A stretch of DNA of 64,000 nt, taken from assembly GCF_001999965.1 (NCBI RefSeq), contig NZ_CP019646.1, forward strand, positions 992,001 through 1,056,000. Reading direction: 5' to 3'. The notes below the pieces were generated by a model. The model searched no databases, was not told the origin of the DNA, and worked only from the letters and a program-made list of their open reading frames with translations. Each line of letters begins with the position of its first letter. Positions within the stretch are counted from its first letter, which is position 1. This DNA comes from Limihaloglobus sulfuriphilus (GTDB lineage: Bacteria > Planctomycetota > Phycisphaerae > Sedimentisphaerales > Sedimentisphaeraceae). Position numbers and translations under genes: made by a program. Below are positions 1 to 64,000 of this stretch, one piece after another.

Positions 1-13
1 GTATCCGAGAAGA

Positions 14-1021
14 TCAGTCTTTAAGGTCATTTTTCCCGCCTTTCTTTCTCAGGTACGAGCGTGCGAAAAGACCCGCCAGAAGCAGTGCAAAACCGGTATT
101 TATTACGAGGCTGCCTGAATCGGATACAACTTTGAGTACGGTGTATCTGTGTCCCGCGGAGTCGTAGGAGTTCTGATAGATGTGGTACCCTCCATAATGC
201 AGAGGTTTGTTGACCTTTATATCTTTGGTAAACACTTCACCATCGGCTCCTGTGATCTCAACTTCGCTGACATATTCCCTGATCTCTTTGCGGTATGCCA
301 TTCTCAAGCCGTTTTCATCAGGCCTTTGTTCTGGAAATTTCGCGAAGATATATTTTTTATAGCTCTTCGCCTCGGGAGGCTCAACCTTGACCTCAACTGC
401 CGGGTTTATGCCGTCTTGCTGCGAGTCATAGGGCTGCATTCCTGTTTCTGTCTCTTCGAGTTTAAAATTTGAGAACTTTCTTGCTGCCATAATTTTTGTG
501 CCGTCCTGCATTTCTACAAAAGCGCCTGGGAGTATAGAAAGTGTTTTGACCTCCCGGCCGGCATATTCAACAATCAGATAGTCGTCTTTGTAATGTTCCA
601 CCCTGAAATCATTCAGATTTACAGTAAAATCGAGTTTTCTGGATGATTCGTCCGGCAGGATTACGCTGTTGGTCTTCTGGCCTTCATATATAACCATAAA
701 TCCCTGGTTGAATTTGTCTTGTTTTAACAATTTGTTCAGGACAAAAGTCCCGAGCACCGATGACATCGCAAAGCCTGTTAGAATCAAAATACAACCGATA
801 TGTATCAAAAACAGAGTTTTCTGCTTCCTCAGGCTTTTAAAGCAGAAGATTCCAAACACTAAACTCAAAATCATGGCTGCCCAGAAAACCATCATTGGCA
901 CAGAGCTGAAAAGCCCAGCCGCCTTATCGGCGCCCATAAAGGCACCAACGATTGACCACACTGTCCAGAGAACAATGAAAACAATCGTGAGATTCATGGT
1001 TTTTCTGCGTATATTCTTCAT
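14..1021 (-). CDS. ResB-like cytochrome c assembly membrane protein
   Basis: A 335-residue membrane protein with three N-terminal hydrophobic segments (about residues 10-30, 40-60 and 70-95), a large hydrophilic periplasmic part (about 100-300) and one C-terminal membrane segment (about 305-325), which is the ResB/CcsB layout. In system II cytochrome c maturation, ResB works with CcsA to carry heme across the membrane and attach it to CxxCH motifs. The phrases HYGGYHIYQNSYD near residue 275 and KPLHYGG are typical of the family. It is shorter than many ResB proteins, as is common in ResB-like proteins from Planctomycetota and Deltaproteobacteria. Its stop lies 13 bases from the window edge, so a CcsA partner, if present, would lie just outside. 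A likely client is the heptaheme cytochrome at 8804-10621. Family call fairly sure; partner inferred. Confidence 0.8.
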   Translation of the reverse strand: MKNIRRKTMNLTIVFIVLWTVWSIVGAFMGADKAAGLFSSVPMMVFWAAMILSLVFGIFCFKSLRKQKTLFLIHIGCILILTGFAMSSVLGTFVLNKLLKQDKFNQGFMVIYEGQKTNSVILPDESSRKLDFTVNLNDFRVEHYKDDYLIVEYAGREVKTLSILPGAFVEMQDGTKIMAARKFSNFKLEETETGMQPYDSQQDGINPAVEVKVEPPEAKSYKKYIFAKFPEQRPDENGLRMAYRKEIREYVSEVEITGADGEVFTKDIKVNKPLHYGGYHIYQNSYDSAGHRYTVLKVVSDSGSLVINTGFALLLAGLFARSYLRKKGGKNDLKD

Positions 1022-1112
1022 CAGGTTTGTTCCGAAAACGAAGTCAAAATAAGTTACAGTTAATATTTACCGGCAATATGATATGTATTTTGTGGTATAT
1101 AGCAAGGATAAT

Positions 1113-1141
1113 ACAGCTTAATTGAGCAGTAAATAAGCTGT
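1113..1141 (-). terminator. Possible stem-loop 3' of the subtilisin gene
   Basis: Perfect 8-bp arms (ACAGCTTA and TAAGCTGT) around a 13-nt loop, 31 bases past the stop of the minus-strand protease gene. No U-tract follows on the minus strand, so termination is only possible. Confidence 0.3.
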
Positions 1142-1171
1142 AAAAAGGGTCTGTGTGTTTCTAAAAGATAT

Positions 1172-3658
1172 TTATTCTGTCAGAAGCCACTGTTCAACAA
1201 AGAGTTTGAGATCAGATATGTCCACAAATCCGCTCAAATCCAGGTCGGCATCACCGCAGGGTGCCTCAACCGTGCACTCAGAGAGCCAAACCGCTGCCAG
1301 TGCAGATTGGTCAAAGAAATCGACTATGCCGTCCGAATCAAAATCAGCCGAGCGTGTTCCCGCGTACTGCTGTTGGTCGATGTTGTAATTCACCGGCCCT
1401 GTATATGATACTGCAGCCGGTTCAAACCACCAGCCGTCTCTGGCGGGGTAGATTGTGCCGCCTTGCCAGCCTAACGGGACTTCCAGACTGTAGCTGCCCT
1501 GGGAATCAGTTGTTGCAGAACCGGTCAGCTCGCCGGACGCTATCAGGACATCAGCAACGCCGTATCCGCTGTCTGTGGTTATATTTCCGGAGATAGTTAC
1601 TGTGCAATTCTGGTCGGCAGCGGCGCTAACGATGTTAGACATCTGCATATTACCCGCGGAGCTATAGGCCTGGACCGCAAAATAGTATGTGCTCAGAGGG
1701 TCAAGCCCTGAAATGTCAACAGAATCCACCATTCCCAGATCCGTTCCGGACGGGGGAGTGCCGTCTGTTAACGGGGTAAATGGAGCTTGATCTGAATTTT
1801 CCTGATAGTATAAAATATATCCTTGAGCACCGGCGGGGTGGCTCCAATCCAGGCTTACCTGGCCGCAGTCCGGACCGGCGGTAACCGCAAGATCGGTAAC
1901 ACCCGGTTCAGAGAGTGTCTGGCCGCTGATTATCAGTGAATACTGCTGATGCTGATTTGTCAGGCTGCCTTTATAACTGACTTCAACCGTATAATCACCA
2001 ATTGCCAGGGGCTGGTTTATCAGCACCTGCTCAACGTTATCAACGGTATTGTCACCCGTAGCGGCAGGCTCTGAAGGATTGAGCACATCCAGCACAAACG
2101 GACGGTACAGCGTTTTATCCGGGCCGTACACCCTCAGATCCAGGTCATTAACCAGCCGCGGAGTTCTGTCATCCAAATTGTTTTGCGTGCTGCCGGGAGG
2201 GTCTGTCCAGCAGAGTGTAACCCGAACCGGCTCGCTGCCCGAACAAGTAATTGTGTAGGTATGTGAAGTTTGGGTGCTGAGCATATCGGCCGCAGATATT
2301 ACATTTTTGTCGGGGTAATCTGCCTGGGCTTTAATCAGGTTCGCCGCGGCAAGGGAGTTGACAAGCCCCCAGCCGAAAGTGTAATCGGGGCCGGCCCTGC
2401 CTAAATCATCGGCAGTGTGTATCAAAAGGCCTTTGAGCGTGCTTGATAGCATATATTCGCCGTCTAAAAGGCTTTTGTGGTATTCTGTGAGAAGGGCGGC
2501 GGCTCCGCTGGCTGCCGGTGCTGACATGCTTGTACCGGTGTACGCGGCGTATGAGCTGTCGCTGTTGGCTATCGAGCTGTAAACGGAGACACCGTTTGTA
2601 ACGATGTCGGGTTTTATCCTGCCATCGTCTGTAGGCCCCCAGCAGCTGAAATAGCTCATTGTCGCACGGGTTATGTCACGTTGGCCGTAATAGACCGCGT
2701 CATAAACGGCGCCGGTTGTGAGTATGTTCTTGCCGCAGGACTTGCTGGGCAGGGTGTCAAAGCCGCCGTTGTCCCAGCCGTCAATATACGGGTCTGTTGA
2801 GCTGTTGTAGGCTTTTGAACGCCAGAATGGTCCTTTGTCCTGGTATTCAAAGGTTTCGCCTTCTGCCGGGGCAGGGTCGTTTCTGTCATTGCCCACTGCC
2901 TTAACCGGCAGGTAGTACGGGGCGTTATAACAAAGCTCGTCCCAGTCGCGTGTATCAGAGCCATAGAATCCGAAAAGATAAGATTCTCTCTCTCCCCAGT
3001 TGCCGTACCACCGCATAGGTGATGTGGAAGTATCCCAGCCGGCAACAAGGGTGTATGAGTGGTTTGATATAGCAATCTTCCCCGGCTCTGCTGAATAACT
3101 CATTGCAATTGATGTCATTTCCGCTACGTCGGAGCTGTAATCGTAGCATTCCAGGTTGATAAACGGGGCAATGCCTATAGCTGTGGCGGTGATTCCGGAG
3201 GCGGCAATTGTTCCAGCGACATGTGTCGGGTGGCTGGCGACTGCCGCGGATTCGGCGTTTACAGCTCTGCCGGAGAGCTCCTGGTGGCTGGTGCGTACGC
3301 TGCCGCCGTCCCAGACACCTACAGTGATATGTTCACCGGAAAGCTCACCCTGAATAAAATCGAGGGTCAAATCGGCGGCGATTGAAATTCCTGAGTTAAG
3401 GTTGCAGGTTTTATATACTAAAACCCGGCCGTCTTCTAAAGCCATAAGCTCATAAAGAGCCTCGCCGTCTCGCCATTTCGGCGCCCAGCCGTTGGATTCT
3501 GCCAGCTCCCAGGCTGTTTGTTTCTTTTCCAGGGCCCGGGCTTTGAGCTGGGCTGTTAATTCTGCGCGGTAGTTCTGGTCTGAGAGAACGCCCGCTTCCA
3601 GTGCAGCTAACTGAAAGGCAAATAATAGTAATAAAGCTAATATGTATTTCTTTTTCAT
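1172..3658 (-). CDS. Secreted subtilisin-like (S8) protease with FN3 and C-terminal dockerin repeats
   Basis: An 828-residue exported serine endopeptidase. Residues 1-22 form a signal peptide. The S8 catalytic set is visible: Asp117 (VGVWDGG), His143 (SHPTHVAG), oxyanion Asn257 (AVGND) and Ser377 (GTSMSAP). The insert-rich catalytic domain resembles the KP-43 branch. A beta-sandwich of the pre-peptidase or P-domain type follows (about 460-580, with CWTDPPG and VNDLDLRV), then a fibronectin type III domain (about 585-690) and a carboxypeptidase-regulatory-like Ig fold (about 695-765). The C-terminus has two dockerin-type calcium repeats (DFDSDGIVDFFD and DADLDLSGFVDISD, each followed by W-x-x). 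The start overlaps the upstream PEP-CTERM gene stop by four bases (ATGA), so the two are probably translationally coupled. Role inferred: extracellular protein digestion with dockerin-mediated retention at the surface. Confidence 0.9.
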   Translation of the reverse strand: MKKKYILALLLLFAFQLAALEAGVLSDQNYRAELTAQLKARALEKKQTAWELAESNGWAPKWRDGEALYELMALEDGRVLVYKTCNLNSGISIAADLTLDFIQGELSGEHITVGVWDGGSVRTSHQELSGRAVNAESAAVASHPTHVAGTIAASGITATAIGIAPFINLECYDYSSDVAEMTSIAMSYSAEPGKIAISNHSYTLVAGWDTSTSPMRWYGNWGERESYLFGFYGSDTRDWDELCYNAPYYLPVKAVGNDRNDPAPAEGETFEYQDKGPFWRSKAYNSSTDPYIDGWDNGGFDTLPSKSCGKNILTTGAVYDAVYYGQRDITRATMSYFSCWGPTDDGRIKPDIVTNGVSVYSSIANSDSSYAAYTGTSMSAPAASGAAALLTEYHKSLLDGEYMLSSTLKGLLIHTADDLGRAGPDYTFGWGLVNSLAAANLIKAQADYPDKNVISAADMLSTQTSHTYTITCSGSEPVRVTLCWTDPPGSTQNNLDDRTPRLVNDLDLRVYGPDKTLYRPFVLDVLNPSEPAATGDNTVDNVEQVLINQPLAIGDYTVEVSYKGSLTNQHQQYSLIISGQTLSEPGVTDLAVTAGPDCGQVSLDWSHPAGAQGYILYYQENSDQAPFTPLTDGTPPSGTDLGMVDSVDISGLDPLSTYYFAVQAYSSAGNMQMSNIVSAAADQNCTVTISGNITTDSGYGVADVLIASGELTGSATTDSQGSYSLEVPLGWQGGTIYPARDGWWFEPAAVSYTGPVNYNIDQQQYAGTRSADFDSDGIVDFFDQSALAAVWLSECTVEAPCGDADLDLSGFVDISDLKLFVEQWLLTE

Positions 3659-4536
3659 ATTGTTCTTCTACGAAGTGCAAACCAGCCTCCAAGCGTAAAA
3701 ATAAGCACGGTTGCCGGCTCTGGGATGGCGATCGTCTCCAATGTATCATCTATCCAATCTCCATGATCGCTGAGACGGTGAGCATAGTTTAAGTCTTGAG
3801 TAGAAGGACCAGGGCCGGAACTATCAAACCATGATTGGTAAAGACGATTCCCGTCATCATCATAGTGAAGGGTTGTTGCGTATGAGAGCCCTGCTAAATA
3901 CCATTCTCCGGAGTCATTTTTCATAAACCAGCCGGAACCGGAATCATAATCCGCTATGGAAGCCTCGTATTGTCTTGAAACATCGGGACCGTCAAAATCT
4001 GTAACTAATTGTTTATGACCGTTAAGTTCACCAATTTCATCAATCGTGTTGGTTCCCCAGAGCAGTGTTTCATTGTTGTCACTTCCCCATTCATAACCAT
4101 ATTCTTTTCCCTGAAAACCAGTAAGTGTATCCTTATCAGGGTCGCGTCCTCTGCCGTAACCGCCCAAAATTATCTGTTTGTTCTCTTCATCGCTTGCGGT
4201 GTAAACGGGGACATAATTAGCCAGATTTGCGCCGACAAGCTCGGCAATTTGGATATCTGAATTGTCCGTCGTAGTGTAAATCTCTCCTAAAGAATAGTTT
4301 GTGTTGTTAATCTCCACGGAACTCGGTGTGGTTTTTTGATGCCTTGTAGTAATAATCGCGTTTGGTGCTATTACCACGAAGGAAGCGTTGGAATCCCATC
4401 TGCCGATAACCGCGTCAGCGGGTTTTTCTGTAGGCTGGCCTGAATCCGGATGCAATACGATGGCGTTTGATGATGAAATGACACAAACCAGTATCAAATA
4501 CAGCGAGGTCGATTGGAAATATCTTACATATCTCAT
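3655..4536 (-). CDS. PEP-CTERM protein with trypsin-like serine protease fold
   Basis: A 293-residue exported protein using the ATG at 4536, chosen because GGGAGAG lies just upstream and a signal peptide starts there; an in-frame ATG 60 bases earlier lacks both. The body resembles a chymotrypsin-fold protease: His in ITTRHQ (compare TAAHC), Asp in NSDIQIAEL (compare DIALL), and a GSGW serine region in DYDSGSGWF (compare GDSGG). The C-terminus is a PEP-CTERM sorting tail: IPEPAT, a hydrophobic stretch, then RRR. The flanking glycines around the serine are altered, so activity is uncertain. Its stop overlaps the start of the subtilisin gene (ATGA), so the pair is likely co-expressed from the promoter at 4627-4656. 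No exosortase is in the window. Confidence 0.75.
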   Translation of the reverse strand: MRYVRYFQSTSLYLILVCVISSSNAIVLHPDSGQPTEKPADAVIGRWDSNASFVVIAPNAIITTRHQKTTPSSVEINNTNYSLGEIYTTTDNSDIQIAELVGANLANYVPVYTASDEENKQIILGGYGRGRDPDKDTLTGFQGKEYGYEWGSDNNETLLWGTNTIDEIGELNGHKQLVTDFDGPDVSRQYEASIADYDSGSGWFMKNDSGEWYLAGLSYATTLHYDDDGNRLYQSWFDSSGPGPSTQDLNYAHRLSDHGDWIDDTLETIAIPEPATVLIFTLGGWFALRRRTI

Positions 4537-4626
4537 GTTTCTCTCCCGTATTCCCATAATTAAAAACTTAAACCACGCATAGCTGTACACAATCAAAATC
4601 GCTATGCAATATCTTATCCCTATAAT

Positions 4627-4656
4627 ATATTATGCGAAAAACCGAAGGTTTGTCAA
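4627..4656 (-). promoter_or_regulatory. Sigma-70-type promoter for the PEP-CTERM/subtilisin pair
   Basis: On the minus strand a consensus -35 TTGACA (4651-4656) is followed after 18 bases by TAATAT (4627-4632); CATAAT with a 16-base spacer is an alternative -10. The leader to the start at 4536 would be about 85 bases. It separates this pair transcriptionally from apbE upstream. Confidence 0.7.
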
Positions 4657-4690
4657 GTATTTTTTACAAAACTTAGTAAAAACAAATGAC

Positions 4691-5566
4691 TTAGGATTCG
4701 TGCCGCCAGTCTCCGGCGAAAACGACGTTAGGGTTGCCGCAGTCTATTATAATTGCTTTTGCGGATTCTTTTTCGCATAGTTGCTGTATATCATTGTCTT
4801 TCATGATGATAAATGCGGTTGAAAGTCCGTCGGCTATCGCGGCGTCATTGTGAATAACCCATGAAGCGAGGCTGTGGCTGACGGCAGATCCGGTTCTCGG
4901 GTTTATTATGTGTTCGCCTTTTTGCAGGCCTGAGCTTGCCATAGCCGAATCGAGCAGTTTCGCCTTTGTGATAACACCGCCTTTGAGCTGGTTGGTAATT
5001 CTTACCGGCCAGCCGCCGCTGCCGCCGCAGGCGCCGCGGGCCAGCACGGAGCTGCGGCCGCCGTGTATCAGAAAATCCGTAATATCCCATTCGATAAGGA
5101 CTTCCGCCATCTTCTCAAGTGCGTACCCCTTGCCGATGCCTCCAAGGTCAACAGTAACCGGCTCGCCGGATACGCTTACTTTGAAACTATCTATATCAAG
5201 TGCCAGTCTGGAAAAGCCAGATTCAGACCGCACGGGCCCGTTTTTGACAGGTCGATCCTTGTCCATAGTTATATCGAATGCGCCTTCGGTCATTGCGAAA
5301 ATCTTTGCCGCCGCCGCGAGGCATTCCATTGTCCAGGGGCTTACAGTCATCTCTCTGTCGCAGCAGAGACGTGAAATCTGCGTGATTTCGCTGTTGTCTA
5401 TATACCTGCTCAGGTCTTTTTCTAAAAGTTCAATCTCGCGAAAACCCTCGTAAGCCGCCTGAGACGCGTATTTTTTGTCAGGGTGGATTATGTATGCCTC
5501 AAAGGTTGAGTTCATTGCTTCTGAGGCGAAACGGTGTGCTTGTTCAATAGGGTTTACCTTTTTCAT
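4691..5566 (-). CDS. apbE: FAD:protein FMN transferase (ApbE family)
   Basis: A 291-residue ApbE protein. The family links FMN from FAD through a phosphoester bond to Ser/Thr of target redox proteins, and also acts on Rnf/Nqr subunits. Visible family features are VDLGGIGKGYA (about residue 140), the HGGRSS segment (about 170), the EHIINPRTG metal/flavin motif (about 220) and the Asp in AAIADGLSTA (about 245). There is no obvious signal peptide or lipobox, so the mature site is uncertain. It begins four bases after the stop of the GT39-like gene and is probably in one transcript with the cytochrome genes upstream. I saw no ApbE target motif (Dxx[ST]GAT type) in the neighbouring proteins, so its substrate is probably elsewhere or outside the window. 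Confidence 0.92.
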   Translation of the reverse strand: MKKVNPIEQAHRFASEAMNSTFEAYIIHPDKKYASQAAYEGFREIELLEKDLSRYIDNSEITQISRLCCDREMTVSPWTMECLAAAAKIFAMTEGAFDITMDKDRPVKNGPVRSESGFSRLALDIDSFKVSVSGEPVTVDLGGIGKGYALEKMAEVLIEWDITDFLIHGGRSSVLARGACGGSGGWPVRITNQLKGGVITKAKLLDSAMASSGLQKGEHIINPRTGSAVSHSLASWVIHNDAAIADGLSTAFIIMKDNDIQQLCEKESAKAIIIDCGNPNVVFAGDWRHES

Positions 5567-5570
5567 TGCA

Positions 5571-7106
5571 TCAATCCCGAAGCGGCAGATTCAGATTCTG
5601 ATAAGTGGAATATCTTGTGTAAATGTCGCAGTAGAGGCCGTGCCGGAGCTGAAGCGGTTCTTTTGTGCAGAGCATCCAGAGGCTTTTCTCACCCGGTTTT
5701 TCGAGGCTGTAAAGCGTTTGAGCAAGTGCGTCTGACATGTCGGACTGTATAATCACGATATCGCCGGCAGATTCGAGGGTTTCGCTGCTGCTGTGCCAAC
5801 CTGTAAGCGGGTAATTTCGCAGATACCACGGCAGAGGCCAGTAATCGTTTCGCCCGACAATAACGTCAATGCGTGTATTCTCGCCGTTAATGACGTTAGA
5901 GGCTTGATTTATGATTTCTGTTATATCATATACGTCTTCAGTAGTATGCGCATACACATACGGGTTGTCCGGGTCACAGTATTTATAATAATTCAATCCT
6001 GCCGAGAAAAGTACCAAAAGCAGAAATCCCGCCGCGATTACGGACCGGCGAATCACCGTACCGCCGCGTAGTGCCCGGGCCGCGAGGAAACCGGCAAGCA
6101 GGATGGCCCCGAAGTAGAAACTTAAAAGGCACCAAGGGGTTTTGTATGATATAATGGTGTAGAACAGTTCAAGGGCCGCGCTGAAAATAAGGCAAAAGAA
6201 AATCAGAGAATTTTTGGGTCTTGTTAGAGAATCCCATGAATCCGGTCGCATTGCGGCTGCAAGAATCAGTACAACAGGCAGTTCAGCTATCAATATTATC
6301 TTAATGTAAAAATACCATGGATGCAGGTGCCAGTCATGGCTGAAAGCCTTTCCCAGATAGGGACTTAAGTCAAATACAGAGAAAAGGGCGGCAGGGTTTG
6401 TAAAAAAGGTGCTGAAAAAAAACGCCGGCACAAAAATCGCAGGAATAACAAAAAACAATACCCACTGATGCCCATATTCAGATGTTTCACTTTTGATTTT
6501 TTTGAAGTTTATCAGGACATACGCAACCACCGCGGCGGCCGCGGCGAGGATCCAGGTTTCTTTTGTTATTATCATAAGGCCTGTGCATATTCCTGATAGT
6601 AAAATCCAGCGATATCGTTTCGTTTGAGTGAATTTCCAACCGAAGTAAATCGCTGAAAAGGTAAAGAGTACAAGCGGTATTTCCTGGATATAGTAGCGGC
6701 TGTAAAAGAGCATTCCCGGTGAGAGGGCGGTCAGGGCTGAGCAGAGCAGGGCCTCTGTCTTGCCGGCAGTTTTACCCATAAAAAAAGCCAGAACAATAAG
6801 CAGTGTTCCCGCCGCGGCAGGAACAAATCTCAGGTGAGCTTCGGAGAGCTGGTTAATGTTGTCTATGCCGGCAATTTGGCATTCGAGCAGTGAGAGGTAA
6901 TATAAGATCGGTCCGTGGTAATCCTGCGGGTCATATTTGTAGGGCCGCCCCTCGAGCATCTCTGAGAACTTAACTGCGTGGACTGCTTCATCAGTATGCA
7001 TCGGCCTCTGAGCCGGCTTGAGAAGACGCAGAGCAGCCCCGGTGATAAGGATCAAACAAAAACAGATTATCAGATAGTTCTTGTTCATATAAAAGTTTTC
7101 AGGCAT
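5571..7106 (-). CDS. GT39-like polytopic membrane protein (Agl23/TIGR03663-like)
   Basis: A 511-residue integral membrane protein with about ten hydrophobic helices. The first loop has MHTDEAVHA followed by DYHGPILYYL, the acidic and GP signature of ArnT/PMT-like GT-C glycosyltransferases and especially the group named Agl23 or TIGR03663 (flippase-associated protein of unknown function). By family analogy it may use a polyprenyl-linked sugar donor to modify lipid or protein on the outer face. A second ATG six codons in (7088) is possible; neither start has a strong ribosome site. It lies between the discoidin lipoprotein and apbE, spaced 73 and 4 bases. The position suggests it modifies or helps export a component of this envelope group, which is inference. 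Confidence 0.75.
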   Translation of the reverse strand: MPENFYMNKNYLIICFCLILITGAALRLLKPAQRPMHTDEAVHAVKFSEMLEGRPYKYDPQDYHGPILYYLSLLECQIAGIDNINQLSEAHLRFVPAAAGTLLIVLAFFMGKTAGKTEALLCSALTALSPGMLFYSRYYIQEIPLVLFTFSAIYFGWKFTQTKRYRWILLSGICTGLMIITKETWILAAAAAVVAYVLINFKKIKSETSEYGHQWVLFFVIPAIFVPAFFFSTFFTNPAALFSVFDLSPYLGKAFSHDWHLHPWYFYIKIILIAELPVVLILAAAMRPDSWDSLTRPKNSLIFFCLIFSAALELFYTIISYKTPWCLLSFYFGAILLAGFLAARALRGGTVIRRSVIAAGFLLLVLFSAGLNYYKYCDPDNPYVYAHTTEDVYDITEIINQASNVINGENTRIDVIVGRNDYWPLPWYLRNYPLTGWHSSSETLESAGDIVIIQSDMSDALAQTLYSLEKPGEKSLWMLCTKEPLQLRHGLYCDIYTRYSTYQNLNLPLRD

Positions 7107-7179
7107 ATCTGGAGCAGTATAAGCTCAGTTATGCCTGAATTATTGATTGCAACCGCGACGGCGGAAGCTGATTTGTCTG

Positions 7180-8139
7180 TCATTCTACCGGCTTGCCGTA
7201 AACCTCTACCTCAATGTAGTGGTTAAGCTCGTTGGCGGTATTTCCGTTGCTGTAAAGTTTTACGTAGCGGGCCTTTTTGCCGCCGGCGTTTATGAGTTTG
7301 CCTTCAAACGTTTCTATGTAGTTTTTGTCCTTGCCGATGCCAAGGCCGGAGGAATTGTCGTGGTCGTTGTTGAAGATAGTCACAGGTTCAACAAGAAGAT
7401 CCGGATCATTACCGAGCTGGACGACTACATCGAAATAAACACTGGCCTGCTTGTGGAAGTGCCATACAACGACGGCATATATCTCGTATTCATCTTCCAG
7501 GTCTATAGTTACATGCTGAAGGAACGGGCCCAGCTCTACATAACTGCCTTCGGCGGCCTCTTTGTCGCCGTCGGTTATCATTTCAAGCTCTCCAATAATG
7601 GGCATGTCATCAGAGGACATTATCGGTTTGTTAAGTGCAACATTTTTAGTACCCTCCGGTACGAGAAACGGCGGGCGGGGCTCACCTCTGGCAGGTTCGA
7701 GGTTTTTGACATTTAAATCCTGCGGAGTTCCCACAAACATCGGCTTTGGAAGGTCAATGTTCAGCACTTCCATACCGGGTTGAATGTTTTCTTCCAATGC
7801 TTCTTTGGCAGATTTGTTTATCTGTTCGAGGGTTTCTTCTGTCTCTTTGGCGGCTTTTTCGGTAATCTCGATCTTTTTCTCCGGCTCGGCGGCCATTTGA
7901 GATAGCTCCGTTTTTGTTTCTTCGACTACTTCTGCCGCCTCTTCATTTACTTCAGCGGCTATTTGCTCGGGAGTTTTTTGGGATGCACCAACCGCTTCAG
8001 TTTGAGCTGCTTCTTCAGAGGTTTGTTCCCCGCTTGCCGGGGGAGCAGGCTGCGGCTCGGACTTTTTGCAGGAGCTAACCGTTAAAGCGCAAGCCGCGAC
8101 TAAAGTTATTGTCAATAATGTTTTAAGAATCTTTTTCAT
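7180..8139 (-). CDS. Lipoprotein with coiled coil and discoidin (F5/8 type C)-like domain
   Basis: A 319-residue predicted lipoprotein. The signal ends in a lipobox (VSSC, Cys24). Residues about 30-130 are rich in Ala, Glu, Lys and Thr in heptad-like order (repeats of EAAE, EKAAKETEE), consistent with a long coiled-coil stalk. A C-terminal beta-sandwich (about 165-318) starts NVALNKPIMSSD, contains MITDGD and ends YVKLYSNG...EVEVYG, the discoidin or galactose-binding pattern. It probably stands off the membrane and binds a glycan or neighbouring protein. It sits between the cytochrome-b-like protein and the GT39-like protein with short gaps (34 and 73 bases). AAGG precedes the start. Function in the redox group is not known. 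Confidence 0.8.
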   Translation of the reverse strand: MKKILKTLLTITLVAACALTVSSCKKSEPQPAPPASGEQTSEEAAQTEAVGASQKTPEQIAAEVNEEAAEVVEETKTELSQMAAEPEKKIEITEKAAKETEETLEQINKSAKEALEENIQPGMEVLNIDLPKPMFVGTPQDLNVKNLEPARGEPRPPFLVPEGTKNVALNKPIMSSDDMPIIGELEMITDGDKEAAEGSYVELGPFLQHVTIDLEDEYEIYAVVVWHFHKQASVYFDVVVQLGNDPDLLVEPVTIFNNDHDNSSGLGIGKDKNYIETFEGKLINAGGKKARYVKLYSNGNTANELNHYIEVEVYGKPVE

Positions 8140-8173
8140 TTCATTTACCTTTTAACAAATTTAACCTTATAAG

Positions 8174-8794
8174 TTATTTCTTATCTTTATCAGGAATCAT
8201 TATACCGTAAATAAATATAATTGAAAACAGCATAAATGCAAGCGCTGTATATTTGTGTGCTGTCATCAAAATACGCTGCCACTGCGTTCCGAAAATTTTA
8301 AACATGCCAAGGAGTATAGAGAGCACCAGCGGCACAAAAAGTATTACCAAAATCCAGAAAGTTGAACGTAGAATACATCTGGAGCAGTAATTGTCACATT
8401 TTATTTCAACTTTCCTGCCTAAGTATTTTTCCAGCGGTGGGTTGAGTTTCATTCGCTGGGCATTGAAAAGTGCGAAAAGAACAAAAATAACCGCAAAAGC
8501 CCCAGATATCGGCACATGTGCCATCATTAGCCAGCCGCTGATGTTTTCGCCCTTTATCAGCGGGTTCCAGAAGCCGCTCAGAGCAAGTAAGACCAGACAG
8601 CCCAGCGCCGCCAGACTTATCAGCAGGTTTAATATTCCAGGTAAGGCAGAGCGAAAGGATCCTTTTATAAAGACAAGTTTTTTGAAGCCGTTGACGCTGA
8701 GACGCTGCTTTCTGATCAGGCTTAAATACAGAAAGTGAGCGGCAATAAGTGCCGCCACGGCGATAAAACTAATTATAAATACTATTTTAAACAT
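8174..8794 (-). CDS. Cytochrome b-like membrane protein with CxxxCxxC loop
   Basis: A 206-residue membrane protein with about five hydrophobic segments. Two segments begin with similar histidine motifs, LMMAHVP (His93) and LMTAHKY (His180), which could be a bis-His heme b ligand pair. A third His (His20) lies in the first segment. A soluble loop between helices carries CDNYCSRC (Cys133, 137, 140), a possible metal or Fe-S site. It starts nine bases after the stop of the heptaheme cytochrome, with AGAGG upstream, so the two are almost certainly co-expressed. By analogy with quinol-linked membrane cytochrome b partners of multiheme cytochromes, it may move electrons between the quinone pool and the heptaheme protein. 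I cannot assign it to a named family. Confidence 0.65.
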   Translation of the reverse strand: MFKIVFIISFIAVAALIAAHFLYLSLIRKQRLSVNGFKKLVFIKGSFRSALPGILNLLISLAALGCLVLLALSGFWNPLIKGENISGWLMMAHVPISGAFAVIFVLFALFNAQRMKLNPPLEKYLGRKVEIKCDNYCSRCILRSTFWILVILFVPLVLSILLGMFKIFGTQWQRILMTAHKYTALAFMLFSIIFIYGIMIPDKDKK

Positions 8795-8803
8795 GACTTA
8801 CCT

Positions 8804-10621
8804 CTACTCTTCATTGCCTAAAAATTCTACCGTCCTGTTAAGGGCCTTGAATCCAAACAGCAGGATAATCATCAACGCCAGTGTTGCTGCTGCGATCATA
8901 ACAGCCTTGAGCCAGGGCCTGAAAATAAAAGAACCGGCAAATATTTTTGTATATGCAGGATCAACATTCTCAAACTCAAACATCTTTTTGAATTCGGGCA
9001 TAGCTGCGGAAAAGGCGTTTGTTACTTCGACATCTCCGAAGAAAAAGGCCGAGTCTGTTGAATGGCATTCCTGGCAGTTTGCCGAAGCTCCGAGGGCGTC
9101 TCCTTCGCCGCGTACATCGTGACCGATAGCCCAAAGGTATGGTTTGGCAAATTGATTTTCGCTTGAAATAAGTTTTTCGCCTTCTTTTTTATACAGTTTG
9201 CCGCCGGTGACAAACACCGGAGTGCCTTTGACTTTGTCAGAGCCGGCAAAGAGGCTGAGTATCTCCGCGGCCATGTCCTCTGTCAGTTCATCAGTGTCTT
9301 CGGTAATAGGGCGGACAATTGTTTTAACCAGCTCAATATCTATCGGTGTGACATTTTCGCCAGTCTGCGCTGCCCAGAATGACGGCCATACCATATTGCA
9401 GGGCTCTATCTTGCCGTCTTTGTTCTCGGCAAAAACGGGCGATATCACCGCCGCTCCCTCGCGGTTATCATTGTGAAGCAGACCAAGCTGGTGGATTCTT
9501 GAGGTTTTTACCCTCTGGGTGGTTTTTTCAGGTTTAAGTCCCGAGTGGCACGCGGTACAAGAAAGCCGGTCAAAATGCACTGCCGGCAATCCTTTATGCT
9601 CGGCTATCGGAGCTCCGAGGCGGCCGTCTTCGTGGCAGCTTACGCAGGTGTATTGGGAGGATACGGGGTTTTCGGGATGGCCGTCTTCATTGCCGCGTAT
9701 AATATTATGGTCAACGCCATTGCGGTGGCAGTCAACACAGCTAAGTCCCGAGGCCATGTGTACGTCTGACTCGGTCATCCATTTTTCGGTATCTTCATTC
9801 ATAAGTGCCGTAGAGTGGCAGAAATAGCATCTTTGAGCACCGGCATCAGCCTTTATGTCAAAGAGCATCTTGCCGTCCGGCGTGAATGCGTCGTCGTGAT
9901 ATTCAATCTCCGGCGGGCTGCCGGTACCTGAATCGGGGAAAAACGGATCCCAGGTGTCGGGCATTGTTGAGGCGATTCCGCTGACAGTTGACTTTTCACC
10001 GGCGCCGGCAGGTGCCCAGCGGAAATTCTCTCTGGCGATCTGCAGGGCGTATTCTTTCTGATCCTGGCCCCAATGCCCGTTATGACAGGCGAGGCAGTTA
10101 ATCTCCTGTTTTCCAGATACATACTGCCGCATGATTTCTTCGGGTATTTCGCTTTCCATCTCACCGGCTCCGCCGCCGGGGCTTTGTATCCCGAATCGTT
10201 TCGTAAACTCCATCGGGCTCATGCCAATGTCGGCCGGATCCCAGGCGCCGTCCCAGTCTCGGTATGAAAGGGGAATCTGTGTGTGTATGGTCTTATCGAA
10301 ATATATCCATGGCTCGCCGGCTCTGCCGGGGGTAACCTCTGGGTTTATGGCGTTGAAATGCCAGCCTGAGGCAACGCGGGCATATTCGTGGCACTGGCCG
10401 CAGGTTTGTTTAGTTGAAAAGGGCATCAGAAATTCATCATCAGGACTGATTTTGGTACCTTCCTCATCAAACGGTTCTAAAAGGTGGACGATTTCGCCCC
10501 GACTGCCGTCACTCTTGTCGATAATAAGTTCGTCAGCCGCGGATAACACCGCCGGCGCGAACGCCAGTAAGATAATCGCTGATATTACTATCAACGTAAT
10601 CTTTTTTTTATTTTTCGCCAT
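8804..10621 (-). CDS. Membrane-anchored heptaheme cytochrome c
   Basis: A 605-residue protein using the ATG at 10621, preceded by GGGGGA and followed by a clean signal peptide (residues 1-28); an earlier in-frame ATG at 10654 lacks these. Seven CxxCH heme-binding motifs are present in order: CGQCH (Cys74), CLACH, CYFCH, CVDCH, CVSCH, CTACH and CQECH. Extra histidines (for example GWHFNA, DHNI, EHKG) could be distal ligands. A single membrane helix lies near the C-terminus (about 570-590) followed by a short positive tail, so the heme domain faces the periplasm. It is first in the redox gene group, followed at nine bases by the cytochrome-b-like protein. The likely role is electron transfer across or out of the envelope; acceptor unknown. 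ResB (14-1021) would supply heme attachment. Confidence 0.88.
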   Translation of the reverse strand: MAKNKKKITLIVISAIILLAFAPAVLSAADELIIDKSDGSRGEIVHLLEPFDEEGTKISPDDEFLMPFSTKQTCGQCHEYARVASGWHFNAINPEVTPGRAGEPWIYFDKTIHTQIPLSYRDWDGAWDPADIGMSPMEFTKRFGIQSPGGGAGEMESEIPEEIMRQYVSGKQEINCLACHNGHWGQDQKEYALQIARENFRWAPAGAGEKSTVSGIASTMPDTWDPFFPDSGTGSPPEIEYHDDAFTPDGKMLFDIKADAGAQRCYFCHSTALMNEDTEKWMTESDVHMASGLSCVDCHRNGVDHNIIRGNEDGHPENPVSSQYTCVSCHEDGRLGAPIAEHKGLPAVHFDRLSCTACHSGLKPEKTTQRVKTSRIHQLGLLHNDNREGAAVISPVFAENKDGKIEPCNMVWPSFWAAQTGENVTPIDIELVKTIVRPITEDTDELTEDMAAEILSLFAGSDKVKGTPVFVTGGKLYKKEGEKLISSENQFAKPYLWAIGHDVRGEGDALGASANCQECHSTDSAFFFGDVEVTNAFSAAMPEFKKMFEFENVDPAYTKIFAGSFIFRPWLKAVMIAAATLALMIILLFGFKALNRTVEFLGNEE

Positions 10622-10696
10622 TAATATTGTTCCCCCGGAACACGCATAACGCAAGTAAAACGCCTGTTATTCAGGCCTATAAGTCCCATGACCTTT

Positions 10697-10727
10697 ATTA
10701 TATTAGAGGAAAAACCATCTTTTTCAA
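10697..10727 (-). promoter_or_regulatory. Putative promoter of the heptaheme cytochrome group
   Basis: Minus strand: TATAAT (10697-10702) with TTGAAA (10722-10727) upstream at a long 19-base spacing. A small hairpin (GCCTG-AATAA-CAGGC) sits in the predicted leader. Confidence 0.45.
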
Positions 10728-10778
10728 CGGCTAAATCCAAAAAATCACATTCTCTTGAGTCTTTTTAAATGGGCAGTC

Positions 10779-10884
10779 AAGACTGCCTTGGCGGCTTATA
10801 AAAAGTTACAGAAGGACTGCTTGATTTTTTACGGTACTGACAGGTAGTAATAGCCGGGGCCATGAGTTTTTGGACAGCACGGCA
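10779..10884. repeat. 106-bp direct repeat, left copy
   Basis: Matches 18261-18366 over 106 bases in the same orientation with three mismatches, all within the segment 10851-10862. Together with the right copy it brackets the giant subtilase gene and the IS fragments. On the plus strand both copies read an open frame ending in two stops (TAG TAA) whose first 22 codons are identical. Confidence 0.85.
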
Positions 10885-10933
10885 TCTCCCAGAACTTTTG
10901 CTGTTCAATATCTGACTGTTTCTCAATGCTCAT
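10829..10933 (-). pseudogene. Truncated 34-codon ORF, possibly an IS66 TnpA start
   Basis: A short reading frame with a good ribosome site (GGAG, seven bases before ATG). Its first 16 residues (MSIEKQSDIEQQKFWE) resemble the start of IS66-type accessory TnpA proteins, but residues 17-34 lie inside the 106-bp repeat and are unrelated. It looks like an IS gene start cut by the event that created the repeat. Assignment to IS66 rests on weak resemblance. Confidence 0.3.
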
Positions 10934-11221
10934 AATTTATCTCCAATAATTATGATGAGCAGCATTATCAACTTTTCAAAGAAACAAACAAGGTGCACTT
11001 GGTCGAGACCTTACTCTTTAGCTGCACTTGAGCATAGTAATTTGTGAAATGCATACTGGAGCAGCCAAAGAGCTGGATAAAAGTGCAAAAAAAAATTCGC
11101 ACACATGAGTGGTTGACAAGTACAGATAATATCGATAATATAACGACTCTACGGCAAAACGTCCTTTCAAAATGACCTGTTTTCAGCGCCGCTTAACACC
11201 CTACTTGCGTTTTGGCAACCT
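10885..11221. other. Intergenic stretch, mostly featureless
   Basis: Apart from the small ORF start near 10933, no gene, clear hairpin or promoter is visible between the left 106-bp repeat and the stop of the giant subtilase gene. Confidence 0.4.
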
Positions 11222-14200
11222 TTAAATATCAGTATCCTGTAGAATTAACAGCCAATCATCTGTTAGAGTTGCAAGATCTCCAACGTCAATTATATTGTAT
11301 GTAGGCTGTGATATGTTACAGGTCGGATCCCAATTGGTATCATCAGGTTCACTGAGCCAAGAATTCGCAAGAAACACAAAATCAATTATATTGACTACCT
11401 TGTCTCCATTAAAATCAGCGAGAGAAACTTTGGTCTTTACAGATCCGTCTTGAACTGTTGTTTCAAGATTGCCTTCGTTGATTTTTGCAATTAGAAACGA
11501 TACTGGAACTGCTGAATCTGACATACCAATAACTTTAAAAGTAATCTTTGCAATTGTACCATCAGTAGTTATAGGTTCGGCCCCAGCTAAAGCAATCCTA
11601 ATCTGCTGATCCTCAATATTTGATGCAATTGCCATATTTCCAGCTACTTCCCCGCTAGTTACAGAATCAACAGCGAGGATATTCGAGTCGTAGGATACTG
11701 TCAAGTCAGTTGAGTAGACTTCAGCATTAACAAGTTCTGCCTGAACAGGAACAACCACTTGACCGTCGATTTTACCAATCTCATCCAGCAGAATTAGTTT
11801 CACATTGGAGGTTCCATTGTCAATTGACGACAGTTTGAGAGCATTGCTCTCGGGGCTGCTGGCTTTCCAGTTACCTGAAACATCTCCTATAAGTATAGCA
11901 GTAAAGTTCTGGTCGTTCTGGTCACCATTGAGCAAGGGGAAAGTCAGTTCGGAAGGATTGAAATCCCACACCTTTCCAGCACCAGGAAATGGCACTTCTA
12001 TTAACCCGACTGCCTTCTTAAGTATATACGAAGCATCCATAGATGAAACCGTCCCATTTCGGGTTACATCCCCGGCCAGAGTTTCTTGCGATGATAAGGA
12101 TCGTAATCCAGCTTCAGATTGAAGGATAAGTGAGGCGTCAAAACTAGTTATTTCACTAATATCGTTGCTCTTAGTTGGTGTTAGTGCATATGAGCCTGTC
12201 GGCACATTCGAAATCGAGAATAAGCCGGCTTCATCGGACACATCTGAATGGATTCCAACACCAACCATAGATAAACTGACATCAGGGACGCTCCCTCCGC
12301 CAAAGTAGGATACGTTTCCTGAGACGGAAAAGAAACCGTTTACGACAAATGAGCCGTGACTCAAATCGTATGAAATTGTCCCCTCGTTCAACTCTGCAGA
12401 CTCTATTGTTAAAGCTGTGGATGCAGACGGAGTACCATTGACTTCAAAGGTGATGCGAGCCAGCGTGCCTGTACCGCTTACTTCAGAGGCGTTAGCCATC
12501 GAAATTGATACCCTTCCGGGTGTACTTGTATTGGCAGAAAATGACCATCCTGCAGTTAATGTTCCAGTAGTGGCACTTTGAGCTGATAGAACGGTTGAGT
12601 CAAAGGTAATATTTACCGTTGTTGCACTCAAACCGCTTACATTTGCAGCTGATAGTTCAAGTTCAGCCAATGTACCCAGGTTTCCAGATGTGACAGGCAT
12701 GGACAGTATTACTCCCTCGTCCCTGTACTGGAAGCCGTTTAAGAAGATAGCTTCTGTAATATCTGGGTTAGCGACCCTGACGTCGACCATAGCCGGGAAG
12801 TGGGGAGGGGCGGTACATATGATTTGGTTGCCGCTTAATACGACAATATCACTTGCCAGAACCTCACCAAAGAACACACTTGCTCCTTCCTGAAAAAGGA
12901 CACCTGACAAATTAACTGAAGTACCACCTGCAGCTGGTCCGTAATTTGGTGTTACAGATGCCAAAGTAGGCGTATTTGTAACAATTACTGTATGTGGAAG
13001 TGCAGCTGTTCCGTCATAGGTATTACTGATGCCGTCACTAGCAATAATGTAATACTCTAGTCCTGGTGGCTGAACCCCTGAACCTGGAATTGAAGTAGTC
13101 CACTGATCTCCAGTCATATGCTCCATGGAGACGCTTTTGTATTCATCTTCGCTGTTCAATGCCCGGTAGTATACTGTTACATTCATTACTCGCACATTAT
13201 CCGTAACATCGGCAGTAAGTCGCATGCTGAGTCCGGGAACTGCATTCATTTTGGGGGCATGAGCAATTACAGGAACTATAGTATCCAAAGCTGCTGCGGA
13301 TGCTATGTTAGAAAAATTGGATTCTTCCAAATCGGTCTGTACCACAGTGAATTTATAGAAATTGGGAGCAGCCGGAGCAACACCCGTATCAGCATAAGAT
13401 TCCAAGCCAACAGGAATGATTGTACCATTAACTTGTTCATATACCCCATCTATAGTATCTGAACGATAGAGATTGTACCCGGCTAATAAGTCAAAATCAT
13501 CCTGTTGCCACATCAGATCGATGCGTCCTTCGCCACCAGAGGCCTGAAGTGTCATAGCAGCAACACCCATAGTTTTTAAATCAAATCTAAAACGTCCAAC
13601 ATCATAGCCTGTTACCAACCACGGGTCGTCAGCCGCCACCGCGTCTGAAATTCTCATTTGATGATAACCATCACCTGTCATTGGGGTCACAGTAAAGCTG
13701 CCTTCCCAGGTTCGGGCGTCTACCCATCCATCACCTATAGGACTGACCATAAAATCAGTGTATGGTGTGATCGGTCCAAAAGAGACAAAGGGCTGAGTAT
13801 CGGAATTCATATCACGATTAAACACTACTTGGAATGTGATCTGCTCAGCACCAAATACTGGCACAGTTTCGCTGTCGGTACCATTTAGCATGACCCTTTC
13901 AACAAACGGATATGTAGATTCATAACCATTCTCCGGTGGCGTGCCGTAGTAAATACGAGCACTTGTGAAATCATCATAATAATCCCAGATAGCATGATCG
14001 ATAAGTGTTGTAGAATCAGTGCCCCAGAAGTTATTATGCAGGTAGCATGTCATTTCATAATTATTGGCGGGGGCGATAATTCGCATCCAATGGTCCAGGT
14101 TGGGATCCCAATATTGACTCAGAAATGCGTTATAGCGAACCGGGTCGAGGGTCTCAGAACTCTGATTCTCTAAAACATAAGCTCCAAGGCTACCATTTTC

Positions 14201-17200
14201 AACTGGCCCAAGCAGATCGTCCATAGATATTCCTGCCGGCATTTTTAGGATGAATACGGTATGGGATACCAGCCATCCATCTTCATTTCTTTGGGAACTG
14301 GCTTTAATTGCGTTGATCCAATCTTGATGGAATAAAACAGTTCCGTTTTCGTTTGTACGTGCAATTATGACATTTTGTTTTAACTGTGGGGGTAAACTCA
14401 CCGGATATCCTGTCGCCCAGTTAGTATATGTAACTGGGTTTTGATCTGTCCAAATATGAGTGTTGCTGCTCTCATCAAAAGTTAGTCCTATACAAAATGA
14501 AATACCCCTAGCACCTGTGTGGAACCACCACATATTAGCTTCCGTGTCTAAGTAGTTTCGCACGGATTCTTCTTCTTCGTAATTTAAGATCGAAGCCACA
14601 TGTCCACCGTAATAACTGGCAATTAATTCTGCCAATTCCGACGATGGCCACTCCATGGGCAAAGCTACATACGCTGCCCCATAAATCTGCTGAAGATTTA
14701 TAAAAAGGTCGGATGGATATGCACCATCAGGGTCCTTGCCTAGTGTTTCAAATGTTGAATTCTGTACTGGAGGGGTTATTGATATTGGATGTTTCTCCTC
14801 GTTATGGTTTTCTTCATTATCCTGCAGAAATGTGCAATTAACGAGATTACTGCCAAACATAGGCCATTGCCAGCCTGCATTAAACAGGCATGTGTCGTAA
14901 TTGGTTGTTAGTATGGGGGACATTGGTTTCCAACGCTGGAACGGATCTCGCCATAGTTTATGAAATATAGTGTTTGATATGTAGCCTGCATTGATCATGG
15001 AGGGGTAAGCATCCCAATCAAGATAGCAGTGATCAATCCAGTTAATTCCCGTAAGGTTGGGGTTTCTAATATTCGTATAACTCAGATTACAAGAACCAGT
15101 GTTCTCGACAGTTATGTTAGTAGTCTGGCCGCTCACCATATACGATGGGAAAAGGGATACAGGTTGTTCAGCTGTCCCTTCTGCAAGCAGTTTGCCTCGT
15201 ACGAGGACGCTTCCTGTCTGTGGCCCGGGGTTATACGGATCCTCACTCATTCCACCCCACTGAACTTGCGTCCCCGGACTAATAGCCAATGTAGCCTGTT
15301 GTTCAACCAGAACCGGCCCAGTTATTAGCCAGTAATCATCGGCAGTAAGTTCCGTATCTTCGCTGATTACAGATGGTACATCTCGACCTCTCTGAACTGG
15401 CATATGCAGGTATCCTGTTCGAGTATAATTATTTTGGTCATCAGGATCCAATGCATTAAGATAATTAATTGTCACTGTAAAGTAAACAATGTGATCATTC
15501 GGGCAATTAGGATCCACTGTGAATACAAATGGATTCTCCACACCGACTATCACTCCATCGTCGTCATAAATAAGACCATTGTCCACCGTGTTGAAAGAAC
15601 CAATTCCGCCATAGTCAAACGTTTCTGTTCCGGTAACAATATTGACATACGGATCTGGCAACACAGCACCAGGGGCCCGAGCTTCGACCGTTACCATCAG
15701 GTCTTCAGCTAAACCCCAGCGGTTCATCAACTCGATTGCCAGGTGTACAGTTTCTCCGGCATCAACCCTGCCATCTCCATCGTTATTGCCGGCAATTGAG
15801 TTGTCTTCAAATATCCAGTCCTCAAAGGGATATACCTCTGGAACAGGTGATTCGGCGACTGCTGAGTAGGCATCTACAATATGGAAACTGCCTTCGCTAT
15901 AATAACTTGAGCCCGCAATTTGACCCATTATGAATCTGTTGCTATACACTGCATGGTCAGGGTAAACTGATCTTATAAGTGCCGCAATTCCTGCCACAAT
16001 CGGGGTAGCCATCGACGTACCGCTCCATTTTGCATATTGATTATTTGGCAAGGTACTGTATATTTCGACCCCAGGTGCCAATGCCTCATACTCAATACGT
16101 GTTGGAATCCAGCTGTCGTAATTCGAAAAATTCCAGGCAACCCCATCATTTTGTGTCGATGCCATAACTCCTAAAACCCAGGGTAGGGCAGCAGGGTAGT
16201 GTGGCGATTTAGGTACATTGGGTGCATCTTCGGTTTTTGCTGCATCATTTCCGGCAGCAGCAACCAATACGGCCTGGCTAAATGCAACGGAAAGAGCATC
16301 TTCAACGATCTGAGATCGGTGTGGACTGCTAAAGCTCATATTGATGACATCTGCTCCATTATCCGCTGCATACATCAGGCCTTCGGCAATATCATCTATT
16401 GCAAGTGCTCCACTATATTGAGCTGACCTAATTGCCATGATTTGTACGTTGAATGCAACACCTACACCCCCACGACTATTAAAGCCCGTTGCTCCTATGA
16501 TCCCGGCTACATGTGTCCCATGGCCGTTCAAGTCAATCGGATCTCCCGAGTGGCTCCTTTCATCTGATACTACGCTACACCCATACATGTCATCAACAAA
16601 ACCGTTGCCATCATCATCAATCTCATTACCAGAAATCTCCCCGCCGTTTATCCACATGTTCCCAACAATATCCTCATGCGTATAGTCAACACCAGTATCT
16701 ATTACAGCTACAATGACATCTCTACTACCACCGGGATTAACTCCCGTGCTTTCCAGATATTGCCACGCTTCTTGTATACGTATGTTTGTTAGGTACCACT
16801 GATCAATGTAACCTGGGTCTGTAGCTGTCTCAGGCAGAACAGCAAGTCGCCATTCGTGATTTAACTCAGCTGCCTCAACGTCTGGATCTGACAATAACTG
16901 TTCCAATACTTCTTGATCGTTGGCACCAGTCGGAACGATAAGCTTATACCAGCGAAACATATCTGATCGCTCTGCGGCTCCTTTAAATGGTTTTACAGGC
17001 TTTTTTCCCTTTTTACTCTTCGGTAAATCCTTTTTAAACCGAGAAAACAATTGGTGAGCCTTGTCAATACGATGTTTTTTGAGAATTATCTCAAGAGAGC
17101 TTAGGTCGTTATCAGCTGTTTTAGTGGCCTTTTGATTTGATGCCACAAGTTTCTGTTCTGAGACTGAATTCTTCTTTAATTTGACTAGTATTTCACCCGT

Positions 17201-17431
17201 AATGCATTCGTCTCCTGAAAGTTTGACAGGCTTGTCAATGTTATTCTGTGCTTGAGATGGAATTCCTATGGACTTCTTTGATGTCTGCAAATGTTTAGTA
17301 CGTCCACCAGTTACAATATTATGAGAAAAAAGCAGGAATAGCATTATTGTAAACAGTGATGATGTAATAGCTATATTTCTCTTAATAATACTCTCAAACC
17401 AGTTTGTGAAAACAATTCTTGATTTATTCAT
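11222..17431 (-). CDS. Giant surface subtilase with C-type-lectin-like, TIG, two cohesin-like and two dockerin modules
   Basis: A 2069-residue exported serine protease with a strong AAGGAGG ribosome site. Residues 20-40 form a signal or anchor helix. A pro-domain (about 75-200) precedes the S8 domain with Asp245 (VIDTGVD), His304 (NGHGTHVAG), Asn395 (AAGND) and Ser473 (GTSMATP). Downstream are beta-rich repeats (530-900), a C-type-lectin-like domain (about 918-1065; WTDQNPVTYTNW), an FN3 domain (about 1330-1430), an IPT/TIG domain (about 1488-1573), a cohesin-like domain (1574-1699), a carboxypeptidase-regulatory fold (1700-1755), a dockerin-like pair (1755-1855), a second cohesin-like domain (1876-2001) and a C-terminal dockerin pair (2002-2069). 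The gene is isolated, flanked by transposase fragments and the 106-bp repeats, and looks AT-richer in codon choice than its neighbours. Protease call sure; cohesin-like calls moderate. Confidence 0.9.
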   Translation of the reverse strand: MNKSRIVFTNWFESIIKRNIAITSSLFTIMLFLLFSHNIVTGGRTKHLQTSKKSIGIPSQAQNNIDKPVKLSGDECITGEILVKLKKNSVSEQKLVASNQKATKTADNDLSSLEIILKKHRIDKAHQLFSRFKKDLPKSKKGKKPVKPFKGAAERSDMFRWYKLIVPTGANDQEVLEQLLSDPDVEAAELNHEWRLAVLPETATDPGYIDQWYLTNIRIQEAWQYLESTGVNPGGSRDVIVAVIDTGVDYTHEDIVGNMWINGGEISGNEIDDDGNGFVDDMYGCSVVSDERSHSGDPIDLNGHGTHVAGIIGATGFNSRGGVGVAFNVQIMAIRSAQYSGALAIDDIAEGLMYAADNGADVINMSFSSPHRSQIVEDALSVAFSQAVLVAAAGNDAAKTEDAPNVPKSPHYPAALPWVLGVMASTQNDGVAWNFSNYDSWIPTRIEYEALAPGVEIYSTLPNNQYAKWSGTSMATPIVAGIAALIRSVYPDHAVYSNRFIMGQIAGSSYYSEGSFHIVDAYSAVAESPVPEVYPFEDWIFEDNSIAGNNDGDGRVDAGETVHLAIELMNRWGLAEDLMVTVEARAPGAVLPDPYVNIVTGTETFDYGGIGSFNTVDNGLIYDDDGVIVGVENPFVFTVDPNCPNDHIVYFTVTINYLNALDPDDQNNYTRTGYLHMPVQRGRDVPSVISEDTELTADDYWLITGPVLVEQQATLAISPGTQVQWGGMSEDPYNPGPQTGSVLVRGKLLAEGTAEQPVSLFPSYMVSGQTTNITVENTGSCNLSYTNIRNPNLTGINWIDHCYLDWDAYPSMINAGYISNTIFHKLWRDPFQRWKPMSPILTTNYDTCLFNAGWQWPMFGSNLVNCTFLQDNEENHNEEKHPISITPPVQNSTFETLGKDPDGAYPSDLFINLQQIYGAAYVALPMEWPSSELAELIASYYGGHVASILNYEEEESVRNYLDTEANMWWFHTGARGISFCIGLTFDESSNTHIWTDQNPVTYTNWATGYPVSLPPQLKQNVIIARTNENGTVLFHQDWINAIKASSQRNEDGWLVSHTVFILKMPAGISMDDLLGPVENGSLGAYVLENQSSETLDPVRYNAFLSQYWDPNLDHWMRIIAPANNYEMTCYLHNNFWGTDSTTLIDHAIWDYYDDFTSARIYYGTPPENGYESTYPFVERVMLNGTDSETVPVFGAEQITFQVVFNRDMNSDTQPFVSFGPITPYTDFMVSPIGDGWVDARTWEGSFTVTPMTGDGYHQMRISDAVAADDPWLVTGYDVGRFRFDLKTMGVAAMTLQASGGEGRIDLMWQQDDFDLLAGYNLYRSDTIDGVYEQVNGTIIPVGLESYADTGVAPAAPNFYKFTVVQTDLEESNFSNIASAAALDTIVPVIAHAPKMNAVPGLSMRLTADVTDNVRVMNVTVYYRALNSEDEYKSVSMEHMTGDQWTTSIPGSGVQPPGLEYYIIASDGISNTYDGTAALPHTVIVTNTPTLASVTPNYGPAAGGTSVNLSGVLFQEGASVFFGEVLASDIVVLSGNQIICTAPPHFPAMVDVRVANPDITEAIFLNGFQYRDEGVILSMPVTSGNLGTLAELELSAANVSGLSATTVNITFDSTVLSAQSATTGTLTAGWSFSANTSTPGRVSISMANASEVSGTGTLARITFEVNGTPSASTALTIESAELNEGTISYDLSHGSFVVNGFFSVSGNVSYFGGGSVPDVSLSMVGVGIHSDVSDEAGLFSISNVPTGSYALTPTKSNDISEITSFDASLILQSEAGLRSLSSQETLAGDVTRNGTVSSMDASYILKKAVGLIEVPFPGAGKVWDFNPSELTFPLLNGDQNDQNFTAILIGDVSGNWKASSPESNALKLSSIDNGTSNVKLILLDEIGKIDGQVVVPVQAELVNAEVYSTDLTVSYDSNILAVDSVTSGEVAGNMAIASNIEDQQIRIALAGAEPITTDGTIAKITFKVIGMSDSAVPVSFLIAKINEGNLETTVQDGSVKTKVSLADFNGDKVVNIIDFVFLANSWLSEPDDTNWDPTCNISQPTYNIIDVGDLATLTDDWLLILQDTDI

Positions 17432-17467
17432 TTAAGTTCCTCCTTTAAGAATATTCAAATACAATCC

Positions 17468-17492
17468 TGATCTGCCCCATTTTTTAGTCCAG
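17468..17492. mobile_element. Probable IS3-family terminal inverted repeat
   Basis: TGATCTGCCCC followed by a T-run and AGTCCAG lies seven bases past the stop of the IS3 transposase fragment, where the right end of such an element is expected. It lies 37 bases upstream of the giant subtilase start. The opposite end is missing. Confidence 0.5.
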
Positions 17493-17498
17493 TGTTAA

Positions 17499-17744
17499 TT
17501 AAAATATTTCCTCTTTACTGAATCCATATTTCTGTCTTGAAACTACATTATTTATACTGTCTTTGCAGCAACCTGTTTCGATACACAGCCGTCCGAAGTC
17601 AGCCGGTGTCATACTTGACAAAGAGCTGTGAGGACGATAGTGATTATAATCCATCCGCCAGCGGTTTACAACATATTTTAGCTCTACCAAGGATAAAAAT
17701 ATCTCACCGTTGATCAATTCATCCCTCATCCGAGCATTAAATTC
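17499..17744 (-). pseudogene. IS3-family transposase, C-terminal fragment
   Basis: Encodes the last third of an IS3-type integrase-core transposase: EFNARMRDELINGEIF, then WRMDYNHYRPHSSL and MTPADF, up to a natural stop. The frame loses similarity immediately upstream of 17744, where a plus-strand IS256 fragment begins, so the N-terminal catalytic two thirds are gone. An apparent ATG at 17729 is internal to the old gene. Inactive remnant. Confidence 0.85.
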
Positions 17745-17930
17745 TGGTTAGGTGTTATTACTGAGCTTAAAAATCGCAACATCAAGGATATCGTTATTGC
17801 CTGCGTAGATGGCCTCAAGGGCTTTCCAGAGGCGATTGAGTCTGTCTTTCCCCAGACACAGGTTCAGCTCTGCATAGTGCACATGATCCGCAACTCGGTC
17901 AAGTATGTTAACTGGAAGGACCGTATGTGG
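17742..17930 (+). pseudogene. IS256-family (mutator-type) transposase, internal fragment
   Basis: An open frame of 63 codons reads FWLGVITELKNR, IACVDGLKGFPEAI, QLCIVHMIRNS and YVNWKDR, the central block of IS256/MULE transposases including the second catalytic Asp (CVDGL). It has no start, and after 17930 the similarity ends. It abuts the IS3 fragment tail to tail with almost no bases between, so one element inserted into or recombined with the other. Confidence 0.85.
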
Positions 17931-18260
17931 TTGTTAAGCCAGCGTAGGACCACTTGACACACAAGTTTATGTCATTGTAAGCGTGTCACTTATGTGTCCA
18001 GAGACGTAATTTGCATTTTGAGTGTCAATCGGCGCTTTAAATTAGGCGTGTGGTAAAATATTCATAACTCTCTTGAATTATGCTGATATTATGTCATTTA
18101 ATTGTTGAACAGTCAATGTTTATGTTATTATTTTGCCATGGAGGATTTTAACAGCACAACTCTATATCTAAGAAATGGCTGACAATTTCGGTAATAGCTA
18201 AGATCATGAGTTTATTGCGGAAAGGAATTGACACTTCAAAACGAGGCATGGCAGCATGAA
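17931..18260. other. Non-coding debris between IS256 fragment and right repeat
   Basis: No convincing gene or RNA. GACACAC and GTGTCAC motifs near 17955 and 17980 might be remnants of an element end, but I could not pair them convincingly. Confidence 0.4.
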
Positions 18261-18366
18261 AAGACTGCCTTGGCGGCTTATAAAAAGTTACAGAAGGACT
18301 GCTTGATTTTTTACGGTACTGACAGGTAGTAATTGCCGGAGCTATGAGTTTTTGGACAGCACGGCA
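18261..18366. repeat. 106-bp direct repeat, right copy
   Basis: Partner of 10779-10884 with three mismatches over 106 bases, same orientation, 7.4 kb apart. The sequence on either side of the two copies is unrelated. Confidence 0.85.
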
Positions 18367-18523
18367 GCAGAAAGCCTTGAATTTGCTCAAAGTGAGTTTG
18401 CAGCCAGAAGAGCCAAATGCGTTTTCAATTTAACTTATTCTATAGAAAGGAATTAACGCAAAACTCATTGTTGAAGTTAAGTTTAGTTATGAATAACTGT
18501 GAAGGCTTAGGTTTACGAGATTT

Positions 18524-21500
18524 TCACTGAATCCTTAGATTTCCTATGCTGGTAACGTTGTTTGTATTTGCCGGCATCTGGTCCTGGCTGGTGTTTATGA
18601 TATTGCCAATGAACAATCCATTCGCATTCTGATCAATCGAGAGGAAGGGCCGCGGCGGTGAGAGGTAATCGCTCAAATTGCCGCCAAGGTTATGCAAGTT
18701 TCCGTTTTCATTGATCTTAAATGTGCCTTGCTCTGCGTCTCTTGCAAGATGGAAAAGTTGGAGCCTGACATCACCGCCATTTATAACCGCACTGTACTGG
18801 TGGGTTCCCCAGCCGGCTGAGCAGAACATTCTAAAGACGCTCTCGAGGTCCGGCCCTGTTTCGAGGTAACGCCCCGAAGTGCCGTTAACCGTGACTATCT
18901 GGGAGTTGATCATATCGAGGCCCTGGATGCCTATATGGTCAATCTGCAAGGCGTTAGTACACTGATCCACACCCATCCCCAGACAATAGCCGGAAGGCCC
19001 TGAAGTTCCCTCCTTGACAAGATGAAACCCTCTGCGGCCGCCAAAGACAAAATTTTCATGCAGAATTTGATTGTTCATGTTGCCGAACAGGTATGGAGCC
19101 GCGTCCCGCCAGAGTATCTTATGGATATTATCTGCGGTACCATATGGTATGCTTTCGTAGTATGCCCCTTGATGCGTATAGGCTGACGGGTTAAACTGGC
19201 AATTATGGATCTGGCCGTCCGTAGAACCGCCGCCGACATGGATGCCTGTTTTGAGTGCGGTTGAGAGTATATAGTCAATATAGTGCCTGTCGCAGCGGTG
19301 TGTTGCTAAATCCAAAAGCTGATATGGTATTGTTGCCGCCAGGTTGACGGCATAAACATCACAGCCAAGACCCCGAATAAGAAATGGATACGGCACCATA
19401 CCATAATTGAGAGTATCAGATCCATCATATACCTGTTCAGGATAATGAAATGTCAGGCCGCGTAATCCACTTCCCGCCGAGAGCTGAATAAAGGGAGTTC
19501 CGTCGGGATTATTACGTCCTGCGTAAATATTTATCAGGCTTCCCTTCTGGCGTGTTTCGTGCGGGGTATCGAATATTCCCCGCAGCTCAACTCCAGTCGG
19601 AACATTGAGGCTGGAGTACAAAGAATAATTGCCGCCGGGCACAAATACTATACCGCCGCCGTTTGATCCGGCATCGTTTAACGCGGACTGAAAAGCAGCC
19701 GCGGCATCCGCAGAGCCGTCAGATGCGGCATTGTAGGGTTCTTCTGTGACCACATAAACCTCTGCCCTGGATGGTTTTGGGAGATTATCAGGCTTTTTGT
19801 AGTCGTATGCCGGCAGCGGGTCAATGGAGAGTTCTCTGTGATCAACGTGGACAGGATAGATGGTATTGTTCACTATTTGCGGCGAGGCGGCAAATGTATT
19901 GCCCAGTATAGATGCCCCGTGAACGCCTTCGGCCAGCTCTATGTGATTGGTGCCTGAAGATGAAAAATTTGAGTTTATAACAGAGATGTAACCGCCATCG
20001 AGCCTTACAGCTCCCTGCTGGATATGGCAGGACATCATCAGCACCCTTGCAGGGCCTTTGCTGTATAACGCATCTGATTCTGCGTTTATGCTGCATGTGT
20101 GAAACATTGTCGCTTCATTATACTCATCACTGAGAAAAACGCCTGTTTGTGCATTTTGAATATCAAAACGGGTAAACTGGTAACCTGCATACGCATTGGC
20201 TTGAACATAAATACCAGTCTTACAGTTTTTAAGAGTAAAATCGTATGACTGTCCGTTGGGGTGTTTGCCGTCATATCTGGAGGGTCTGAGAGCAAAGCCT
20301 ATGTTGTAACCCTCTACCGTAACATAGCATGAATACGACCAGTCGATACGCCGGACTATAAGGCCCGTGCCGTTGTTGTATATCCATGAGGCGTGTTCAT
20401 TAGATGTCGGTGAGCCGGGCAGAGCTGAACCTGCCCAGAAAGCCGGCGAGAAATGTACACTTTCGATCCTGCCGATATCTGCCAGACAGTCATACTCAAT
20501 GCCGGTTTTAAGAGGTGTTCCGTAAATATTGCGTAGGAATGGCCGTGCCGTTGTTGAATTTTGATATGATGTAAAACCAAAGTAGCAATTAACAAAAGTT
20601 ACGTTTTCTAATGTAAAATTAGACCCTGAAATACGCTGGAATGTCGGCGGATATGGCTGAATATTGTCAGGTTCCTGTTCGGGGTACCATACACTTATTC
20701 CCTTTACGCCCGAGCTGCCGCTCAAGCTGATAAAGGGCGGAGCGTTCTCATTTGCTCTACCGGCGTATGCCATTATTATAGTTCCGGTGATCGGACTGCC
20801 GGGAGTTGGTTTCTGCCAATCGCCGCGAAGTGTGACACGAGATGGTATAGTCAGGTTCCCGGAAACTTTATATTTTCCCTCGGGCAAAAACAAGGCGCCT
20901 CCGCCCAGGTTGCTGATTGAGATCAGCGCAGCTTGTATTTTATCCGTTACATCTGTAACACCGTCAGCGACAATGCCGAAATTTTCTGCGCGGTAGGGGG
21001 TTACTATATAATCATCTGTAGTATATAAAGTTTCTTCTATCTGCCAGTCAGCGGCAGAGCTCTTAAGCCAGTTGGCCGCGATAATAGCGTAATCACGGTA
21101 ATCAACAGTGCACCAACTGTCTAAATCAGCCTCACTGCCGCAGTCTTTAACAAGCCAGTCGGCAGAGAAAATCTCCAGGTCTGAACCGTTAACATGTCCG
21201 TCATTGTTAAAATCTCCAGCAACTCCGTCTATAGCTCTTATGGTATTTTTGCCGGGATTTGTTATATTATAATCATAGATTACTTTTCCCGTTCCGCCAA
21301 AAGCCGTTATCCTGCCTTCTGAGATAAAATCACTGATAACGCCTGTCTGGTCGCCGCCGCCAATAATTACAACCCCGTTGCTTATATCCATTTTGGAACG
21401 GCCCTTAATAGCATTTACACCCGCCCAGTAACTGAGGTTCAAAGTGCCCTCATTTATTTGAGCAATCCCATTTCCGCCGTTCCAGCCGAGAGAAAAGTTC

Positions 21501-23056
21501 TGTGAGACATTTACCTCACCGCCGTTGATTTCGAGTGTGCCTATGCCGCCGGAATTCAATCCAATCCAAAGATGGCCCCCTGTATTTAAAACCCCGTCAT
21601 TTTCTATAATCATCTTAGCAGGGTAATTGTAACCAATTCCGGTCCATAGCTCCCCGGTGGTCAAATTTCCGCCTTGTGCAATTCGGATTATTCCCCCTTC
21701 ACCTCCGTCACCCTGTACTATCTGCCGGCAGAAATGTGAGCCTGTAACCACAGCTTCTGCCGCGCCGGGTCTGTTAAATACACATTTAAAGTTTCCCTCC
21801 GGCCGTGCATAAGATGCAGATGTCCAGTTCTGTGAATCTCCCCAGCTGCCTGTTTCAGGCGGGAATATCCCATTGGCTTGCGGATCCCATACTATAACAA
21901 CTGTATCCGTTGTCCAGGTATAAGCGCTATAAATTGGAGAAGCCTGTCCTTCATTTCCTGCGGCATCTCGCATTTTGACCGTATAGCTGTATAGTGTTTC
22001 CGGCTCCAGTCCCGAATCGGTGTAGGTAGTTGAGCTCACCCAGCCGCTGTCTGAGCCGCCGGGATTTTCGGTAATTTCATCAAAGAAGTACTCCAAGGGT
22101 TCGTTTAAATCAGAGCCTGCTGCCGCGGTCATAGTGACGGCGGTATCACTGATCGCTCTGGGCTCTTCAGCAAAGAGAGCCGGATTGGGTGTTGGAGGGT
22201 CTGTCTCGAGTGCAGTTGCCATTATAGTAGTTTTGCCCGGGAATGTCTGGTCGTAATCAGCAACAACCTCTCCGGTTCCGTCGTAACCGGTTATTTTTCC
22301 ATCTGAGGCATAATCATATACACTCGAAGTGTAATTACCTTCAATAACTATCATTCCCTTTTTTATGTTAATGCAAGAGTCTCCGCTGATCGAGCGTGTT
22401 TCGTGAAAACCGCTGATATTGATAGAGCCGCCGTTGATATAAACATATCCTGTTCCGCCGGACCAGCCCAGGCCCAATGTTCCTTCTACGTTTATTTTAC
22501 CCCCATTAACCACCAAGGTTCCCTGACCGCCGGCGGAATATCCAATCCAAAGATGCTCCGCAGCGTTGTAAGTGCCTCCTGTTTCAACGATCATCTTCGC
22601 TTTTCGGTTGTAGCCTATTGCTGACCATGTTTTATCGCCCTGAGTCGAGCGTCCGGTTGTGAGGCTGCCGCCGCTTATGATTCGTATCAGGCCCGCATCC
22701 AGGTCGCCGTTATCCCCGGCAACCATCATCGTTGATGATTGAACATCAGAAACGAGGCATTCCGCCTGGCCGCCAATATTAAACACGGCCTTAAAATCAC
22801 CGGGAACCTCGCCGGGTGTCCAGTTCGCCCCTTCAGCCCATTCACCCTGCAAGGGAGGGTAAACACCGTTCGCGGCAGGATCCCACACCGCAGTTTCAAC
22901 CCCGCCGGCAATGCTTTCGAGAAGAATTATCAGCACAGGCAGAATCCAGATTATATCACTCCAAACTTGCAAACGCTTTGTCTGTATTTTAATTAGAGAT
23001 ATGAATTTTTTATTTATACGTTGGAGAGAACAGGGGATTCTGGGATATTTGGTCAT
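18524..23056 (-). CDS. Large secreted protein: two GLGWxGG modules, FN3, dockerin, two pectate-lyase-like beta-helices
   Basis: A 1510-residue surface protein with an N-terminal membrane or signal segment (about 35-50). Two copies of a beta-repeat module (about 55-270 and 387-605) carry WDP-ANG, LTTG...W.AIGYN, HLWIG and LGWxGG. A fibronectin type III domain (about 280-385) lies between them. A dockerin-type pair follows (about 615-680; GDFNNDGHVNGSD), then two right-handed beta-helix domains (about 683-1100 and 1100-1510). Each begins like pectate-lyase-3/GH55 superfamily proteins: FGIVADGVTDVTDKIQAAL with GGGALFLPEGKY, and NAASDGSADAAAAFQSAL with GGGIVFVPGGNY. Catalytic residues cannot be fixed by eye, so polysaccharide lyase or hydrolase activity is inference. 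It shares its N-terminal module with the next two upstream genes. Confidence 0.82.
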   Translation of the reverse strand: MTKYPRIPCSLQRINKKFISLIKIQTKRLQVWSDIIWILPVLIILLESIAGGVETAVWDPAANGVYPPLQGEWAEGANWTPGEVPGDFKAVFNIGGQAECLVSDVQSSTMMVAGDNGDLDAGLIRIISGGSLTTGRSTQGDKTWSAIGYNRKAKMIVETGGTYNAAEHLWIGYSAGGQGTLVVNGGKINVEGTLGLGWSGGTGYVYINGGSINISGFHETRSISGDSCINIKKGMIVIEGNYTSSVYDYASDGKITGYDGTGEVVADYDQTFPGKTTIMATALETDPPTPNPALFAEEPRAISDTAVTMTAAAGSDLNEPLEYFFDEITENPGGSDSGWVSSTTYTDSGLEPETLYSYTVKMRDAAGNEGQASPIYSAYTWTTDTVVIVWDPQANGIFPPETGSWGDSQNWTSASYARPEGNFKCVFNRPGAAEAVVTGSHFCRQIVQGDGGEGGIIRIAQGGNLTTGELWTGIGYNYPAKMIIENDGVLNTGGHLWIGLNSGGIGTLEINGGEVNVSQNFSLGWNGGNGIAQINEGTLNLSYWAGVNAIKGRSKMDISNGVVIIGGGDQTGVISDFISEGRITAFGGTGKVIYDYNITNPGKNTIRAIDGVAGDFNNDGHVNGSDLEIFSADWLVKDCGSEADLDSWCTVDYRDYAIIAANWLKSSAADWQIEETLYTTDDYIVTPYRAENFGIVADGVTDVTDKIQAALISISNLGGGALFLPEGKYKVSGNLTIPSRVTLRGDWQKPTPGSPITGTIIMAYAGRANENAPPFISLSGSSGVKGISVWYPEQEPDNIQPYPPTFQRISGSNFTLENVTFVNCYFGFTSYQNSTTARPFLRNIYGTPLKTGIEYDCLADIGRIESVHFSPAFWAGSALPGSPTSNEHASWIYNNGTGLIVRRIDWSYSCYVTVEGYNIGFALRPSRYDGKHPNGQSYDFTLKNCKTGIYVQANAYAGYQFTRFDIQNAQTGVFLSDEYNEATMFHTCSINAESDALYSKGPARVLMMSCHIQQGAVRLDGGYISVINSNFSSSGTNHIELAEGVHGASILGNTFAASPQIVNNTIYPVHVDHRELSIDPLPAYDYKKPDNLPKPSRAEVYVVTEEPYNAASDGSADAAAAFQSALNDAGSNGGGIVFVPGGNYSLYSSLNVPTGVELRGIFDTPHETRQKGSLINIYAGRNNPDGTPFIQLSAGSGLRGLTFHYPEQVYDGSDTLNYGMVPYPFLIRGLGCDVYAVNLAATIPYQLLDLATHRCDRHYIDYILSTALKTGIHVGGGSTDGQIHNCQFNPSAYTHQGAYYESIPYGTADNIHKILWRDAAPYLFGNMNNQILHENFVFGGRRGFHLVKEGTSGPSGYCLGMGVDQCTNALQIDHIGIQGLDMINSQIVTVNGTSGRYLETGPDLESVFRMFCSAGWGTHQYSAVINGGDVRLQLFHLARDAEQGTFKINENGNLHNLGGNLSDYLSPPRPFLSIDQNANGLFIGNIINTSQDQMPANTNNVTSIGNLRIQ

Positions 23057-23093
23057 GAGTATAATCCACTTCTTAAACAGTTTTAGAAAATGA

Positions 23094-23130
23094 ACAGGAC
23101 AGGCAGCTACCCTGTAACCGCCTGTCCTGT
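23094..23130 (-). terminator. Stem-loop after the 834-residue secreted protein gene
   Basis: Perfect 11-bp arms (ACAGGACAGGC and GCCTGTCCTGT) with a 15-nt loop, 23 bases past the stop at 23154. On the minus strand it is followed by TTCATTTTC, a weak U-tract. It probably ends or attenuates transcription before the 1510-residue gene. Confidence 0.6.
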
Positions 23131-23153
23131 AGGGTTATCAGCTAAATTTAGTA

Positions 23154-25658
23154 TTATGCTCCCTGAAGCCATTCACGAAGCATCAGTTCAATATCATCAA
23201 AATTGACAATGCAGTCGCCGTTATAGTCAGCAAGAGGGCTTTCGCAAGCGGCTGAGACCTCTATGTCGTCAATATCGATAACGCCTGCACCGCCAGTGAT
23301 TCCTGTATCCTTGGTTATATGCAGGTTGATTTTGGCAATATCACCCGCCTGGGCCTGAATGGAGCCAAGGTCAACGACCAGCTGTTCATATACTCCCGCC
23401 GGCTCATCAACAGCAGTGACTGCCGAAGCCAATACTGCATCGTTTGCACTGAGCAGATTGACAGCAAAAGATGATACCTCACCGTTTTCTGCGCCGCGAT
23501 TGATCCAGATTGTCATCCTGGAGTAATCGGCCGGATTCAGTGGAGTATCAAGCGTCAATATGATACCGGCTATATCCGAATACTCGCTGCCTGCTGCAAC
23601 GTCATACTCCCATCGAAGGGCCTTGCTGCCGCCGTGTGCTTCTGCCGGATTTGTGATAAGGCTGATGGCAGAGTAGAAATCTCCGAGTTCAATCTCCCAA
23701 TTACTGTTGTTCAGATCGGTATAGGACTCAAAGTCGTCAATGACGGTTGACTCTGTAGCCGATGTGTCCAGCTGCCAGTCGGCAGCTATCACGGCGAAGT
23801 CGGGGTTATTGACCATACCGTCACCGGTAAGATCAAAGTAGCTTTCAGGGATAATACGCCCAACCGCGTCAAGTTCGTTGATCCTCGGGCCCGATGCCTC
23901 TATATGCCCGGTGAATTCAGCTCGGAAATTCCGCGCCCTTACCGGAGTCTCAAGCACCGCCTGACCGATGAACGGGCCGTCATTGGGTACCGGAACATCG
24001 CCGTCATACAGAACCACGTCGTAGGTATCCGAATTAATGGACATCGCCCTGATTGTAACATGGTTTACTGCTCTGTCGGGATCTGCCGGTTCCACACCCG
24101 GGAGAGGCTCTTCGAGAGCGTCATGACTAACCTTGAATGATAGAGATTCTACCTCTACAATATTGTCTGTTGCCCAGTCGATATAGTAAATATTAGGTCC
24201 GAGCAGGGAATCACTGTCAGCGGGTATATTGTCTTCAAATATCGTTTGAAGCGAATCAACGCCTTCACCTTCTTCAAAGCTGTTTGCCGCAGGGAAGTCG
24301 CCTTTAACTGGTGCACTGTCAATGATCGACAACCTTGCTGTCTCCCATACCTGAGAGATAGTGCTCAGGTCTTCTTCAAAGGTACCGGTTGCCGAAAGTT
24401 CCTGGATACGCGGCCCCTGGTCATCATTGCCGGTGAACTCAACGCGGTAATCAGTCGCCACAACCGGGAACATAACATCCATCGTCATATCTGTGAGATC
24501 GTAAGGAGTATCAATGGGCTGCCCATACAAGACAATATCATAAGTTTCACTGCCCAGACTCTTGGCAAGCAGTCTGAAATAATTGATCGCTCTTGCAGGC
24601 TCGGGTTCGGGATCCTGATTCATTTGAAGCCGCAGGGTATTGACCTTTGCGGGCTGGTTTGTCGAAAATTCAACATAGTAAACCGCGCCTGCTCCGGCCG
24701 GATCAGCCTCGAAGATTGTCTGCATATCATTGACAGTGTAACCGTCCTCAAACATGTTTTCGATCGCAAACTCCAGGGATTCGTCTTCCGTGGTTTCCGG
24801 GTCATCCTCTGGCACTATATGCCGGCTGGCATCTGTGATGGTGATATTGCTCAGGTCGAACAGGGAAATAATGCCGGTTACAATTGTCTTGTCCATCGCC
24901 TCGTCCCAGACAGTAACTACCTCTCCTTCTCCGTCGCAGCCGATGATTCTGTCCACATCAGAAAAAGCATCAATCTTGCTCTTCTGGTTGCCGTCAAGGT
25001 AGATAGTGCCGCCGGATAAAATGTTGATAAGAGAATTTTCATTGATTGAAACATCTTTTGTAGGATCGGAGAGACCTTCAGCATTGAAATTATGCAGATC
25101 GAGGATACCTCCGTCATAAACGTTGATAAAACCAGTGCCGCCATTCCAGCCAAGACCGGTCATTTCATTTACTCGAACATAACCATATATGTCGATAGTG
25201 CCGGTACTGAATGTCTCATCTAAATTTTTCAAAAAGCCTACCCACAAATGCTGGCCGAATGTAACACTGCCGCCTGCTTCGACGGTCAAAGTACAAAATC
25301 CTTTGTTGTAGCCAACAGCAGACCAGGCTACGCCTGTGGTAATGCTGCCGCCGTCGGCTACTATAAGTGGTGCTGTAATGCCGCTGCCATCCTGACCTAA
25401 AACCAGCTGATTTACTACTTCCTCAGTTACGACTGTGCACGGCCCGCCATTGTCATTTACGAATACAACCTTGTCCGTATTTCCGGGCAGATTTTGTGTT
25501 TGAACCCAGCCTGCGGTGTTTTCAGTCCACCTGCCGGGAGTATCCCAGTTGGCGGGAGTTTTATCTGTCCAGCCCCATCGGAAATCTGCCGACGCGAGAG
25601 ATGCTGCGAGCATAATCACAAATGCGCACAATGAACTCATCTTTATTTTCGTTGTCAT
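23154..25658 (-). CDS. Secreted protein with GLGWxGG module, discoidin-like repeats and a dockerin split by a CBM-like domain
   Basis: An 834-residue exported protein. A signal peptide (1-24) is followed by a beta-repeat module (about 25-280) that closely matches the N-terminus of the adjacent PEP-CTERM protein (FRWGWTD, TPGRWTENTAGW, QLVLGQDG, GQHLWVGF). Two tandem repeats (about 285-440 and 445-600) each have a long beta-rich unit ending FRAEFTG or YRVEFTG...GPRI.EL.A.G, consistent with discoidin-like sandwiches. A first dockerin calcium loop (about 606-628; DLTGDGMVNNPDFAV) is separated from the second (about 806-834; ADYNGDCIVNFDDIEL) by a carbohydrate-binding-like sandwich starting DDFESY (about 639-795). 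No catalytic motif is seen. Probably a cell-surface glycan-binding or structural protein. AAGG-type ribosome site present. Confidence 0.8.
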   Translation of the reverse strand: MTTKIKMSSLCAFVIMLAASLASADFRWGWTDKTPANWDTPGRWTENTAGWVQTQNLPGNTDKVVFVNDNGGPCTVVTEEVVNQLVLGQDGSGITAPLIVADGGSITTGVAWSAVGYNKGFCTLTVEAGGSVTFGQHLWVGFLKNLDETFSTGTIDIYGYVRVNEMTGLGWNGGTGFINVYDGGILDLHNFNAEGLSDPTKDVSINENSLINILSGGTIYLDGNQKSKIDAFSDVDRIIGCDGEGEVVTVWDEAMDKTIVTGIISLFDLSNITITDASRHIVPEDDPETTEDESLEFAIENMFEDGYTVNDMQTIFEADPAGAGAVYYVEFSTNQPAKVNTLRLQMNQDPEPEPARAINYFRLLAKSLGSETYDIVLYGQPIDTPYDLTDMTMDVMFPVVATDYRVEFTGNDDQGPRIQELSATGTFEEDLSTISQVWETARLSIIDSAPVKGDFPAANSFEEGEGVDSLQTIFEDNIPADSDSLLGPNIYYIDWATDNIVEVESLSFKVSHDALEEPLPGVEPADPDRAVNHVTIRAMSINSDTYDVVLYDGDVPVPNDGPFIGQAVLETPVRARNFRAEFTGHIEASGPRINELDAVGRIIPESYFDLTGDGMVNNPDFAVIAADWQLDTSATESTVIDDFESYTDLNNSNWEIELGDFYSAISLITNPAEAHGGSKALRWEYDVAAGSEYSDIAGIILTLDTPLNPADYSRMTIWINRGAENGEVSSFAVNLLSANDAVLASAVTAVDEPAGVYEQLVVDLGSIQAQAGDIAKINLHITKDTGITGGAGVIDIDDIEVSAACESPLADYNGDCIVNFDDIELMLREWLQGA

Positions 25659-25773
25659 AATTCCAATCCTTATAACAATACAATAATTATTATTTTACAA
25701 GCCTCTATTAAAAAGCTCAACGCTGATTTTTATGTATAATATCAGATCATGCAGACTTATACCTGAATATCTG

Positions 25774-25809
25774 AAAAAAACGGGCAGAGTTCAAAAATCC
25801 CCCTGCCCG
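25774..25809 (-). terminator. Rho-independent terminator after the PEP-CTERM gene
   Basis: On the minus strand CGGGCAG...CTGCCCG forms a 7-bp GC-rich stem directly followed by seven T residues (25774-25780 as A on the plus strand). It lies 22 bases past the stop at 25831. Confidence 0.85.
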
Positions 25810-25830
25810 GTTATACGTTAAAGAGAAATT

Positions 25831-26661
25831 TTAGCGTTTTCTTCTGATAAACAACCCGCCAAGTGCCGCAAACAGCATTGTAGCAGGCTCAGGAACAGTA
25901 ACTATGCTCAATAGCTGAGCTTCGCCTGTGTCCTCAGTAGATATCTGGACGTTTCCAACGACACCGTTACCAAGTATTTTGCCGGCAGCTATATAGCTTT
26001 CGAGTATGTCCTGGTGACCCAATATTTCAATTCTGCCTGTGCCGGTTATATCAATTGCAGAGCCATCCATAATTGAGTTTGTTGGGTGCATCTGGTAAAG
26101 ATCTAAGAGCCCGCCGTCATTGATATTGACAAACCCAATACCGCTGCCGTTACCGTCCGGCCAGCCAAGGCCAATCTGCTCGCTGACACTAACAGTTCCG
26201 CCATTGATGTTAATAATACCGGTAGAACCCGTATTGAATCCAACCCACAGGTGCTGTCCAAAGGTGACGCTTCCGCCAGTTTCAACGTTCAGAACCGCAG
26301 TTCCTGCGTTGTAGCCGACAGCAGACCAGACAACTCCGGTTGTCAAGCTGCCGCCATTTGCGATAGTCAGCGGTGCAGCTACGCCGCCTCCGTCCTGCCC
26401 TAAAACCAGCTGATTTATTACTTCATTAGTAACAACTGTACATTCCGCGCCATTGTCGTTTACAAACACGACTTTATCACCGCTGCCGGGAAGGTTATTT
26501 GTTGTTACCCAGCCTGCAGTATTTTCAGTCCATCTTCCGGGGGTATCCCAGTTCGCTGGAGCAGGGTCTGTCCAGCCCCATCTGAAATCAGCTGATGCTA
26601 CACCTGCGAATGCAACCGCGACAAGCGCACATATTGATAAAATCCTTATTTTAGTTGTCAT
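25831..26661 (-). CDS. PEP-CTERM surface protein with GLGWxGG module
   Basis: A 276-residue exported protein: signal peptide (1-24), beta-repeat module (25-245) and PEP-CTERM tail (VPEPAT, hydrophobic stretch, RRKR). The first 150 residues are nearly the same as those of the 834-residue neighbour, including FRWGWTD, NTAGW, VVFVNDNG and LVLGQDG, so one arose by tandem duplication. A strong AAGGAG site precedes the start, with a 17-bp palindrome 35 bases further upstream and a strong terminator downstream, so it is likely a single-gene unit. The PEP-CTERM tail is known to route proteins through an exosortase-type system; the module itself has no known activity. Confidence 0.85.
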   Translation of the reverse strand: MTTKIRILSICALVAVAFAGVASADFRWGWTDPAPANWDTPGRWTENTAGWVTTNNLPGSGDKVVFVNDNGAECTVVTNEVINQLVLGQDGGGVAAPLTIANGGSLTTGVVWSAVGYNAGTAVLNVETGGSVTFGQHLWVGFNTGSTGIININGGTVSVSEQIGLGWPDGNGSGIGFVNINDGGLLDLYQMHPTNSIMDGSAIDITGTGRIEILGHQDILESYIAAGKILGNGVVGNVQISTEDTGEAQLLSIVTVPEPATMLFAALGGLFIRRKR

Positions 26662-26695
26662 CGTTTTCTCCTTACGACAAAAATAATATTTATTG

Positions 26696-26712
26696 ACTCT
26701 TACTATAAGAGT
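26696..26712. promoter_or_regulatory. Palindrome upstream of the PEP-CTERM gene
   Basis: ACTCTTA-CTA-TAAGAGT, a perfect 7-bp inverted repeat with a 3-base centre, 35 bases before the start at 26661. Possible operator; no regulator assigned. Confidence 0.4.
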
Positions 26713-26780
26713 ACCACTAACAAATTTATGATTGTTCAGCCGAAGCCATTAAATGTATTCTGACTTTAATAAATGCAGGT

Positions 26781-27743
26781 CTATGGCCAGCCAACTCTGG
26801 TTCCTTCGACCCAGCCTACGTGTGTATCTGCGAAAAGTACGGTTGTACCGCCGCTGTTACCTCTCTTATGGCTGCCGTAGTTCCATATCGAGCCGTGGGG
26901 GTCGTTGTCTGCATAGTTGTCATACTGGCCTGCCTCACAGAAAACAACAGTCGCCTCTGCCAGGCCTGCGGATTTAATCCTCCTGGCAGCACTCGAATCC
27001 CACTGAACCGGAGAATCAAGCATCTCCTGGAGGCTGGGTTTCTTACCATTAGCGGAATCATAGCTGTTCCATGTCATTGTACCGTATTTGATAGTACCAT
27101 GCGGGGTACCCATCGGGTAAACTGTCCAAGGCTGGTCGGTACCGTTCCATTTGGGCCTCTTCCATCGCCATACACTGTAAGAATCAGAAAAGCCGACTCT
27201 TTTAGTTTCATCGAATATCTTGCCCGATATATTTACGCTGCCCCGTTGAGTGTCGATACCGGCACTTTTGTTTCGAATAAACGGGCATACAAAGTATTTT
27301 GGCAGGTAACTCTCAAAGTATTCGTCCCGCAGACCTCTTCTGTTACTTCCATACCAGTTGCCTCTGATCCCCTCAGGGTCAAGAGTATCGGGAAGACCTT
27401 TTAGCTCAGGACAATAGTCTTTAAGGGCCAGAGAGAGAGAGATAGTTCTAGGGGGAACAGTTAAATCCGCCCAGTGTCTGTTGAACAATACAGGCACCTT
27501 GCCGTTATTGTCAGCCTGGTGGAGGGCTATCAGCGTGCCGATCTGCTTTGCATTCGCCTGGCAGGTAAGCGTTTTGGCGCTTTCCCTAACGCGGGACAGC
27601 GCCGGCATAAGGATTGCCATAAGCAACGCTATTATTGAAATGACAACCAGGAGTTCGATCAGTGTGAAACCGCGAAATGCAGATGGTTTCAAAGAATGGC
27701 TTTGATTTCCTCTTGAGAACTTTTTATCAACGGGCTTGATCAT
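26781..27743 (-). CDS. Prepilin-type N-terminal methylation domain protein (H-X9-DG/DUF1559-like)
   Basis: A 320-residue pseudopilin-like protein. The type IV prepilin/GspG signature is clear: [18 protein letters not shown] (about residues 24-41), cleaved after Gly25 by prepilin peptidase, so Phe26 would be N-methylated. The rest is a globular domain with the [13 protein letters not shown] element near the C-terminus, a variant of the H-X9-DG motif common in the hugely expanded planctomycetal family ([11 protein letters not shown] is also typical). Cellular role of the family is not established; assembly into short pseudopili or an export-linked filament is suspected. GAGG precedes the ATG, and a consensus promoter with an overlapping palindrome sits 30-60 bases upstream. 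Confidence 0.9.
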
Positions 27744-27773
27744 GTTTAAACCTCAAAAATTAATTATGGAAAT

Positions 27774-27803
27774 ATTATAGCCCAAACATGTATAGCATGT
27801 CAA
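27774..27803 (-). promoter_or_regulatory. Consensus promoter with palindromic operator in the spacer
   Basis: Minus strand TTGACA (27798-27803), an 18-base spacer and TATAAT (27774-27779), 31 bases before the prepilin-like gene. ACATG-TATAG-CATGT (27786-27800) is a perfect inverted repeat lying between and touching the -35 box, a typical repressor position. Confidence 0.7.
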
Positions 27804-27970
27804 TCATTATTTCCAAAATTGTTAATATTTTTTTTAATGTTGCTAAATTCTTTATTTTAAAGTAAATGAAGCAACGCCTTGTCCAAAGATTCGGTTTTTG
27901 CCATTGCCGTAAGCATTTTTTTCAAGTTATTATGATACTTGAGCATATATTTTTAAGAAAACTCTTTTTT

Positions 27971-29401
27971 TCATACCATTGTCTCAACGAGTTTGTTGCG
28001 GCCGTTTTTAAGCAGTTCTTTCATGGATTTTTGAACATCTTCAAGACCTGGGGTATCTATCAGATTAAAGTATTCACTGGGATCATTATTGTGATCGTAG
28101 AGCTCTTTCCCGCGGCGGCCGTCATCGCCCCATTCAGTATATCGCCAGCGTTTGTTTCTTACAGAGCGTCCGGCTGTATCTCCGCGTTGAACCTGAGTAA
28201 AAGCGGCCTCTTTCCATTCCCGGGCAGGCTCGGCAATAAGAGGGGCAAACGAAATTCCCTCCAGTCCGAAGTCGTGTTCCAGGCCGCACAGGTGAGCTAA
28301 TGTCGGATACAAATCTACAAGTTCGACTATTCCCCGTGTAGAGCCGCCGCCTTTTGTTACGCCGGGGACATGAGCTATCATGGGAACGCGTGCTGAATGC
28401 TCATAAAGCACGTTTTTGTTCCACCAGCCATGTTCTCCCAGGTTATAGCCGTGGTCTCCCAAAAACAGCACTATGGTATTATCCCACAGGTTGTCGCGGT
28501 CAAGCCGGTCAAGTATCTTGCCTATCTGGGCATCCGTAAAACTTACACAGGCATAGTAGCTGCGCATAAACTCTTTTCTTTCATGGTCTGTGAACTTTTC
28601 AAAAGCCTTTTTCCATTCGCTGCCGAATATAATCTCCGGTTCAGCCGTTTTATTGGAAGGGTCAGTTACGGGTACAAGCTCATTAAGCGGATACATATCA
28701 AAATATTTTTTTGGAGCGTTAAAGGGATCATGCGGCTTGTGGAATCCGGCCGCTATAAAAAATGGTTCGCTGCGATGTTTGCCAAGCAGATCAACGGTTA
28801 TATCGGCGATCTTGCCGTCACTCATATCGCTGTCGCCGCACTGTGCAGCTCTCCAGCTGCACCATTTCACGGCTCCGCCGGTCATATTGCGGCTTTCGCC
28901 CGTGTTGGCGGCAGGGCTGTCATCCGGGTCGAACATCTGATCCCACGCGGCGGGGTCATCATGCTCTCCGGTGCCGTGGAATATCTTGCCAAGCCTTACT
29001 GTATGGTAACCGTTATCATGGAAGAGGCCGGGAAGTGTCTTTACATCCGGATTAAGCTCACGCATCGAGACGACATTGCCAAGAACACCTGTCGTATCGG
29101 GACGCAATCCCGTCAGGAAAGAAGATCGGCTTGGATTGCATACCGGAAACTGGCAGTAGGCCCGTTCAAAACGGACACCCTTTGCTGCAAGCCGGTCGAT
29201 ATTGGGTGTTTTGACCACGGGGTTTCCATAGCAGCCGAGAACATCTCGTAGATCCTCCACACAAATCATCAGCACGTTTCTGCCGTTTTGTACAATACGG
29301 GTTTGAGCCTTCCGGGACGCTGCAGCCAATGCACGATTACTGTTTGCAAGTACGGCTGTTCCAATCCCTGCGTATAAAAATGATCTTCTGTCAATACTCA
29401 C
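27971..29401 (-). CDS. Tat-exported formylglycine-dependent sulfatase (S1 family)
   Basis: A 476-residue sulfatase counted from the GTG at 29401; a GTG at 29416 adds five residues. The later start is preferred because GAGG lies nine bases upstream and the protein then begins with a twin-arginine signal (MSIDRRSFLYAG). The sulfatase signature CNPSR (Cys88) is the cysteine oxidised to formylglycine, here by an anaerobic maturase not in the window. Metal-site elements are ICVEDLRD near the N-terminus and GDHGYNLGEHGWW (about 315). The layout resembles iduronate-2-sulfatase-like S1 subfamilies. The start is four bases after the stop of the GH38 gene, implying coupled expression. It would remove sulfate esters from a glycan outside the cytoplasm; the exact substrate cannot be read from the sequence. 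Confidence 0.92.
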   Translation of the reverse strand: MSIDRRSFLYAGIGTAVLANSNRALAAASRKAQTRIVQNGRNVLMICVEDLRDVLGCYGNPVVKTPNIDRLAAKGVRFERAYCQFPVCNPSRSSFLTGLRPDTTGVLGNVVSMRELNPDVKTLPGLFHDNGYHTVRLGKIFHGTGEHDDPAAWDQMFDPDDSPAANTGESRNMTGGAVKWCSWRAAQCGDSDMSDGKIADITVDLLGKHRSEPFFIAAGFHKPHDPFNAPKKYFDMYPLNELVPVTDPSNKTAEPEIIFGSEWKKAFEKFTDHERKEFMRSYYACVSFTDAQIGKILDRLDRDNLWDNTIVLFLGDHGYNLGEHGWWNKNVLYEHSARVPMIAHVPGVTKGGGSTRGIVELVDLYPTLAHLCGLEHDFGLEGISFAPLIAEPAREWKEAAFTQVQRGDTAGRSVRNKRWRYTEWGDDGRRGKELYDHNNDPSEYFNLIDTPGLEDVQKSMKELLKNGRNKLVETMV

Positions 29402-29405
29402 GGCG

Positions 29406-32327
29406 TTAAACCTCACTTTTAAACTTTATTGTTAATATTTTTTTCCCCGAAAGAGCCACATGAACCCATCCGTCCGGGTCTATTTCAAGCTCTTTTTCCG
29501 GCAGCTCTTCGAGTGTAACCTGGATTGCCTTCTGCCACATTTTAGCTGATGTACCGGGGATATTGAATTCATTCTTCAATTGCTCAACCGGCGAAGAGCT
29601 TTTAGAGGCCTGTTTCCCTCCATTAAAGCGTACTCGTCCCGATACACTTTTATTGAGCCTGTTAAACAGGCGGATTACCCAGCCGTCACCGGTTTCACTA
29701 CGTTTAACTGCACTTAAAGTAACGCCTTGCGGCTCAATCTCAACAAACGACTTGCACATAGGCTCTGTACCGTATTTAGACGGAGCTGTCTGGCAAACCC
29801 GCAAGGGCCTTACAAATTTTTCAGATGCCTCCCATACGCCTCCAAGATTCCACCCGTCCGAATGCGGCATCACCGCGTAACGGAAGCTGTGCCTGCCCAA
29901 ACACTGCGAGCCGCTATCGACACTGCTGTAGTCTATCATTTCCTGGGTCACGCATATACGCATCGGAAAGCATCGAAGAAGTGTCAGGTTCAAGTTTCTC
30001 TGCGGATTATCCTGTGCCTCGTAAGCCTTGAGCCCTTCATTTAGCAATGCAAGACCATTCTCGCCGTCACTGATATCAACGAAGTTGTTCATGGGCTGCT
30101 CGGTCTGGATATCCTCATCAAAAAGCGCGGGATCAGGCAGTTTTATCTGCCTCTCCAGCACATCAAACTGCCCCTGGGCATGTACTGTGTCGGCGTTGAT
30201 GCCTGTCGGAAAACAAACCTGGAGATAATGGTCTTCAACATTATTCTCAAGTTCTGTTTTTATCTCAACATAATCGCTGCCTTTACGCAGAGTGTAGTAA
30301 TTCGTGATTTCGTAGGGTCTGAAAAACTCGCTTCTGAACTTGTCATCTGGTGTCCGGGCGGCGGGCAGGGACCAGTCAATTACAGCTTTGAGGCATGTTT
30401 CTAACTCACCGTCTGAGACAAGAGAGACCCTGGCGTTCTGGTTAAGTGTAGTAAACACCTGCTCGTTAGCCACATTTTTGTGTTCCCAGGGATTGCCGAT
30501 TTCGCTTGAATCCCTGAAGTAGCCCAGATTTTTGTATTGCCTGCCGGTCTTTTTATATAAGAGATCAATAGTGCCGTTTGAATTTACCGTAACTCTAAGG
30601 TGCTCGTTCTCCATCGTCTGTTCGCCGCTGAGCATTGTTTTGCGGCAGGGGCGAATCTCATTTTTTACGGGCTTTACAAAGAAACTCGAATAGCCGTTTG
30701 CCGGCACATTTTTAATATCGAGAAGAGCTTCGTATCGCTTCATGTGGAACATATTAGCGGTATCGTTTGGCGACTGTACTATCTGATAAAAGGGCGATTC
30801 TGTGCGCATCAGCTGGAAATCTATTTTATTCCCGCGTGTATCGGTTATCTTGATGCCCTGGCTGTCCCACGAATCCGGCACCTGTATATACGCCTTGACT
30901 ATTTCACGCCTGGCAAAATCGGCTGGATTGTAGGCAAGAATCGGCAGAATTTCTCTGCCTATAAGGTCACTGTAGTCAATACTGCCGGCAATCTTTGCCA
31001 GTGACGTCTCTGTTATGCAAGCCGCTATCTCACGTGCTTGTCTGCTCCTAAAGAGCATGTCCTGACTTATAATGTCCCTGCTGCAACCGCCTATGGAATC
31101 GTGGCCGTGGTTCTGCAGCAGCCATTTGTACGCCTCATCAAGGAAGCCTCCCGGAAAATCTGCCCCCAAGAGTGCTGCATAAACAGCCAGCGGCTCGGCG
31201 AGGTTTGTTAAATCATTTTCAGTCTTGAAGTTATCCTGTTTGATGTCCATTCTTGCTGATATTACCCAGCCGTAAAGTACACTTGTACTTCCTTCGGTGA
31301 AGTAGTGCCGCATCTCTCCTTTGACTACAGGAGCGTCTTCAGAAATGTTTCTGATAACCTGTTGCTGAAAATCCATAAAATTGCTGTGAAATACATCTAT
31401 TGTTCCACCAAGTGCCTCATTGCAGTCACGGATCATCTGGATTTCGCGCATATCCGGGCAGGACGAATCATGCCCGCAAGACCAGAAACGGTGCGGGGTT
31501 GACCAGTCCTCGTTCTGTTCCTCAATTGCCTGATGAGCAAACTTGGAAATATTCTGTTTATGATAATTGAATGGAGCATGTGTGTATTGAGCGTCCAGAA
31601 GATTACCTTGAGAATCGATAATCTTGAAAGCGCCGCCGCTGTCCCAGCTGACAATCCGCTCGTCCACATCCTGCTGATTCCAGTACACAGGCCTTTGAAT
31701 AACATACCACACATTGTAGCGTGGACGCTTGCCCAGGCGGGAGCAAACCAGCCTCGAGCCGTCCGGGCCTTGCCAGAATATTTCGGATTTAGGGGCGACA
31801 AGCGTATTTATGCCCCGGTAAAAGGCGGTAAAGTCTATGCCAAAACCCTTGTAAATCTGGGGCATCTGGGAAATCTGGCCCCATGAGAAAGGTGAATAGC
31901 CGCTTTTGCTGATGCCGCCGAATTTTCCGGCAATCTTATGCCCTAAAAGCAGGTTTCGTATAATTGATTCGCCCGAAACACAAAATTCGTCCGGCAGGCA
32001 GAACCAGGGGCCAATAAAAAGGCGTTTATTCTGAACCATTTCACGGATCGTATGCTCTTTTTCAGGACGTATCTCAAGGTAATCAAGGATGGGTATTGTC
32101 TGAGAATCCAAATGGAAAGAGCTGAAATCAGGGTATTTTTCAAGAGTATCAAGAAGCATATCCATCATGTAAACAAGCATATAACGGGTTCGCTGCATGG
32201 AGAATCTCCATTCGCGATCCCAGTGAGTGTTAGAGATGAAATGACATTTAATCTTATTTTTTGCCGGCTTGCTGTCCCGTTTCTTTGACAAAGCTTTATC
32301 AGATAATAAACTTGATTCCGGGGTCAT
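29406..32327 (-). CDS. GH38 family alpha-mannosidase-like protein, nucleophile Asp not seen
   Basis: A 973-residue protein without signal peptide, so probably cytoplasmic. The GH38 N-terminal barrel is clear: SNTHWDREW (zinc ligands His35 and Asp37), FHLDSQ, GPWFCLPDEF, SGESIIRNLLLG, and later NHGHDSIGGCSRD (zinc His). GH38 enzymes cleave alpha-mannosides by a retaining mechanism whose nucleophile is the Asp in a GYxPDxFG segment that also binds zinc. Here the segment reads GYSPFSWGQISQ, with Phe147 where Asp is expected; the codon is TTC and the frame is clean. It may be a variant subfamily or an inactive or altered enzyme. The C-terminal half holds the usual GH38 beta-sandwich region. It is followed directly by the sulfatase, and GAGGA precedes the start. 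Confidence 0.85.
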   Translation of the reverse strand: MTPESSLLSDKALSKKRDSKPAKNKIKCHFISNTHWDREWRFSMQRTRYMLVYMMDMLLDTLEKYPDFSSFHLDSQTIPILDYLEIRPEKEHTIREMVQNKRLFIGPWFCLPDEFCVSGESIIRNLLLGHKIAGKFGGISKSGYSPFSWGQISQMPQIYKGFGIDFTAFYRGINTLVAPKSEIFWQGPDGSRLVCSRLGKRPRYNVWYVIQRPVYWNQQDVDERIVSWDSGGAFKIIDSQGNLLDAQYTHAPFNYHKQNISKFAHQAIEEQNEDWSTPHRFWSCGHDSSCPDMREIQMIRDCNEALGGTIDVFHSNFMDFQQQVIRNISEDAPVVKGEMRHYFTEGSTSVLYGWVISARMDIKQDNFKTENDLTNLAEPLAVYAALLGADFPGGFLDEAYKWLLQNHGHDSIGGCSRDIISQDMLFRSRQAREIAACITETSLAKIAGSIDYSDLIGREILPILAYNPADFARREIVKAYIQVPDSWDSQGIKITDTRGNKIDFQLMRTESPFYQIVQSPNDTANMFHMKRYEALLDIKNVPANGYSSFFVKPVKNEIRPCRKTMLSGEQTMENEHLRVTVNSNGTIDLLYKKTGRQYKNLGYFRDSSEIGNPWEHKNVANEQVFTTLNQNARVSLVSDGELETCLKAVIDWSLPAARTPDDKFRSEFFRPYEITNYYTLRKGSDYVEIKTELENNVEDHYLQVCFPTGINADTVHAQGQFDVLERQIKLPDPALFDEDIQTEQPMNNFVDISDGENGLALLNEGLKAYEAQDNPQRNLNLTLLRCFPMRICVTQEMIDYSSVDSGSQCLGRHSFRYAVMPHSDGWNLGGVWEASEKFVRPLRVCQTAPSKYGTEPMCKSFVEIEPQGVTLSAVKRSETGDGWVIRLFNRLNKSVSGRVRFNGGKQASKSSSPVEQLKNEFNIPGTSAKMWQKAIQVTLEELPEKELEIDPDGWVHVALSGKKILTIKFKSEV

Positions 32328-32371
32328 TGTTCAGTCCTCGTTGGGATTATGTTTAAAACAGATCAATTGTT

Positions 32372-32386
32372 ATACCACTATGGTAT
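32372..32386. promoter_or_regulatory. Palindrome upstream of GH38-sulfatase operon
   Basis: ATACCA-CTA-TGGTAT, a perfect 6-bp inverted repeat 45 bases before the GH38 start. The half-site TGGTAT recurs in the TTTTGGTATATT boxes at 36305 and 41017. Confidence 0.5.
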
Positions 32387-32447
32387 TTTATTCTTAAAAT
32401 CAAACCAGTCAAGTGCTATGTTTTAATTTTTGTATTTTTTTTGTAAT

Positions 32448-35400
32448 TTATTGGTTTTCTTTGAAATCATATTTCAAAATGTTCAATATCAATCTGCTGG
32501 CGACAGGGTCGAATTCAATTGCATCGGTTCTAATCTGCGCCGCAATAACTCTGCCTTTTCCATGTCGCAGGGTAAACAGAGGGCAGCCGCCAATTTTCTT
32601 ATAATCAAGTGGTGAGTTGAGGTAACCGTGCCACTCGAGTGTTTCGGCAAGTGCTTTTATATCATTGCTGAAACGGTCGATTGTGTATCTTCCGCCTGCT
32701 GTATAGGGAACATTTCGTCCATCACTAAACCATGCAATATCAAGGGGTTCAATTCCGTCAAAGACTTTGCTTTCGTCATAATTCATTGTCACTATTTCAT
32801 GTCTGTAATTCTTGTAAGCCAGTACTTTATCAGGAAAAAGCCTAACCACGGCAGGGCCGTTGTTCAGCAGAATGGCGTTACCGCCCGATGCTACAAAGTC
32901 AGCTGTTTTCTCATAACTTAGAGGCATATTTTCAAACCCGCCAATAATAAGTACGGATTTCCTGCCTACAAGCTCTTTCGGACTTTGGACGTCAACGGCA
33001 TTCAGGCCGTAAAAATCCAAAAGTCTCCGTGCATTGGCGTCGCCTTCCAGCATATAATATGTCAAAGAAGTATTTGCCCCGCTGCCCATAGCCCAGTCTT
33101 TTTGCGCCGCGGTTATGTCATATTCGTTTTCGGAAATCAGCACGTCTTGAGAAATAACAGTGAGAGTAAGCCGGCAGTCAACTCTCAGCTCAGGGAGCTT
33201 TGAAGGTAATTTTATGGATACCTTTTGTTTGGCAGTCTGATAATATTCTAAATCATCGTAACTTACAGTTTTTTCCGCAAGCACCTCACTGCCATACAGA
33301 ATACGGCATATTACAAGAGGGCTTTTAAGAACAGCAAATTCCAGTGAGTCATTAACAAGAGTAATGTCGGTATCTATGTTGTCGCCGGCGTAAAAATGCC
33401 TGCCCCAAAGTTCGGCACTGGCGAGCAGCGGCTGGTAAGCTGTCTTTAATCTCCTGGCGGTAAGCATAGGCGAAACTCTTTCGCTGAGGTGAGTGTTGTA
33501 AAACCATGTCTCAAAAGCGAACAGCATCACTCCGGAAGTGTTTTCATGTTCGACTCTTCGGAACATTTCCGCCAGCTCCTTTGTCATCATGCTGTGTCGG
33601 CCGATAAAATAATCTGGGTCACAATGCTCGTAGGCTTTCTTGCCGACGGTAGTCTGCGGTGTCTGATGTTCAAAAAGATAAAACCTTGTCGCAAGGCCGT
33701 CGTCTGAGCGGGGGTAGCCGGTCGATATCTCCTGCCCCAATGCAGGGCGGCCCGGAGTGCAGTAATCCCTGCCAAACTCCCCGTTAAAGAAATGAAACGT
33801 TCCCTTGTTGTACCAGTTAAAGTATCCGTGTGGATCGTCAATATCACCTTCATCGAAATTGTTGGCTTTTATAATTCGCTCATAACGGCCGCTTCTGACC
33901 AGATGCTTACGGTAATACGCCGAATCGGCTACTACGGGTCTGCTGGAGTCGACCGACCTGAGCGCATTTATTCCATCTGTGAGTATTGAACCCTTTTCGG
34001 TGATGACCTCATCGCTGTCGCCGAGCAGATAAAATTTCATCTCGTTATTCATAGTCCAAAGAAATATTGAAGGGCGGTTTCGGTTTGCTTTTACCAGGGC
34101 AGTGAATTCACGTTTCCATATTTCTATTGCCTCTTCACTTGGGATGTCCCGGAGCATAAGCCATGGCCAGGCACCCTCGAAGGATATCATTACGCCGGCT
34201 TGGTCAGCAGAATCCAGCCATTTTTCTGACCAGGGGCTGCAGTGTGTTCTTGTAGCAATTACATTATGATCAAGTGCAAGCTGCATGAACCTATCTGCCA
34301 GATCCTTGTCATAGGGGCGTATGTGACCGGGCATATGATTAGCGCCGCGAACCCAAAGCGGTCTGCGATTAAAATACAGCTGCTCATCTCTGAGTTCTAT
34401 GGTTCTGAAGCCAACTTTTTCAGTTAAAGAGTCAACAATCTCATCGTTCTGGATGAGTCTGAAAGTTATATTGTATAGATTTGGTTTTCCAGGTGCCCAG
34501 AGCTTGGGTGAAACTTTGGGTGTGTTGAAATCCGCAGTCCGGGCAGATTTACCGGCAAGTTTAACTTTTTCAACGCTTCCGCCGCACAAAACTTCATCTG
34601 TAACGGCATCGTTAATTTCATAGGTCAGTTGAACATCTTGAGCTTTATTACCACTGTTTGAGTACTCAACCTGTATTTGAGCATCGTTCATAGAGGGCAC
34701 AAAGTAGCAGTCTTCAATCTTTAGTTTGCTGCTGATGACGATCTTTGCGGTTCTCCATATACCTCCGGGGTCGCCCCGGTAAAAGCCTCTCTGAATATGT
34801 TTATCAAGAAGTTTTTGTGCCCTTTGGCCGCTGCTGAGCTTTTTTAGCCTTCCCTGCTGAGCTTCAGCAATAACATTCCATGCGTCGGCGTAATTATCGT
34901 CTATACTTTCAACGTCAACCAATGCGGAGCTCTCATCGTCCCAGTTTCTCCAGACATGTACCGCAAGTACGTTTCTGCCGGCTGTGACATGGTCGGTTAC
35001 ATCTAATTTCATCGGCATATACATTCCGATATTATCATGTATCTTATTGCCGTTGAAATAGATGCTGCTTGCTACTGCTATGCCGTTAAACTCTATTACG
35101 ACCTTTTTCTCTATTGCATTTTTCGGCAGGTCTATGTAATGGCGGTACCAGGCGGAACGGGTTTTTTTGTAATCAAACGTATAAGCCTCACAACGCGCCG
35201 TTTCCATGCGATGAAATTTATCATTCTGGCCCTTATTGAATCCGTTGGTAAACTCACCTTCAAGCCAGCACTGCAAAGGAACCCAGAAATTGGGCACATC
35301 CATAACATGAGCTGTGCTGTCATCATAGTCTGTTGTGAACGGCTCGCCGCCGGCTTCATAATCAGGTATGAACAGCCATTTGCCATCCAGCTTTAACTCA

Positions 35401-36167
35401 ACACGGTTTTCAGGAATTTCCTGCAGATAAAAAGGTTTATAACCGGCTCTCCGGCTTATCCTCTCTGCTTCTTTGGTTGAAGAGTTCTCGGCCGGGCTCT
35501 CGGTTTTCCGGAGCCCGTCAAGAGCGTCCGGAGCTAAAGGCTCAATCTTGATCCAGTCGAACTCGGTAGTGATATAACTGCCGCCCAGTGAGGCCTTTCC
35601 GCTGATAAACGGACTCTCTTCGTCGCTGACAACAATTCGGGGCTTATCTTCTTCGTTTAGATATACGGCTATCTTATCTCCGGCAGCCGCCACCTCAATA
35701 ATATACCATTTTCCAGGGGAAGGAGAAAACTCTAATGGCTCAATTGCCAACAACTTATCGTAACCTTCAGCCCCATACCTTGCCAGATACAGATGGTTGT
35801 TATTTCCGCCGCGAAGTGCCGCAACATAGCGGAAGTCGCGGTTGTAATTCCGCAATCCCGCCCATATCTGCACCTGGCGGGCATCTTTCGGAGCCCTTGC
35901 CCTGAATTTGACAGAATAGTTACTCCAGTTTTGCTCACCGGCAGTTACCCAGCCGCCGGCAATTTTAAGAATACCATCATAAATGTCGAATTTCCCCCTC
36001 CCGTTAGTCAGCCAGGTACCTGTCTCGATTGAATTATGTGAAAAGTCGTCCTTAAAGACTGAAAAATTAGTATTTTCTTTCTCTCCATATTTTCCCCCTT
36101 CTCCGGCACTAGCGTAAATAGTTATTAGAGATACAGTTAGAGCTGCAAAAAGATATGGTAATTTCAT
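32448..36167 (-). CDS. Secreted GH2 family glycoside hydrolase with N-terminal jelly-roll domain
   Basis: A 1239-residue exported enzyme. A signal peptide (1-21) is followed by a concanavalin-like jelly-roll domain (about 35-215; DUF1080/LamG type, WAGLRNYNRDFRYVAAL). The GH2 core then shows the sugar-binding sandwich (about 255-420; WYRHYIDLP, FNGIAVASSIYFNG), an Ig-like domain (about 490-605) and the TIM barrel (about 610-900). The acid/base glutamate is Glu709 in TMNNEM and the nucleophile is probably Glu797 in NGEFGRD. GH2 includes beta-galactosidases, beta-mannosidases and beta-glucuronidases; the active-site surroundings do not let me choose. The C-terminal part (about 1050-1239) resembles a glutamine-amidotransferase-like or ThuA-like fold but is unassigned. 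It has its own promoter and is divergent from the GH71/99 genes. Confidence 0.85.
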   Translation of the reverse strand: MKLPYLFAALTVSLITIYASAGEGGKYGEKENTNFSVFKDDFSHNSIETGTWLTNGRGKFDIYDGILKIAGGWVTAGEQNWSNYSVKFRARAPKDARQVQIWAGLRNYNRDFRYVAALRGGNNNHLYLARYGAEGYDKLLAIEPLEFSPSPGKWYIIEVAAAGDKIAVYLNEEDKPRIVVSDEESPFISGKASLGGSYITTEFDWIKIEPLAPDALDGLRKTESPAENSSTKEAERISRRAGYKPFYLQEIPENRVELKLDGKWLFIPDYEAGGEPFTTDYDDSTAHVMDVPNFWVPLQCWLEGEFTNGFNKGQNDKFHRMETARCEAYTFDYKKTRSAWYRHYIDLPKNAIEKKVVIEFNGIAVASSIYFNGNKIHDNIGMYMPMKLDVTDHVTAGRNVLAVHVWRNWDDESSALVDVESIDDNYADAWNVIAEAQQGRLKKLSSGQRAQKLLDKHIQRGFYRGDPGGIWRTAKIVISSKLKIEDCYFVPSMNDAQIQVEYSNSGNKAQDVQLTYEINDAVTDEVLCGGSVEKVKLAGKSARTADFNTPKVSPKLWAPGKPNLYNITFRLIQNDEIVDSLTEKVGFRTIELRDEQLYFNRRPLWVRGANHMPGHIRPYDKDLADRFMQLALDHNVIATRTHCSPWSEKWLDSADQAGVMISFEGAWPWLMLRDIPSEEAIEIWKREFTALVKANRNRPSIFLWTMNNEMKFYLLGDSDEVITEKGSILTDGINALRSVDSSRPVVADSAYYRKHLVRSGRYERIIKANNFDEGDIDDPHGYFNWYNKGTFHFFNGEFGRDYCTPGRPALGQEISTGYPRSDDGLATRFYLFEHQTPQTTVGKKAYEHCDPDYFIGRHSMMTKELAEMFRRVEHENTSGVMLFAFETWFYNTHLSERVSPMLTARRLKTAYQPLLASAELWGRHFYAGDNIDTDITLVNDSLEFAVLKSPLVICRILYGSEVLAEKTVSYDDLEYYQTAKQKVSIKLPSKLPELRVDCRLTLTVISQDVLISENEYDITAAQKDWAMGSGANTSLTYYMLEGDANARRLLDFYGLNAVDVQSPKELVGRKSVLIIGGFENMPLSYEKTADFVASGGNAILLNNGPAVVRLFPDKVLAYKNYRHEIVTMNYDESKVFDGIEPLDIAWFSDGRNVPYTAGGRYTIDRFSNDIKALAETLEWHGYLNSPLDYKKIGGCPLFTLRHGKGRVIAAQIRTDAIEFDPVASRLILNILKYDFKENQ

Positions 36168-36210
36168 AATATTTTCTCTTGTTAAAGTTTATTTAAAATA
36201 AAGACATCAG

Positions 36211-36239
36211 TTAGTATAAAAATACACCTAAAAAGTCAA
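36211..36239 (-). promoter_or_regulatory. Putative promoter of the GH2 gene
   Basis: Minus strand TTGACT (36234-36239), 17-base spacer, TACTAA (36211-36216), about 45 bases before the start at 36167. Confidence 0.5.
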
Positions 36240-36287
36240 GCCTTTGTTGTGTGTTATTATGAAATTTATGTAAATATTGAAAAAACT

Positions 36288-36316
36288 ATGTACAACGAGT
36301 ACATTTTTGGTATATT
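36288..36316. promoter_or_regulatory. Candidate operators between divergent GH2 and GH71/99 genes
   Basis: ATGTAC-AACGA-GTACAT (36288-36304) is a perfect 6-bp inverted repeat. It is directly followed by TTTTGGTATATT (36305-36316), a 12-mer found again at 41017-41028 upstream of the GntR/LacI-type regulator. Confidence 0.5.
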
Positions 36317-36395
36317 TGTTGGTGCTTAATATTTTTCGTGACGTTCAGCATTTATTCAAGGTTAAAGAATCGCTGTTATAGACTTTCTGGTTCAC

Positions 36396-36411
36396 TTGTT
36401 TCGGCGAACAA
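36396..36411. promoter_or_regulatory. Inverted repeat at the likely promoter of the GH71/99 pair
   Basis: TTGTT-TCGGCG-AACAA lies about 90 bases before the start at 36499. Its left arm overlaps a possible -35 TTGTTT, which has TATTAT 16 bases downstream. The AACAA/TTGTT half-sites also occur as AACAAGTTTGTT at 40981-40992 next to the regulator start. Confidence 0.4.
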
Positions 36412-36498
36412 ATCCTTTATTATGGATGTTAATATAAAGCAGAGCGAACCGCGGCAAAGAAAATGTGTAATATTTTATAATTAAATTTAAGGAAAATA

Positions 36499-38481
36499 AT
36501 GAGTTGTAATCGATTAAAGTCGGCATTGTTTTTTATATGTGCTTCGTTCTCAGCTTTAAGCGCTCAGACAAATATCGCTTTCGAGAATGTTGTCATGGGC
36601 ACAGAAATAACAAATCTTGTTCCTCAAGGTGGCTTTGAGTCCGGAACTTATGGCTGGAACCATATTTCAGGCCACGTAGATACTGCCGCCGGGCCTGCTG
36701 AGCTCTGCGTTCCGCTTTCTTGCGGCAACGGCATCCTGCAAGGGTATATAGACAATAATGATACACTTGGGCAAGTGCGTCGCGAAATTACTATACAAGG
36801 CGGCGAGGAAATGGTAATAAGTGCTTATCTTTGGAATCTCAGCGATGATACGCACAAGATTGATGTTGTAGTAGTTGACCTCAACGACGAGAGCTGGGAA
36901 GGCCAGCTCGTTCTCTACAGCTACAATCAGGGTTGCCGTGATGGCGTATTCTGCTACCAGTCATTCACGCCGCCGGCCGGAACCCATAATGTAACACTCA
37001 GGTGTTTTTATAACGGCGTTACCGCAGATGACGATAACTGGCCTGACTATCCTGTTGCCGCGATGTGGGACAATATTGCGATTACTCCGGCTTCGGCATT
37101 TCAGCCTCCCTCGAACGATTTGGGCGGCTACAGTCCCGGAGATATCAATCTTGACGGGTTTGTAAATATCGGAGATTTCCAGTTACTGGTCGCCGAATGG
37201 CTCGAGTCAGAGGGCTGCATATATTCGGATATAAACAAAGACGGTACTGTAAACTCAAGAGACTTCGACTCTATTTCAAAAGAATGGGACGGCAATACCG
37301 ATTCAGAGTGGAACCAGACGCTTACCGGCAGCGTTATGTGCGGCTATCAGGGCTGGTTTAACTGTCCAGATGACGGTGCTAACCGCGGCTGGGTACACTG
37401 GGGAAGCAATAACAGATTCGAGCCGGGTTACTGTACAATAGACCTCTGGCCGGATATCAGCGAGTATGAGCCTGATGAGCTTTTCCCATCGGGGTTTAAG
37501 TACGAAAATGGTGAGACTGCTTATGTATTCAGCTCTTATAACCGCAAAACAGTGTTGCGGCATTTCAAATGGATGCGGGACTACAACATTGACGGCGCCT
37601 ACCTCCAGAGGTTTGCCACTGAAACTTACGGAGGCACATCTCTAAACCACCGCGACACGGTGCTGGCCCACTGCAAAGAAGCCGCCAACCTCTATAAACG
37701 CAAGTATGTTATGATGTATGACCTCTCAGGCCTGGGTGAAACCGGCACCTTTCAGGTAATCCGGGACTGGAAACGTCTCGTTGATGTTTACGGACTGACA
37801 AAAGACCCTGACGACAAGGCTTACGCTCATCACAACGGCAAGCCGGTTATCGCTGTATGGGGAATCGGGTTCAATGACAGGGCATACACTCTTGAGGAGT
37901 GCAAATCGCTGTTGAATTTCTTCAGAGCCGACCCTGATTATGGCGGAATGACAATTATGGTCGGCATACCCAGCTACTGGAGAACGCTTGGAAAGGACTG
38001 CGTAAACGATCCGTATCTTTTTGAGGTACTCGAAGAAGCGGATATACTAAGCCCGTGGGCGGTAGGACGATATTCAAATACAAGCGGTGTAAACAGTTAC
38101 GCAAATAACGTGTGGATACCCGATATGCAGTGGTGCCAATCACACTCAAAGGAATACCTGCCGGTAGTCTTCCCCGGTTTCAGCTGGTATAATCTGCACG
38201 GGGGCACACTGGACCAGATCCCCAGACGCGGCGGCCAATTCCTGTGGGAGCAGTATTACAAAACAATCAAAGACGCAGGAGTTTCGATGGTGTACCAGGC
38301 AATGTTCGACGAGGTTGACGAGGCGACGGCTATATTTAAGTGCACCAACAATCCGCCTGTAGGATCTTTTATAGACTATGAAGGGCTGCCCAGCGATCAT
38401 TACCTTTGGCTGGTCGGCCAGGCAGCAAAGATGCTTCGGGGTGAGATACCTGTAACTTCTACAATTCCAATACGTGATTAA
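36499..38481 (+). CDS. Secreted GH71/99-like glycoside hydrolase with CBM-like domain and dockerin
   Basis: A 660-residue exported enzyme with an AAGGA ribosome site. A signal peptide (1-22) is followed by a beta-sandwich carbohydrate-binding-like domain (about 30-200), a dockerin-type pair (about 213-265; GDINLDGFVNIGDF and SDINKDGTVNSRDF) and a barrel (about 275-655). The barrel belongs to the GH71/99-like group: GYQGWF, WVHWG, IDLWPDISEY, AYVFSSYN, GAYLQRF, MMYDLSGL, VIAVWGIGF and FPGFSWYN. GH99 enzymes are endo-alpha-mannosidases and GH71 enzymes alpha-1,3-glucanases; this group is not well characterised. With GH38 and a sulfatase nearby, an alpha-mannan-like substrate is suspected. The stop lies ten bases before the start of a paralogue lacking the accessory domains. 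Confidence 0.85.
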   Translation: MSCNRLKSALFFICASFSALSAQTNIAFENVVMGTEITNLVPQGGFESGTYGWNHISGHVDTAAGPAELCVPLSCGNGILQGYIDNNDTLGQVRREITIQGGEEMVISAYLWNLSDDTHKIDVVVVDLNDESWEGQLVLYSYNQGCRDGVFCYQSFTPPAGTHNVTLRCFYNGVTADDDNWPDYPVAAMWDNIAITPASAFQPPSNDLGGYSPGDINLDGFVNIGDFQLLVAEWLESEGCIYSDINKDGTVNSRDFDSISKEWDGNTDSEWNQTLTGSVMCGYQGWFNCPDDGANRGWVHWGSNNRFEPGYCTIDLWPDISEYEPDELFPSGFKYENGETAYVFSSYNRKTVLRHFKWMRDYNIDGAYLQRFATETYGGTSLNHRDTVLAHCKEAANLYKRKYVMMYDLSGLGETGTFQVIRDWKRLVDVYGLTKDPDDKAYAHHNGKPVIAVWGIGFNDRAYTLEECKSLLNFFRADPDYGGMTIMVGIPSYWRTLGKDCVNDPYLFEVLEEADILSPWAVGRYSNTSGVNSYANNVWIPDMQWCQSHSKEYLPVVFPGFSWYNLHGGTLDQIPRRGGQFLWEQYYKTIKDAGVSMVYQAMFDEVDEATAIFKCTNNPPVGSFIDYEGLPSDHYLWLVGQAAKMLRGEIPVTSTIPIRD

Positions 38482-38491
38482 GGATTATAAA

Positions 38492-39859
38492 ATGCAGAGA
38501 AAAATGTACATGGCTCTAATTTTCGTTTCAGTTTTGATGACTCTCCAGGCGGCGAGGCTTGATCCTGACAAACAGTCGAAAAACGAAATATTCACAATGA
38601 CAAACACGCAGGTCGCCCAAAAAACTCTATCTCCATATACTGGCGTAACTGAACACAAATCAAACCCCGACACTCTCAAAGGCAAGGTGATGACCGGCTA
38701 TCAGGGCTGGTTTACAACCCCCGGCGATGGTTCCGGCATGGAGTGGTTCCACTGGGGCCTGCCGACATCCTCGCCTTCAAAAGATTTCAGGCCCGGCAGG
38801 TGCTCTATTGATCTCTGGCCGGACATGAGTGAATATCCCCAAAGTTCAAAAGTGGCGACGGAATTCAAGCATAAAGACGGTTCAACCGCATACGTATTCA
38901 GCTCAAACGATCCTGATGCTGTAAACCTGCATTTTAGATGGATGAACGAATATGGGATAGACGGAGCGTTCGTACAAAGGTTTGCTGCGCAGACTTTTAA
39001 AAACTACGAGTACCACAATGTCAATAATGTTCTAAGCAACTGCAGGGCCGCCGCCAACAGGAATGGGCGAGCTTATGCCCTTATGTATGACTTGTCCGGT
39101 CTCCAAGAGGGCCAGATTGAAAACGTTATAAAGGACATCATAATTCTTCGGGAGAAAATGAAGTTGGCTTGTGACCCGGCGGACAGGGCCTATCTTCATC
39201 ATAAAGGCAAGCCTGTTATAGCGGTTTGGGGAATCGGTTTCAAAAACAGAGGCTACACTCTCAATGAATGCCGGCGGCTTGTGGATTTTCTGAAAAACGA
39301 CAAAGAGTACGGCGGCTTTACAGTTATGCTCGGCGTTCCCACGTTCTGGCGGACTTTAGAGAACGACTCTGTAGAAGAGGAGCAGTTCCATGAAATAATC
39401 AAAATGGCCGATATAATCAGCCCGTGGATGGTAGGCCGCTACGGCCGGATAGAAGATGTTGATAGTTTCTGCAAGCCGCTTTGGATGAAGGATATTCAGT
39501 GGTGCCGGGAAAATGCCAAGGACTATATGCCGGTTCTTTTCCCCGGCTTTAGCTGGTATAATCTTCAAGGCGAGAAATTTGACCATATCAAGCGGCAGAA
39601 GGGCAAATTCCTTTGGAAACAGTATTACACCGCTGTAGAGTGCGGCGCCGAGATGATCTACCAGGCTATGTTTGACGAAGTAGATGAGGCTACCGCTATA
39701 TTCAAATGCACCAATAATCCGCCTGTTGGAGGAAAGTCAAAATTTCTCACATACGAAGGTCTGCCCAGTGACCACTACCTTTGGCTGGTTGGCCAGGGAG
39801 GAAAAATGCTCAGGCAGGAGATACCCCTTAGTGAGACGATTCCTGAGCGGGATAACTGA
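38492..39859 (+). CDS. Secreted GH71/99-like glycoside hydrolase, tandem paralogue
   Basis: A 455-residue protein from the ATG at 38492, which follows AAGG and opens a signal peptide (MQRKMYMALIFVSVL...). An ATG six codons earlier would overlap the upstream gene. After a short linker the barrel (about 60-455) matches the preceding protein block by block: MTGYQGWF, WFHWGLP, IDLWPDMSEY, MYDLSGL, VIAVWGIGF, FPGFSWYN and YQAMFDEVDEATAIFKCTNNPPVG. It has no carbohydrate-binding domain or dockerin, so it is probably free in the periplasm while its partner is held at the surface. This suggests sequential cutting of the same polymer. It converges on the regulator gene with 22 bases between stops. Confidence 0.85.
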   Translation: MQRKMYMALIFVSVLMTLQAARLDPDKQSKNEIFTMTNTQVAQKTLSPYTGVTEHKSNPDTLKGKVMTGYQGWFTTPGDGSGMEWFHWGLPTSSPSKDFRPGRCSIDLWPDMSEYPQSSKVATEFKHKDGSTAYVFSSNDPDAVNLHFRWMNEYGIDGAFVQRFAAQTFKNYEYHNVNNVLSNCRAAANRNGRAYALMYDLSGLQEGQIENVIKDIIILREKMKLACDPADRAYLHHKGKPVIAVWGIGFKNRGYTLNECRRLVDFLKNDKEYGGFTVMLGVPTFWRTLENDSVEEEQFHEIIKMADIISPWMVGRYGRIEDVDSFCKPLWMKDIQWCRENAKDYMPVLFPGFSWYNLQGEKFDHIKRQKGKFLWKQYYTAVECGAEMIYQAMFDEVDEATAIFKCTNNPPVGGKSKFLTYEGLPSDHYLWLVGQGGKMLRQEIPLSETIPERDN

Positions 39860-39881
39860 GCTTCATGCCTTGAGTAAAGTT

Positions 39882-40958
39882 TTATTTCTTTGCAGGTGCA
39901 GGCCCTGTAGATTCGCCTTTATAGATCGCAGCTTCCGAAGGCTGGAGCAGCAGGGACCCTGTCCACGAAGAGGACGGATGGCGTATTCTGTCTATGCAGA
40001 CCTTGAGGTAGGGTGATGGGTCTATCATTTCGATTGAAGTTATGGACGGGTTGTAATATCTCGCGATACCTTCGTCATTGATAACACATACGCTGACATC
40101 CCTGCCGACAACTACGCCCCGATCCATAAATGCCCGCATAGCTCCGATCGCTGCGGGTGCCGTTGTGCAGAACAGAGCGGTTGACCTGAACCTTCCTGAG
40201 TCAATGATCGTGAGCATCTGCTTGTATGCCCCTGTAAGCGGCGTATCCGGATAAGAATAAGGAGTAAGTGCGTCTCCAAGCAGCCGACCGTTGATGTTGT
40301 GTACTGCCCGCCATAGATTCCACTGTTCTATTCGGCTGTTGATAACATTGTCCATTGTCTGGACGTTAAAACAGTCAACGCTCTTGTGTCCCAGCTCTCC
40401 CAGAATGTCGAGAATTTTCTGGACAAAATGAGATGGAAACAGGCAGATCGATTTTATGCCGTACATCGTCAAATCCTGGTCAAGTATAACAACTGACTCA
40501 TTTTCGGCCTGGAGATTTTTCATTACTCTGGCAGGGATATTTTCCGCGCTTGGATTGAGGAAGACAGCGTCGAAATTCTTCACTACATCAAGTATTATCG
40601 GGTCATCCCAATGTACAAACATAAAAGCCCTTATACGGACTTCGTAATCTTCCGCAGCGTTTTCTAAAGCAAGTCTCCACCTTTCTACGGAGCTTGAGGC
40701 AAATGAGGGCACCAGCAAGCCTACGCTGATGTGCTTCTCGTACTTTCTCTTGACAGCGAGCCTGCCGTTTGGCATTCGCTCGATAAGTCCCTTGTCAACA
40801 AGCCTTTCAAGAGCTTTACGGGCAGTCATGCGTGAGACTCCAAGTTCTTCACACAGCTCCCTCTCTGCCGGTATCCCGTCAAGAAGATAATCGCCGTGCT
40901 TTATCCTAAGCTCAAAAATCCTCTCGACCTGATCCGTTTTGGTACGTTTTGATGCCAT
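39882..40958 (-). CDS. GntR-type HTH / LacI-type ligand-binding transcriptional regulator
   Basis: A 358-residue AraR-like regulator. Residues 1-75 form a winged helix of GntR type (IPAERELCEELGVSRMTARKALERLVDKGLIERMPNG). Residues about 80-350 form a periplasmic-binding-protein-like effector domain of LacI/GalR type (VGLLVPSF, DAVFLNP, ALFCTTAPAAIGAMRAFMDRG, DVSVCVINDEG, PSITSIEM). Such proteins normally repress carbohydrate genes and release DNA on binding a sugar. It lies at the end of the glycan locus, converging on the GH71/99 pair. The palindromes at 32372, 36288, 36396 and 40981 are candidate sites, so it may control both arms of the locus and itself. Regulator type is sure; targets are inferred. 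Confidence 0.9.
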   Translation of the reverse strand: MASKRTKTDQVERIFELRIKHGDYLLDGIPAERELCEELGVSRMTARKALERLVDKGLIERMPNGRLAVKRKYEKHISVGLLVPSFASSSVERWRLALENAAEDYEVRIRAFMFVHWDDPIILDVVKNFDAVFLNPSAENIPARVMKNLQAENESVVILDQDLTMYGIKSICLFPSHFVQKILDILGELGHKSVDCFNVQTMDNVINSRIEQWNLWRAVHNINGRLLGDALTPYSYPDTPLTGAYKQMLTIIDSGRFRSTALFCTTAPAAIGAMRAFMDRGVVVGRDVSVCVINDEGIARYYNPSITSIEMIDPSPYLKVCIDRIRHPSSSWTGSLLLQPSEAAIYKGESTGPAPAKK

Positions 40959-40980
40959 AAGTGACGCCTTTTATATGTTA

Positions 40981-41028
40981 AACAAGTTTGTTGGTTAAAA
41001 ATGTATTATAAACTAATTTTGGTATATT
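40981..41028 (-). promoter_or_regulatory. Candidate autoregulatory sites of the GntR/LacI-type regulator
   Basis: AACAAGTTTGTT (40981-40992) is a perfect palindrome with a 2-base centre, 22 bases before the start. TTTTGGTATATT (41017-41028) repeats the box at 36305-36316. Confidence 0.45.
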
Positions 41029-41383
41029 AAACAAAAAAAGCTGGTTGATATCAATCAAATTAATAGACCAATACCAATAAACTGCGGGGAATGTACGTTT
41101 TCAGAGAGAAAATCCGTGATTTTATGCCCAAATTTTGTCCTTATTGGTTTACACCTGTCCCGCAAAGTTCGCCAAACCAGAAATTCTATACACTTTTGAA
41201 AGAGCAAATAGGGCTAAATCTGGAGTTTTATAATGGTCTCGTGGCCGGTTGACAATTACAACAGTATTCTTGAGAAAAAAGTAGGGCAGACCTAATGGAC
41301 TCAAAATGGACACAAATGCCTAAAAGACAGAAGTGTCAAAAAAAAGGCAAAACATAAAGTGCTTCTTTAAAAGACTTTACAAA
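41029..41383. other. Intergenic stretch without a recognisable gene
   Basis: About 355 bases between the regulator control region and tRNA-Arg. CCAATAA near 41073 and TTATTGG near 41141 are complementary but too far apart to be a confident hairpin. No gene is seen. Confidence 0.4.
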
Positions 41384-41457
41384 ACACACCCGACAGGATT
41401 CGAACCTGTGACCTACGGATTAGAAATCCGTTGCTCTATCCTACTGAGCTACGGGTG
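41384..41457 (-). tRNA. tRNA-Arg (anticodon UCU)
   Basis: Minus strand cloverleaf: acceptor GCACCCG pairing CGGGTGT (G-U at pair 1), D-arm GTAGCTCAGTAGGATAGAGC, anticodon stem ACGGA/TCCGT with loop TTTCTAA, T-arm CAGGTTCGAATCCTG. The loop gives anticodon TCT, reading AGA. CCA is not encoded. Confidence 0.95.
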
Positions 41458-41527
41458 CTTACCTTATGGTTAAACATAAGAATTTGAATAAAATACATAA
41501 AATAAATGGTTTTGCAAGACATTATTT

Positions 41528-41950
41528 TTACAAAAAACGATATTTAAAAATTGTGTAAACCCACGAAACAAGCCCGATGATGAAAATGCAGACAAAAACA
41601 ATTGCCAGCCTTTTGCCGCGACGTAATTCCCTGTAAAAGAGGGTCTTATGTCCAAAAAGCTCGGCTGCAGAGCATATGCCAGAGACGCTGAGAATCGCCG
41701 CTAACATAAAGCCTGCCGGCTGAACGGTCAAGGAAGATATAAATCTGCCCCTGAAAAAGAAACTAAATGACCGGGTCATTCCGCAAAATGGACAGGGGAG
41801 GTTGTATTTACGTTTGAAACCGCAGATTCCAAATAATGATTCCGCGGACAAAACGCCCATGCCAATTAGGATAGAAAGCACCAAGGCCGCAACAGCAGCC
41901 GCTACGATGAAAAGGTGCAATTTCCAGTTATGCGATATTCTTTTAGGCAT
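41528..41950 (-). CDS. DUF2752 membrane protein
   Basis: A 140-residue membrane protein with three or four hydrophobic helices. Between helices one and two it carries the DUF2752 signature CPFCGMTRSF, preceded by a second Cys pair region (GICGFKRKYNLPC). The function of the family is unknown; the Cys residues could bind metal or be redox active. It is a single gene between tRNA-Arg and the M48 protease, with no strong ribosome site. Family call is confident from the motif and topology. Confidence 0.82.
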   Translation of the reverse strand: MPKRISHNWKLHLFIVAAAVAALVLSILIGMGVLSAESLFGICGFKRKYNLPCPFCGMTRSFSFFFRGRFISSLTVQPAGFMLAAILSVSGICSAAELFGHKTLFYRELRRGKRLAIVFVCIFIIGLVSWVYTIFKYRFL

Positions 41951-42002
41951 AATGTTTTAGCCGAAGTCGATACTGCAGCGGGTGCACCGCTTAGTGTTTG
42001 TT

Positions 42003-42809
42003 TCAGCCGCGTTTATAGTACTGCATCGCCTCCGGCATTTGCCGGCGGATAGCCTGTACCCTTGATTCGTCAGAAGGGTGGGTACTCATCCACTCGTAAA
42101 CTTCCGGTCCCTGACTTCTTGCTGACATTTCCTGCCAGAAAGTCTCTGCAACTCTCGGATCGTATCCGGCGAGAGCCATAAAAATCATGCCCATCCTGTC
42201 AGCCTCATACTCGTGCTTTCTGCTGTAAGGCAGGACAAGAGCATACTGAGACGTCATGCCGTATGCCTGTTCGAAAATAGCCTGTGTCTGGCCGGAATAG
42301 TCCTTTATCGCAACCGACAAAGCAACACCTCCAAGCTGAGATGCAAGCTGATAACTCATTCTCTCGGCGCCGTGTTTTGCAACCGCATGGGCTATTTCAT
42401 GTGCAACAACAACTGCCAGCTTTTCTTCTGTGTCTGCCAGCTCCAGCAGCCCTGTATATACGACAACCTTGCCGCCGGGCATTGCCCAGGCATTGACCTG
42501 TTCGTTCTCTACAAGGTTGAACTTCCAGTCGAAGCTGTTCAAAAAGCCTGCCTCTCCCTTCATTCTGAAATATTCTTCGGTTGCCTTTTGTATATTGCTG
42601 CCGACACGTCTCACCATCGCAGCTGCCGAGGAGTCGCTGCTTAATTTGTTCTCTGATAAAAACTGCTGATACTGTTCGTCTGCCATCTGGTTTAAAGTGC
42701 TGTCGGGAACAACATTAAATTGTTTTCTACCAATAATTGGAACCTCGGCACATCCAAAAAAATACAAGCTGTTAACTGCCAGCAGCAGGGCTATTACATG
42801 TTTCTTCAT
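42003..42809 (-). CDS. M48 family zinc metalloprotease lipoprotein
   Basis: A 268-residue lipoprotein (lipobox ending at Cys20) of the BepA/LoiP-like M48 group. The active site is HEIAH (His137, Glu138, His141), with the third zinc ligand in the HEYEADRMG segment (Glu200). GRKQFNVVP after the lipid site and STHPSDESRVQAI near the C-terminus are typical of this group. These periplasmic proteases act in quality control of outer-membrane proteins. No TPR domain follows, unlike BepA. AAGGAAG precedes the ATG. Confidence 0.9.
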   Translation of the reverse strand: MKKHVIALLLAVNSLYFFGCAEVPIIGRKQFNVVPDSTLNQMADEQYQQFLSENKLSSDSSAAAMVRRVGSNIQKATEEYFRMKGEAGFLNSFDWKFNLVENEQVNAWAMPGGKVVVYTGLLELADTEEKLAVVVAHEIAHAVAKHGAERMSYQLASQLGGVALSVAIKDYSGQTQAIFEQAYGMTSQYALVLPYSRKHEYEADRMGMIFMALAGYDPRVAETFWQEMSARSQGPEVYEWMSTHPSDESRVQAIRRQMPEAMQYYKRG

Positions 42810-42944
42810 TTTATAACTTCCTTAATTTCACTTATTTGCAAAAGTTTATCATATCATACTATCTCTGAGAGAGCTTTTCAAGATAAAATATCTACTCTTC
42901 TCGCCGGCAATACATATTTGCATAAGATAGTATTACCAGGCAAA

Positions 42945-43496
42945 TCAGTGCAGCAGCATCTTGATTCCAAGAATTATCAAAACCGCGCCGCCGAAAATTT
43001 CGGTCTTGTTTTCAAACATATGCCCAAATCGGGTGCCCATATAGAAACCCGCAAACGACAGCATGAAAGTAACAACCCCTATGCCTGCAACAGCAATCCA
43101 GATGTGCGAAGTGACCAATGATATGGTAAGCCCAACAGCAAGCGCATCGATACTGGTTGCCACAGCCAGAGTAAAAAGTGCCGGCAGGGATTCAGCCATT
43201 GGTTTTTTTTCAGTTTCTTCCAACTTAAACGCCTCATAAATCATTTTGCATCCGATGGCTGTCAATATCAAAAAGCCAGCCCAGTGCTGATATGGTGAAA
43301 TATACCTTTTAACGGTAAGCCCGCAGATCCAGCCGATTACTGGCATAGCAAACTGAAAAAAGCCAAAGATACCTGCAAGCCGCAAGGCGTGCGGGAAATG
43401 AAACCGTTTGTAAACCGTTCCGCAAGCGACAGATACAGAAAAAGCGTCCATTGCAAGTCCTACGGCTATCAAAAGAATGGTGAAAAGCTCATTCAC
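42945..43496 (-). CDS. mntP: Manganese efflux pump MntP
   Basis: A 183-residue membrane protein with six helices arranged as two similar halves, the normal length of MntP. Conserved acidic segments are AVGLAMDAFSVSVA in helix 1 and VATSIDALAVGL in helix 4, which hold the metal-binding aspartates. It exports Mn2+ from the cytoplasm. The start overlaps the rsmE stop by eight bases and GAGGAA precedes it, so the two genes are cotranscribed, although their functions are unrelated. I saw no yybP-ykoY riboswitch in the short upstream region. Confidence 0.92.
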   Translation of the reverse strand: MNELFTILLIAVGLAMDAFSVSVACGTVYKRFHFPHALRLAGIFGFFQFAMPVIGWICGLTVKRYISPYQHWAGFLILTAIGCKMIYEAFKLEETEKKPMAESLPALFTLAVATSIDALAVGLTISLVTSHIWIAVAGIGVVTFMLSFAGFYMGTRFGHMFENKTEIFGGAVLIILGIKMLLH

Positions 43497-44238
43497 AGCT
43501 GTTCCTCTTACTGCATAGAATTGCGGAAGCTGAAAGGGCGGCAGTTTCAGTTCTGAGCACGTTTTTTGTTATACTTACACTGAAACAATCTCCAGCCGGA
43601 TAATGCCGCTTTATTAAGATCTCCTCTTCTTCCGTAAACCCGCCTTCGGGACCGACAAATATCACAATGTCTTCTTTTTGCCAATTGGGATCAAGCCTGT
43701 CAATGAAAATTGTATCCTCAGACAGACTCATCAGAGCAACCTTTAAAGAAGATGCCTCATTTATTCCGTCAGCAAGAAACTGTTCAAGCCTGACCGGCTG
43801 ACTGATTTTCGGCAGATACAGTCTTTTACATTGTTTCGCGGCAGCAACGGTAACGGCAGTAGTTTTTTCGATGAAGTTTTTTGCGTTTCCCTGCCGCACA
43901 CTTCTTTCAAAGAGTACCGGATAAATATAATCAACGCCTATTTCTGTTACCTTTGATGCTAACCAGTCCCAGCGGTTTCCTTTGGGAGGGCTTACTGCAA
44001 GAATTACTCTACCAACACTTCGCGGCGCTTCGAGAGTCTCTTCTGTTACATTTAACGTGACAGATCGCTTTGAAATATTCTCTGCAACCGCAACGCCAAG
44101 TCTGCCCCTGCCGTCAAAAACCTCTACAGGATCGCCCTGTTTTACACGCATTACAGTGGAGAGGTGTCGGGCTTCCGGTCCTGTCAATTCATTTTTGCCT
44201 TTTTGAAAACTTTCAATGTAATATCGAGATAAGGGCAT
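43489..44238 (-). CDS. rsmE: 16S rRNA (uracil1498-N3)-methyltransferase RsmE
   Basis: A 249-residue SPOUT-class methyltransferase counted from the ATG at 44238; a TTG at 44250 would add four residues and neither has a strong ribosome site. The N-terminal PUA-like part contains SRYYIES and LTGPEARHL. The SPOUT knot region has KGNRWDWLASKVTEIGV, SVRQGN, FVGPEGGFTEEE and the C-terminal LRTETAAL, which bind S-adenosylmethionine. It methylates N3 of U1498 in the decoding region of 16S rRNA. Length and motifs match the family. Confidence 0.93.
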   Translation of the reverse strand: MPLSRYYIESFQKGKNELTGPEARHLSTVMRVKQGDPVEVFDGRGRLGVAVAENISKRSVTLNVTEETLEAPRSVGRVILAVSPPKGNRWDWLASKVTEIGVDYIYPVLFERSVRQGNAKNFIEKTTAVTVAAAKQCKRLYLPKISQPVRLEQFLADGINEASSLKVALMSLSEDTIFIDRLDPNWQKEDIVIFVGPEGGFTEEEEILIKRHYPAGDCFSVSITKNVLRTETAALSASAILCSKRNSCE

Positions 44239-44292
44239 TTTTTTTGCCAAACAAATATGTGCTGGGCCGAAGGCTTCTTTGGGGCCCGGGTA

Positions 44293-45573
44293 TTAGATCT
44301 GTTCAGGCGCCACTAAATCTTCATATGTTTGCCGGCGGCGAATAACCTGGAATTTGTCTCCGTCAACAAGTATCTCCGGCAGCATCGGTCTGGCATTATA
44401 ATTACTGCCCATGGTGTGCCCATAAGCACCCGCAGTGAAAATACATAGCAAATCTCCCCGCTTGAGAGGAGGGAGTAAACGGTTCTTCGCAAAAAAGTCA
44501 GAACCTTCACATATAGGGCCTACAACGTCATATTTTGTGCATCCGCTGATATCCAGATCTTTAGTTCTTTTTTCGGGTACAAAGTTCTTTTCTACTTTTG
44601 CCGGCCAGATGAAGTGGAAAGCATCGTAAAGGGGGGGCCTGAGCAGGTCGTTCATGCCGGCATCAACAATGGCAAATTCCTTGGTACCGCCTTTCTTTAT
44701 GTATTGAACCTGGGTTGCGAGAATTCCGGCGTTTGCCGCAATGCTCTTGCCGGGCTCAAGTATGAGTTTGACATCCAGTTTCTTTATTATTGGCACTATA
44801 CCCACCGCGTATTCTTTGGCAGAAGGGCTGTAGCCCGTTTCGTAATCAGCACCGTAGCCGCCGCCAAGATCTACGGCTTCAATAGTGTGTCCGTTTTCAC
44901 GGAGTTTTTCAACGAGGTTGGCGGTTTTTTCGAGCGCTTCAACATACGGATCAATAGTATTGCCGCCGGAACCCAGGTGGACATGAAGGGCGCAGAGCTT
45001 TACACTGCCGTTGTCGGCATAATCGGCAAATACCTTTTGTGCCCGTTCTATGTCAACGCCAAACTTCGATTCTTTTTTCCCAGTGGTTATGAACGTATGA
45101 GTTTTCGGGTCAACATCAGGATTAACGCGAAGGGCGGCTTTGGCGGTGGTGTTTTTTTCTTTAGCTATTTTAATGAGATTTTCAAGCTCAGCTTCGCTTT
45201 CTATGTTGAAATACCCTATTCTCGCATCCAGGGCGTTTTTTATCTCCGCATCGGTCTTGCCTACACCGGCATAAACAACCTTTGACATATCCCCTCCTGC
45301 CTGCTGTACACGGAACAGCTCGCCGCCGCTTACGATATCAAAACCGCTGCCCATTTGAGCAAGATGCCTTAGAATGTTAATATTTCCGCACGCCTTCACA
45401 GAGTAGCATATAGTTGTATCTATCTCTGAATAAGCTTGTTGTATTTTCTTGAGGTGATCCAGAAATGTGTTTTTACAGTAAATATATGCCGGTGTGCCGA
45501 CTTTGTCTATAATGCTTTGAATTGATATGTCTTCTGCGTAAAGACGGCCGTCTTTATATTTAAATCCATCCAT
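44293..45573 (-). CDS. lysA: Diaminopimelate decarboxylase
   Basis: A 426-residue PLP enzyme of fold type III. The PLP lysine is Lys60 in CYSVKACGN. Also visible are LRVNPDVDPKTH, SKFGVD, HVHLGSGG, DLGGGYGADY (phosphate binding), EPGKSIAANAG and the C-terminal CEGSDFFAKNR active-site cysteine segment. It makes L-lysine from meso-diaminopimelate, the last step of lysine biosynthesis. The length is normal. It lies upstream of rsmE (42-base gap), and a stem-loop separates it from the RRM gene. Confidence 0.95.
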   Translation of the reverse strand: MDGFKYKDGRLYAEDISIQSIIDKVGTPAYIYCKNTFLDHLKKIQQAYSEIDTTICYSVKACGNINILRHLAQMGSGFDIVSGGELFRVQQAGGDMSKVVYAGVGKTDAEIKNALDARIGYFNIESEAELENLIKIAKEKNTTAKAALRVNPDVDPKTHTFITTGKKESKFGVDIERAQKVFADYADNGSVKLCALHVHLGSGGNTIDPYVEALEKTANLVEKLRENGHTIEAVDLGGGYGADYETGYSPSAKEYAVGIVPIIKKLDVKLILEPGKSIAANAGILATQVQYIKKGGTKEFAIVDAGMNDLLRPPLYDAFHFIWPAKVEKNFVPEKRTKDLDISGCTKYDVVGPICEGSDFFAKNRLLPPLKRGDLLCIFTAGAYGHTMGSNYNARPMLPEILVDGDKFQVIRRRQTYEDLVAPEQI

Positions 45574-45598
45574 TTTATTCTCCGTTTTTGTTTAAGAC

Positions 45599-45633
45599 AA
45601 CGGGATACATATCTTTTAGAGATGTATCCCGTT
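45599..45633 (-). terminator. Stem-loop between the RRM gene and lysA
   Basis: Perfect 12-bp arms AACGGGATACAT (45599-45610) and ATGTATCCCGTT (45622-45633), 11-base loop, 23 bases past the RRM stop. The following T-run on the minus strand is poor, so it may also be a leader structure of lysA. Confidence 0.55.
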
Positions 45634-45656
45634 AAGTAATTTTATAAAGATTTGAA

Positions 45657-46235
45657 TCAATCTTTCTTGTATTTCCTGCCGCCGCCTTTGCGCTTTGGTT
45701 TGGAAACAGAAACTTTAATATCCTGGCCCTTAAGATCTTTTCCGTTAAGGGAGTTTATTGCCTGCTGGGCATCTTCGGGTTTGGCCATTTCCACAAAGCC
45801 GTAACCTTTTGATTCACCAGTGTTTTTATCTGAAATTATCCGAACTGAGTTAACCTGGCCAAAAGCGCCAAAAAGGTCTCTCAGATCCTGTTCAAGGACA
45901 GTTAACCCCAGGTTTCCTGTGTATATGTTTACTGGGCCTTTTTCGGGAATGCGTGAAACGCTTTTACCGCCTTTTTGCGGAGTTTTACCGCCGGCAGGTT
46001 TTGGGCTTCGGTTTTTATTACGGGGCCGTTTTTGAGATTTATCTGTTACAGAGATAATTCTCAGTATAAAAAGCATCAAAAACGAGCCGTAAATGCCGTT
46101 TACAAACAGAAACCAGCACATTACCTCACGGCTTACCTGCCCCTGTTCTCCGCTGACCATAACCAGGCCGAGGATAACACAGGCAATAAAATACATTATT
46201 ACTATGACAACTCCAATTATTCTTGTTAGCGACAT
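45657..46235 (-). CDS. Membrane-anchored RRM RNA-binding protein
   Basis: A 192-residue protein with two N-terminal membrane helices (about 5-28 and 42-64), a basic linker rich in Lys, Pro and Gly (about 65-100), a single RNA recognition motif (about 101-180) and a lysine-rich tail. RNP2 is NIYTGNL and RNP1 is KGYGFVEM, with the usual spacing. RRM proteins of cyanobacteria and other bacteria are normally small and soluble; here the RRM is tethered to the inner membrane. With the helices as a hairpin, both ends face the cytoplasm, so it could hold RNA at the membrane. The start has AGAGGA upstream and the frame is continuous, so the fusion appears real. Confidence 0.85.
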   Translation of the reverse strand: MSLTRIIGVVIVIMYFIACVILGLVMVSGEQGQVSREVMCWFLFVNGIYGSFLMLFILRIISVTDKSQKRPRNKNRSPKPAGGKTPQKGGKSVSRIPEKGPVNIYTGNLGLTVLEQDLRDLFGAFGQVNSVRIISDKNTGESKGYGFVEMAKPEDAQQAINSLNGKDLKGQDIKVSVSKPKRKGGGRKYKKD

Positions 46236-46436
46236 TTAATTCCTCTGAATCTACTAATAATAAATAAATTTTGGGTCACACATGCTTAAACGCTGTAACC
46301 ATAATTGTTTAGCCTTTTTAAAGCCGTTTCATCAGACAGACTTTAAAGACTTGATACACCAGCCGCAAGCCCCTTGCTTACCGCAGAGACTCTTGGCAAA
46401 GTTACGTATAATAAACAGTTGTGAACTTTAGTCAAC

Positions 46437-46468
46437 AAAAAAAGGGATGAACATAAAAGTCCATCCCT
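46437..46468 (-). terminator. Rho-independent terminator of the oxygen-defence operon
   Basis: AGGGATG...CATCCCT stem (46443-46449 with 46462-46468), followed on the minus strand by a run of seven T residues. It lies 22 bases past the rubredoxin stop. Confidence 0.85.
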
Positions 46469-46490
46469 GAAAAATCGGCAGTTATTATTG

Positions 46491-46649
46491 TTAAATAGAT
46501 TCGAAGTCTTCTTTACCCGCTCCGCATTCAGGGCATACCCAATCATCTGGGATGTCCTCAAAAGCTGTCCCCGGTTCTACACCGTTATCAGGGTCGCCAA
46601 CTGCAGGATCGTAAATCCAGCCGCATAATAAACATTTGTACTTTTGCAT
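46491..46649 (-). CDS. Rubredoxin
   Basis: A 52-residue protein encoded on the minus strand from the ATG at 46649, with AGGA upstream. It reads [15 protein letters not shown], ... [15 protein letters not shown]: two CxxC pairs (Cys6, Cys9, Cys39, Cys42) that bind one iron, and the normal rubredoxin length. It is a small cytoplasmic electron carrier, expected to reduce rubrerythrin and superoxide reductase. It is last in the operon, 23 bases after the ferritin-like gene and before a strong terminator. Confidence 0.97.
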
Positions 46650-46672
46650 AACGTTGTCCTTTCTTGTTATAA

Positions 46673-47158
46673 TTATGCTAATTTCGATAATTTTTCATTT
46701 AAAAAAGTAAGATGCTTTGTTTCTTCTTTAATCAGTTTTTCTACAATATCGCCTGCCTTTTGCGGGAGGCTCATACGTAATCCCGTATAAAAAAGAATAG
46801 ATTTTTTCTCAAGTTCGCACGCATAGCTGAAAAGTTCTCTTTCAGTAGAGATTTTCTCAACCTGTTCATTAGCTGATTTATCAAGGTCAAAAATGCTTCC
46901 TTTGACAACAGCATGAATGTACGCAGACACTTCTGACATAGGATCCCTGACTTGGGTCTGCTCCATTGCGGCACAGTCGGCCTCAATGGCATTTATAACG
47001 TCAATGTGTCTGGATTCCCAGTTGGCCAGCCTTGCGAAGCACTCAGAAAGCTGAGCATCACTGGTTTTGCCGCTTGCTTGAGTATAAAAATCATATCCGT
47101 CTTTTTCCATGCTTCTTGCAATGGTAAAGAGTTCTTCAAAGCTTAGCTTCTTAATCAT
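46673..47158 (-). CDS. Ferritin-like diiron protein (rubrerythrin-related)
   Basis: A 161-residue all-helical protein. Carboxylate and ExxH motifs are spaced as in ferritin-like diiron proteins: [12 protein letters not shown] (about 15-26), NWESRHIDV (about 46-54), [12 protein letters not shown] (about 112-124) and [10 protein letters not shown] (about 143-152). It lacks a rubredoxin domain. The pattern fits the rubrerythrin-type four-helix bundle, which reduces peroxide or oxidises iron. It begins six bases after the ferritin stop and ends 23 bases before rubredoxin, which could be its electron donor. Confidence 0.85.
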
Positions 47159-47164
47159 AGCGGC

Positions 47165-47677
47165 CTAACCCTCTGATTCGGGGGGAGTAAAAACGCGGCT
47201 GCCAAGATCTTTGTCCACCATAAACATAGCCCCGGGGTTTGCAGATGTAAGTTTAACCTTGTCAATGACTTCCTGAGCGCTGGCTTCCTCTTCGACCTGT
47301 TCTTCAACAAACCACTGCAGGAAGATCTTAGCCGCATGGTCTTTTTCATCGACTGCGACGTCCATCAAGCTGTTGATCAGGCCGGTAACCTTTTGCTCAT
47401 GTTCGAGAACACCATTGTAAACATCGCTTGCCGATTCCCAACTTGCCTGGGGGGCATTGATAGCACCAAGTTTTATCTTGCCGCCTCGTTCCAGTACATA
47501 ATTAAAGAATTTATCCGCATGGGTAAACTCTTCCATAGCCTGGACTTTCATCCAGTTAGCCCCTCCGGGCATTCCGTTGTCAGCGAGCCAGGCAGACATG
47601 GAAAGATATAGATACGCCGAGAAAAGCTCAGCATTTATCTGCTCATTGATAGCATCCTGCATTTTTTCTGAGAGCAT
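47165..47677 (-). CDS. ftnA: Ferritin
   Basis: A 170-residue non-heme ferritin of the bacterial FtnA type. Ferroxidase residues appear in NAELFSAYLYL (Glu17 region), KVQAMEEFTHADK (Glu50/His53 region) and FLQWFVEEQVEEE (about 125-137). It stores iron as a mineral in a 24-mer cage and limits Fenton chemistry. The gene lies between superoxide reductase (15 bases) and the ferritin-like protein (6 bases), with AAAGGA upstream, so iron storage is tied to oxygen defence. Length is normal. Confidence 0.93.
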   Translation of the reverse strand: MLSEKMQDAINEQINAELFSAYLYLSMSAWLADNGMPGGANWMKVQAMEEFTHADKFFNYVLERGGKIKLGAINAPQASWESASDVYNGVLEHEQKVTGLINSLMDVAVDEKDHAAKIFLQWFVEEQVEEEASAQEVIDKVKLTSANPGAMFMVDKDLGSRVFTPPESEG

Positions 47678-47692
47678 GTTTAGTTCCTTTCC

Positions 47693-48064
47693 TTATGCTT
47701 TCCAGAGTCCGTGTACATTACAGTGTTCACGTACACACACCTTGTCCGCATCTGTCTTGAAAACCGCTTCAGCAGGTTTACCCGGTTTTAGAAACGCAGT
47801 CATAGCTTCTGTCTCTGTAATCAGCTCGATCCATTCGATGTAGTGTTCTTCTTCCATTGGATGCGGCACCGAACCGACTTTAACCTTGTAGCCGCCGTCG
47901 ATTTTCTCTACGACTGGTACATGTTTCTCATTTCCTTTGTCAGTTGTCTTTGCCTCCATCTCAACCATTTCGGTTCCGCAGCAAATCAATTCCGGACCTT
48001 CGGCTTTATAAAATTCAACTATGTTTCCACATGTCATACATTTGTACAAATCAAGTCTTTTCAT
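47693..48064 (-). CDS. dfx: Desulfoferrodoxin (superoxide reductase, 2Fe type)
   Basis: A 123-residue two-domain protein. The N-terminal desulforedoxin domain has Cys9, Cys12, Cys28 and Cys29 (center I). The catalytic domain has the Glu46-Lys47 pair with His48 (EKHVP), His68, His74, Cys115 and His118 (center II, CNVHGL). It reduces superoxide to hydrogen peroxide without making oxygen, the anaerobe's alternative to dismutase. It is first in the four-gene operon with ferritin, the ferritin-like protein and rubredoxin, which can reduce it. All metal ligands are present. Confidence 0.95.
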   Translation of the reverse strand: MKRLDLYKCMTCGNIVEFYKAEGPELICCGTEMVEMEAKTTDKGNEKHVPVVEKIDGGYKVKVGSVPHPMEEEHYIEWIELITETEAMTAFLKPGKPAEAVFKTDADKVCVREHCNVHGLWKA

Positions 48065-48098
48065 TTTTACACCTTTCTAAAAAATTTAAATTAAAATA

Positions 48099-48123
48099 AA
48101 AGCGGGGAATAATTTTCCGCTTT
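48099..48123. other. Stem-loop in the rubrerythrin-desulfoferrodoxin intergenic region
   Basis: AAAGCGG...CCGCTTT, perfect 7-bp arms with an 11-base loop, 35 bases before the desulfoferrodoxin start. It could be a leader hairpin or part of a bidirectional terminator. Confidence 0.4.
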
Positions 48124-48146
48124 CTCGAAAAAGTTACAATTTTATG

Positions 48147-48175
48147 AAAAAAGGGGGGCAGCGATGCCCACCCCC
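48147..48175 (-). terminator. Rho-independent terminator of rubrerythrin
   Basis: Minus strand: a GC-rich hairpin (GGGGG and GGCA arms around a 4-base loop, with one unpaired base) followed by six T residues, 36 bases past the rbr stop. Hence rbr and dfx are likely separate transcripts or joined only by read-through. Confidence 0.8.
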
Positions 48176-48210
48176 TCGGTAGATATTCTAATTTATATAG
48201 AGCAAAATCT

Positions 48211-48783
48211 TTAGTAGTTTTCCGGCTTAATCTGGAAATGCGCCTGCGGATGAGCACATGCCGGGCATACTTTTGGAGCCTCGGTTCCCTCATGGATATA
48301 ACCACAGTTGCGGCACATCCACTTTACGGGTTTATCTTTCTTAAACGCTGTTCCAGTATCAATGTTTTTCTTAAAAGAAAGATAGCGGTCACGGTGGTGA
48401 GCTTCTGCTACAGCAATCTCACGGAACACCTTTGCGATGTCCTTAAAACCTTCTTTTTCGGCAACTTCAGCGAATTCAGGGTACATTGTTTCTGTTTCGT
48501 AGTTTTCACCGTCAGCAGCTTCCTGAAGATTTTCAGTTGTAGTGCCGATAACTCCATACGGATACGAGGCTGTTATCTCAACTTCTCCGCCTTCCATGAA
48601 CTTAAAAAGCCTTTTGGCGTGTTCTTTTTCCTGGTCGGCCGTCTCTTCAAAAATTGCAGCAATTTGCTTGTAACCCTCTTTGTTTGCTACGGATGCAGCG
48701 TAGGTATAGCGGTTTCTCGCCTGTGATTCGCCTGCAAATGCTTTCAACAAATTTTCTGCTGTCTTTGTGCCTTTAAGACTCAT
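48211..48783 (-). CDS. rbr: Rubrerythrin
   Basis: A 190-residue peroxidase of anaerobes. The diiron four-helix bundle (1-145) shows LKAFAGESQARNRYTY (Glu19 region), EETADQEKEHAKRLF (about 45-60), PEFAEVAEKEGF (about 100) and AVAEAHHRDRY (about 128). A C-terminal rubredoxin domain has CRNCGYIHEG and CPACAHPQAHF. It reduces hydrogen peroxide using electrons from rubredoxin or NADH. A strong AGGAG site and a good promoter precede it. It lies beside superoxide reductase, whose peroxide product it would remove, and beside a Fur/PerR-type regulator. Confidence 0.96.
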   Translation of the reverse strand: MSLKGTKTAENLLKAFAGESQARNRYTYAASVANKEGYKQIAAIFEETADQEKEHAKRLFKFMEGGEVEITASYPYGVIGTTTENLQEAADGENYETETMYPEFAEVAEKEGFKDIAKVFREIAVAEAHHRDRYLSFKKNIDTGTAFKKDKPVKWMCRNCGYIHEGTEAPKVCPACAHPQAHFQIKPENY

Positions 48784-48810
48784 TTAATTTCTCCTGTAAA
48801 TATGGTTATT

Positions 48811-48839
48811 ATTATATTTGATTTTGACATTAAACTCAA
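48811..48839 (-). promoter_or_regulatory. Promoter of rubrerythrin
   Basis: Minus strand TTGAGT (48834-48839), 17-base spacer, TATAAT (48811-48816), 27 bases before the start. No exact Fur or Per box is visible, though the region is AT-rich. Confidence 0.65.
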
Positions 48840-48909
48840 TACAATTTGCTGTCTTTATTCGTAACTGCCAAAACAGTATTTTACATATAAATAAAAAATA
48901 ATCCAGCTA

Positions 48910-49368
48910 TTATTGCTCACTTCGCTCATCAGCAATGCCGCCTGACTGGCATTGCCCGCAAACACCCTCAAAAAAAACAGTGCTTCGTGTAACCTCAAAA
49001 CCGCTGCTGATCTCATCGGGCAATTCAAGCATATCAAACGGTTCATGGTGAAAATCTATTATTCTGCCGCATTTAACGCATCTCAGGTGCTGGTGCTTGC
49101 CGGTGTGAGCATCAAAACGCCTGACATGGCCCGTTCCCTCTACAATGTAGGCGGCTCCAATATCAGCAAGCATAAGCAGCGTCCGGTTTACGGTGTCGGC
49201 AGAGACTCCGGGCAATTTTTTGCGGACTCTCTTATAGACCATCTCAGCAGTGGGGTGATCACCGGATTCGTTCAGAACACGGTGAATCTCCAAACGTTGA
49301 GGTGTGACTTTGAGGCCTTTTGCCCGGCACTTCTCCATCAACCATTTTTTTGAATTTTTCTGCTGCAT
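48910..49368 (-). CDS. Fur-family transcriptional regulator (PerR-like)
   Basis: A 152-residue Fur/PerR/Zur family repressor. The N-terminal winged helix includes GLKVTPQRLEIHRVL and AEMVYKRVRKKLPGVSADTVNRTLLML. The dimer domain has GTGHVRRFDAHTGKHQHLRCVKCGRIIDFH and a second CGQC, so the structural zinc Cys4 site is intact. His and Asp residues in RRFDAHTGKHQH would form the regulatory site. Its position beside rubrerythrin and the superoxide reductase operon favours PerR (peroxide-sensing) over iron-only Fur, but the residues that would separate them cannot be judged by eye. Likely represses its neighbours. Confidence 0.88.
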   Translation of the reverse strand: MQQKNSKKWLMEKCRAKGLKVTPQRLEIHRVLNESGDHPTAEMVYKRVRKKLPGVSADTVNRTLLMLADIGAAYIVEGTGHVRRFDAHTGKHQHLRCVKCGRIIDFHHEPFDMLELPDEISSGFEVTRSTVFFEGVCGQCQSGGIADERSEQ

Positions 49369-49663
49369 TAACTTTACCTGTTTTAGGTTTCCTTCATGTA
49401 ATATAACTCTGACATCTGTTCATTTAAACGCCAAATGTAAATATTTACTCGTGAGGAAATAACTTAATTCTAAATAGTTTTAAATATTAAATAGATTTCA
49501 AGAGGAATGTCAAGTGAAAAAACAGTTTTTTTCTATCAAATTATATATATCAACTCACAAGTTGTTACTGAAATTGGGCTTATAAAAATAAACCGTTGAT
49601 TTGCTGTCTTCATAAAACCAGTTTTACTTATTTGCGAGAGCCAATTTCAGGCTATATTTAAAT
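49369..49663. other. AT-rich intergenic region between the Fur-family gene and the HAD gene
   Basis: No gene seen. It contains A/T-rich imperfect repeats near 49470-49490 (AAATAG...AAATAG) that could be a regulator site for the Fur-family gene, but I cannot assign one. Confidence 0.35.
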
Positions 49664-50524
49664 TCATACGGGAGAAATATTATTCTGTTCAAGTATGTAG
49701 TTGACCACACTGTCATGAATATTAACACCGATAGTTTTACTGGCAATCTGTTTTATCTTTTCAGCGGCGTTTTCTACAGCGACCGTCTCGGAACCGATTT
49801 TGTTAAGAAGCATCATGCCCTCATCGTTAAGCTGGTCTCCGAAAACAGTAAGCTGACGCGGCGAGTATCCGTAAAGCTCGATCAGTTTTTTTATGGCGAT
49901 TTCTTTTCGGGCATTCCTGTCATGTATAGTCAGCCAGTACCATTGAGGGGAATAAATATTCTGGAAGAAGTAGCAGTCCAGTAAATCAGCGAATTTAGCT
50001 GTTATTGCATCACTTAGCTCCTTTACAATCGCATTTGGACCGATGACAGTATAGCAGACTATCTGCTCACTGTGAATGTGCTCCAGTGTCTCAATCTGGC
50101 GTATTCGGTCAGTATGCTGCTCAGAATCGTCATTGAGAAACCACTCCATACCGCCGTTTACTACCTGTTCGTAATAAATATTGTCACGTTCTCCATCGTA
50201 GGCGCATATAAAAGGCATACAGCCGATATCAAGAATTGTTTTAGTTATCTCATGTGTCAGGGAAGAGGTTATATCATTAACCACAAGGTGTTTACCGCTA
50301 TGGTAATCGGTAATGAAAGCTCCGTTTATCTCTATAACCGGCAGCCGAAATTGAATGTTGCCCAAGAGCCTTCGCAGAGACGCTATATTGCGTGCGCTTG
50401 CTATAGTGAATTCCACACCGGATTCAATCAGATGGTTGATCTGCCGCTGTGAATACTCACTCAAAGCAGGGTCATTATTCAGCAGTGTTCCGTCAAGGTC
50501 TGATATATAGATACGTTTGTGCAT
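49664..50524 (-). CDS. HAD superfamily phosphatase (Cof type)
   Basis: A 286-residue hydrolase from the ATG at 50524, eight bases after the KtrA stop. An ATG at 50575 lies inside ktrA and is less likely. Motif I is ISDLDGTLL, the cap domain is Cof-type (about 85-200), and motif IV is FGDQLNDEGMM. Cof proteins dephosphorylate sugar phosphates, pyridoxal phosphate or similar small molecules. It appears to be the last gene of the fumarase-KtrB-KtrA unit. Substrate unknown. Confidence 0.85.
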   Translation of the reverse strand: MHKRIYISDLDGTLLNNDPALSEYSQRQINHLIESGVEFTIASARNIASLRRLLGNIQFRLPVIEINGAFITDYHSGKHLVVNDITSSLTHEITKTILDIGCMPFICAYDGERDNIYYEQVVNGGMEWFLNDDSEQHTDRIRQIETLEHIHSEQIVCYTVIGPNAIVKELSDAITAKFADLLDCYFFQNIYSPQWYWLTIHDRNARKEIAIKKLIELYGYSPRQLTVFGDQLNDEGMMLLNKIGSETVAVENAAEKIKQIASKTIGVNIHDSVVNYILEQNNISPV

Positions 50525-50531
50525 AGATATC

Positions 50532-51212
50532 TTAGTCTTGGGGTATTTTGGCAAGGTCTTCGTCGGAACCGGCAACCATCAGTACATCATCTTTGTAAAT
50601 TACATCCTCGGGCCTTGGAACATTGATCACTTCGGGTTTAGGGTCTTTTTCATTACTTTCAGATCGCTTTATAGCTATCAGATTTACGTGGTATTTTTTT
50701 CGCAGCTGAAGGTCAACAAGTGTCTTTCCGTCAAATTCTGCCGGTGCTGACACCCTGGCGAGGCTGAATCCGGGGGCAAAGTCGAGTTTGTCTGCGATCT
50801 GAGGTGCGATAAGCTTAAATGCGAGCCGTCTTGCAACTTCGATCTCGGGATATATGATTTCGGTAGCCCCTACTTTCAGAAGCACCTCTCCGGCGATGTG
50901 GTTCTCTGCACGGGCATAAATCTTTTTTATCCCCATGTTTTTTAGATTAACAACCGTAAGCACAGCAGATTCAAAACCGCCCGAGCCCTGGCCGATACCT
51001 ACTATTGCCACTTCAACCTTGCCTACGTTCTGTGCTGTAAGGGCGTCTTCGTCGGTACTGTCGAGCCTGACGGCATGGGAAACCTGGTCGGCTATATTAT
51101 CTATTTCAAAGCGGTTTTGGTCTATTGCTATAACTTCAGCGCCGCTCATTGAGAGTGCCAGCGCCAGGGTCTTTCCAAATCTTCCAAGCCCGATTACTGC
51201 GAATTTTTTCAT
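50532..51212 (-). CDS. ktrA: KtrA-type potassium channel regulatory subunit (RCK domain)
   Basis: A 226-residue cytoplasmic protein with an N-terminal Rossmann RCK_N domain (GLGRFGKTLALALSMSG, acidic Asp at the end of beta-2 in AIDQN, YARAENHIAGEVLLKVGA) and a C-terminal RCK_C domain (about 145-222). It binds ATP/ADP or NAD(H) as an octameric ring and gates KtrB. It starts 15 bases after the ktrB stop, so the pair forms a complete Ktr potassium uptake system. Length is normal for KtrA. Confidence 0.93.
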   Translation of the reverse strand: MKKFAVIGLGRFGKTLALALSMSGAEVIAIDQNRFEIDNIADQVSHAVRLDSTDEDALTAQNVGKVEVAIVGIGQGSGGFESAVLTVVNLKNMGIKKIYARAENHIAGEVLLKVGATEIIYPEIEVARRLAFKLIAPQIADKLDFAPGFSLARVSAPAEFDGKTLVDLQLRKKYHVNLIAIKRSESNEKDPKPEVINVPRPEDVIYKDDVLMVAGSDEDLAKIPQD

Positions 51213-51227
51213 TTTGTTTCTCTTTTA

Positions 51228-53027
51228 TTAACCTATTGTTATCGGTTCTGAAGGGTAGTTATAATTAGATTTTTTTATTTTAAAAGCCAATGACGCCACA
51301 AGAGTCATTGGGCCAAGCCTGCCTATAATCATGGCAGCAATTAACAGCAATTTCCCGCCAGTTGAGAGGGAAGCTGTCAGTCCGGTTGAGAGCCCTACAG
51401 TGCCCAGAGCCGATGCGGCCTCAAATGCGAGATTATTAAAATCAAGGCCGCTGCCGCTTTCGGTTACAGCCAGACCAAATGTTACTATAAAAAGTATGGC
51501 AATGTATAATACTAAAACCATTACAGCCCTTGAGATAAAATCTTTTTGGATTGATCTGTGAAATATCTCCGGCTCGTTTTTGCGGCTTATGACAGCTGCC
51601 GCGGCGAGAATGACTACCATAAAGGTTACCGTCTTCATTCCGCCGGCAGTTGAGCCCGGTGAGCCTCCTATGCACATAAGAATTATAGTAAGCATTTTAG
51701 ACGGCTGCGAAATTGCACCGTTGTCAATCGTGTTAAAGCCGGCAGTTCTTGTTGTTACTGACTGGAAGAACGAATCGAGAAAAAGCTGACCGTTCTGTCC
51801 GTTATAATTTAGACCTGTTTGCTGGGGATTGTATCTTTCAAGTATCATGAAGCCGGCAGTTCCGAGCAATATGAGAAACAGGCTGGAAAACAGCACAACT
51901 TTTGAGTGAAGATTGAGATGCCTGAGCTGGATGCTGCCGATGATTGTTTTACCCTTGAAGAGTCTGTGCTTTATGAGTTTCCATCTGTTTGATAAAACCT
52001 CAGTTATGTTATAAAGCACCCCGAAACCAAGCCCTCCTGTGACTATAAGAGGACATATCACAAGGTATGTCTGCCAGTTGTTTTTGAACCCCGTAAAACT
52101 GTCTGAATATAGAGCAAAACCGGCGTTGCAGAAAGCGCTTACTGAATGAAAAAGGCTGTAAAACAATGCTCCGTGGCCATTTATGTCTGTTCGAGTGTCA
52201 AAGTTCCAGTTGTCGAGAAGCAGAATCACACCAACTGACTCTATGATAATTGTTGCAACAAAAATGAAAGCTATCATTCGGCCGATCTTGTTGACCGTGC
52301 CGGTATTGAGGATATCCTGCATGGCAACGGATTCCTTGAGAGTAAACGCCTGGCCAAGGAGCAGGGAAAAAACCGCTCCGAATATCACAATGCCCAGGCC
52401 GCCAAGCTGAATCAGTATCAGAATCACCCATTGACCCATGGCGGAGAAATCAACGCCGGTATCCTTGACTATAAGTCCCGTAACACAAACAGCGCTTGTG
52501 GATGTAAATAGGGCATCCACGGCACTTAACTTCTCGCAGTTATGAGAGTTGGGCAGGTAGAGGAATCCAGCACCGCCGACAATAAGTACCAAAAAACTCA
52601 AAATAAGTGTAAGTGTCGGGCTTGTAGCGCTGGCAGCTAAGCTGACACTTGTGCGGCAGAGCTTATCAACTACTTGAATTATCAGATATACTGCAACAGC
52701 TCTGTTCATCAACAGGACTGGATCCGCTGCATGGCTAAATTTACGAATAAAAATAACAGACAAGACCAGAAGTATCAAAAGAGGTATTTCATGCCAGTAG
52801 CCTCTAAAAAATTCATGTTTCGAGCGGCAGTTCAGATACCTTATGAATTTTTCGGTGATCATAGTGATAAGGCAGAATATCTGAATTGCATGTAGAATCG
52901 AAACACTTATCAGCGGCTCACTGAAGCCCAGAAGCATAACAAATGTGGCAATGATAACCGCAGAATTGAATGTATTAACTGAGATTACAGCCTTTTCAAG
53001 CCGCTGGTTCTTATATGTAATCTTCAC
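51228..53027 (-). CDS. ktrB: KtrB-type potassium/sodium symporter with extended N-terminus
   Basis: A 599-residue TrkH/KtrB family translocator. The four pore loops are visible: TSTSAVCVTGL, HSVSAFCNAGF, QSVTTRTAGFN and ASALGTVGLSTG, with their filter glycines. About 150 extra N-terminal residues form four additional hydrophobic segments not found in the compact KtrB of Bacillus. It imports K+, usually with Na+. The start overlaps the fumarase alpha stop by four bases (ATGA), so translation is coupled to it. KtrA follows. Confidence 0.93.
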   Translation of the reverse strand: MKITYKNQRLEKAVISVNTFNSAVIIATFVMLLGFSEPLISVSILHAIQIFCLITMITEKFIRYLNCRSKHEFFRGYWHEIPLLILLVLSVIFIRKFSHAADPVLLMNRAVAVYLIIQVVDKLCRTSVSLAASATSPTLTLILSFLVLIVGGAGFLYLPNSHNCEKLSAVDALFTSTSAVCVTGLIVKDTGVDFSAMGQWVILILIQLGGLGIVIFGAVFSLLLGQAFTLKESVAMQDILNTGTVNKIGRMIAFIFVATIIIESVGVILLLDNWNFDTRTDINGHGALFYSLFHSVSAFCNAGFALYSDSFTGFKNNWQTYLVICPLIVTGGLGFGVLYNITEVLSNRWKLIKHRLFKGKTIIGSIQLRHLNLHSKVVLFSSLFLILLGTAGFMILERYNPQQTGLNYNGQNGQLFLDSFFQSVTTRTAGFNTIDNGAISQPSKMLTIILMCIGGSPGSTAGGMKTVTFMVVILAAAAVISRKNEPEIFHRSIQKDFISRAVMVLVLYIAILFIVTFGLAVTESGSGLDFNNLAFEAASALGTVGLSTGLTASLSTGGKLLLIAAMIIGRLGPMTLVASLAFKIKKSNYNYPSEPITIG

Positions 53028-53887
53028 AGCAGAATCCTTTTATGCCTGTGTGAATGGCATTCAATGTTAACGGCAACCGGCAGCGAGGCAATGTGGCAGG
53101 GGGCGGTTTCAATATTTACGCCAAGTGCAGTTGTATCACCGCCAAAGCCGAGCGGCCCAACGCCTGAAGAATTAACCCTTTTCAGTATAATCGATTCCAT
53201 GTCTGCGTAAAATCGGTCTGGGTTACTATCTTTCAGATTTCTAAGAAGGGCACGTTTGCTGATCATGCAGCACTGCTCAAAATCTCCCCCAATCCCAACG
53301 CCGACAACGAAGGGGGGGCAGGCATTGGCTCCGGCCTCTATCACTGTTCGGCTTATCCAGTCTATTATCCTTTCGGGGGACTCTGTAGGGTTAAACATTT
53401 TGAACATGCTTTTATTTTCACATCCGCCGCCTTTAAGCATCAGACTGATCGATAACTCACTGCCGCTTGTGATTGAGTAATGAATGATTGCGGGGGTATT
53501 TGTTCCGGTGTTTACCCGCTTATTCAGCGGATCAGCCACAACACTTTTTCGCAGATAACCTTTGCTGTAACCATCTTCAACACCATGATTTATGGCATCA
53601 AAAATGCTGAGAACCGGATTTTCATCCGGCGGTTTAAACATAACCTGGCTGCCATGTTGAACAAAAACAACCGTAAGGCCCGTATCCTGGCAGAGGGGCA
53701 GCTGTTTGTGCGAAGCAATATCAGCGTTATGTATTAACTGTGAAATAACGCCGCGTGCCTTTGGCGAGGTTTCGCTTTTTAATGAACGCTCCAGAGCCTC
53801 TCTGACGTCTTTTGACAGGAGATAAGCACTGTCTATGCACGCCCTGCATACGGCTGATCTTATTTCATTGTAGCATATTTGTTTCAT
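53024..53887 (-). CDS. Class I fumarate hydratase, alpha-subunit type, without a beta subunit
   Basis: A 287-residue protein matching the alpha (N-terminal) subunit of two-subunit class I fumarase or tartrate dehydratase. Cluster cysteines lie in LPLCQDTG (about Cys66), GGGCENKS (about Cys158) and NACPPFVVGVGIGG (about Cys192-195); ligand identity follows the family. The C-terminal segment GPLGFGGDTTALGVNIE is also conserved. The enzyme hydrates fumarate to malate with an oxygen-sensitive 4Fe-4S cluster. The beta subunit is usually the next gene, but here ktrB follows with an ATGA overlap. The partner must be elsewhere, or the protein has another role. AGGATA precedes the ATG. Confidence 0.88.
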   Translation of the reverse strand: MKQICYNEIRSAVCRACIDSAYLLSKDVREALERSLKSETSPKARGVISQLIHNADIASHKQLPLCQDTGLTVVFVQHGSQVMFKPPDENPVLSIFDAINHGVEDGYSKGYLRKSVVADPLNKRVNTGTNTPAIIHYSITSGSELSISLMLKGGGCENKSMFKMFNPTESPERIIDWISRTVIEAGANACPPFVVGVGIGGDFEQCCMISKRALLRNLKDSNPDRFYADMESIILKRVNSSGVGPLGFGGDTTALGVNIETAPCHIASLPVAVNIECHSHRHKRILL

Positions 53888-53995
53888 TATCCTGATATTG
53901 TACAGAATAATCAGTATTTACAAGACTTTTTGTTGGAAATTAAGAGGGCGGGCCGGCTGTAAAAAACCGCCTCACGGAAGAAAATTTCTATAACG

Positions 53996-54460
53996 TTACT
54001 GCCGAAAATCCTTTGGAGTCGCGCCCTGGTCAATGAGCTTGATCTTGTCAACTCGTCTGGCGTGACGTCCGGCTATGAATTCAGATTCGAGCCAGTGTTC
54101 AGTTATTTTCTGAATCAGAAAATCGCCGAGAAGATCGCCTGAAAGACAGAGTATATTAGCATCATTATGCTGGCGGGATATTTTAGCTGTCAGTTCATCG
54201 TAACACAAAGCCGCACGGATGCCCTTCACTTTATTAGCCGTTATGCACATACCGATACCTGTGCCGCAGATAAGTATTGCGCGGTCAGCTTCACCTTGAG
54301 AGACACTGACGGCGGCGGAGTAAGCCAGATCGGGGTAATCGATGGTTTCATCTTTGTCACATCCAATGTCAACGTACTCATGGCCAAGCTGTTTCAGCAA
54401 TGGTTTTATGAGTTCCTTCGCTTTGTATCCTCTGTGATCTGAGGCAATTATAATTTTCAT
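53996..54460 (-). CDS. rpiB: Ribose-5-phosphate isomerase B
   Basis: A 154-residue RpiB/LacAB enzyme. IIASDHRGYKAKELIK holds the N-terminal phosphate and base residues, DYPDLAYSAA and LICGTGIGMCITANK (active-site Cys in ICGTGIG) follow, then AALCYDELTAKISRQHNDANILCLSG. It interconverts ribose 5-phosphate and ribulose 5-phosphate in the non-oxidative pentose phosphate route. The start overlaps the upstream fusion gene by four bases (ATGA). In Bacillus the homologues of these three activities are also clustered (ywlC, ywlE, ywlF). Confidence 0.95.
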   Translation of the reverse strand: MKIIIASDHRGYKAKELIKPLLKQLGHEYVDIGCDKDETIDYPDLAYSAAVSVSQGEADRAILICGTGIGMCITANKVKGIRAALCYDELTAKISRQHNDANILCLSGDLLGDFLIQKITEHWLESEFIAGRHARRVDKIKLIDQGATPKDFRQ

Positions 54461-55581
54461 AGTTCAAGTTCCACAATGCGTTTTTCGAGAGCCCTTATAA
54501 TCTGGGTTGCGCAGTGCCGATACTCCGACATTTCACCCCCGATAGGGTCCTCTATATTTTGTTTTTCAGAAAGCAGCCTGCATTTAGGCGATATTGCCGG
54601 ATAAAAATCCGTAATTCTTTGTCTATCCCGGGCAGTCATTACATAGATCAGGTCACATTTCATTATGTCCGACTCTGTTAATCCGGTAGTTTCATGACGG
54701 CTTAAATCGACGCCGGCTTCACTGCAAACAGCTACGCAGCCGGGACTGGCCGGCTGAGCAACCGGAGCCATTACGCCGCCGGATGATATCTTATATCCGA
54801 AATCTAAAAGCTGGTCAACATCGCATCCAATTTTCCCTGCAAGAATTTTTCTGCAGAAACCTGCCGCCATGGGGCTTCGGCATGTATTGCCGCTGCATAC
54901 GAACATCACATGAAGTCTGGATTTACGTATTATCTCTTCTCGTGTAATGCTTCCCTCACGAAGTATCGAAGGCACAAAATCGGTAAGTTTGACTACTGTA
55001 CTGCTGACTTTATAGCGGCAAGCTCCTGCATCAATAACGGCGGCTATCTTGCCGTTAAAATATTCCATTACTTCTTCAGCGCTGGTTGCCGGCTCACTGT
55101 CGGTAGGATTGGCACTGGTTGCGATGATAGGAGTTTCAGTGTAGGCCAAAAGCCTGGATGTCGTTGAATTATGCGGACATCTAACGCCGACAGTGTTATT
55201 CTTATAAAGGGTATCAACAGCTTTGCTTCCAAGGCTTCTGCGTCTCTCTTCAATGTGGTCATCATCGACATCAAATATAAGCGTAACAGGGCCGGGGAGG
55301 ATATTGTAAATAAGTTTATAGGATCTGAGATTGATCTTCGGGACAAATTCCCTTATTGAAGAGGGGCCTGTTAAATGTATGCTGTAATGCTTGTTAGCGT
55401 CACGATCATTTTTTAGCAGCTCGAGGTTGTCTATTCCGCCGGCTGTAACAGATGCGGCAATTCCGTAAACAGTTTCCGTAGGAACAGCTATAAGCTGGCC
55501 TGAATCGAGCAGTTCAGCCGCATGCTCAAGAGTATCATCATCTTCGGGCCTGCCGGTCATTTTTAGTAATTGTGTATCCAT
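54457..55581 (-). CDS. Sua5/YwlC domain fused to LMW phosphatase (YwlE-like)
   Basis: A 374-residue two-domain protein. Residues about 15-215 are a Sua5/YciO/YrdC domain (LIAVPTETVYGIAA, LPGPVTLIF, VGVRCPHN, IIATSANPTDSEPATSAEEV, STVVKL...ILREGSI), which makes threonylcarbamoyl-AMP for the t6A37 tRNA modification. Residues about 228-370 are a low-molecular-weight phosphatase: P-loop VCSGNTCRSPMA and the catalytic aspartate in IEDPIGG. Thr in GNTC is the residue linked to arginine-phosphate specificity in Bacillus YwlE, whereas tyrosine phosphatases carry Ile. The Sua5 part keeps its KRxx-type lysine region only loosely (NDRDANKHYSIH). Translation of rpiB is coupled by an ATGA overlap. No strong ribosome site is visible. 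Confidence 0.88.
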   Translation of the reverse strand: MDTQLLKMTGRPEDDDTLEHAAELLDSGQLIAVPTETVYGIAASVTAGGIDNLELLKNDRDANKHYSIHLTGPSSIREFVPKINLRSYKLIYNILPGPVTLIFDVDDDHIEERRRSLGSKAVDTLYKNNTVGVRCPHNSTTSRLLAYTETPIIATSANPTDSEPATSAEEVMEYFNGKIAAVIDAGACRYKVSSTVVKLTDFVPSILREGSITREEIIRKSRLHVMFVCSGNTCRSPMAAGFCRKILAGKIGCDVDQLLDFGYKISSGGVMAPVAQPASPGCVAVCSEAGVDLSRHETTGLTESDIMKCDLIYVMTARDRQRITDFYPAISPKCRLLSEKQNIEDPIGGEMSEYRHCATQIIRALEKRIVELEL

Positions 55582-55748
55582 ATTTGTATTATATATTCGA
55601 AAGATTAAAAATAAATTGATTTTAATTTATAAAGGCTTAAACGGGTGTAACAAAAAGGTGAGACTGCTGCAAAAGGATTGTACACCAGTTTAAATGATGA
55701 AAATATTTAACTTCTGGACTAATGGATTGGACAACCTGCCGCAAAAAA

Positions 55749-55822
55749 CGCGCCCGGAAGGATTCGAACCCTCAACCTTTGGTTCCGTAGACCAATGCTC
55801 TATCCAGTTGAGCTACAGGCGC
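55749..55822 (-). tRNA. tRNA-Arg (anticodon ACG)
   Basis: Minus strand cloverleaf: acceptor GCGCCTG pairing CGGGCGC, D-arm GTAGCTCAACTGGATAGAGC, anticodon stem TTGGT/ACCAA with loop CTACGGA, T-arm GAGGGTTCGAATCCTTC. Anticodon ACG (wobble A34 becomes inosine), reading CGN. CCA not encoded. Confidence 0.95.
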
Positions 55823-56053
55823 TTATGCTTAGTGAAATATATTTCCTAAGCAGGGGAAGTAATTTTATTGAAACATTTGATAAATTCAAGAACAATTTTA
55901 GATTGTAAGAAAAAAATATCTGCCGGCCGGCAGATAGGCCAAAGAATTAAGGTTTTCTTAATAAAAACTGAATATTTACAAAAAATATGCCATTTTTCTT
56001 GCAATCATTTTGTACCTGCGTAATATATGCGTTCTAATAATTAGTAAGCATTT

Positions 56054-56143
56054 GGAGAGATGACCGAGTGGCTGAAGGTAACGGTTTGCTAAACCGTCGT
56101 ACGGGTTATACCTGTACCGGGGGTTCGAATCCCCCTCTCTCCG
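56054..56143 (+). tRNA. tRNA-Ser (anticodon GCU)
   Basis: Type II cloverleaf of 90 bases: acceptor GGAGAGA pairing TCTCTCC, anticodon stem ACGGT/ACCGT with loop TTGCTAA (anticodon GCT, reading AGC/AGU), a long variable arm and a normal T-arm (GGGGGTTCGAATCCCCC). Confidence 0.96.
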
Positions 56144-56398
56144 TTTTGGAAAATTAAGGGAAGGCAAATCTTTTCTTTTGCCCGTACACCAACAACATCC
56201 ACGCCATAAGCAGCAGTTTGATATTGGATTTGAAAAATGCTTATTTTATTACATCATCTAATTGCAGGGCAAGAGTGCCTCGCAAACATCTCAGAACGGC
56301 TTGATTTCATAAGCATTTGTGTCATAGATATTTACTAATACTAAATACAACATAACATATATTATCGGACGTTATTTGTGCGGTTTAAAACAAGCAAT
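56144..56398. other. Intergenic stretch after tRNA-Ser
   Basis: No gene visible. The 15-mer ATATTATCGGACGTT near 56361 recurs near 56823, with one flanking difference, inside the hypothetical gene; this may reflect past rearrangement. Confidence 0.35.
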
Positions 56399-56668
56399 TT
56401 ACTCATCGGCTCTGGCTTGTGCTAAACAGCGTTTTATGAATTCACTCTTTGCATCTGTGTATCTTTCCCTTTCTTTTTTATATACCTCTGAAAGCCGCAA
56501 CTTGAGCGGACTATACTCCCGGGCCGCACTATTATTGGCTTTTAAATAATCTCTGAAAATAATTCCCTGCCAAAGCCTGTGCCCGGGTAATGCCGCATGG
56601 ATATGATGAGTCCGTCTGCCAAGAAAATTATCTCTTTTTATGAAAATCATATGGTCATCAGCGGCCAT
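56399..56668 (-). pseudogene. GrpB (UPF0157) family remnant, C-terminal part
   Basis: The 89-codon frame carries the C-terminal half of a GrpB-family protein, a nucleotidyltransferase-like fold of unknown substrate: FIKRDNFLGRRTHHIHAALPGH, FRDYLKANNSAAREYSPLKLRL, ERYTDAKSEFIKRCL. Intact GrpB proteins are about 170 residues. The matching N-terminal start (IEITEYNPQWP) is in the other frame at the end of the adjacent upstream gene, so roughly the middle half of GrpB has been deleted and the frame broken. Confidence 0.7.
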
Positions 56669-57072
56669 TGGGGATTATATTCAGTTATTTCAATTCCATC
56701 ATCAGGCTCTTTACCTGCCTGTGACCACATGTTGGCTGTCATTTTATATGTATTTGAGGTGTTTATCCGGTGGAATTCTCCTGTTTCCCCGTTTTCTGAT
56801 TTGCTGTGCCATTTCCAGACAATATTATCGGACGTTGACTTGCCGTTTTGTCTGGTAATTTTGATTTGATTGTCTGATATCTGCCATGTTTCCAGGTTTA
56901 ATTTTTCGGCCTCATCCGTTGTAACTGTTTCTATACCAATGAAATATGTCGTTAAATTCTCGCTTATATCACTGCAGAACCCAACATATCTGGTGCTTAC
57001 GTGATTTCTAATTTCCAGCTTCTTCAACAATCCGAAAGCAGTCTTGTAAAAATCGGTCAAATCCGCAGCCAT
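56647..57072 (-). CDS. Hypothetical protein ending in the N-terminus of a broken GrpB
   Basis: A 141-codon frame. The first 110 residues (MAADLTDFYKTAFGLL... WSQAGKEP) show a small mixed alpha/beta protein with STRYVGFCSDIS, TTYFIGIETV and IVWKWHSK; this vaguely recalls effector-binding (GyrI-like) domains, but I do not recognise it. The last 15 residues (IEITEYNPQWPLMTI) are the typical start of GrpB, after which the frame stops. The open frame extends upstream without a clear start, and no signal peptide or ribosome site supports a particular ATG. Probably part of a decayed fused gene. Confidence 0.45.
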   Translation of the reverse strand: MAADLTDFYKTAFGLLKKLEIRNHVSTRYVGFCSDISENLTTYFIGIETVTTDEAEKLNLETWQISDNQIKITRQNGKSTSDNIVWKWHSKSENGETGEFHRINTSNTYKMTANMWSQAGKEPDDGIEITEYNPQWPLMTI

Positions 57073-57143
57073 AACATTGCTTTTGGTAATTATTTTACTG
57101 CAACCTGTTATATTTATTTTAGAGCCCCCCTTCTTTTTTCATT

Positions 57144-57174
57144 AAAAAAGCCGGCGGTAGAGATACCGCCGGCT
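57144..57174 (-). terminator. Rho-independent terminator of pckG
   Basis: Perfect 11-bp stem AGCCGGCGGTA/TACCGCCGGCT with a 4-base loop, followed on the minus strand by six T residues, 26 bases past the pckG stop. Confidence 0.93.
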
Positions 57175-57199
57175 GTGTAAATTCAATATTTAAACAAAG

Positions 57200-58987
57200 T
57201 TATGAAAGTCTTGATTTAACCTTGTTGAGCTGTGCGGTCATTCTTTCGGGGAGCTTGTCACCAAACTTAGCGAATAATTCGCCAATTTCGGGCATCTCTG
57301 CGGCCCATTCCGACTTGTCAACCTTGAGAAGCTCATCCATATCTTCTTTAGAGATATCAAGACCTTCAAGATCAAGGTCTTCAACGGTGGGCATCATTCC
57401 GATTGGAGTCTCAATGGCGTTGGCTTTGCCGTCAACACGCTCACACATCCACTTGAGAACGCGGCTGTTTTCACCGAATCCCGGCCAGATGAATTTGCCA
57501 TCTTTATCTCTGCGGAACCAGTTCACATAGAAGGCCTTAGGAGCCTTGTCGCCAAGCCTGTCACCCATCTTGAACCAGTGCTGCCAGTAATCGCCCATAT
57601 TGTAGCCGCAGAATGGCAGCATCGCAAACGGGTCGCGGCGGATTTTGGATTTCACATCGAGAGCGGCTGCTGTCACTTCTGAAGCCGCAGTTGCGCCCAT
57701 ATATACGCCGTGATCCCAGTCAAAAGACTCTGATACCAGAGGCACCAGTGATTTGCGGCGGCCGCCAAAGATAAAGATATCAATTGGAACACCTTTAGGA
57801 TCTTCCCAGTCTGGGCAAATAACGGGGCACTGACTTGCAGGAGCTGTGAAACGTGCGTTAGGATGCGCGCCATTTTCGCCTGATTCAGGTGTCCATTCAT
57901 TGCCTTTCCAGTCGATACCGTGCTCACAGGGCTCATCCATATCTTCCCACCAGATGTCCCCGTCGTCAGTGAGAACACAGTTTGTGAAAATGCTGTTCTC
58001 CTTAAGGCTTTCCATTGCCATGGGGTTGGTCTTGTAATTTGTACCAGGTGCTACACCAAAGAAACCGGCCTCAGGATTGATGGCGTATAGCCTGCCGTCG
58101 TCGCCTATCTTCATCCAGGCGATGTCGTCTCCAACACATTCAACTTTCCAGCCCGGTACAGTACTCTGGAGCATTGCCAGGTTTGTTTTGCCGCACGCAC
58201 TTGGGAATGCGCCTGCTATGTGGTACTGGCGACCTTCGGGATTAGTCATTCTGAGGATAAGCATGTGTTCTGCCATCCAGCCCTCTTTACGGGCCATATT
58301 GGAAGCAATACGAAGTGCCAGGCACTTTTTGCCCAGCAGCGCGTTTCCGCCGTAACCGGAGCCGAAAGACCAGATCATATCGTCATCTGGGAAATGAGAT
58401 ATGTATTTCTTTTCCATTGGGGCACATGGCCATTTACCTTCGTCCGTTTCTCCTTCTGCCAGAGGCTTTCCGACAGAGTGCAGACATGGAATGAAATCGC
58501 CGTCTTCACCGAGAGCTTCAAGTACCTTCGTACCTACACGCGTCATAATGTGCATATTGGTAACAACATATGGGCTGTCGGTAATCTCAATACCAATCTT
58601 TGCAATAGGTGAACCAATAGGTCCCATTGAGAAAGGAATAACATAGAGAGTACGGCCTTTCATGCAGCCGTCGTAAAGCTCATTTGTCATGATCTCTTTT
58701 AGCTCGTCCGGATCAATCCAATGGTTTGTCGGACCGGCATCTTCTTTTTTCTTAGAAGCAATATATGTGCGGGCTTCTACACGGGCAACATCGGAAGGAT
58801 CGGAACGGAAGAGAAAACTGTTCGGACGTTTTTCTTCGTTGAGCTTTGTCGCAAGATTAGCTTCAACGCAGACATTCATCAGCTTGTCATACTCTTCTTT
58901 TGAGCCGTCGCACCAATAAACATTATCTGGCTTTACGAGAGCCTGAACTTCTTCCACCCAGGCAAGCAACTTTTTGTTGTTTGTCAT
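57200..58987 (-). CDS. pckG: Phosphoenolpyruvate carboxykinase (GTP)
   Basis: A 595-residue GTP-dependent PEPCK of normal length. The kinase-1a loop is [13 protein letters not shown] with the hyper-reactive cysteine, the metal region is [10 protein letters not shown], and the substrate loop near the N-terminus has [34 protein letters not shown] and [14 protein letters not shown] (GTP binding) are also present. It converts oxaloacetate and GTP to PEP, or the reverse during fermentative CO2 fixation. AGGAG precedes the start and a strong terminator follows, so it is a single-gene unit. Confidence 0.96.
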
Positions 58988-59246
58988 TAGAATCTCCTGA
59001 TTTTCTTAGGAATTTTAGACAGAAATACTGTCAACTACGATTTATTTTTTGGTTACTGAGAAAAACCTGTGAGGGGAATTTACCAGAACCAACAGTGTGC
59101 AATATTGCTTTTAGAAACTATAATAAGCCCTATTGCCGGCTAAAACTACGCTGTTTCAGCTAAAAATCGCTTGAGTTTATTTTAATTATTAGAAAATGTC
59201 AAATAGTTTTATTTGAAAATTAATTTTTGTCTAAAAACTTACTTTG

Positions 59247-59274
59247 TTGAAATGTTGGATTAAATAGTTAGAAT
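59247..59274 (+). promoter_or_regulatory. Putative promoter of the ABC exporter gene
   Basis: TTGAAA (59247-59252), 16-base spacer, TAGAAT (59269-59274), about 40 bases before the start at 59315. Confidence 0.45.
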
Positions 59275-59314
59275 ATCCGGACTTTACATTTTTAACCTAT
59301 AATAAAGAAACGAT

Positions 59315-61453
59315 ATGAAACCATTAAAAAGATTATTAGATTATGTCTGGCCACAGTGGCCGCGTCTTGCAGTTCTGGGTGTCTGCGTGATTGTAATAGC
59401 TGTCTTTACGGCGGCGAGCTTTCTTACGATTATCCCGCTGCTTAAGACCATGATGAGCAGAGAAGGCATTCACGGCTGGGTAGATAGCAAACTCTGTGAA
59501 ACACGCTACGGGATGGACCTTTATATGCCGGATGTCATTGACATTAGCTCAGATGAGAATCTTGCGTATTTTTTAACAGTAATATCCGTTGAAGACGACT
59601 CAGCGGCTGACTTGGCCGGCATTGAACCCGGCGACAGCATCGTCAAGGCAGCAGACGGCGAACATGACGCCGAAGCGAGAATGACATCTGCCAGGATGCT
59701 TGAGATACTAAGCCGGGCTCCGGAAAATCGGGATATAGAGTTAGAAATACTGCGGAAAACTCCAGATGGCCATATTGGCAGAGATCCCATTAAGATATCA
59801 ATGGATACTTCTAAAGTCCCTTTCTATTACGGTACCGTAGTAAGCCTGATGAATTATGTCACCAGGGAAAATTCAGAAAAAGTAAAAATACGTGCGATAC
59901 AGCTGGTTCTGCTTTTCGCTCTCGCGGCAACAATGTTTAGATGTGTGGCGAGGTTTTTCCAGGACTACATTGCGCATAAGATTGTCAACATCGCCCTAAA
60001 CCTGTTGCGAAATGATTGTTACAAGCATATCCTGAGAATGCCTGAAAGCTTCTTTGACAAACAGGGCAGAACTGATTTTGCCAGCAGGCTCGTCAAAGAC
60101 ACAGAGGCTGCCGGCGCAGGAGTAAAAGTACTTCTAACCAAGGCAATAAGAGAGCCGGCAAAGGCCATCGCAACTCTCGCCGCCGCCCTTCTGCTTCATT
60201 GGCAGATTGTAGTAGTTTTTCTGCTTGCATCACCATTTGTAGGAATTGTAGTACAGAGACTTGGCAAAAAAATCAAAAAAGCCACCCGCCGCTCTCTGGT
60301 AGAATGGTCTAATATGCTTACAAAGATTGAGGATACAACTACCGGTTTGCGGGCTGTAAAGGTTTACAACAAACAGGGATATGAAAATATACGTTTTCAG
60401 AAAATCAACTCCAGTCTGCTCAAACAGCAGATGAAAATAGCCAAAATCACAGCCGCGACAAGCCCCCTGCTTGAAATACTGGGAATGATCGCGGGCCTGT
60501 TTGCACTGCTTTTTGCCTTAAATTATGTAATTGAAGGCCACCTGGAGCCTGAAAAATTCTTCACTCTTATCATTCTGCTTGGCACATCAGCCGAGTCAGT
60601 CCGCAAAAGCAGCAATACCTGGAACCGCCTGCAGGAATCCAACGCCGCGATATCAAGAGTATTTCATATTCTTGACTCCCCTCTTGAGAAAGACTGCGAA
60701 AATCCGAAAAAACTCAAAGGTTTAAAAGAGTCTATTGAATTCCGAAATATCTCTTTCGCGTATCCTGCTTCTGAAACGAATGTTTTGAATAATCTTAATC
60801 TGTCCATAAAAGTCGGCAGCAAAGTCGCGATCGTCGGCCACAACGGCTCGGGCAAGACAACCCTGCTGAATCTTTTACCCAGGTTCTATGATCCGCAAAG
60901 CGGCCAGGTGCTTTTTGACGGGCAGGATATAAGCAAAGTCAGCCTGGCGGAGCTTCGTTCCAAAATAGCCGTTGTATCTCAGAAAACTATTACCTTTAAT
61001 GACACCATTTTTAACAACATCGCATACGGCAAAGACAACGCTACAGAACAGGAAGTAATTGAAGCCGCACAACAGGCTTATGCACATGAGTTTATCGACA
61101 TTCTGCCGGATAAATACAATTCGTTTATCGGCCAGGACGGCGCAGGACTAAGCGGCGGCCAGCTTCAGCGAATTGTTATAGCAAGAGCTATTCTTAAAAA
61201 ACCGCAGATTCTGATTTTCGATGAAGCCATGAGCCAGGTTGACGCCGACAGCGAATCCAAAATATACAAGGCACTCGAAGAAATGACGCATGATCGTACA
61301 AGTTTTGTCATTGCTCACAGGTTTTCTACGGTTGTGAATTCAGACCTTATAATAGTAATGAAGGATGGTTCAATCGAAGATCAGGGCAGCCACGAAGACT
61401 TGATGCAGCGGAGTGATACTTACAGAAAATTATATACAACTCAATTACTGTAA
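59315..61453 (+). CDS. MsbA-like ABC exporter with a PDZ-like domain in the first periplasmic loop
   Basis: A 712-residue half-transporter. Helix 1 (about 18-40) is followed by a 150-residue periplasmic insert, then helices 2-6 (about 192-440) and the nucleotide-binding domain (470-712). The insert holds a PDZ-like fold (about 83-163): VEDDSAADLAGIEPGDSIVKAADG and VIELEI-type strands ending IELEILRK. The ATPase has Walker A GHNGSGKTT (508-516), signature LSGGQLQR (612-619), Walker B ILIFDE (632-637), an H-loop in IAHRFST and a D-loop SQVD instead of SALD. MsbA exporters flip lipid A core or similar lipids. PDZ domains bind protein C-termini. The PDZ could recruit a periplasmic partner; this is inference. 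It is followed by a HAD hydrolase eight bases away. Confidence 0.9.
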   Translation: MKPLKRLLDYVWPQWPRLAVLGVCVIVIAVFTAASFLTIIPLLKTMMSREGIHGWVDSKLCETRYGMDLYMPDVIDISSDENLAYFLTVISVEDDSAADLAGIEPGDSIVKAADGEHDAEARMTSARMLEILSRAPENRDIELEILRKTPDGHIGRDPIKISMDTSKVPFYYGTVVSLMNYVTRENSEKVKIRAIQLVLLFALAATMFRCVARFFQDYIAHKIVNIALNLLRNDCYKHILRMPESFFDKQGRTDFASRLVKDTEAAGAGVKVLLTKAIREPAKAIATLAAALLLHWQIVVVFLLASPFVGIVVQRLGKKIKKATRRSLVEWSNMLTKIEDTTTGLRAVKVYNKQGYENIRFQKINSSLLKQQMKIAKITAATSPLLEILGMIAGLFALLFALNYVIEGHLEPEKFFTLIILLGTSAESVRKSSNTWNRLQESNAAISRVFHILDSPLEKDCENPKKLKGLKESIEFRNISFAYPASETNVLNNLNLSIKVGSKVAIVGHNGSGKTTLLNLLPRFYDPQSGQVLFDGQDISKVSLAELRSKIAVVSQKTITFNDTIFNNIAYGKDNATEQEVIEAAQQAYAHEFIDILPDKYNSFIGQDGAGLSGGQLQRIVIARAILKKPQILIFDEAMSQVDADSESKIYKALEEMTHDRTSFVIAHRFSTVVNSDLIIVMKDGSIEDQGSHEDLMQRSDTYRKLYTTQLL

Positions 61454-61460
61454 AAGATTT

Positions 61461-62213
61461 ATGGCTTCTAACAACATAAAAGCGGTGTTCTTCGACCTTG
61501 GAGAAACTATCTTTAATTACGGAGACTTTGATAAAACCAAAGCTATCAAACAAGCGGCAAGCTTAAGCTATGATTATCTTGCAGACATCAGCCAGCCGAC
61601 AGGGACGTTTTTGAGATATTTTCTTCGCCATTTAATCGAAATTCGTTTGAGATATGTATGGTCAGAATGGACCGGCAGAGAATTTAACTCGCTGGATGTC
61701 ATGAAAAACCGAGGCGCCAGGAAAGGGTACCACTTAACTGAGGAGCAATGGTCTCATTTCCATTGGTTATGGTACAAACCTCTAAGCGAAATATGTGAAA
61801 TTGAACATGATTTGCCCCAGACCCTTGATAAGCTCACAAATATGGGCCTTAAACTGGGCATAATTTCAAACACGTTTATTAACGGCTGTTCGCTTGACAG
61901 GCATTTGGAAAGTTTTGGAATTCTTCATTATTTCCCAATACGCGTTTATTCATGCTCTTTAGGCATAAGAAAACCGCATCCTGAGATATTTAGGTATGCC
62001 GCCCGGCAGGCAAAGCTCGACATCAACCAGATCGTGTATGTAGGCGACAGAATTGATTTTGATGTTATAGGTTCATCAAAAGCAGGCATGAATCCCGTTC
62101 TAAAACGTGCATTTTCAAGTAAAAACAAAAGCATCCCTGCTGGAACGTTTGCAATTGACAGGCTCTCAGAGTTGCCGGGATTGCTGGAAAGTGCAGTTTT
62201 TAATTCAGATTAG
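61461..62213 (+). CDS. HAD superfamily hydrolase
   Basis: A 250-residue hydrolase from the ATG at 61461, eight bases after the exporter stop; an in-frame ATG at 61413 lies inside the exporter. Motif I is VFFDLGETI (the second Asp is Gly, as in several HAD subgroups), motif II IISNT, motif III lysine in IRKPHPEIF and motif IV VGDRIDFDVIGS. The inserted helical cap (about 20-110) is rich in aromatic residues. It probably dephosphorylates a small molecule; the tight link to a lipid exporter suggests an envelope precursor, which is inference only. Confidence 0.85.
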   Translation: MASNNIKAVFFDLGETIFNYGDFDKTKAIKQAASLSYDYLADISQPTGTFLRYFLRHLIEIRLRYVWSEWTGREFNSLDVMKNRGARKGYHLTEEQWSHFHWLWYKPLSEICEIEHDLPQTLDKLTNMGLKLGIISNTFINGCSLDRHLESFGILHYFPIRVYSCSLGIRKPHPEIFRYAARQAKLDINQIVYVGDRIDFDVIGSSKAGMNPVLKRAFSSKNKSIPAGTFAIDRLSELPGLLESAVFNSD

Positions 62214-62380
62214 TTCCAAAAGATGCATTTGATAGACATATCCTTAAACACTGATATATTGTGAGGCGTTTCAACGACAAACTGAAACTGCAATCGACGA
62301 TAGCCCCAATTTCTCACTTAGGGGTGTAAAACAGGGTTTATGGTAGCGCCCGCGGTGTTGGTGTGTCGCCAAAGGGGGTC
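62214..62380. other. Gap between HAD gene and IS1634 transposase
   Basis: Contains CCCC...GGGG near 62307-62325 and the likely left end of the IS element, whose exact inverted repeat I could not identify without the other end. Confidence 0.35.
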
Positions 62381-63871
62381 TTAATCTTTGACCTGGCTGC
62401 TGTATATTTTGGGTGGCTTCTGCAGCGGCAGATCCATGTTCAGGTGGTGCAGTATCAGACGCTGATCTGCCTCGGGCTCGGTGTACCTCTCCATCAAGAG
62501 GTACCGACCGTCAAGTGTTTCAAATGTCACATCAAGCATCTGGATACGGCTCATCGTTTCCAGGGCAGCCTGTGCGGTCAGGCCGCAGGCACTCACCCGC
62601 AGCTTATGCCGCAATGTCACCTGCAGGCAATAGCTTATAAACGCCACAAAGATATGGGCATCAACACGCTCTTCTTTATGGTGATATACAGGGCGAATGC
62701 CAAGATCACTCTTGAGTTCTCTGAAAGACTGCTCAACGTTGCACTGCAGCATATACTCATTCCAGAGTGCCTTACCATCCTTGCCCTTCTGATTAGTCCG
62801 CAAAAAGTACTTGCCGTCACGATAGATCATATCACGGTATTTCTGCCGGTTTATGTGATACCTGAATTCGCCGGCTTCAATCCGCTCCTTTTGCCCCGGA
62901 ATATCGAGCTCCACACATCTATAAGCGTTACCGGCCTGTGATTGCAAAGCCCCAAGGCGTTTATAAAAACGTTCATAATTGCGATATCCCTTGAGTTTTT
63001 CAAGTCCGTCAAGATATTTACGCAGTTTTCTTTTACGCATGGCCCTCTCCTTTTGCATACGATCCCTGCTCCTGGCAAGGACATAGCATTCGCCCTCTTT
63101 TTCGATGTATTTCACATGAACACTGCTGTTTACCTGCTCCCAGTCCTTTTGAGAAAGTTCACTGCTATAATCATCGAGCTGTCTGCGGGGTGTGCCAACA
63201 AGATAGCTTATATTGTTCTTACGCATGAACTTGAGCGTAGCTTCCGTTGGTATGCCCCTGTCCATCAGCCAGACCCTGTTGGCCTTGCCGTACATTGTTT
63301 CTATCTTGTTGAGCAGGGGTCTTAATGTCGTCTTTTCAGATGTATTTCCCTGAAGTACTTCATAGTCAAGAGGAAAGCCCTCCGGCGTAACAACAAGGGC
63401 TATCAGCACCTGTCTGCAATCACTGCGTCTGTCTTTGCTGTGGCCGAATTCTGCCTTGGGATTCTGCTTGCATAGCCCCTCGAAATACGTGCTGGTGATA
63501 TCATAGAGCAGGATGTCGTACTCAAGGTTGAACATTCCTTGCCAGGTGTCTTTAAGGTATTTGCAAAGTTCGTCTTTGTATGGAAGGATACGGTCAAGAC
63601 AACGGTAGAGCCTGTTTTTCTCGGCAATCTCAAAATCACAATCAAGGATGGCGTCCATAGCACTCTGGCTGAACCAGTGCTGATGGACAAAGTATTCGGC
63701 AGAAGGTTTTATCAGCCTGCTCACCGTAAGCAACTTGAGGACTTTTGAGAATGCGACCGGCGATCTGTCTGTATCAATCCGCTCTGACCAGAAGCGGTCA
63801 AAACCAAGCTGATCCCACATCTCAGAAGCCAGCCAGCAATCGCCAAACCTACGCGGTCGTTCCAGTCTCAT
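62381..63871 (-). CDS. IS1634-family transposase, N-terminal part interrupted by TGA
   Basis: A 496-residue frame from its first ATG. It belongs to the IS1634 family of DDE transposases: LYRCLDRILPYKD, ILLYDITSTYFEG (first Asp), RRSDCRQVLIALVVTPEGFPLDYEVLQGNTSEKTTLR, VWLMDRGIPTE (second Asp), and NVEQSFRELKSDL (Glu). The frame is open upstream to 63991 and the extra residues (QRSIEIINEDN...VNISKMRL) match the family's N-terminal region, where a TGA stands at 63992-63994 at a spot where family members have Trp. The intact protein therefore started outside the window and is probably cut by a nonsense mutation. The C-terminal end appears complete. The other IS end is outside the window. Confidence 0.88.
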   Translation of the reverse strand: MRLERPRRFGDCWLASEMWDQLGFDRFWSERIDTDRSPVAFSKVLKLLTVSRLIKPSAEYFVHQHWFSQSAMDAILDCDFEIAEKNRLYRCLDRILPYKDELCKYLKDTWQGMFNLEYDILLYDITSTYFEGLCKQNPKAEFGHSKDRRSDCRQVLIALVVTPEGFPLDYEVLQGNTSEKTTLRPLLNKIETMYGKANRVWLMDRGIPTEATLKFMRKNNISYLVGTPRRQLDDYSSELSQKDWEQVNSSVHVKYIEKEGECYVLARSRDRMQKERAMRKRKLRKYLDGLEKLKGYRNYERFYKRLGALQSQAGNAYRCVELDIPGQKERIEAGEFRYHINRQKYRDMIYRDGKYFLRTNQKGKDGKALWNEYMLQCNVEQSFRELKSDLGIRPVYHHKEERVDAHIFVAFISYCLQVTLRHKLRVSACGLTAQAALETMSRIQMLDVTFETLDGRYLLMERYTEPEADQRLILHHLNMDLPLQKPPKIYSSQVKD

Positions 63872-64000
63872 CTTTGAGATGTTAACCGGTATCGTATCAA
63901 CATCGTGACAGCTCTGGTTGTCCTGATCAAAAGCAAAAAGGGTTTTGTGTACAGGTTTGTTATCTTCGTTGATTATCTCAATTGATCTCTGTCAGGCCTT

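Follow-up and report, generated by a model that had tools for sequence, protein, structure and literature searches.

Gene content of the locus

The window analysed in the present study is a 64,000-nucleotide stretch of the Limihaloglobus sulfuriphilus genome, near the start of which a set of genes lies on the minus strand. The first in reading order encodes a heptaheme c-type cytochrome of 605 amino acids (8804..10621), with a hydrophobic signal-like N-terminus, exactly seven CxxCH motifs (residues 74, 176, 265, 295, 326, 355 and 516) and one C-terminal transmembrane helix. Nine bases downstream starts the open reading frame of a 206-residue, cytochrome-b-like membrane protein with five helices (8174..8794), here termed the b-like protein. 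There follow a lipoprotein with a lipobox, a coiled-coil-like stretch and a discoidin/F5-8 type C-like domain (7180..8139), a GT39/Agl23-type membrane glycosyltransferase (5571..7106; TIGR03663, 194.6 bits, cut-off 126.25) and an ApbE-family flavin transferase (4691..5566; PF02424, 128.9 bits, cut-off 25.6), with a ResB-like cytochrome c biogenesis protein further on (14..1021; PF05140, 66.8 bits, cut-off 24.6), all on the same strand. An earlier note, made from the sequence alone, had described the heptaheme protein, its five-helix neighbour at nine bases, a lipoprotein with coiled coil and discoidin-like domain, and GT39-like, ApbE and ResB-like neighbours, and this description holds: seven motifs were counted, the spacing follows from the reading-frame coordinates, an AlphaFold model of the b-like protein has five long helices, and the three neighbours score over their cut-offs. 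The discoidin-type match is under the Pfam cut-off in the window lipoprotein and over it in a relative (L053). CcsA, which the note had advised looking for to the left of position 1, was found there (L031:19142-19930, reaching window base 30; PF01578, 108.1 bits), directly adjoining ResB; the ResB/CcsA genes are accessory and lie outside the conserved block described below. Matches of window proteins to DUF1980 and other families were all under cut-off.

The heptaheme cytochrome

An alignment of 43 heptaheme rows (the window plus a chosen subset of 42 of 78, rows with stops or N excluded) contains no CxxCK motif, in the window protein or elsewhere. Invariant across it are the seven CxxCH histidines and histidines 46, 88, 288, 305, 342, 349, 377 and 501; the latter eight are enough to provide distal ligands for all seven haems, leaving no obvious open haem, and the invariant histidines suggest that the seven c haems are bis-histidine coordinated. 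In the AlphaFold model (pLDDT 80) the C-terminal helix spans residues 555-604 and is predicted to tether the protein. A beta-rich stretch sits between haems 6 and 7. Foldseek searches with the model returned no fold match below E 0.1, and the matches above that value were unrelated.

Weak matches to NrfA (E 3.5e-5 over 48 positions), to octaheme tetrathionate reductase in structural alignment (Z 5.8 over 290 residues) and to TIGR04314 (35.4 bits, not reaching the equivalog cut-off of 250) would fit a heptaheme protein that is itself a terminal small-molecule reductase of NrfA or octaheme tetrathionate reductase type, fed by the b-like protein as quinol dehydrogenase, with the sugar genes described below as merely co-regulated neighbours. 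We consider this unlikely, given the lack of CxxCK, the eight invariant histidines that leave no obvious haem open to a substrate, and the tight linkage to Gfo/Idh/MocA genes, which it leaves unexplained. Most NrfA members have a CxxCK active-site haem and some have CxxCH; by the CxxCK criterion neither the window protein nor the aligned rows were assigned to NrfA, and the Z score was too weak for the octaheme tetrathionate reductase fold to be assigned. On a tree of the 43 heptahemes, Planctomycetota and Calditrichota require three changes each. The window protein has the longest end branch (1.4) and its place is not fixed by the tree, so its role could have shifted.

The b-like membrane protein

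The only histidines of the window b-like protein are H20, H93 and H180. Among 53 aligned rows (the window plus a chosen subset of 52 of 74, rows with stops or N excluded) H180 is present in 53/53, H93 in 52/53 and H20 in 31/53. Positive-inside counts place H93 and H180 on the periplasmic side, and we infer that they are the ligands of one haem b near that face. The CxxxCxxC pattern that had been pointed out is indeed present (C133, C137 and C140), but it is not conserved among the 53 rows and was for this reason rejected as a metal or haem site.

The b-like protein is a member of a real family, found in 30 of 59 order-level genomes, and is distantly related to formate dehydrogenase gamma/FdnI. 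Its best solved match, by profile as well as by fold, is FdnI (1kqf_C, profile E 3.2e-6), and structural alignment with FdnI gives Z 11.6 (3.1 A, 148 residues), a value with which cytochrome b6 chains tie within 1 and which is to be read knowing that helical bundles can reach high scores by chance. A homologue in L098 matches TIGR01583 under the cut-off (E 1.1e-8, 35.3 bits against 115.85), and the window protein has no match to this model in the NCBIfam search. No fold match below E 0.1 was obtained with Foldseek and the b-like model, and none to Pfam DUF4405 up to E 1.

Conserved gene neighbourhood

Of 237 heptaheme relatives, the best 80 were used to compare loci; this sample spans several phyla and under-represents weaker relatives. 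The b-like gene follows the heptaheme gene in 74 of these 80 loci, and the two are fused in some relatives; the b-like protein is a cytochrome-b-like, constant partner of the heptaheme. A lipoprotein homologue lies within the examined stretch in 49/80 loci, the order lipoprotein-GT39-ApbE is kept in all 44 loci of the sample with all three, and GT39 is fused to ApbE in 4/80. The earlier note had proposed searching for b-like homologues and a recurring order; both exist, and the recurrence indicates that the arrangement is not due to chance. It had also named two outcomes that would count against it, a lack of conserved histidines and homologues never near multiheme cytochromes; the histidines proved conserved and the homologues adjoin such cytochromes.

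In the same sample, a Gfo/Idh/MocA gene lies less than 600 nt upstream of the heptaheme gene on the same strand in 72/80 loci, and in 6 of the 8 others the contig starts within 193 nt. Of the 72 upstream proteins, 65 match a loosely defined TAT motif. Counted per locus, Gfo/Idh/MocA was found in 73/80, PF06439-like proteins in 54/80 and isomerase-like proteins in 43/80, figures that are depressed by contigs ending inside the block and that were obtained with HMMs from order-level relatives (only four sequences for the isomerase-like HMM and five for the hydrolase HMM). These relatives and the 80 loci overlap, several contigs being the same, as equal lengths such as 35062 and 91617 show, and are not independent samples. 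Pfam confirmed the families in 20 selected proteins, and unseeded clustering of 955 neighbouring reading frames returned the same partner families. The frequent neighbours in the best 80 of 237 loci were exported Gfo/Idh/MocA oxidoreductases, 3-keto-disaccharide hydrolases, sugar-isomerase-like proteins and transporters; the frequent clusters among the 955 frames included no further multiheme cytochrome, and no flavoprotein was found among the partner families or neighbour clusters. Divergent heptahemes in L192, L193 and L195 again lie beside TAT-type Gfo/Idh/MocA and ApbE genes (eleven genomes have the divergent form, of which L192 and L193 were examined; the greedy ORF caller did not resolve L196, nor the GFO1 in L198 and in L200).

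These neighbours bear on the earlier proposal of quinone-to-surface electron transfer, in which electrons would pass from quinol by way of the b-like protein and the heptaheme to the cell surface. A membrane-anchored multiheme cytochrome with a b-type partner and a nearby lipoprotein fits such a route, and the quinone link is plausible; the surface half fits poorly with constant neighbours that, among the frequent clusters, are sugar enzymes and transporters rather than additional multiheme cytochromes, and with a heptaheme predicted to be held by its own C-terminal helix. Extracellular electron transfer is accordingly rather improbable.

Occurrence of the putative dehydrogenase GFO1

Among 244 genomes of the phylum, the heptaheme occurs in 16, the Gfo/Idh/MocA protein encoded upstream in the compared loci (GFO1) in 15 and both in 13 (Fisher p 4.6e-17, a value that ignores kinship and uses score limits chosen after the scores were seen). 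GFO1 occurs without the heptaheme in G156 and G252, and the heptaheme without GFO1 in G215, G169 and G234; L106/G295 has heptaheme, b-like protein and lipoprotein with no GFO1 orthologue (best 118 bits). The genome of the window has one clear GFO1 (807 bits, next 131), unlinked at 3,155,954-3,157,297 (~3.156 Mb); genes for keto-sugar metabolism are grouped with transporters near 1.463-1.470 Mb. No Gfo/Idh/MocA gene is present in the cluster of the window itself, and genome-wide Pfam searches placed matches to PF06439 and PF01408 elsewhere in the genome and none inside the window; the set is dispersed in this genome. Against the glycoside 3-dehydrogenase family NF058561 its GFO1 scores 88 bits (cut-off 750), which suggests a distinct subfamily of Gfo/Idh/MocA, and the best solved relatives of the GFO1 profile (from an alignment of a chosen 28 of 66 rows, rows with stops or N excluded) are DgpA enzymes.

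ApbE without a recognisable target

The window ApbE contains DLGGIGKG, HIINPRTG and DGLSTA, which we take to be the catalytic motifs of the family. It has no visible signal peptide, and ApbE is apparently cytosolic in these clusters. The absence of a visible flavin target, noted previously, persists: the motif D..[ST]GA[ST] was not found in window open frames of at least 100 aa, and no conserved [S/T]GA[S/T]-like motif was found in six partner families; the lipoprotein, GT39, b-like protein, heptaheme and GFO1 were on this basis rejected as canonical targets. Two FMN_bind proteins are encoded elsewhere in the genome.

A proposed electron outlet for exported sugar dehydrogenases

The heptaheme/b-like pair recurs in several phyla beside exported sugar-oxidising enzymes and therefore probably carries sugar electrons into respiration; we found no description of the pair in the literature examined. 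We favour, as the probable explanation, an electron outlet that is anchored in the membrane and serves exported, NAD-binding Gfo/Idh/MocA dehydrogenases, the enzymes at the head of a 3-keto-sugar (oxidative glycan-cleavage) pathway outside the cytoplasm. As a putative reaction suggested by its sequence family, TAT-exported GFO1 would oxidise a sugar and hold the resulting NADH; a hypothetical two-to-one electron converter, presumably an ApbE-supplied flavin, would hand on single electrons; the bis-histidine haems would conduct them to the haem b predicted between H93 and H180; and from there they would enter the quinone pool. The lipoprotein, GT39 and ApbE form a second unit; a role of the lipoprotein in binding or presenting carbohydrate, and of GT39 in glycosylating a partner, is speculative.

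Several observations speak against this outlet. NADH donates hydride, haems accept electrons one at a time, and neither a flavoprotein nor an ApbE motif was found among the partners. The window cluster is without Gfo/Idh/MocA and the L106/G295 module without GFO1. The genomes with GFO1 or the heptaheme alone, the long end branch of the window heptaheme and the Foldseek searches without a fold match below E 0.1 for either model also count against it. The flow could also run in reverse, quinol reducing the heptaheme to drive a periplasmic keto-sugar reductase step with Gfo/Idh/MocA as the reductase. To our knowledge no haem-to-NAD+ electron flow is known in this setting, and the first step of the 3-keto pathway is net oxidative, so that an electron sink is what the pathway lacks; on the other side, the NADH bound to DgpA serves to reduce 3-oxo-glucose (PMC11239390), which means that enzymes of this kind can operate in either direction. 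We regard reverse flow as quite improbable, and flow from the exported sugar dehydrogenases towards quinone as more likely.

A bolder version of the outlet, which we think unlikely, makes GFO1 and the heptaheme/b-like pair a general terminal oxidase for NAD-bound sugar dehydrogenases of the periplasm: GFO1, flavinylated by ApbE through a novel motif before TAT export, would regenerate a diffusible keto-sugar such as 3-keto-glucose, which re-oxidises many substrate-specific Gfo/Idh/MocA enzymes. If so, a sugar shuttle would replace NADH as the carrier outside the cytoplasm and a single cytochrome complex would serve dozens of dehydrogenases.

Where glycans are cleaved outside the cytoplasm by the oxidative 3-keto route, the electrons released need a sink. 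Through the favoured outlet, glycan breakdown in Planctomycetota, Verrucomicrobiota, Calditrichota, KSB1 and other groups would feed directly into respiration, and the fate of sugar-derived electrons becomes a testable question, with the ApbE lacking a recognisable target and the GT39-ApbE fusion as concrete leads.

Comparison with known systems

FdnI (TIGR01583) binds two b haems through four histidines. The b-like protein shares with it the helix-bundle haem-b core, an FW motif and an H93 that aligns with an FdnI histidine, but keeps only two conserved histidines in place of these four ligands, and is partnered by a heptaheme c-type cytochrome instead of FdnG/FdnH. The DUF4405/FezC/MsrQ-like flavinylation cytochromes (PMC11334425) are likewise small membrane b-cytochromes near apbE, whereas here there is no DUF4405 match and no flavinylated partner was found. 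The multiheme spacing of the window protein resembles part of the models TIGR04314 (methanogen heptaheme) and TIGR04315 (octaheme tetrathionate reductase family), but it has seven haems, not the eight of the octaheme family, and its TIGR04314 score is far under the cut-off.

On the sugar side, the LacABC/DUF1080 pathway of Caulobacter and others oxidises sugars at C3 in the periplasm before a PF06439 (DUF1080) hydrolase acts (PMC9007349), and loci of the window type share this hydrolase and the proposed periplasmic C3 oxidation. They differ in that the dehydrogenase is a TAT-type Gfo/Idh/MocA protein and the proposed acceptor the heptaheme/b-like pair. GFO1 belongs to the same superfamily as the DgpA and BT_2158-type glycoside 3-dehydrogenases, its best partial matches. 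DgpA retains its NAD(H) and depends on an oxidant supplied from outside, and in tests another sugar, 3-oxo-glucose, recycled its nicotinamide (PMC11239390), whereas for GFO1 a cytochrome outlet is proposed.

The heptaheme gene block and its recurrence

The window spans bases 992001-1056000 of a genome that consists of one contig of 3.87 Mb. On the reverse strand lie genes for a 605-residue heptaheme protein (10621-8804), a 206-residue cytochrome-b-like membrane protein (8794-8174; hereafter b-like) nine bases after the heptaheme ORF, a lipoprotein (8139-7180), a GT39/Agl23-type protein (7106-5571), ApbE (5566-4691) and, at the low-coordinate end, ResB. Between ApbE and ResB the same strand encodes a PEP-CTERM protein (4596-3655) and a fibronectin-domain subtilase (3658-1172); their ORFs share a four-base overlap and stand outside the conserved block. 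The gene set reported in an earlier note was borne out in its ORFs, order, nine-base gap and seven strict CxxCH motifs, and CcsA, sought left of position 1, adjoins ResB just outside the window.

In order-level genomes the heptaheme/b-like pair belongs to a recurrent block that also includes TAT-signal Gfo/Idh/MocA oxidoreductases, permeases, glycoside hydrolases and proteins that carry a sugar-isomerase-like barrel, a 3-keto-disaccharide hydrolase domain (PF06439) or both, families assigned by Pfam on 20 chosen proteins and then seven more. Among the best 80 of 237 heptaheme relatives, from loci titled Planctomycetota, Verrucomicrobiota, Calditrichota, KSB1, Omnitrophota, Marinimicrobia, Bacteroidetes and Deferribacteres, Gfo/Idh/MocA was present in 73, a PF06439-like protein in 54, the lipoprotein in 49, GT39 in 46, ApbE in 45 and an isomerase-like protein in 43. 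The b-like gene was present in 74 of these loci, directly downstream of the heptaheme gene, and the order lipoprotein-GT39-ApbE held in all 44 loci with all three; the proposed gene order therefore recurs, and b-like homologues do neighbour multiheme cytochromes. In 72 of the 80 loci a Gfo gene directly precedes the heptaheme gene, on the same strand and less than 600 nt away; in six of the other eight the contig starts no more than 193 nt away, which leaves L106 and L154 as genuine exceptions.

Seedless clustering of 955 neighbouring ORFs recovered the same partner set and added a permease (36 loci) and a family-2 glycosyltransferase (27 of 80 loci). The latter, whose gene sits downstream of ApbE in the opposite orientation (e.g. 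L104:11959-12699), possibly makes lipid-linked sugar for GT39. Single-ORF fusions joined heptaheme to b-like in four of the 80 loci and GT39 to ApbE in four, and both types recur in order-level loci, partly on the same contigs. GT39 and ApbE form one continuous ORF of about 827-846 aa in L045, L047, L061, L062, L155, L157, L163 and L166, an architecture that to our knowledge is not familiar from the literature.

The heptaheme protein and its membrane partner

Strict CxxCH motifs number seven in 40 of 43 aligned heptaheme proteins and six in three. The haem-motif columns are invariant in this alignment, as are eight non-CxxCH histidines (43/43), which suffice as distal ligand for every haem and suggest an electron wire rather than a catalyst. 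Known multihaem families match the protein weakly, by sequence and by fold. In the heptaheme tree no terminal branch is longer than that of the window's protein (1.4), so its role may have changed.

Of 59 order-level genomes, 30 (counting the window's own) hold homologues of the b-like protein; none of the four other genomes of the same family does. Its two similarly placed histidines are conserved (H93 in 52 and H180 in 53 of 53 aligned rows); the CxxxCxxC noted with them is present in the sequence but is not a conserved feature, the cysteines varying across the alignment. Lys+Arg per residue is high in loops 26-48 (0.18), 112-136 (0.18) and 198-206 (0.24) and low in 80-88 (0.05) and 162-168 (0.01), which would place both histidines in the periplasmic half, a topology in apparent agreement with the out-to-in C-terminal heptaheme helix of the heptaheme/b-like fusions. 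Against solved structures the 53-row profile matched FdnI (1kqf_C, E 3.2e-6), and the same chain came first by structural comparison (Z 11.6, 3.1 A, 148 residues), with cytochrome b6 chains tied within 1 and helical bundles scoring high by chance; Foldseek gave no match below E 0.1. A b-like relative scored 35.3 bits, under the cut-off, against formate dehydrogenase gamma. From these profile, structural and below-cut-off family matches, the b-like protein is a remote FdnI-type b-cytochrome; FdnI has two haems, whereas the b-like protein probably carries one.

Co-occurrence with an exported oxidoreductase

The upstream Gfo gene encodes a distinct, highly conserved subfamily, GFO1 (mean column identity 63%, 28 rows). 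Among 244 phylum genomes, heptaheme occurred in 16, GFO1 in 15 and both in 13 (Fisher p 4.6e-17, kinship ignored), at limits (heptaheme >330 bits, GFO1 <1e-120) set after the scores were seen. Heptaheme occurs without GFO1 in G215, G169 and G234. Two genomes have GFO1 without heptaheme: in G156 GT39 and ApbE come after GFO1, and in G252 an ApbE domain does, arrangements that point to a GFO1-ApbE link independent of heptaheme. L197 combines GFO1 without heptaheme with GT39, ApbE, ThuA and a MauE-like membrane protein, which might replace the cytochrome outlet. As to the two exceptional loci, the L154 genome carries GFO1 on another contig (729 bits) and the L106 genome has none (best match 118 bits).

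A divergent heptaheme group (145-290 bits) comprises eleven genomes of one family and G270, all lacking GFO1. In the two genomes examined of that family (L192, L193) and in G169 (L195), the divergent heptaheme lies beside a TAT-type Gfo/Idh/MocA and ApbE; in L193 and L195 an FGE-sulfatase-domain protein takes the place of GT39 and the discoidin lipoprotein. Neither TAT-type Gfo/Idh/MocA nor ApbE was found beside the divergent heptaheme of G270 (L199). L199:5708-8335 is an 876-residue ORF with eight CxxCH, about six membrane helices and weak likeness to heptaheme; no sugar genes were recognised around it.

The module's parts are present but dispersed in the window's genome. Its only clear GFO1, carrying a TAT signal, is at 3,155,954-3,157,297 (807 bits; next 131). 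Pfam matches to PF06439 (7) and PF01408 (26) occur genome-wide, with none inside the window. A gene group at ~1.463-1.470 Mb encodes an isomerase-hydrolase protein, a sodium-solute symporter and a TAT-type Gfo/Idh/MocA, together with a permease that shares its Pfam family with the permease neighbouring heptaheme in relatives.

ApbE and the proposed electron path

A simple script found a hydrophobic segment ahead of the matched domain in only one of 41 stand-alone ApbE proteins, and in that one the match begins deep inside the domain. The ApbE of these clusters thus appears cytosolic and would be in place to load TAT cargo before export; the ApbE of L193 and L195, with its lipobox-like signal, does not fit this reading. 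The [S/T]GA[S/T]-like motif, a known ApbE target according to the part of PMC11334425 consulted, was in no partner protein. Elsewhere the genome has a second ApbE with a stronger match (254.8 bits) and two FMN_bind proteins, so ordinary targets need not fall to the window's ApbE.

A functional link of the heptaheme/b-like module to exported sugar dehydrogenases is well supported, and we consider it likely. In the simplest reading the pair would carry electrons from GFO1 to quinone; this direction, sugar to quinone, is moderately supported and somewhat favoured. A converter from hydride to single electrons would be needed, and ApbE suggests a flavin. The earlier observation stands, and its interpretation as quinone-to-surface transfer only in part. 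Against the glycoside 3-dehydrogenase family of BT_2158, GFO1 scores far under the cut-off, so the reaction of GFO1 is a prediction. An alternative glycan pathway is reportedly the subject of a 2024 Nature paper.

No description of a heptaheme cytochrome paired with Gfo/Idh/MocA was found in a literature search that took in only a minority of subscription papers, nor in the portions consulted of PMC9007349, PMC11239390, PMC8238504, PMC11334425 and PMC11266412. For DgpA-type enzymes, the portion of PMC11239390 consulted describes NAD(H) that stays bound and is re-oxidised by 3-oxo-glucose.

Follow-up and report, generated by a model that had tools for sequence, protein, structure and literature searches.

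The window, a 64,000-nucleotide stretch of the Limihaloglobus sulfuriphilus genome, encodes an MsbA-like ABC half-transporter with a PDZ domain inserted between transmembrane helices 1 and 2. That a PDZ domain occupies the first periplasmic loop of this exporter had been proposed in an earlier note made from the DNA sequence, and the proposal is confirmed by profile search, AlphaFold2 prediction, structural matches, and conservation among orthologues. The architecture is conserved in most sampled families of the class Phycisphaerae, sometimes in degenerate form. No PDZ domain in an MsbA-type or other ABC exporter was found described in the open-access literature searched. For envelope proteins, the domain might be a docking site on the pump or a means of controlling it.

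Position and fold of the inserted domain

The features of the exporter gene are as follows (window coordinates).
59315..61453, + strand: MsbA-like ABC half-transporter with inserted PDZ domain, 712 aa plus stop
59318..59455, + strand: cytoplasmic elbow and TM helix 1, residues 2-47 (AlphaFold2 helices 2-37 and 39-47)
59465..59509, + strand: conserved external helix, consensus EGLHGWVDRK, residues 51-65 (AlphaFold2 and orthologue alignment A1)
59498..59812, + strand: PDZ domain, residues ~62-166, with strands 67-70, 87-92, 108-113, 140-146, and 159-164 and helices 97-100 and 125-133 (profile search, AlphaFold2, structural matches, profile-profile alignment)
59504..59515, + strand: X-Phi-G-Phi carboxylate-binding loop R64-Y65-G66-M67 (orthologue conservation, profile-profile alignment)
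59684..59716, + strand: helix alpha-B, second groove wall, residues 124-134 (AlphaFold2, column conservation)
59828..59854, + strand: short second external helix leading back towards the membrane, residues 172-180 (AlphaFold2)
59876..60673, + strand: TM2-TM6 of the exporter, residues 188-453 (ABC_membrane PF00664, E 7.5e-33 from residue 182; AlphaFold2)
60731..61450, + strand: nucleotide-binding domain (NBD), residues 473-712 (ABC_tran PF00005, E 1.5e-33)
61232..61243, + strand: D-loop SQVD, residues 640-643 (SQ[VI]D across the clade)

The protein has the composition of an ABC exporter of the MsbA fold, with ABC_membrane and ABC_tran domains, Walker A (GHNGSGKTT), signature (LSGGQLQR), Walker B, and H-loop. 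In the full-length AlphaFold2 model (mean pLDDT 74), the PDZ domain lies between TM1 (2-47) and TM2 (188-240), a loop that is extracytoplasmic in the MsbA-type exporter fold, and is framed by the external helices 51-65 and 172-180. The first of these is predicted to run straight into the carboxylate loop, and E50 and G51 are invariant in the alignment of exporter orthologues (A1).

Standard annotation overlooks this domain because its Pfam scores fall just below the cut-offs. Searched as a single sequence, the whole protein matched PDZ_2 at residues 87-148 with a sub-threshold E-value of 2.5e-4, the 93-aa insert alone reached E 1.5e-5 (25.6 bits vs. a cut-off of 27), and none of nine orthologues had a PDZ model at cut-off (nearest 26.8 vs. 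27). Such scores would suit an unstructured or unrelated loop with an accidental PDZ-like motif, but this explanation is scarcely credible in view of the remaining evidence. A profile built from 20 orthologous inserts (A2) matched 290 sequences of the PDB at E <= 1; the 60 best among these 290 were PDZ-containing proteins, headed by the PDZ tandem of the Aquifex aeolicus RseP homologue (1.1e-9) and DegP (2e-9) and including DegQ, AlgW, DegS, and GRASP among the further matches. Residues 48-184 were predicted by AlphaFold2 to adopt a PDZ fold at high confidence (mean pLDDT 88.7, pTM 0.83, core blocks up to 97). Each of the 50 structural matches listed by VIA was a PDZ-containing protein, of HtrA/Ctp type or another kind (Z 8.3-9.4 over 83-98 residues; for the top row, rmsd 2.7 over 90 residues), and the matches listed by Foldseek for the insert model included HtrA and Ctp proteases at E about 1e-4. 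Finally, hhalign against HtrA-type PDZ domains of other planctomycete loci gave a probability of 97.6. The PDZ match is thus far above chance, and the identity of the domain is supported by profile search, predicted fold, and class-wide conservation.

The boundaries and internal assignments of the earlier note need revision. Its insert at residues 83-163 is real, but profile search, structure prediction, and profile-profile alignment place the PDZ domain at ~62-166, so that it begins near residue 62 (nt ~59498). The stretch VEDDSAADLAGIEPGDSI, to which carboxylate binding had been attributed, is present in frame but forms the strand/alpha-A/GD-turn region; the carboxylate-binding loop is R64-Y-G-M67, further upstream. 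This RYGM (64-67) has the X-Phi-G-Phi pattern, and hhalign sets RYGMDL opposite WLGLEV (PWLGLEV in the HtrA-type PDZ), with low alignment confidence for the opposing loop.

Distribution among planctomycetes and beyond

Within the order, one full-length ORF was found in 55 of 59 genomes, aligning from residue 1-7 to 710-712 of the window protein, and two more genomes contain an ORF split at contig ends. These orthologues are 37-51% identical to the window protein (itself excluded), and 19 full-length relatives align across the entire insert. Neither of the outcomes that would have spoken against the domain, an unrelated or disordered loop or the loss of the insert from close orthologues, was observed, and retention of the insert in orthologues from several Planctomycetota is evident at the profile level. 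When the phylum was searched with just the first 192 residues of the window protein, few matches outside the order were obtained, and a profile was required. With this N-terminal profile, 221 of 248 genomes of the class had a match at E <= 0.001, a count that includes HtrA-only matches, which, mostly weak, make up most of those in the class families f8-f11. Loci of further class families carry an insert with an R-x-G-Phi pattern, some of these inserts being well formed (L187, L189). Some Phycisphaerae (L016, L017, L183, L186) have a degenerate PDZ domain. Weak class- and phylum-level matches that covered profile positions of about 83-165 and lay in ORFs of a different length were discarded, as these ORFs encode separate HtrA-type or other PDZ proteins and not exporters.

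In other planctomycete classes, the best matches to the N-terminal profile cover just about residues 2-70. As judged from sequence, the MsbA-like exporters at most of these loci (L156-L165, L167, and L169) have a charged helical, coiled-coil-like TM1-TM2 insert in place of the PDZ domain, and those at L166 and L174 have no insert. Among planctomycete MsbA homologues, the TM1-TM2 loop is thus a site that hosts unrelated extracytoplasmic domains, namely a PDZ domain in Phycisphaerae and a helical insert in members of other classes that were sampled. No PDZ-bearing exporter was found in 200 genomes of another phylum (that of genome G545) or in eight genomes of varied phyla, where matches were limited to the PDZ positions and located in shorter ORFs.

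The D-loop also follows phylogeny. The earlier note had listed SQVD in place of SALD as a second oddity of this protein, but each of the 51 planctomycete orthologues scored has either SQVD or SQID, as against SALD in 50 of 59 relatives outside the phylum. Most further members of the class share SQ[VI]D, and one has SNID. The SQ[VI]D D-loop is a lineage trait rather than an individual peculiarity.

Transporter type and the link to lipid A

Of the NCBIfam models, TIGR02203 (MsbA) fits the window protein best, and it also matches 20 of 20 orthologue members. The score of 454.6 bits lies below the curated cut-off of 602, and a lipid A substrate is therefore not proven by this match. A paralogue without the insert (G000:C1:386467-388056) scores 442 with TIGR02203 and has MsbA_rel as its best model. 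Among PDB structures, MsbA has the best score for a single half and also takes the top Foldseek ranks; P-glycoprotein heads the PDB list, a rank that it owes solely to the counting of its two halves, and was rejected as the closest relative.

Gene neighborhoods provide a link to lipid A. In relatives, the exporter gene follows lpxD, lpxC-fabZ, lpxA, and a gene for a GFO/IDH oxidoreductase at locus L006, and it is close to lpxB at L011. At L003 it is located upstream of two Kdo/WaaP-type kinase genes, and at L002, L007, and L009 it is preceded by rfb-type sugar genes, identified by sequence resemblance only. In the window genome, the exporter gene does not adjoin lpx genes, and LpxC, LpxK, and LptF/G are encoded there. 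LpxK was found in 21 of 21 genomes searched, and in Planctopirus limnophila, another planctomycete, the genes for lipid A are essential (PMC10632474). Because lipid A genes neighbor the exporter gene in relatives, we consider the exporter to be probably a lipid A/LPS-core flippase. Transport of another glycolipid, such as an O-antigen-like or other surface glycan, would fit the sub-threshold TIGR02203 score and the glycosyltransferase-like genes downstream of the exporter gene at L004, L005, L006, and L011 (Pfam-tested for L006 only). We regard this as unlikely, as the full-length orthologue is near-universal in the order, lpx neighbors occur in relatives, MsbA is the best match among single-half structures, and LpxK is present in every genome searched.

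Several other genes were noted during this analysis. An LptF/LptG-family permease (L203 1483-3063; G000:C1:431218-432747) has a family-model match that is interrupted in the periplasmic part by roughly 200 residues, so an additional extracytoplasmic insert may be present in this LPS-export permease too. In the window, the gene at 54457-55581 (-) encodes a fusion protein whose Sua5/YrdC tRNA-modification domain precedes a low-molecular-weight phosphatase domain, and it adjoins rpiB (53996-54460). An intergenic ORF of 141 aa at 56647-57072 (-) has no Pfam match at E 1e-5, and a DDE-type transposase (PF01609; 62381-63871, -) marks an insertion element close downstream of a HAD-type hydrolase gene (61413-62213).

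Possible roles of the PDZ domain and comparison with known systems

Among 45 orthologues, identity to the window protein is 26% for the PDZ domain, 42% for the transmembrane domain (TMD), and 57% for the NBD. The carboxylate loop is retained in most of them (R in 39/45, Y in 36/45, and G in 35/45), and by resampling, the columns of the loop, beta-B, and alpha-B are more conserved than random sets of PDZ columns, with groove conservation equalled in 0 of 20000 resamples for the near set and 6 of 20000 for all 45 orthologues. In this alignment, conservation within the domain is highest in the carboxylate loop and helix alpha-B, the predicted walls of the groove. Part of the loop conservation may be structural, since the loop adjoins the conserved external helix, and the pattern is suggestive rather than conclusive of a working peptide groove.

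An explanation to which we give about even chances is that an MsbA-type lipid A/LPS-core flippase of the Phycisphaerae carries an HtrA-type PDZ domain that binds the C-terminus of an envelope protein and thereby docks a partner or tunes the transport cycle. We infer that the homodimer would display two PDZ domains on the periplasmic face, over the outward-facing cavity, and that the external helix leading straight into the carboxylate loop would connect each of them to TM1. The groove would bind a free protein C-terminus, and the bound protein could dock a partner near the flippase exit or stimulate or restrain the transport cycle. A candidate class of ligands is suggested by analogy with the PDZ domains of AlgW and DegS, which bind the C-termini of outer-membrane proteins (OMPs) (PMC8545111); hydrophobic OMP C-termini as ligands would couple lipid A export to OMP traffic. 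DegS/AlgW, like BmrCD discussed below, serve here as precedents and not as evidence of membership. The exporter's own hydrophobic C-terminus was ruled out as a ligand in cis because it is cytoplasmic. The insert is acidic (median pI 4.8 in orthologues, 4.2 in the window protein), which disfavors direct binding to lipid A phosphates.

The main rival to peptide binding, possible but clearly less probable in our estimate, is that the role of the PDZ fold is structural: as a cap or gate, it would shape how the substrate leaves and how the ATPase is stimulated, and would bind no peptide ends. In BmrCD, an extracellular domain anchored via TM1/TM2 of BmrD caps the TMD, and substrate stimulation is lost when this domain is deleted (PMC10632425). 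The coiled-coil-like insert at the same site in sampled members of other planctomycete classes implies that the TM1-TM2 site tolerates unrelated bulk, and the degenerate PDZ domains in some families speak against a peptide ligand that is indispensable everywhere. A pure cap is, in turn, less easily reconciled with groove walls, including the X-Phi-G-Phi loop, that are the best conserved PDZ parts.

As a special case of the peptide-binding explanation, the PDZ domain might dock the C-terminus of a periplasmic lipid- or LPS-handling protein (Lpt-type or a lipoprotein), so that flipped lipid A would be handed on directly. The position of the domain at the exit side of the transporter, the lipid A and LPS-core gene neighbors, and the presence of LptF/G in the window genome agree with such a hand-over, but no partner gene is conserved beside the exporter gene in all relatives, and we consider it improbable. 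Still less probable is that the PDZ domain is an on-board sensor of the C-termini of outer-membrane or other envelope proteins that gates LPS export. If true, it would couple both supply lines of the outer membrane within one protein. The means by which diderm bacteria coordinate lipopolysaccharide export with the assembly of outer-membrane proteins are not settled, and separate stress pathways are the usual explanation. With its PDZ domain on the periplasmic face, the probable lipid A flippase offers a single-protein route to such coordination, and as an isolated domain that is predicted to be well folded, the PDZ domain makes this route testable.

Compared to known systems, the window exporter most resembles MsbA (TIGR02203) in its half-transporter fold, NBD motifs, best family model, and best single-half PDB relative, as well as in the lpx gene neighbors found in relatives of the window genome. 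It differs from MsbA by the PDZ insert of about 105 residues between TM1 and TM2, the SQ[VI]D D-loop in place of SALD, and a score below the equivalog cut-off. In the Campylobacter flippase PglK, external helices lie between TM1 and TM2. These helices are on the extracytoplasmic side of this transporter of lipid-linked glycans (PMC5395944), as in the window exporter, but there is no globular domain between them in PglK. BmrCD of Bacillus, likened here by description, also has an extracytoplasmic domain that caps an ABC exporter and is anchored via TM1/TM2 (PMC10632425), but is a heterodimer. The PDZ domain itself shares its fold, the X-Phi-G-Phi loop, and the spA..aGL..GD.I motif with those of HtrA-type proteases (DegS, AlgW, DegP, DegQ, and HtrA2) and of RseP and Ctp, and differs from the HtrA-type domains by residing in the loop of an ABC exporter, free of any attached protease domain.
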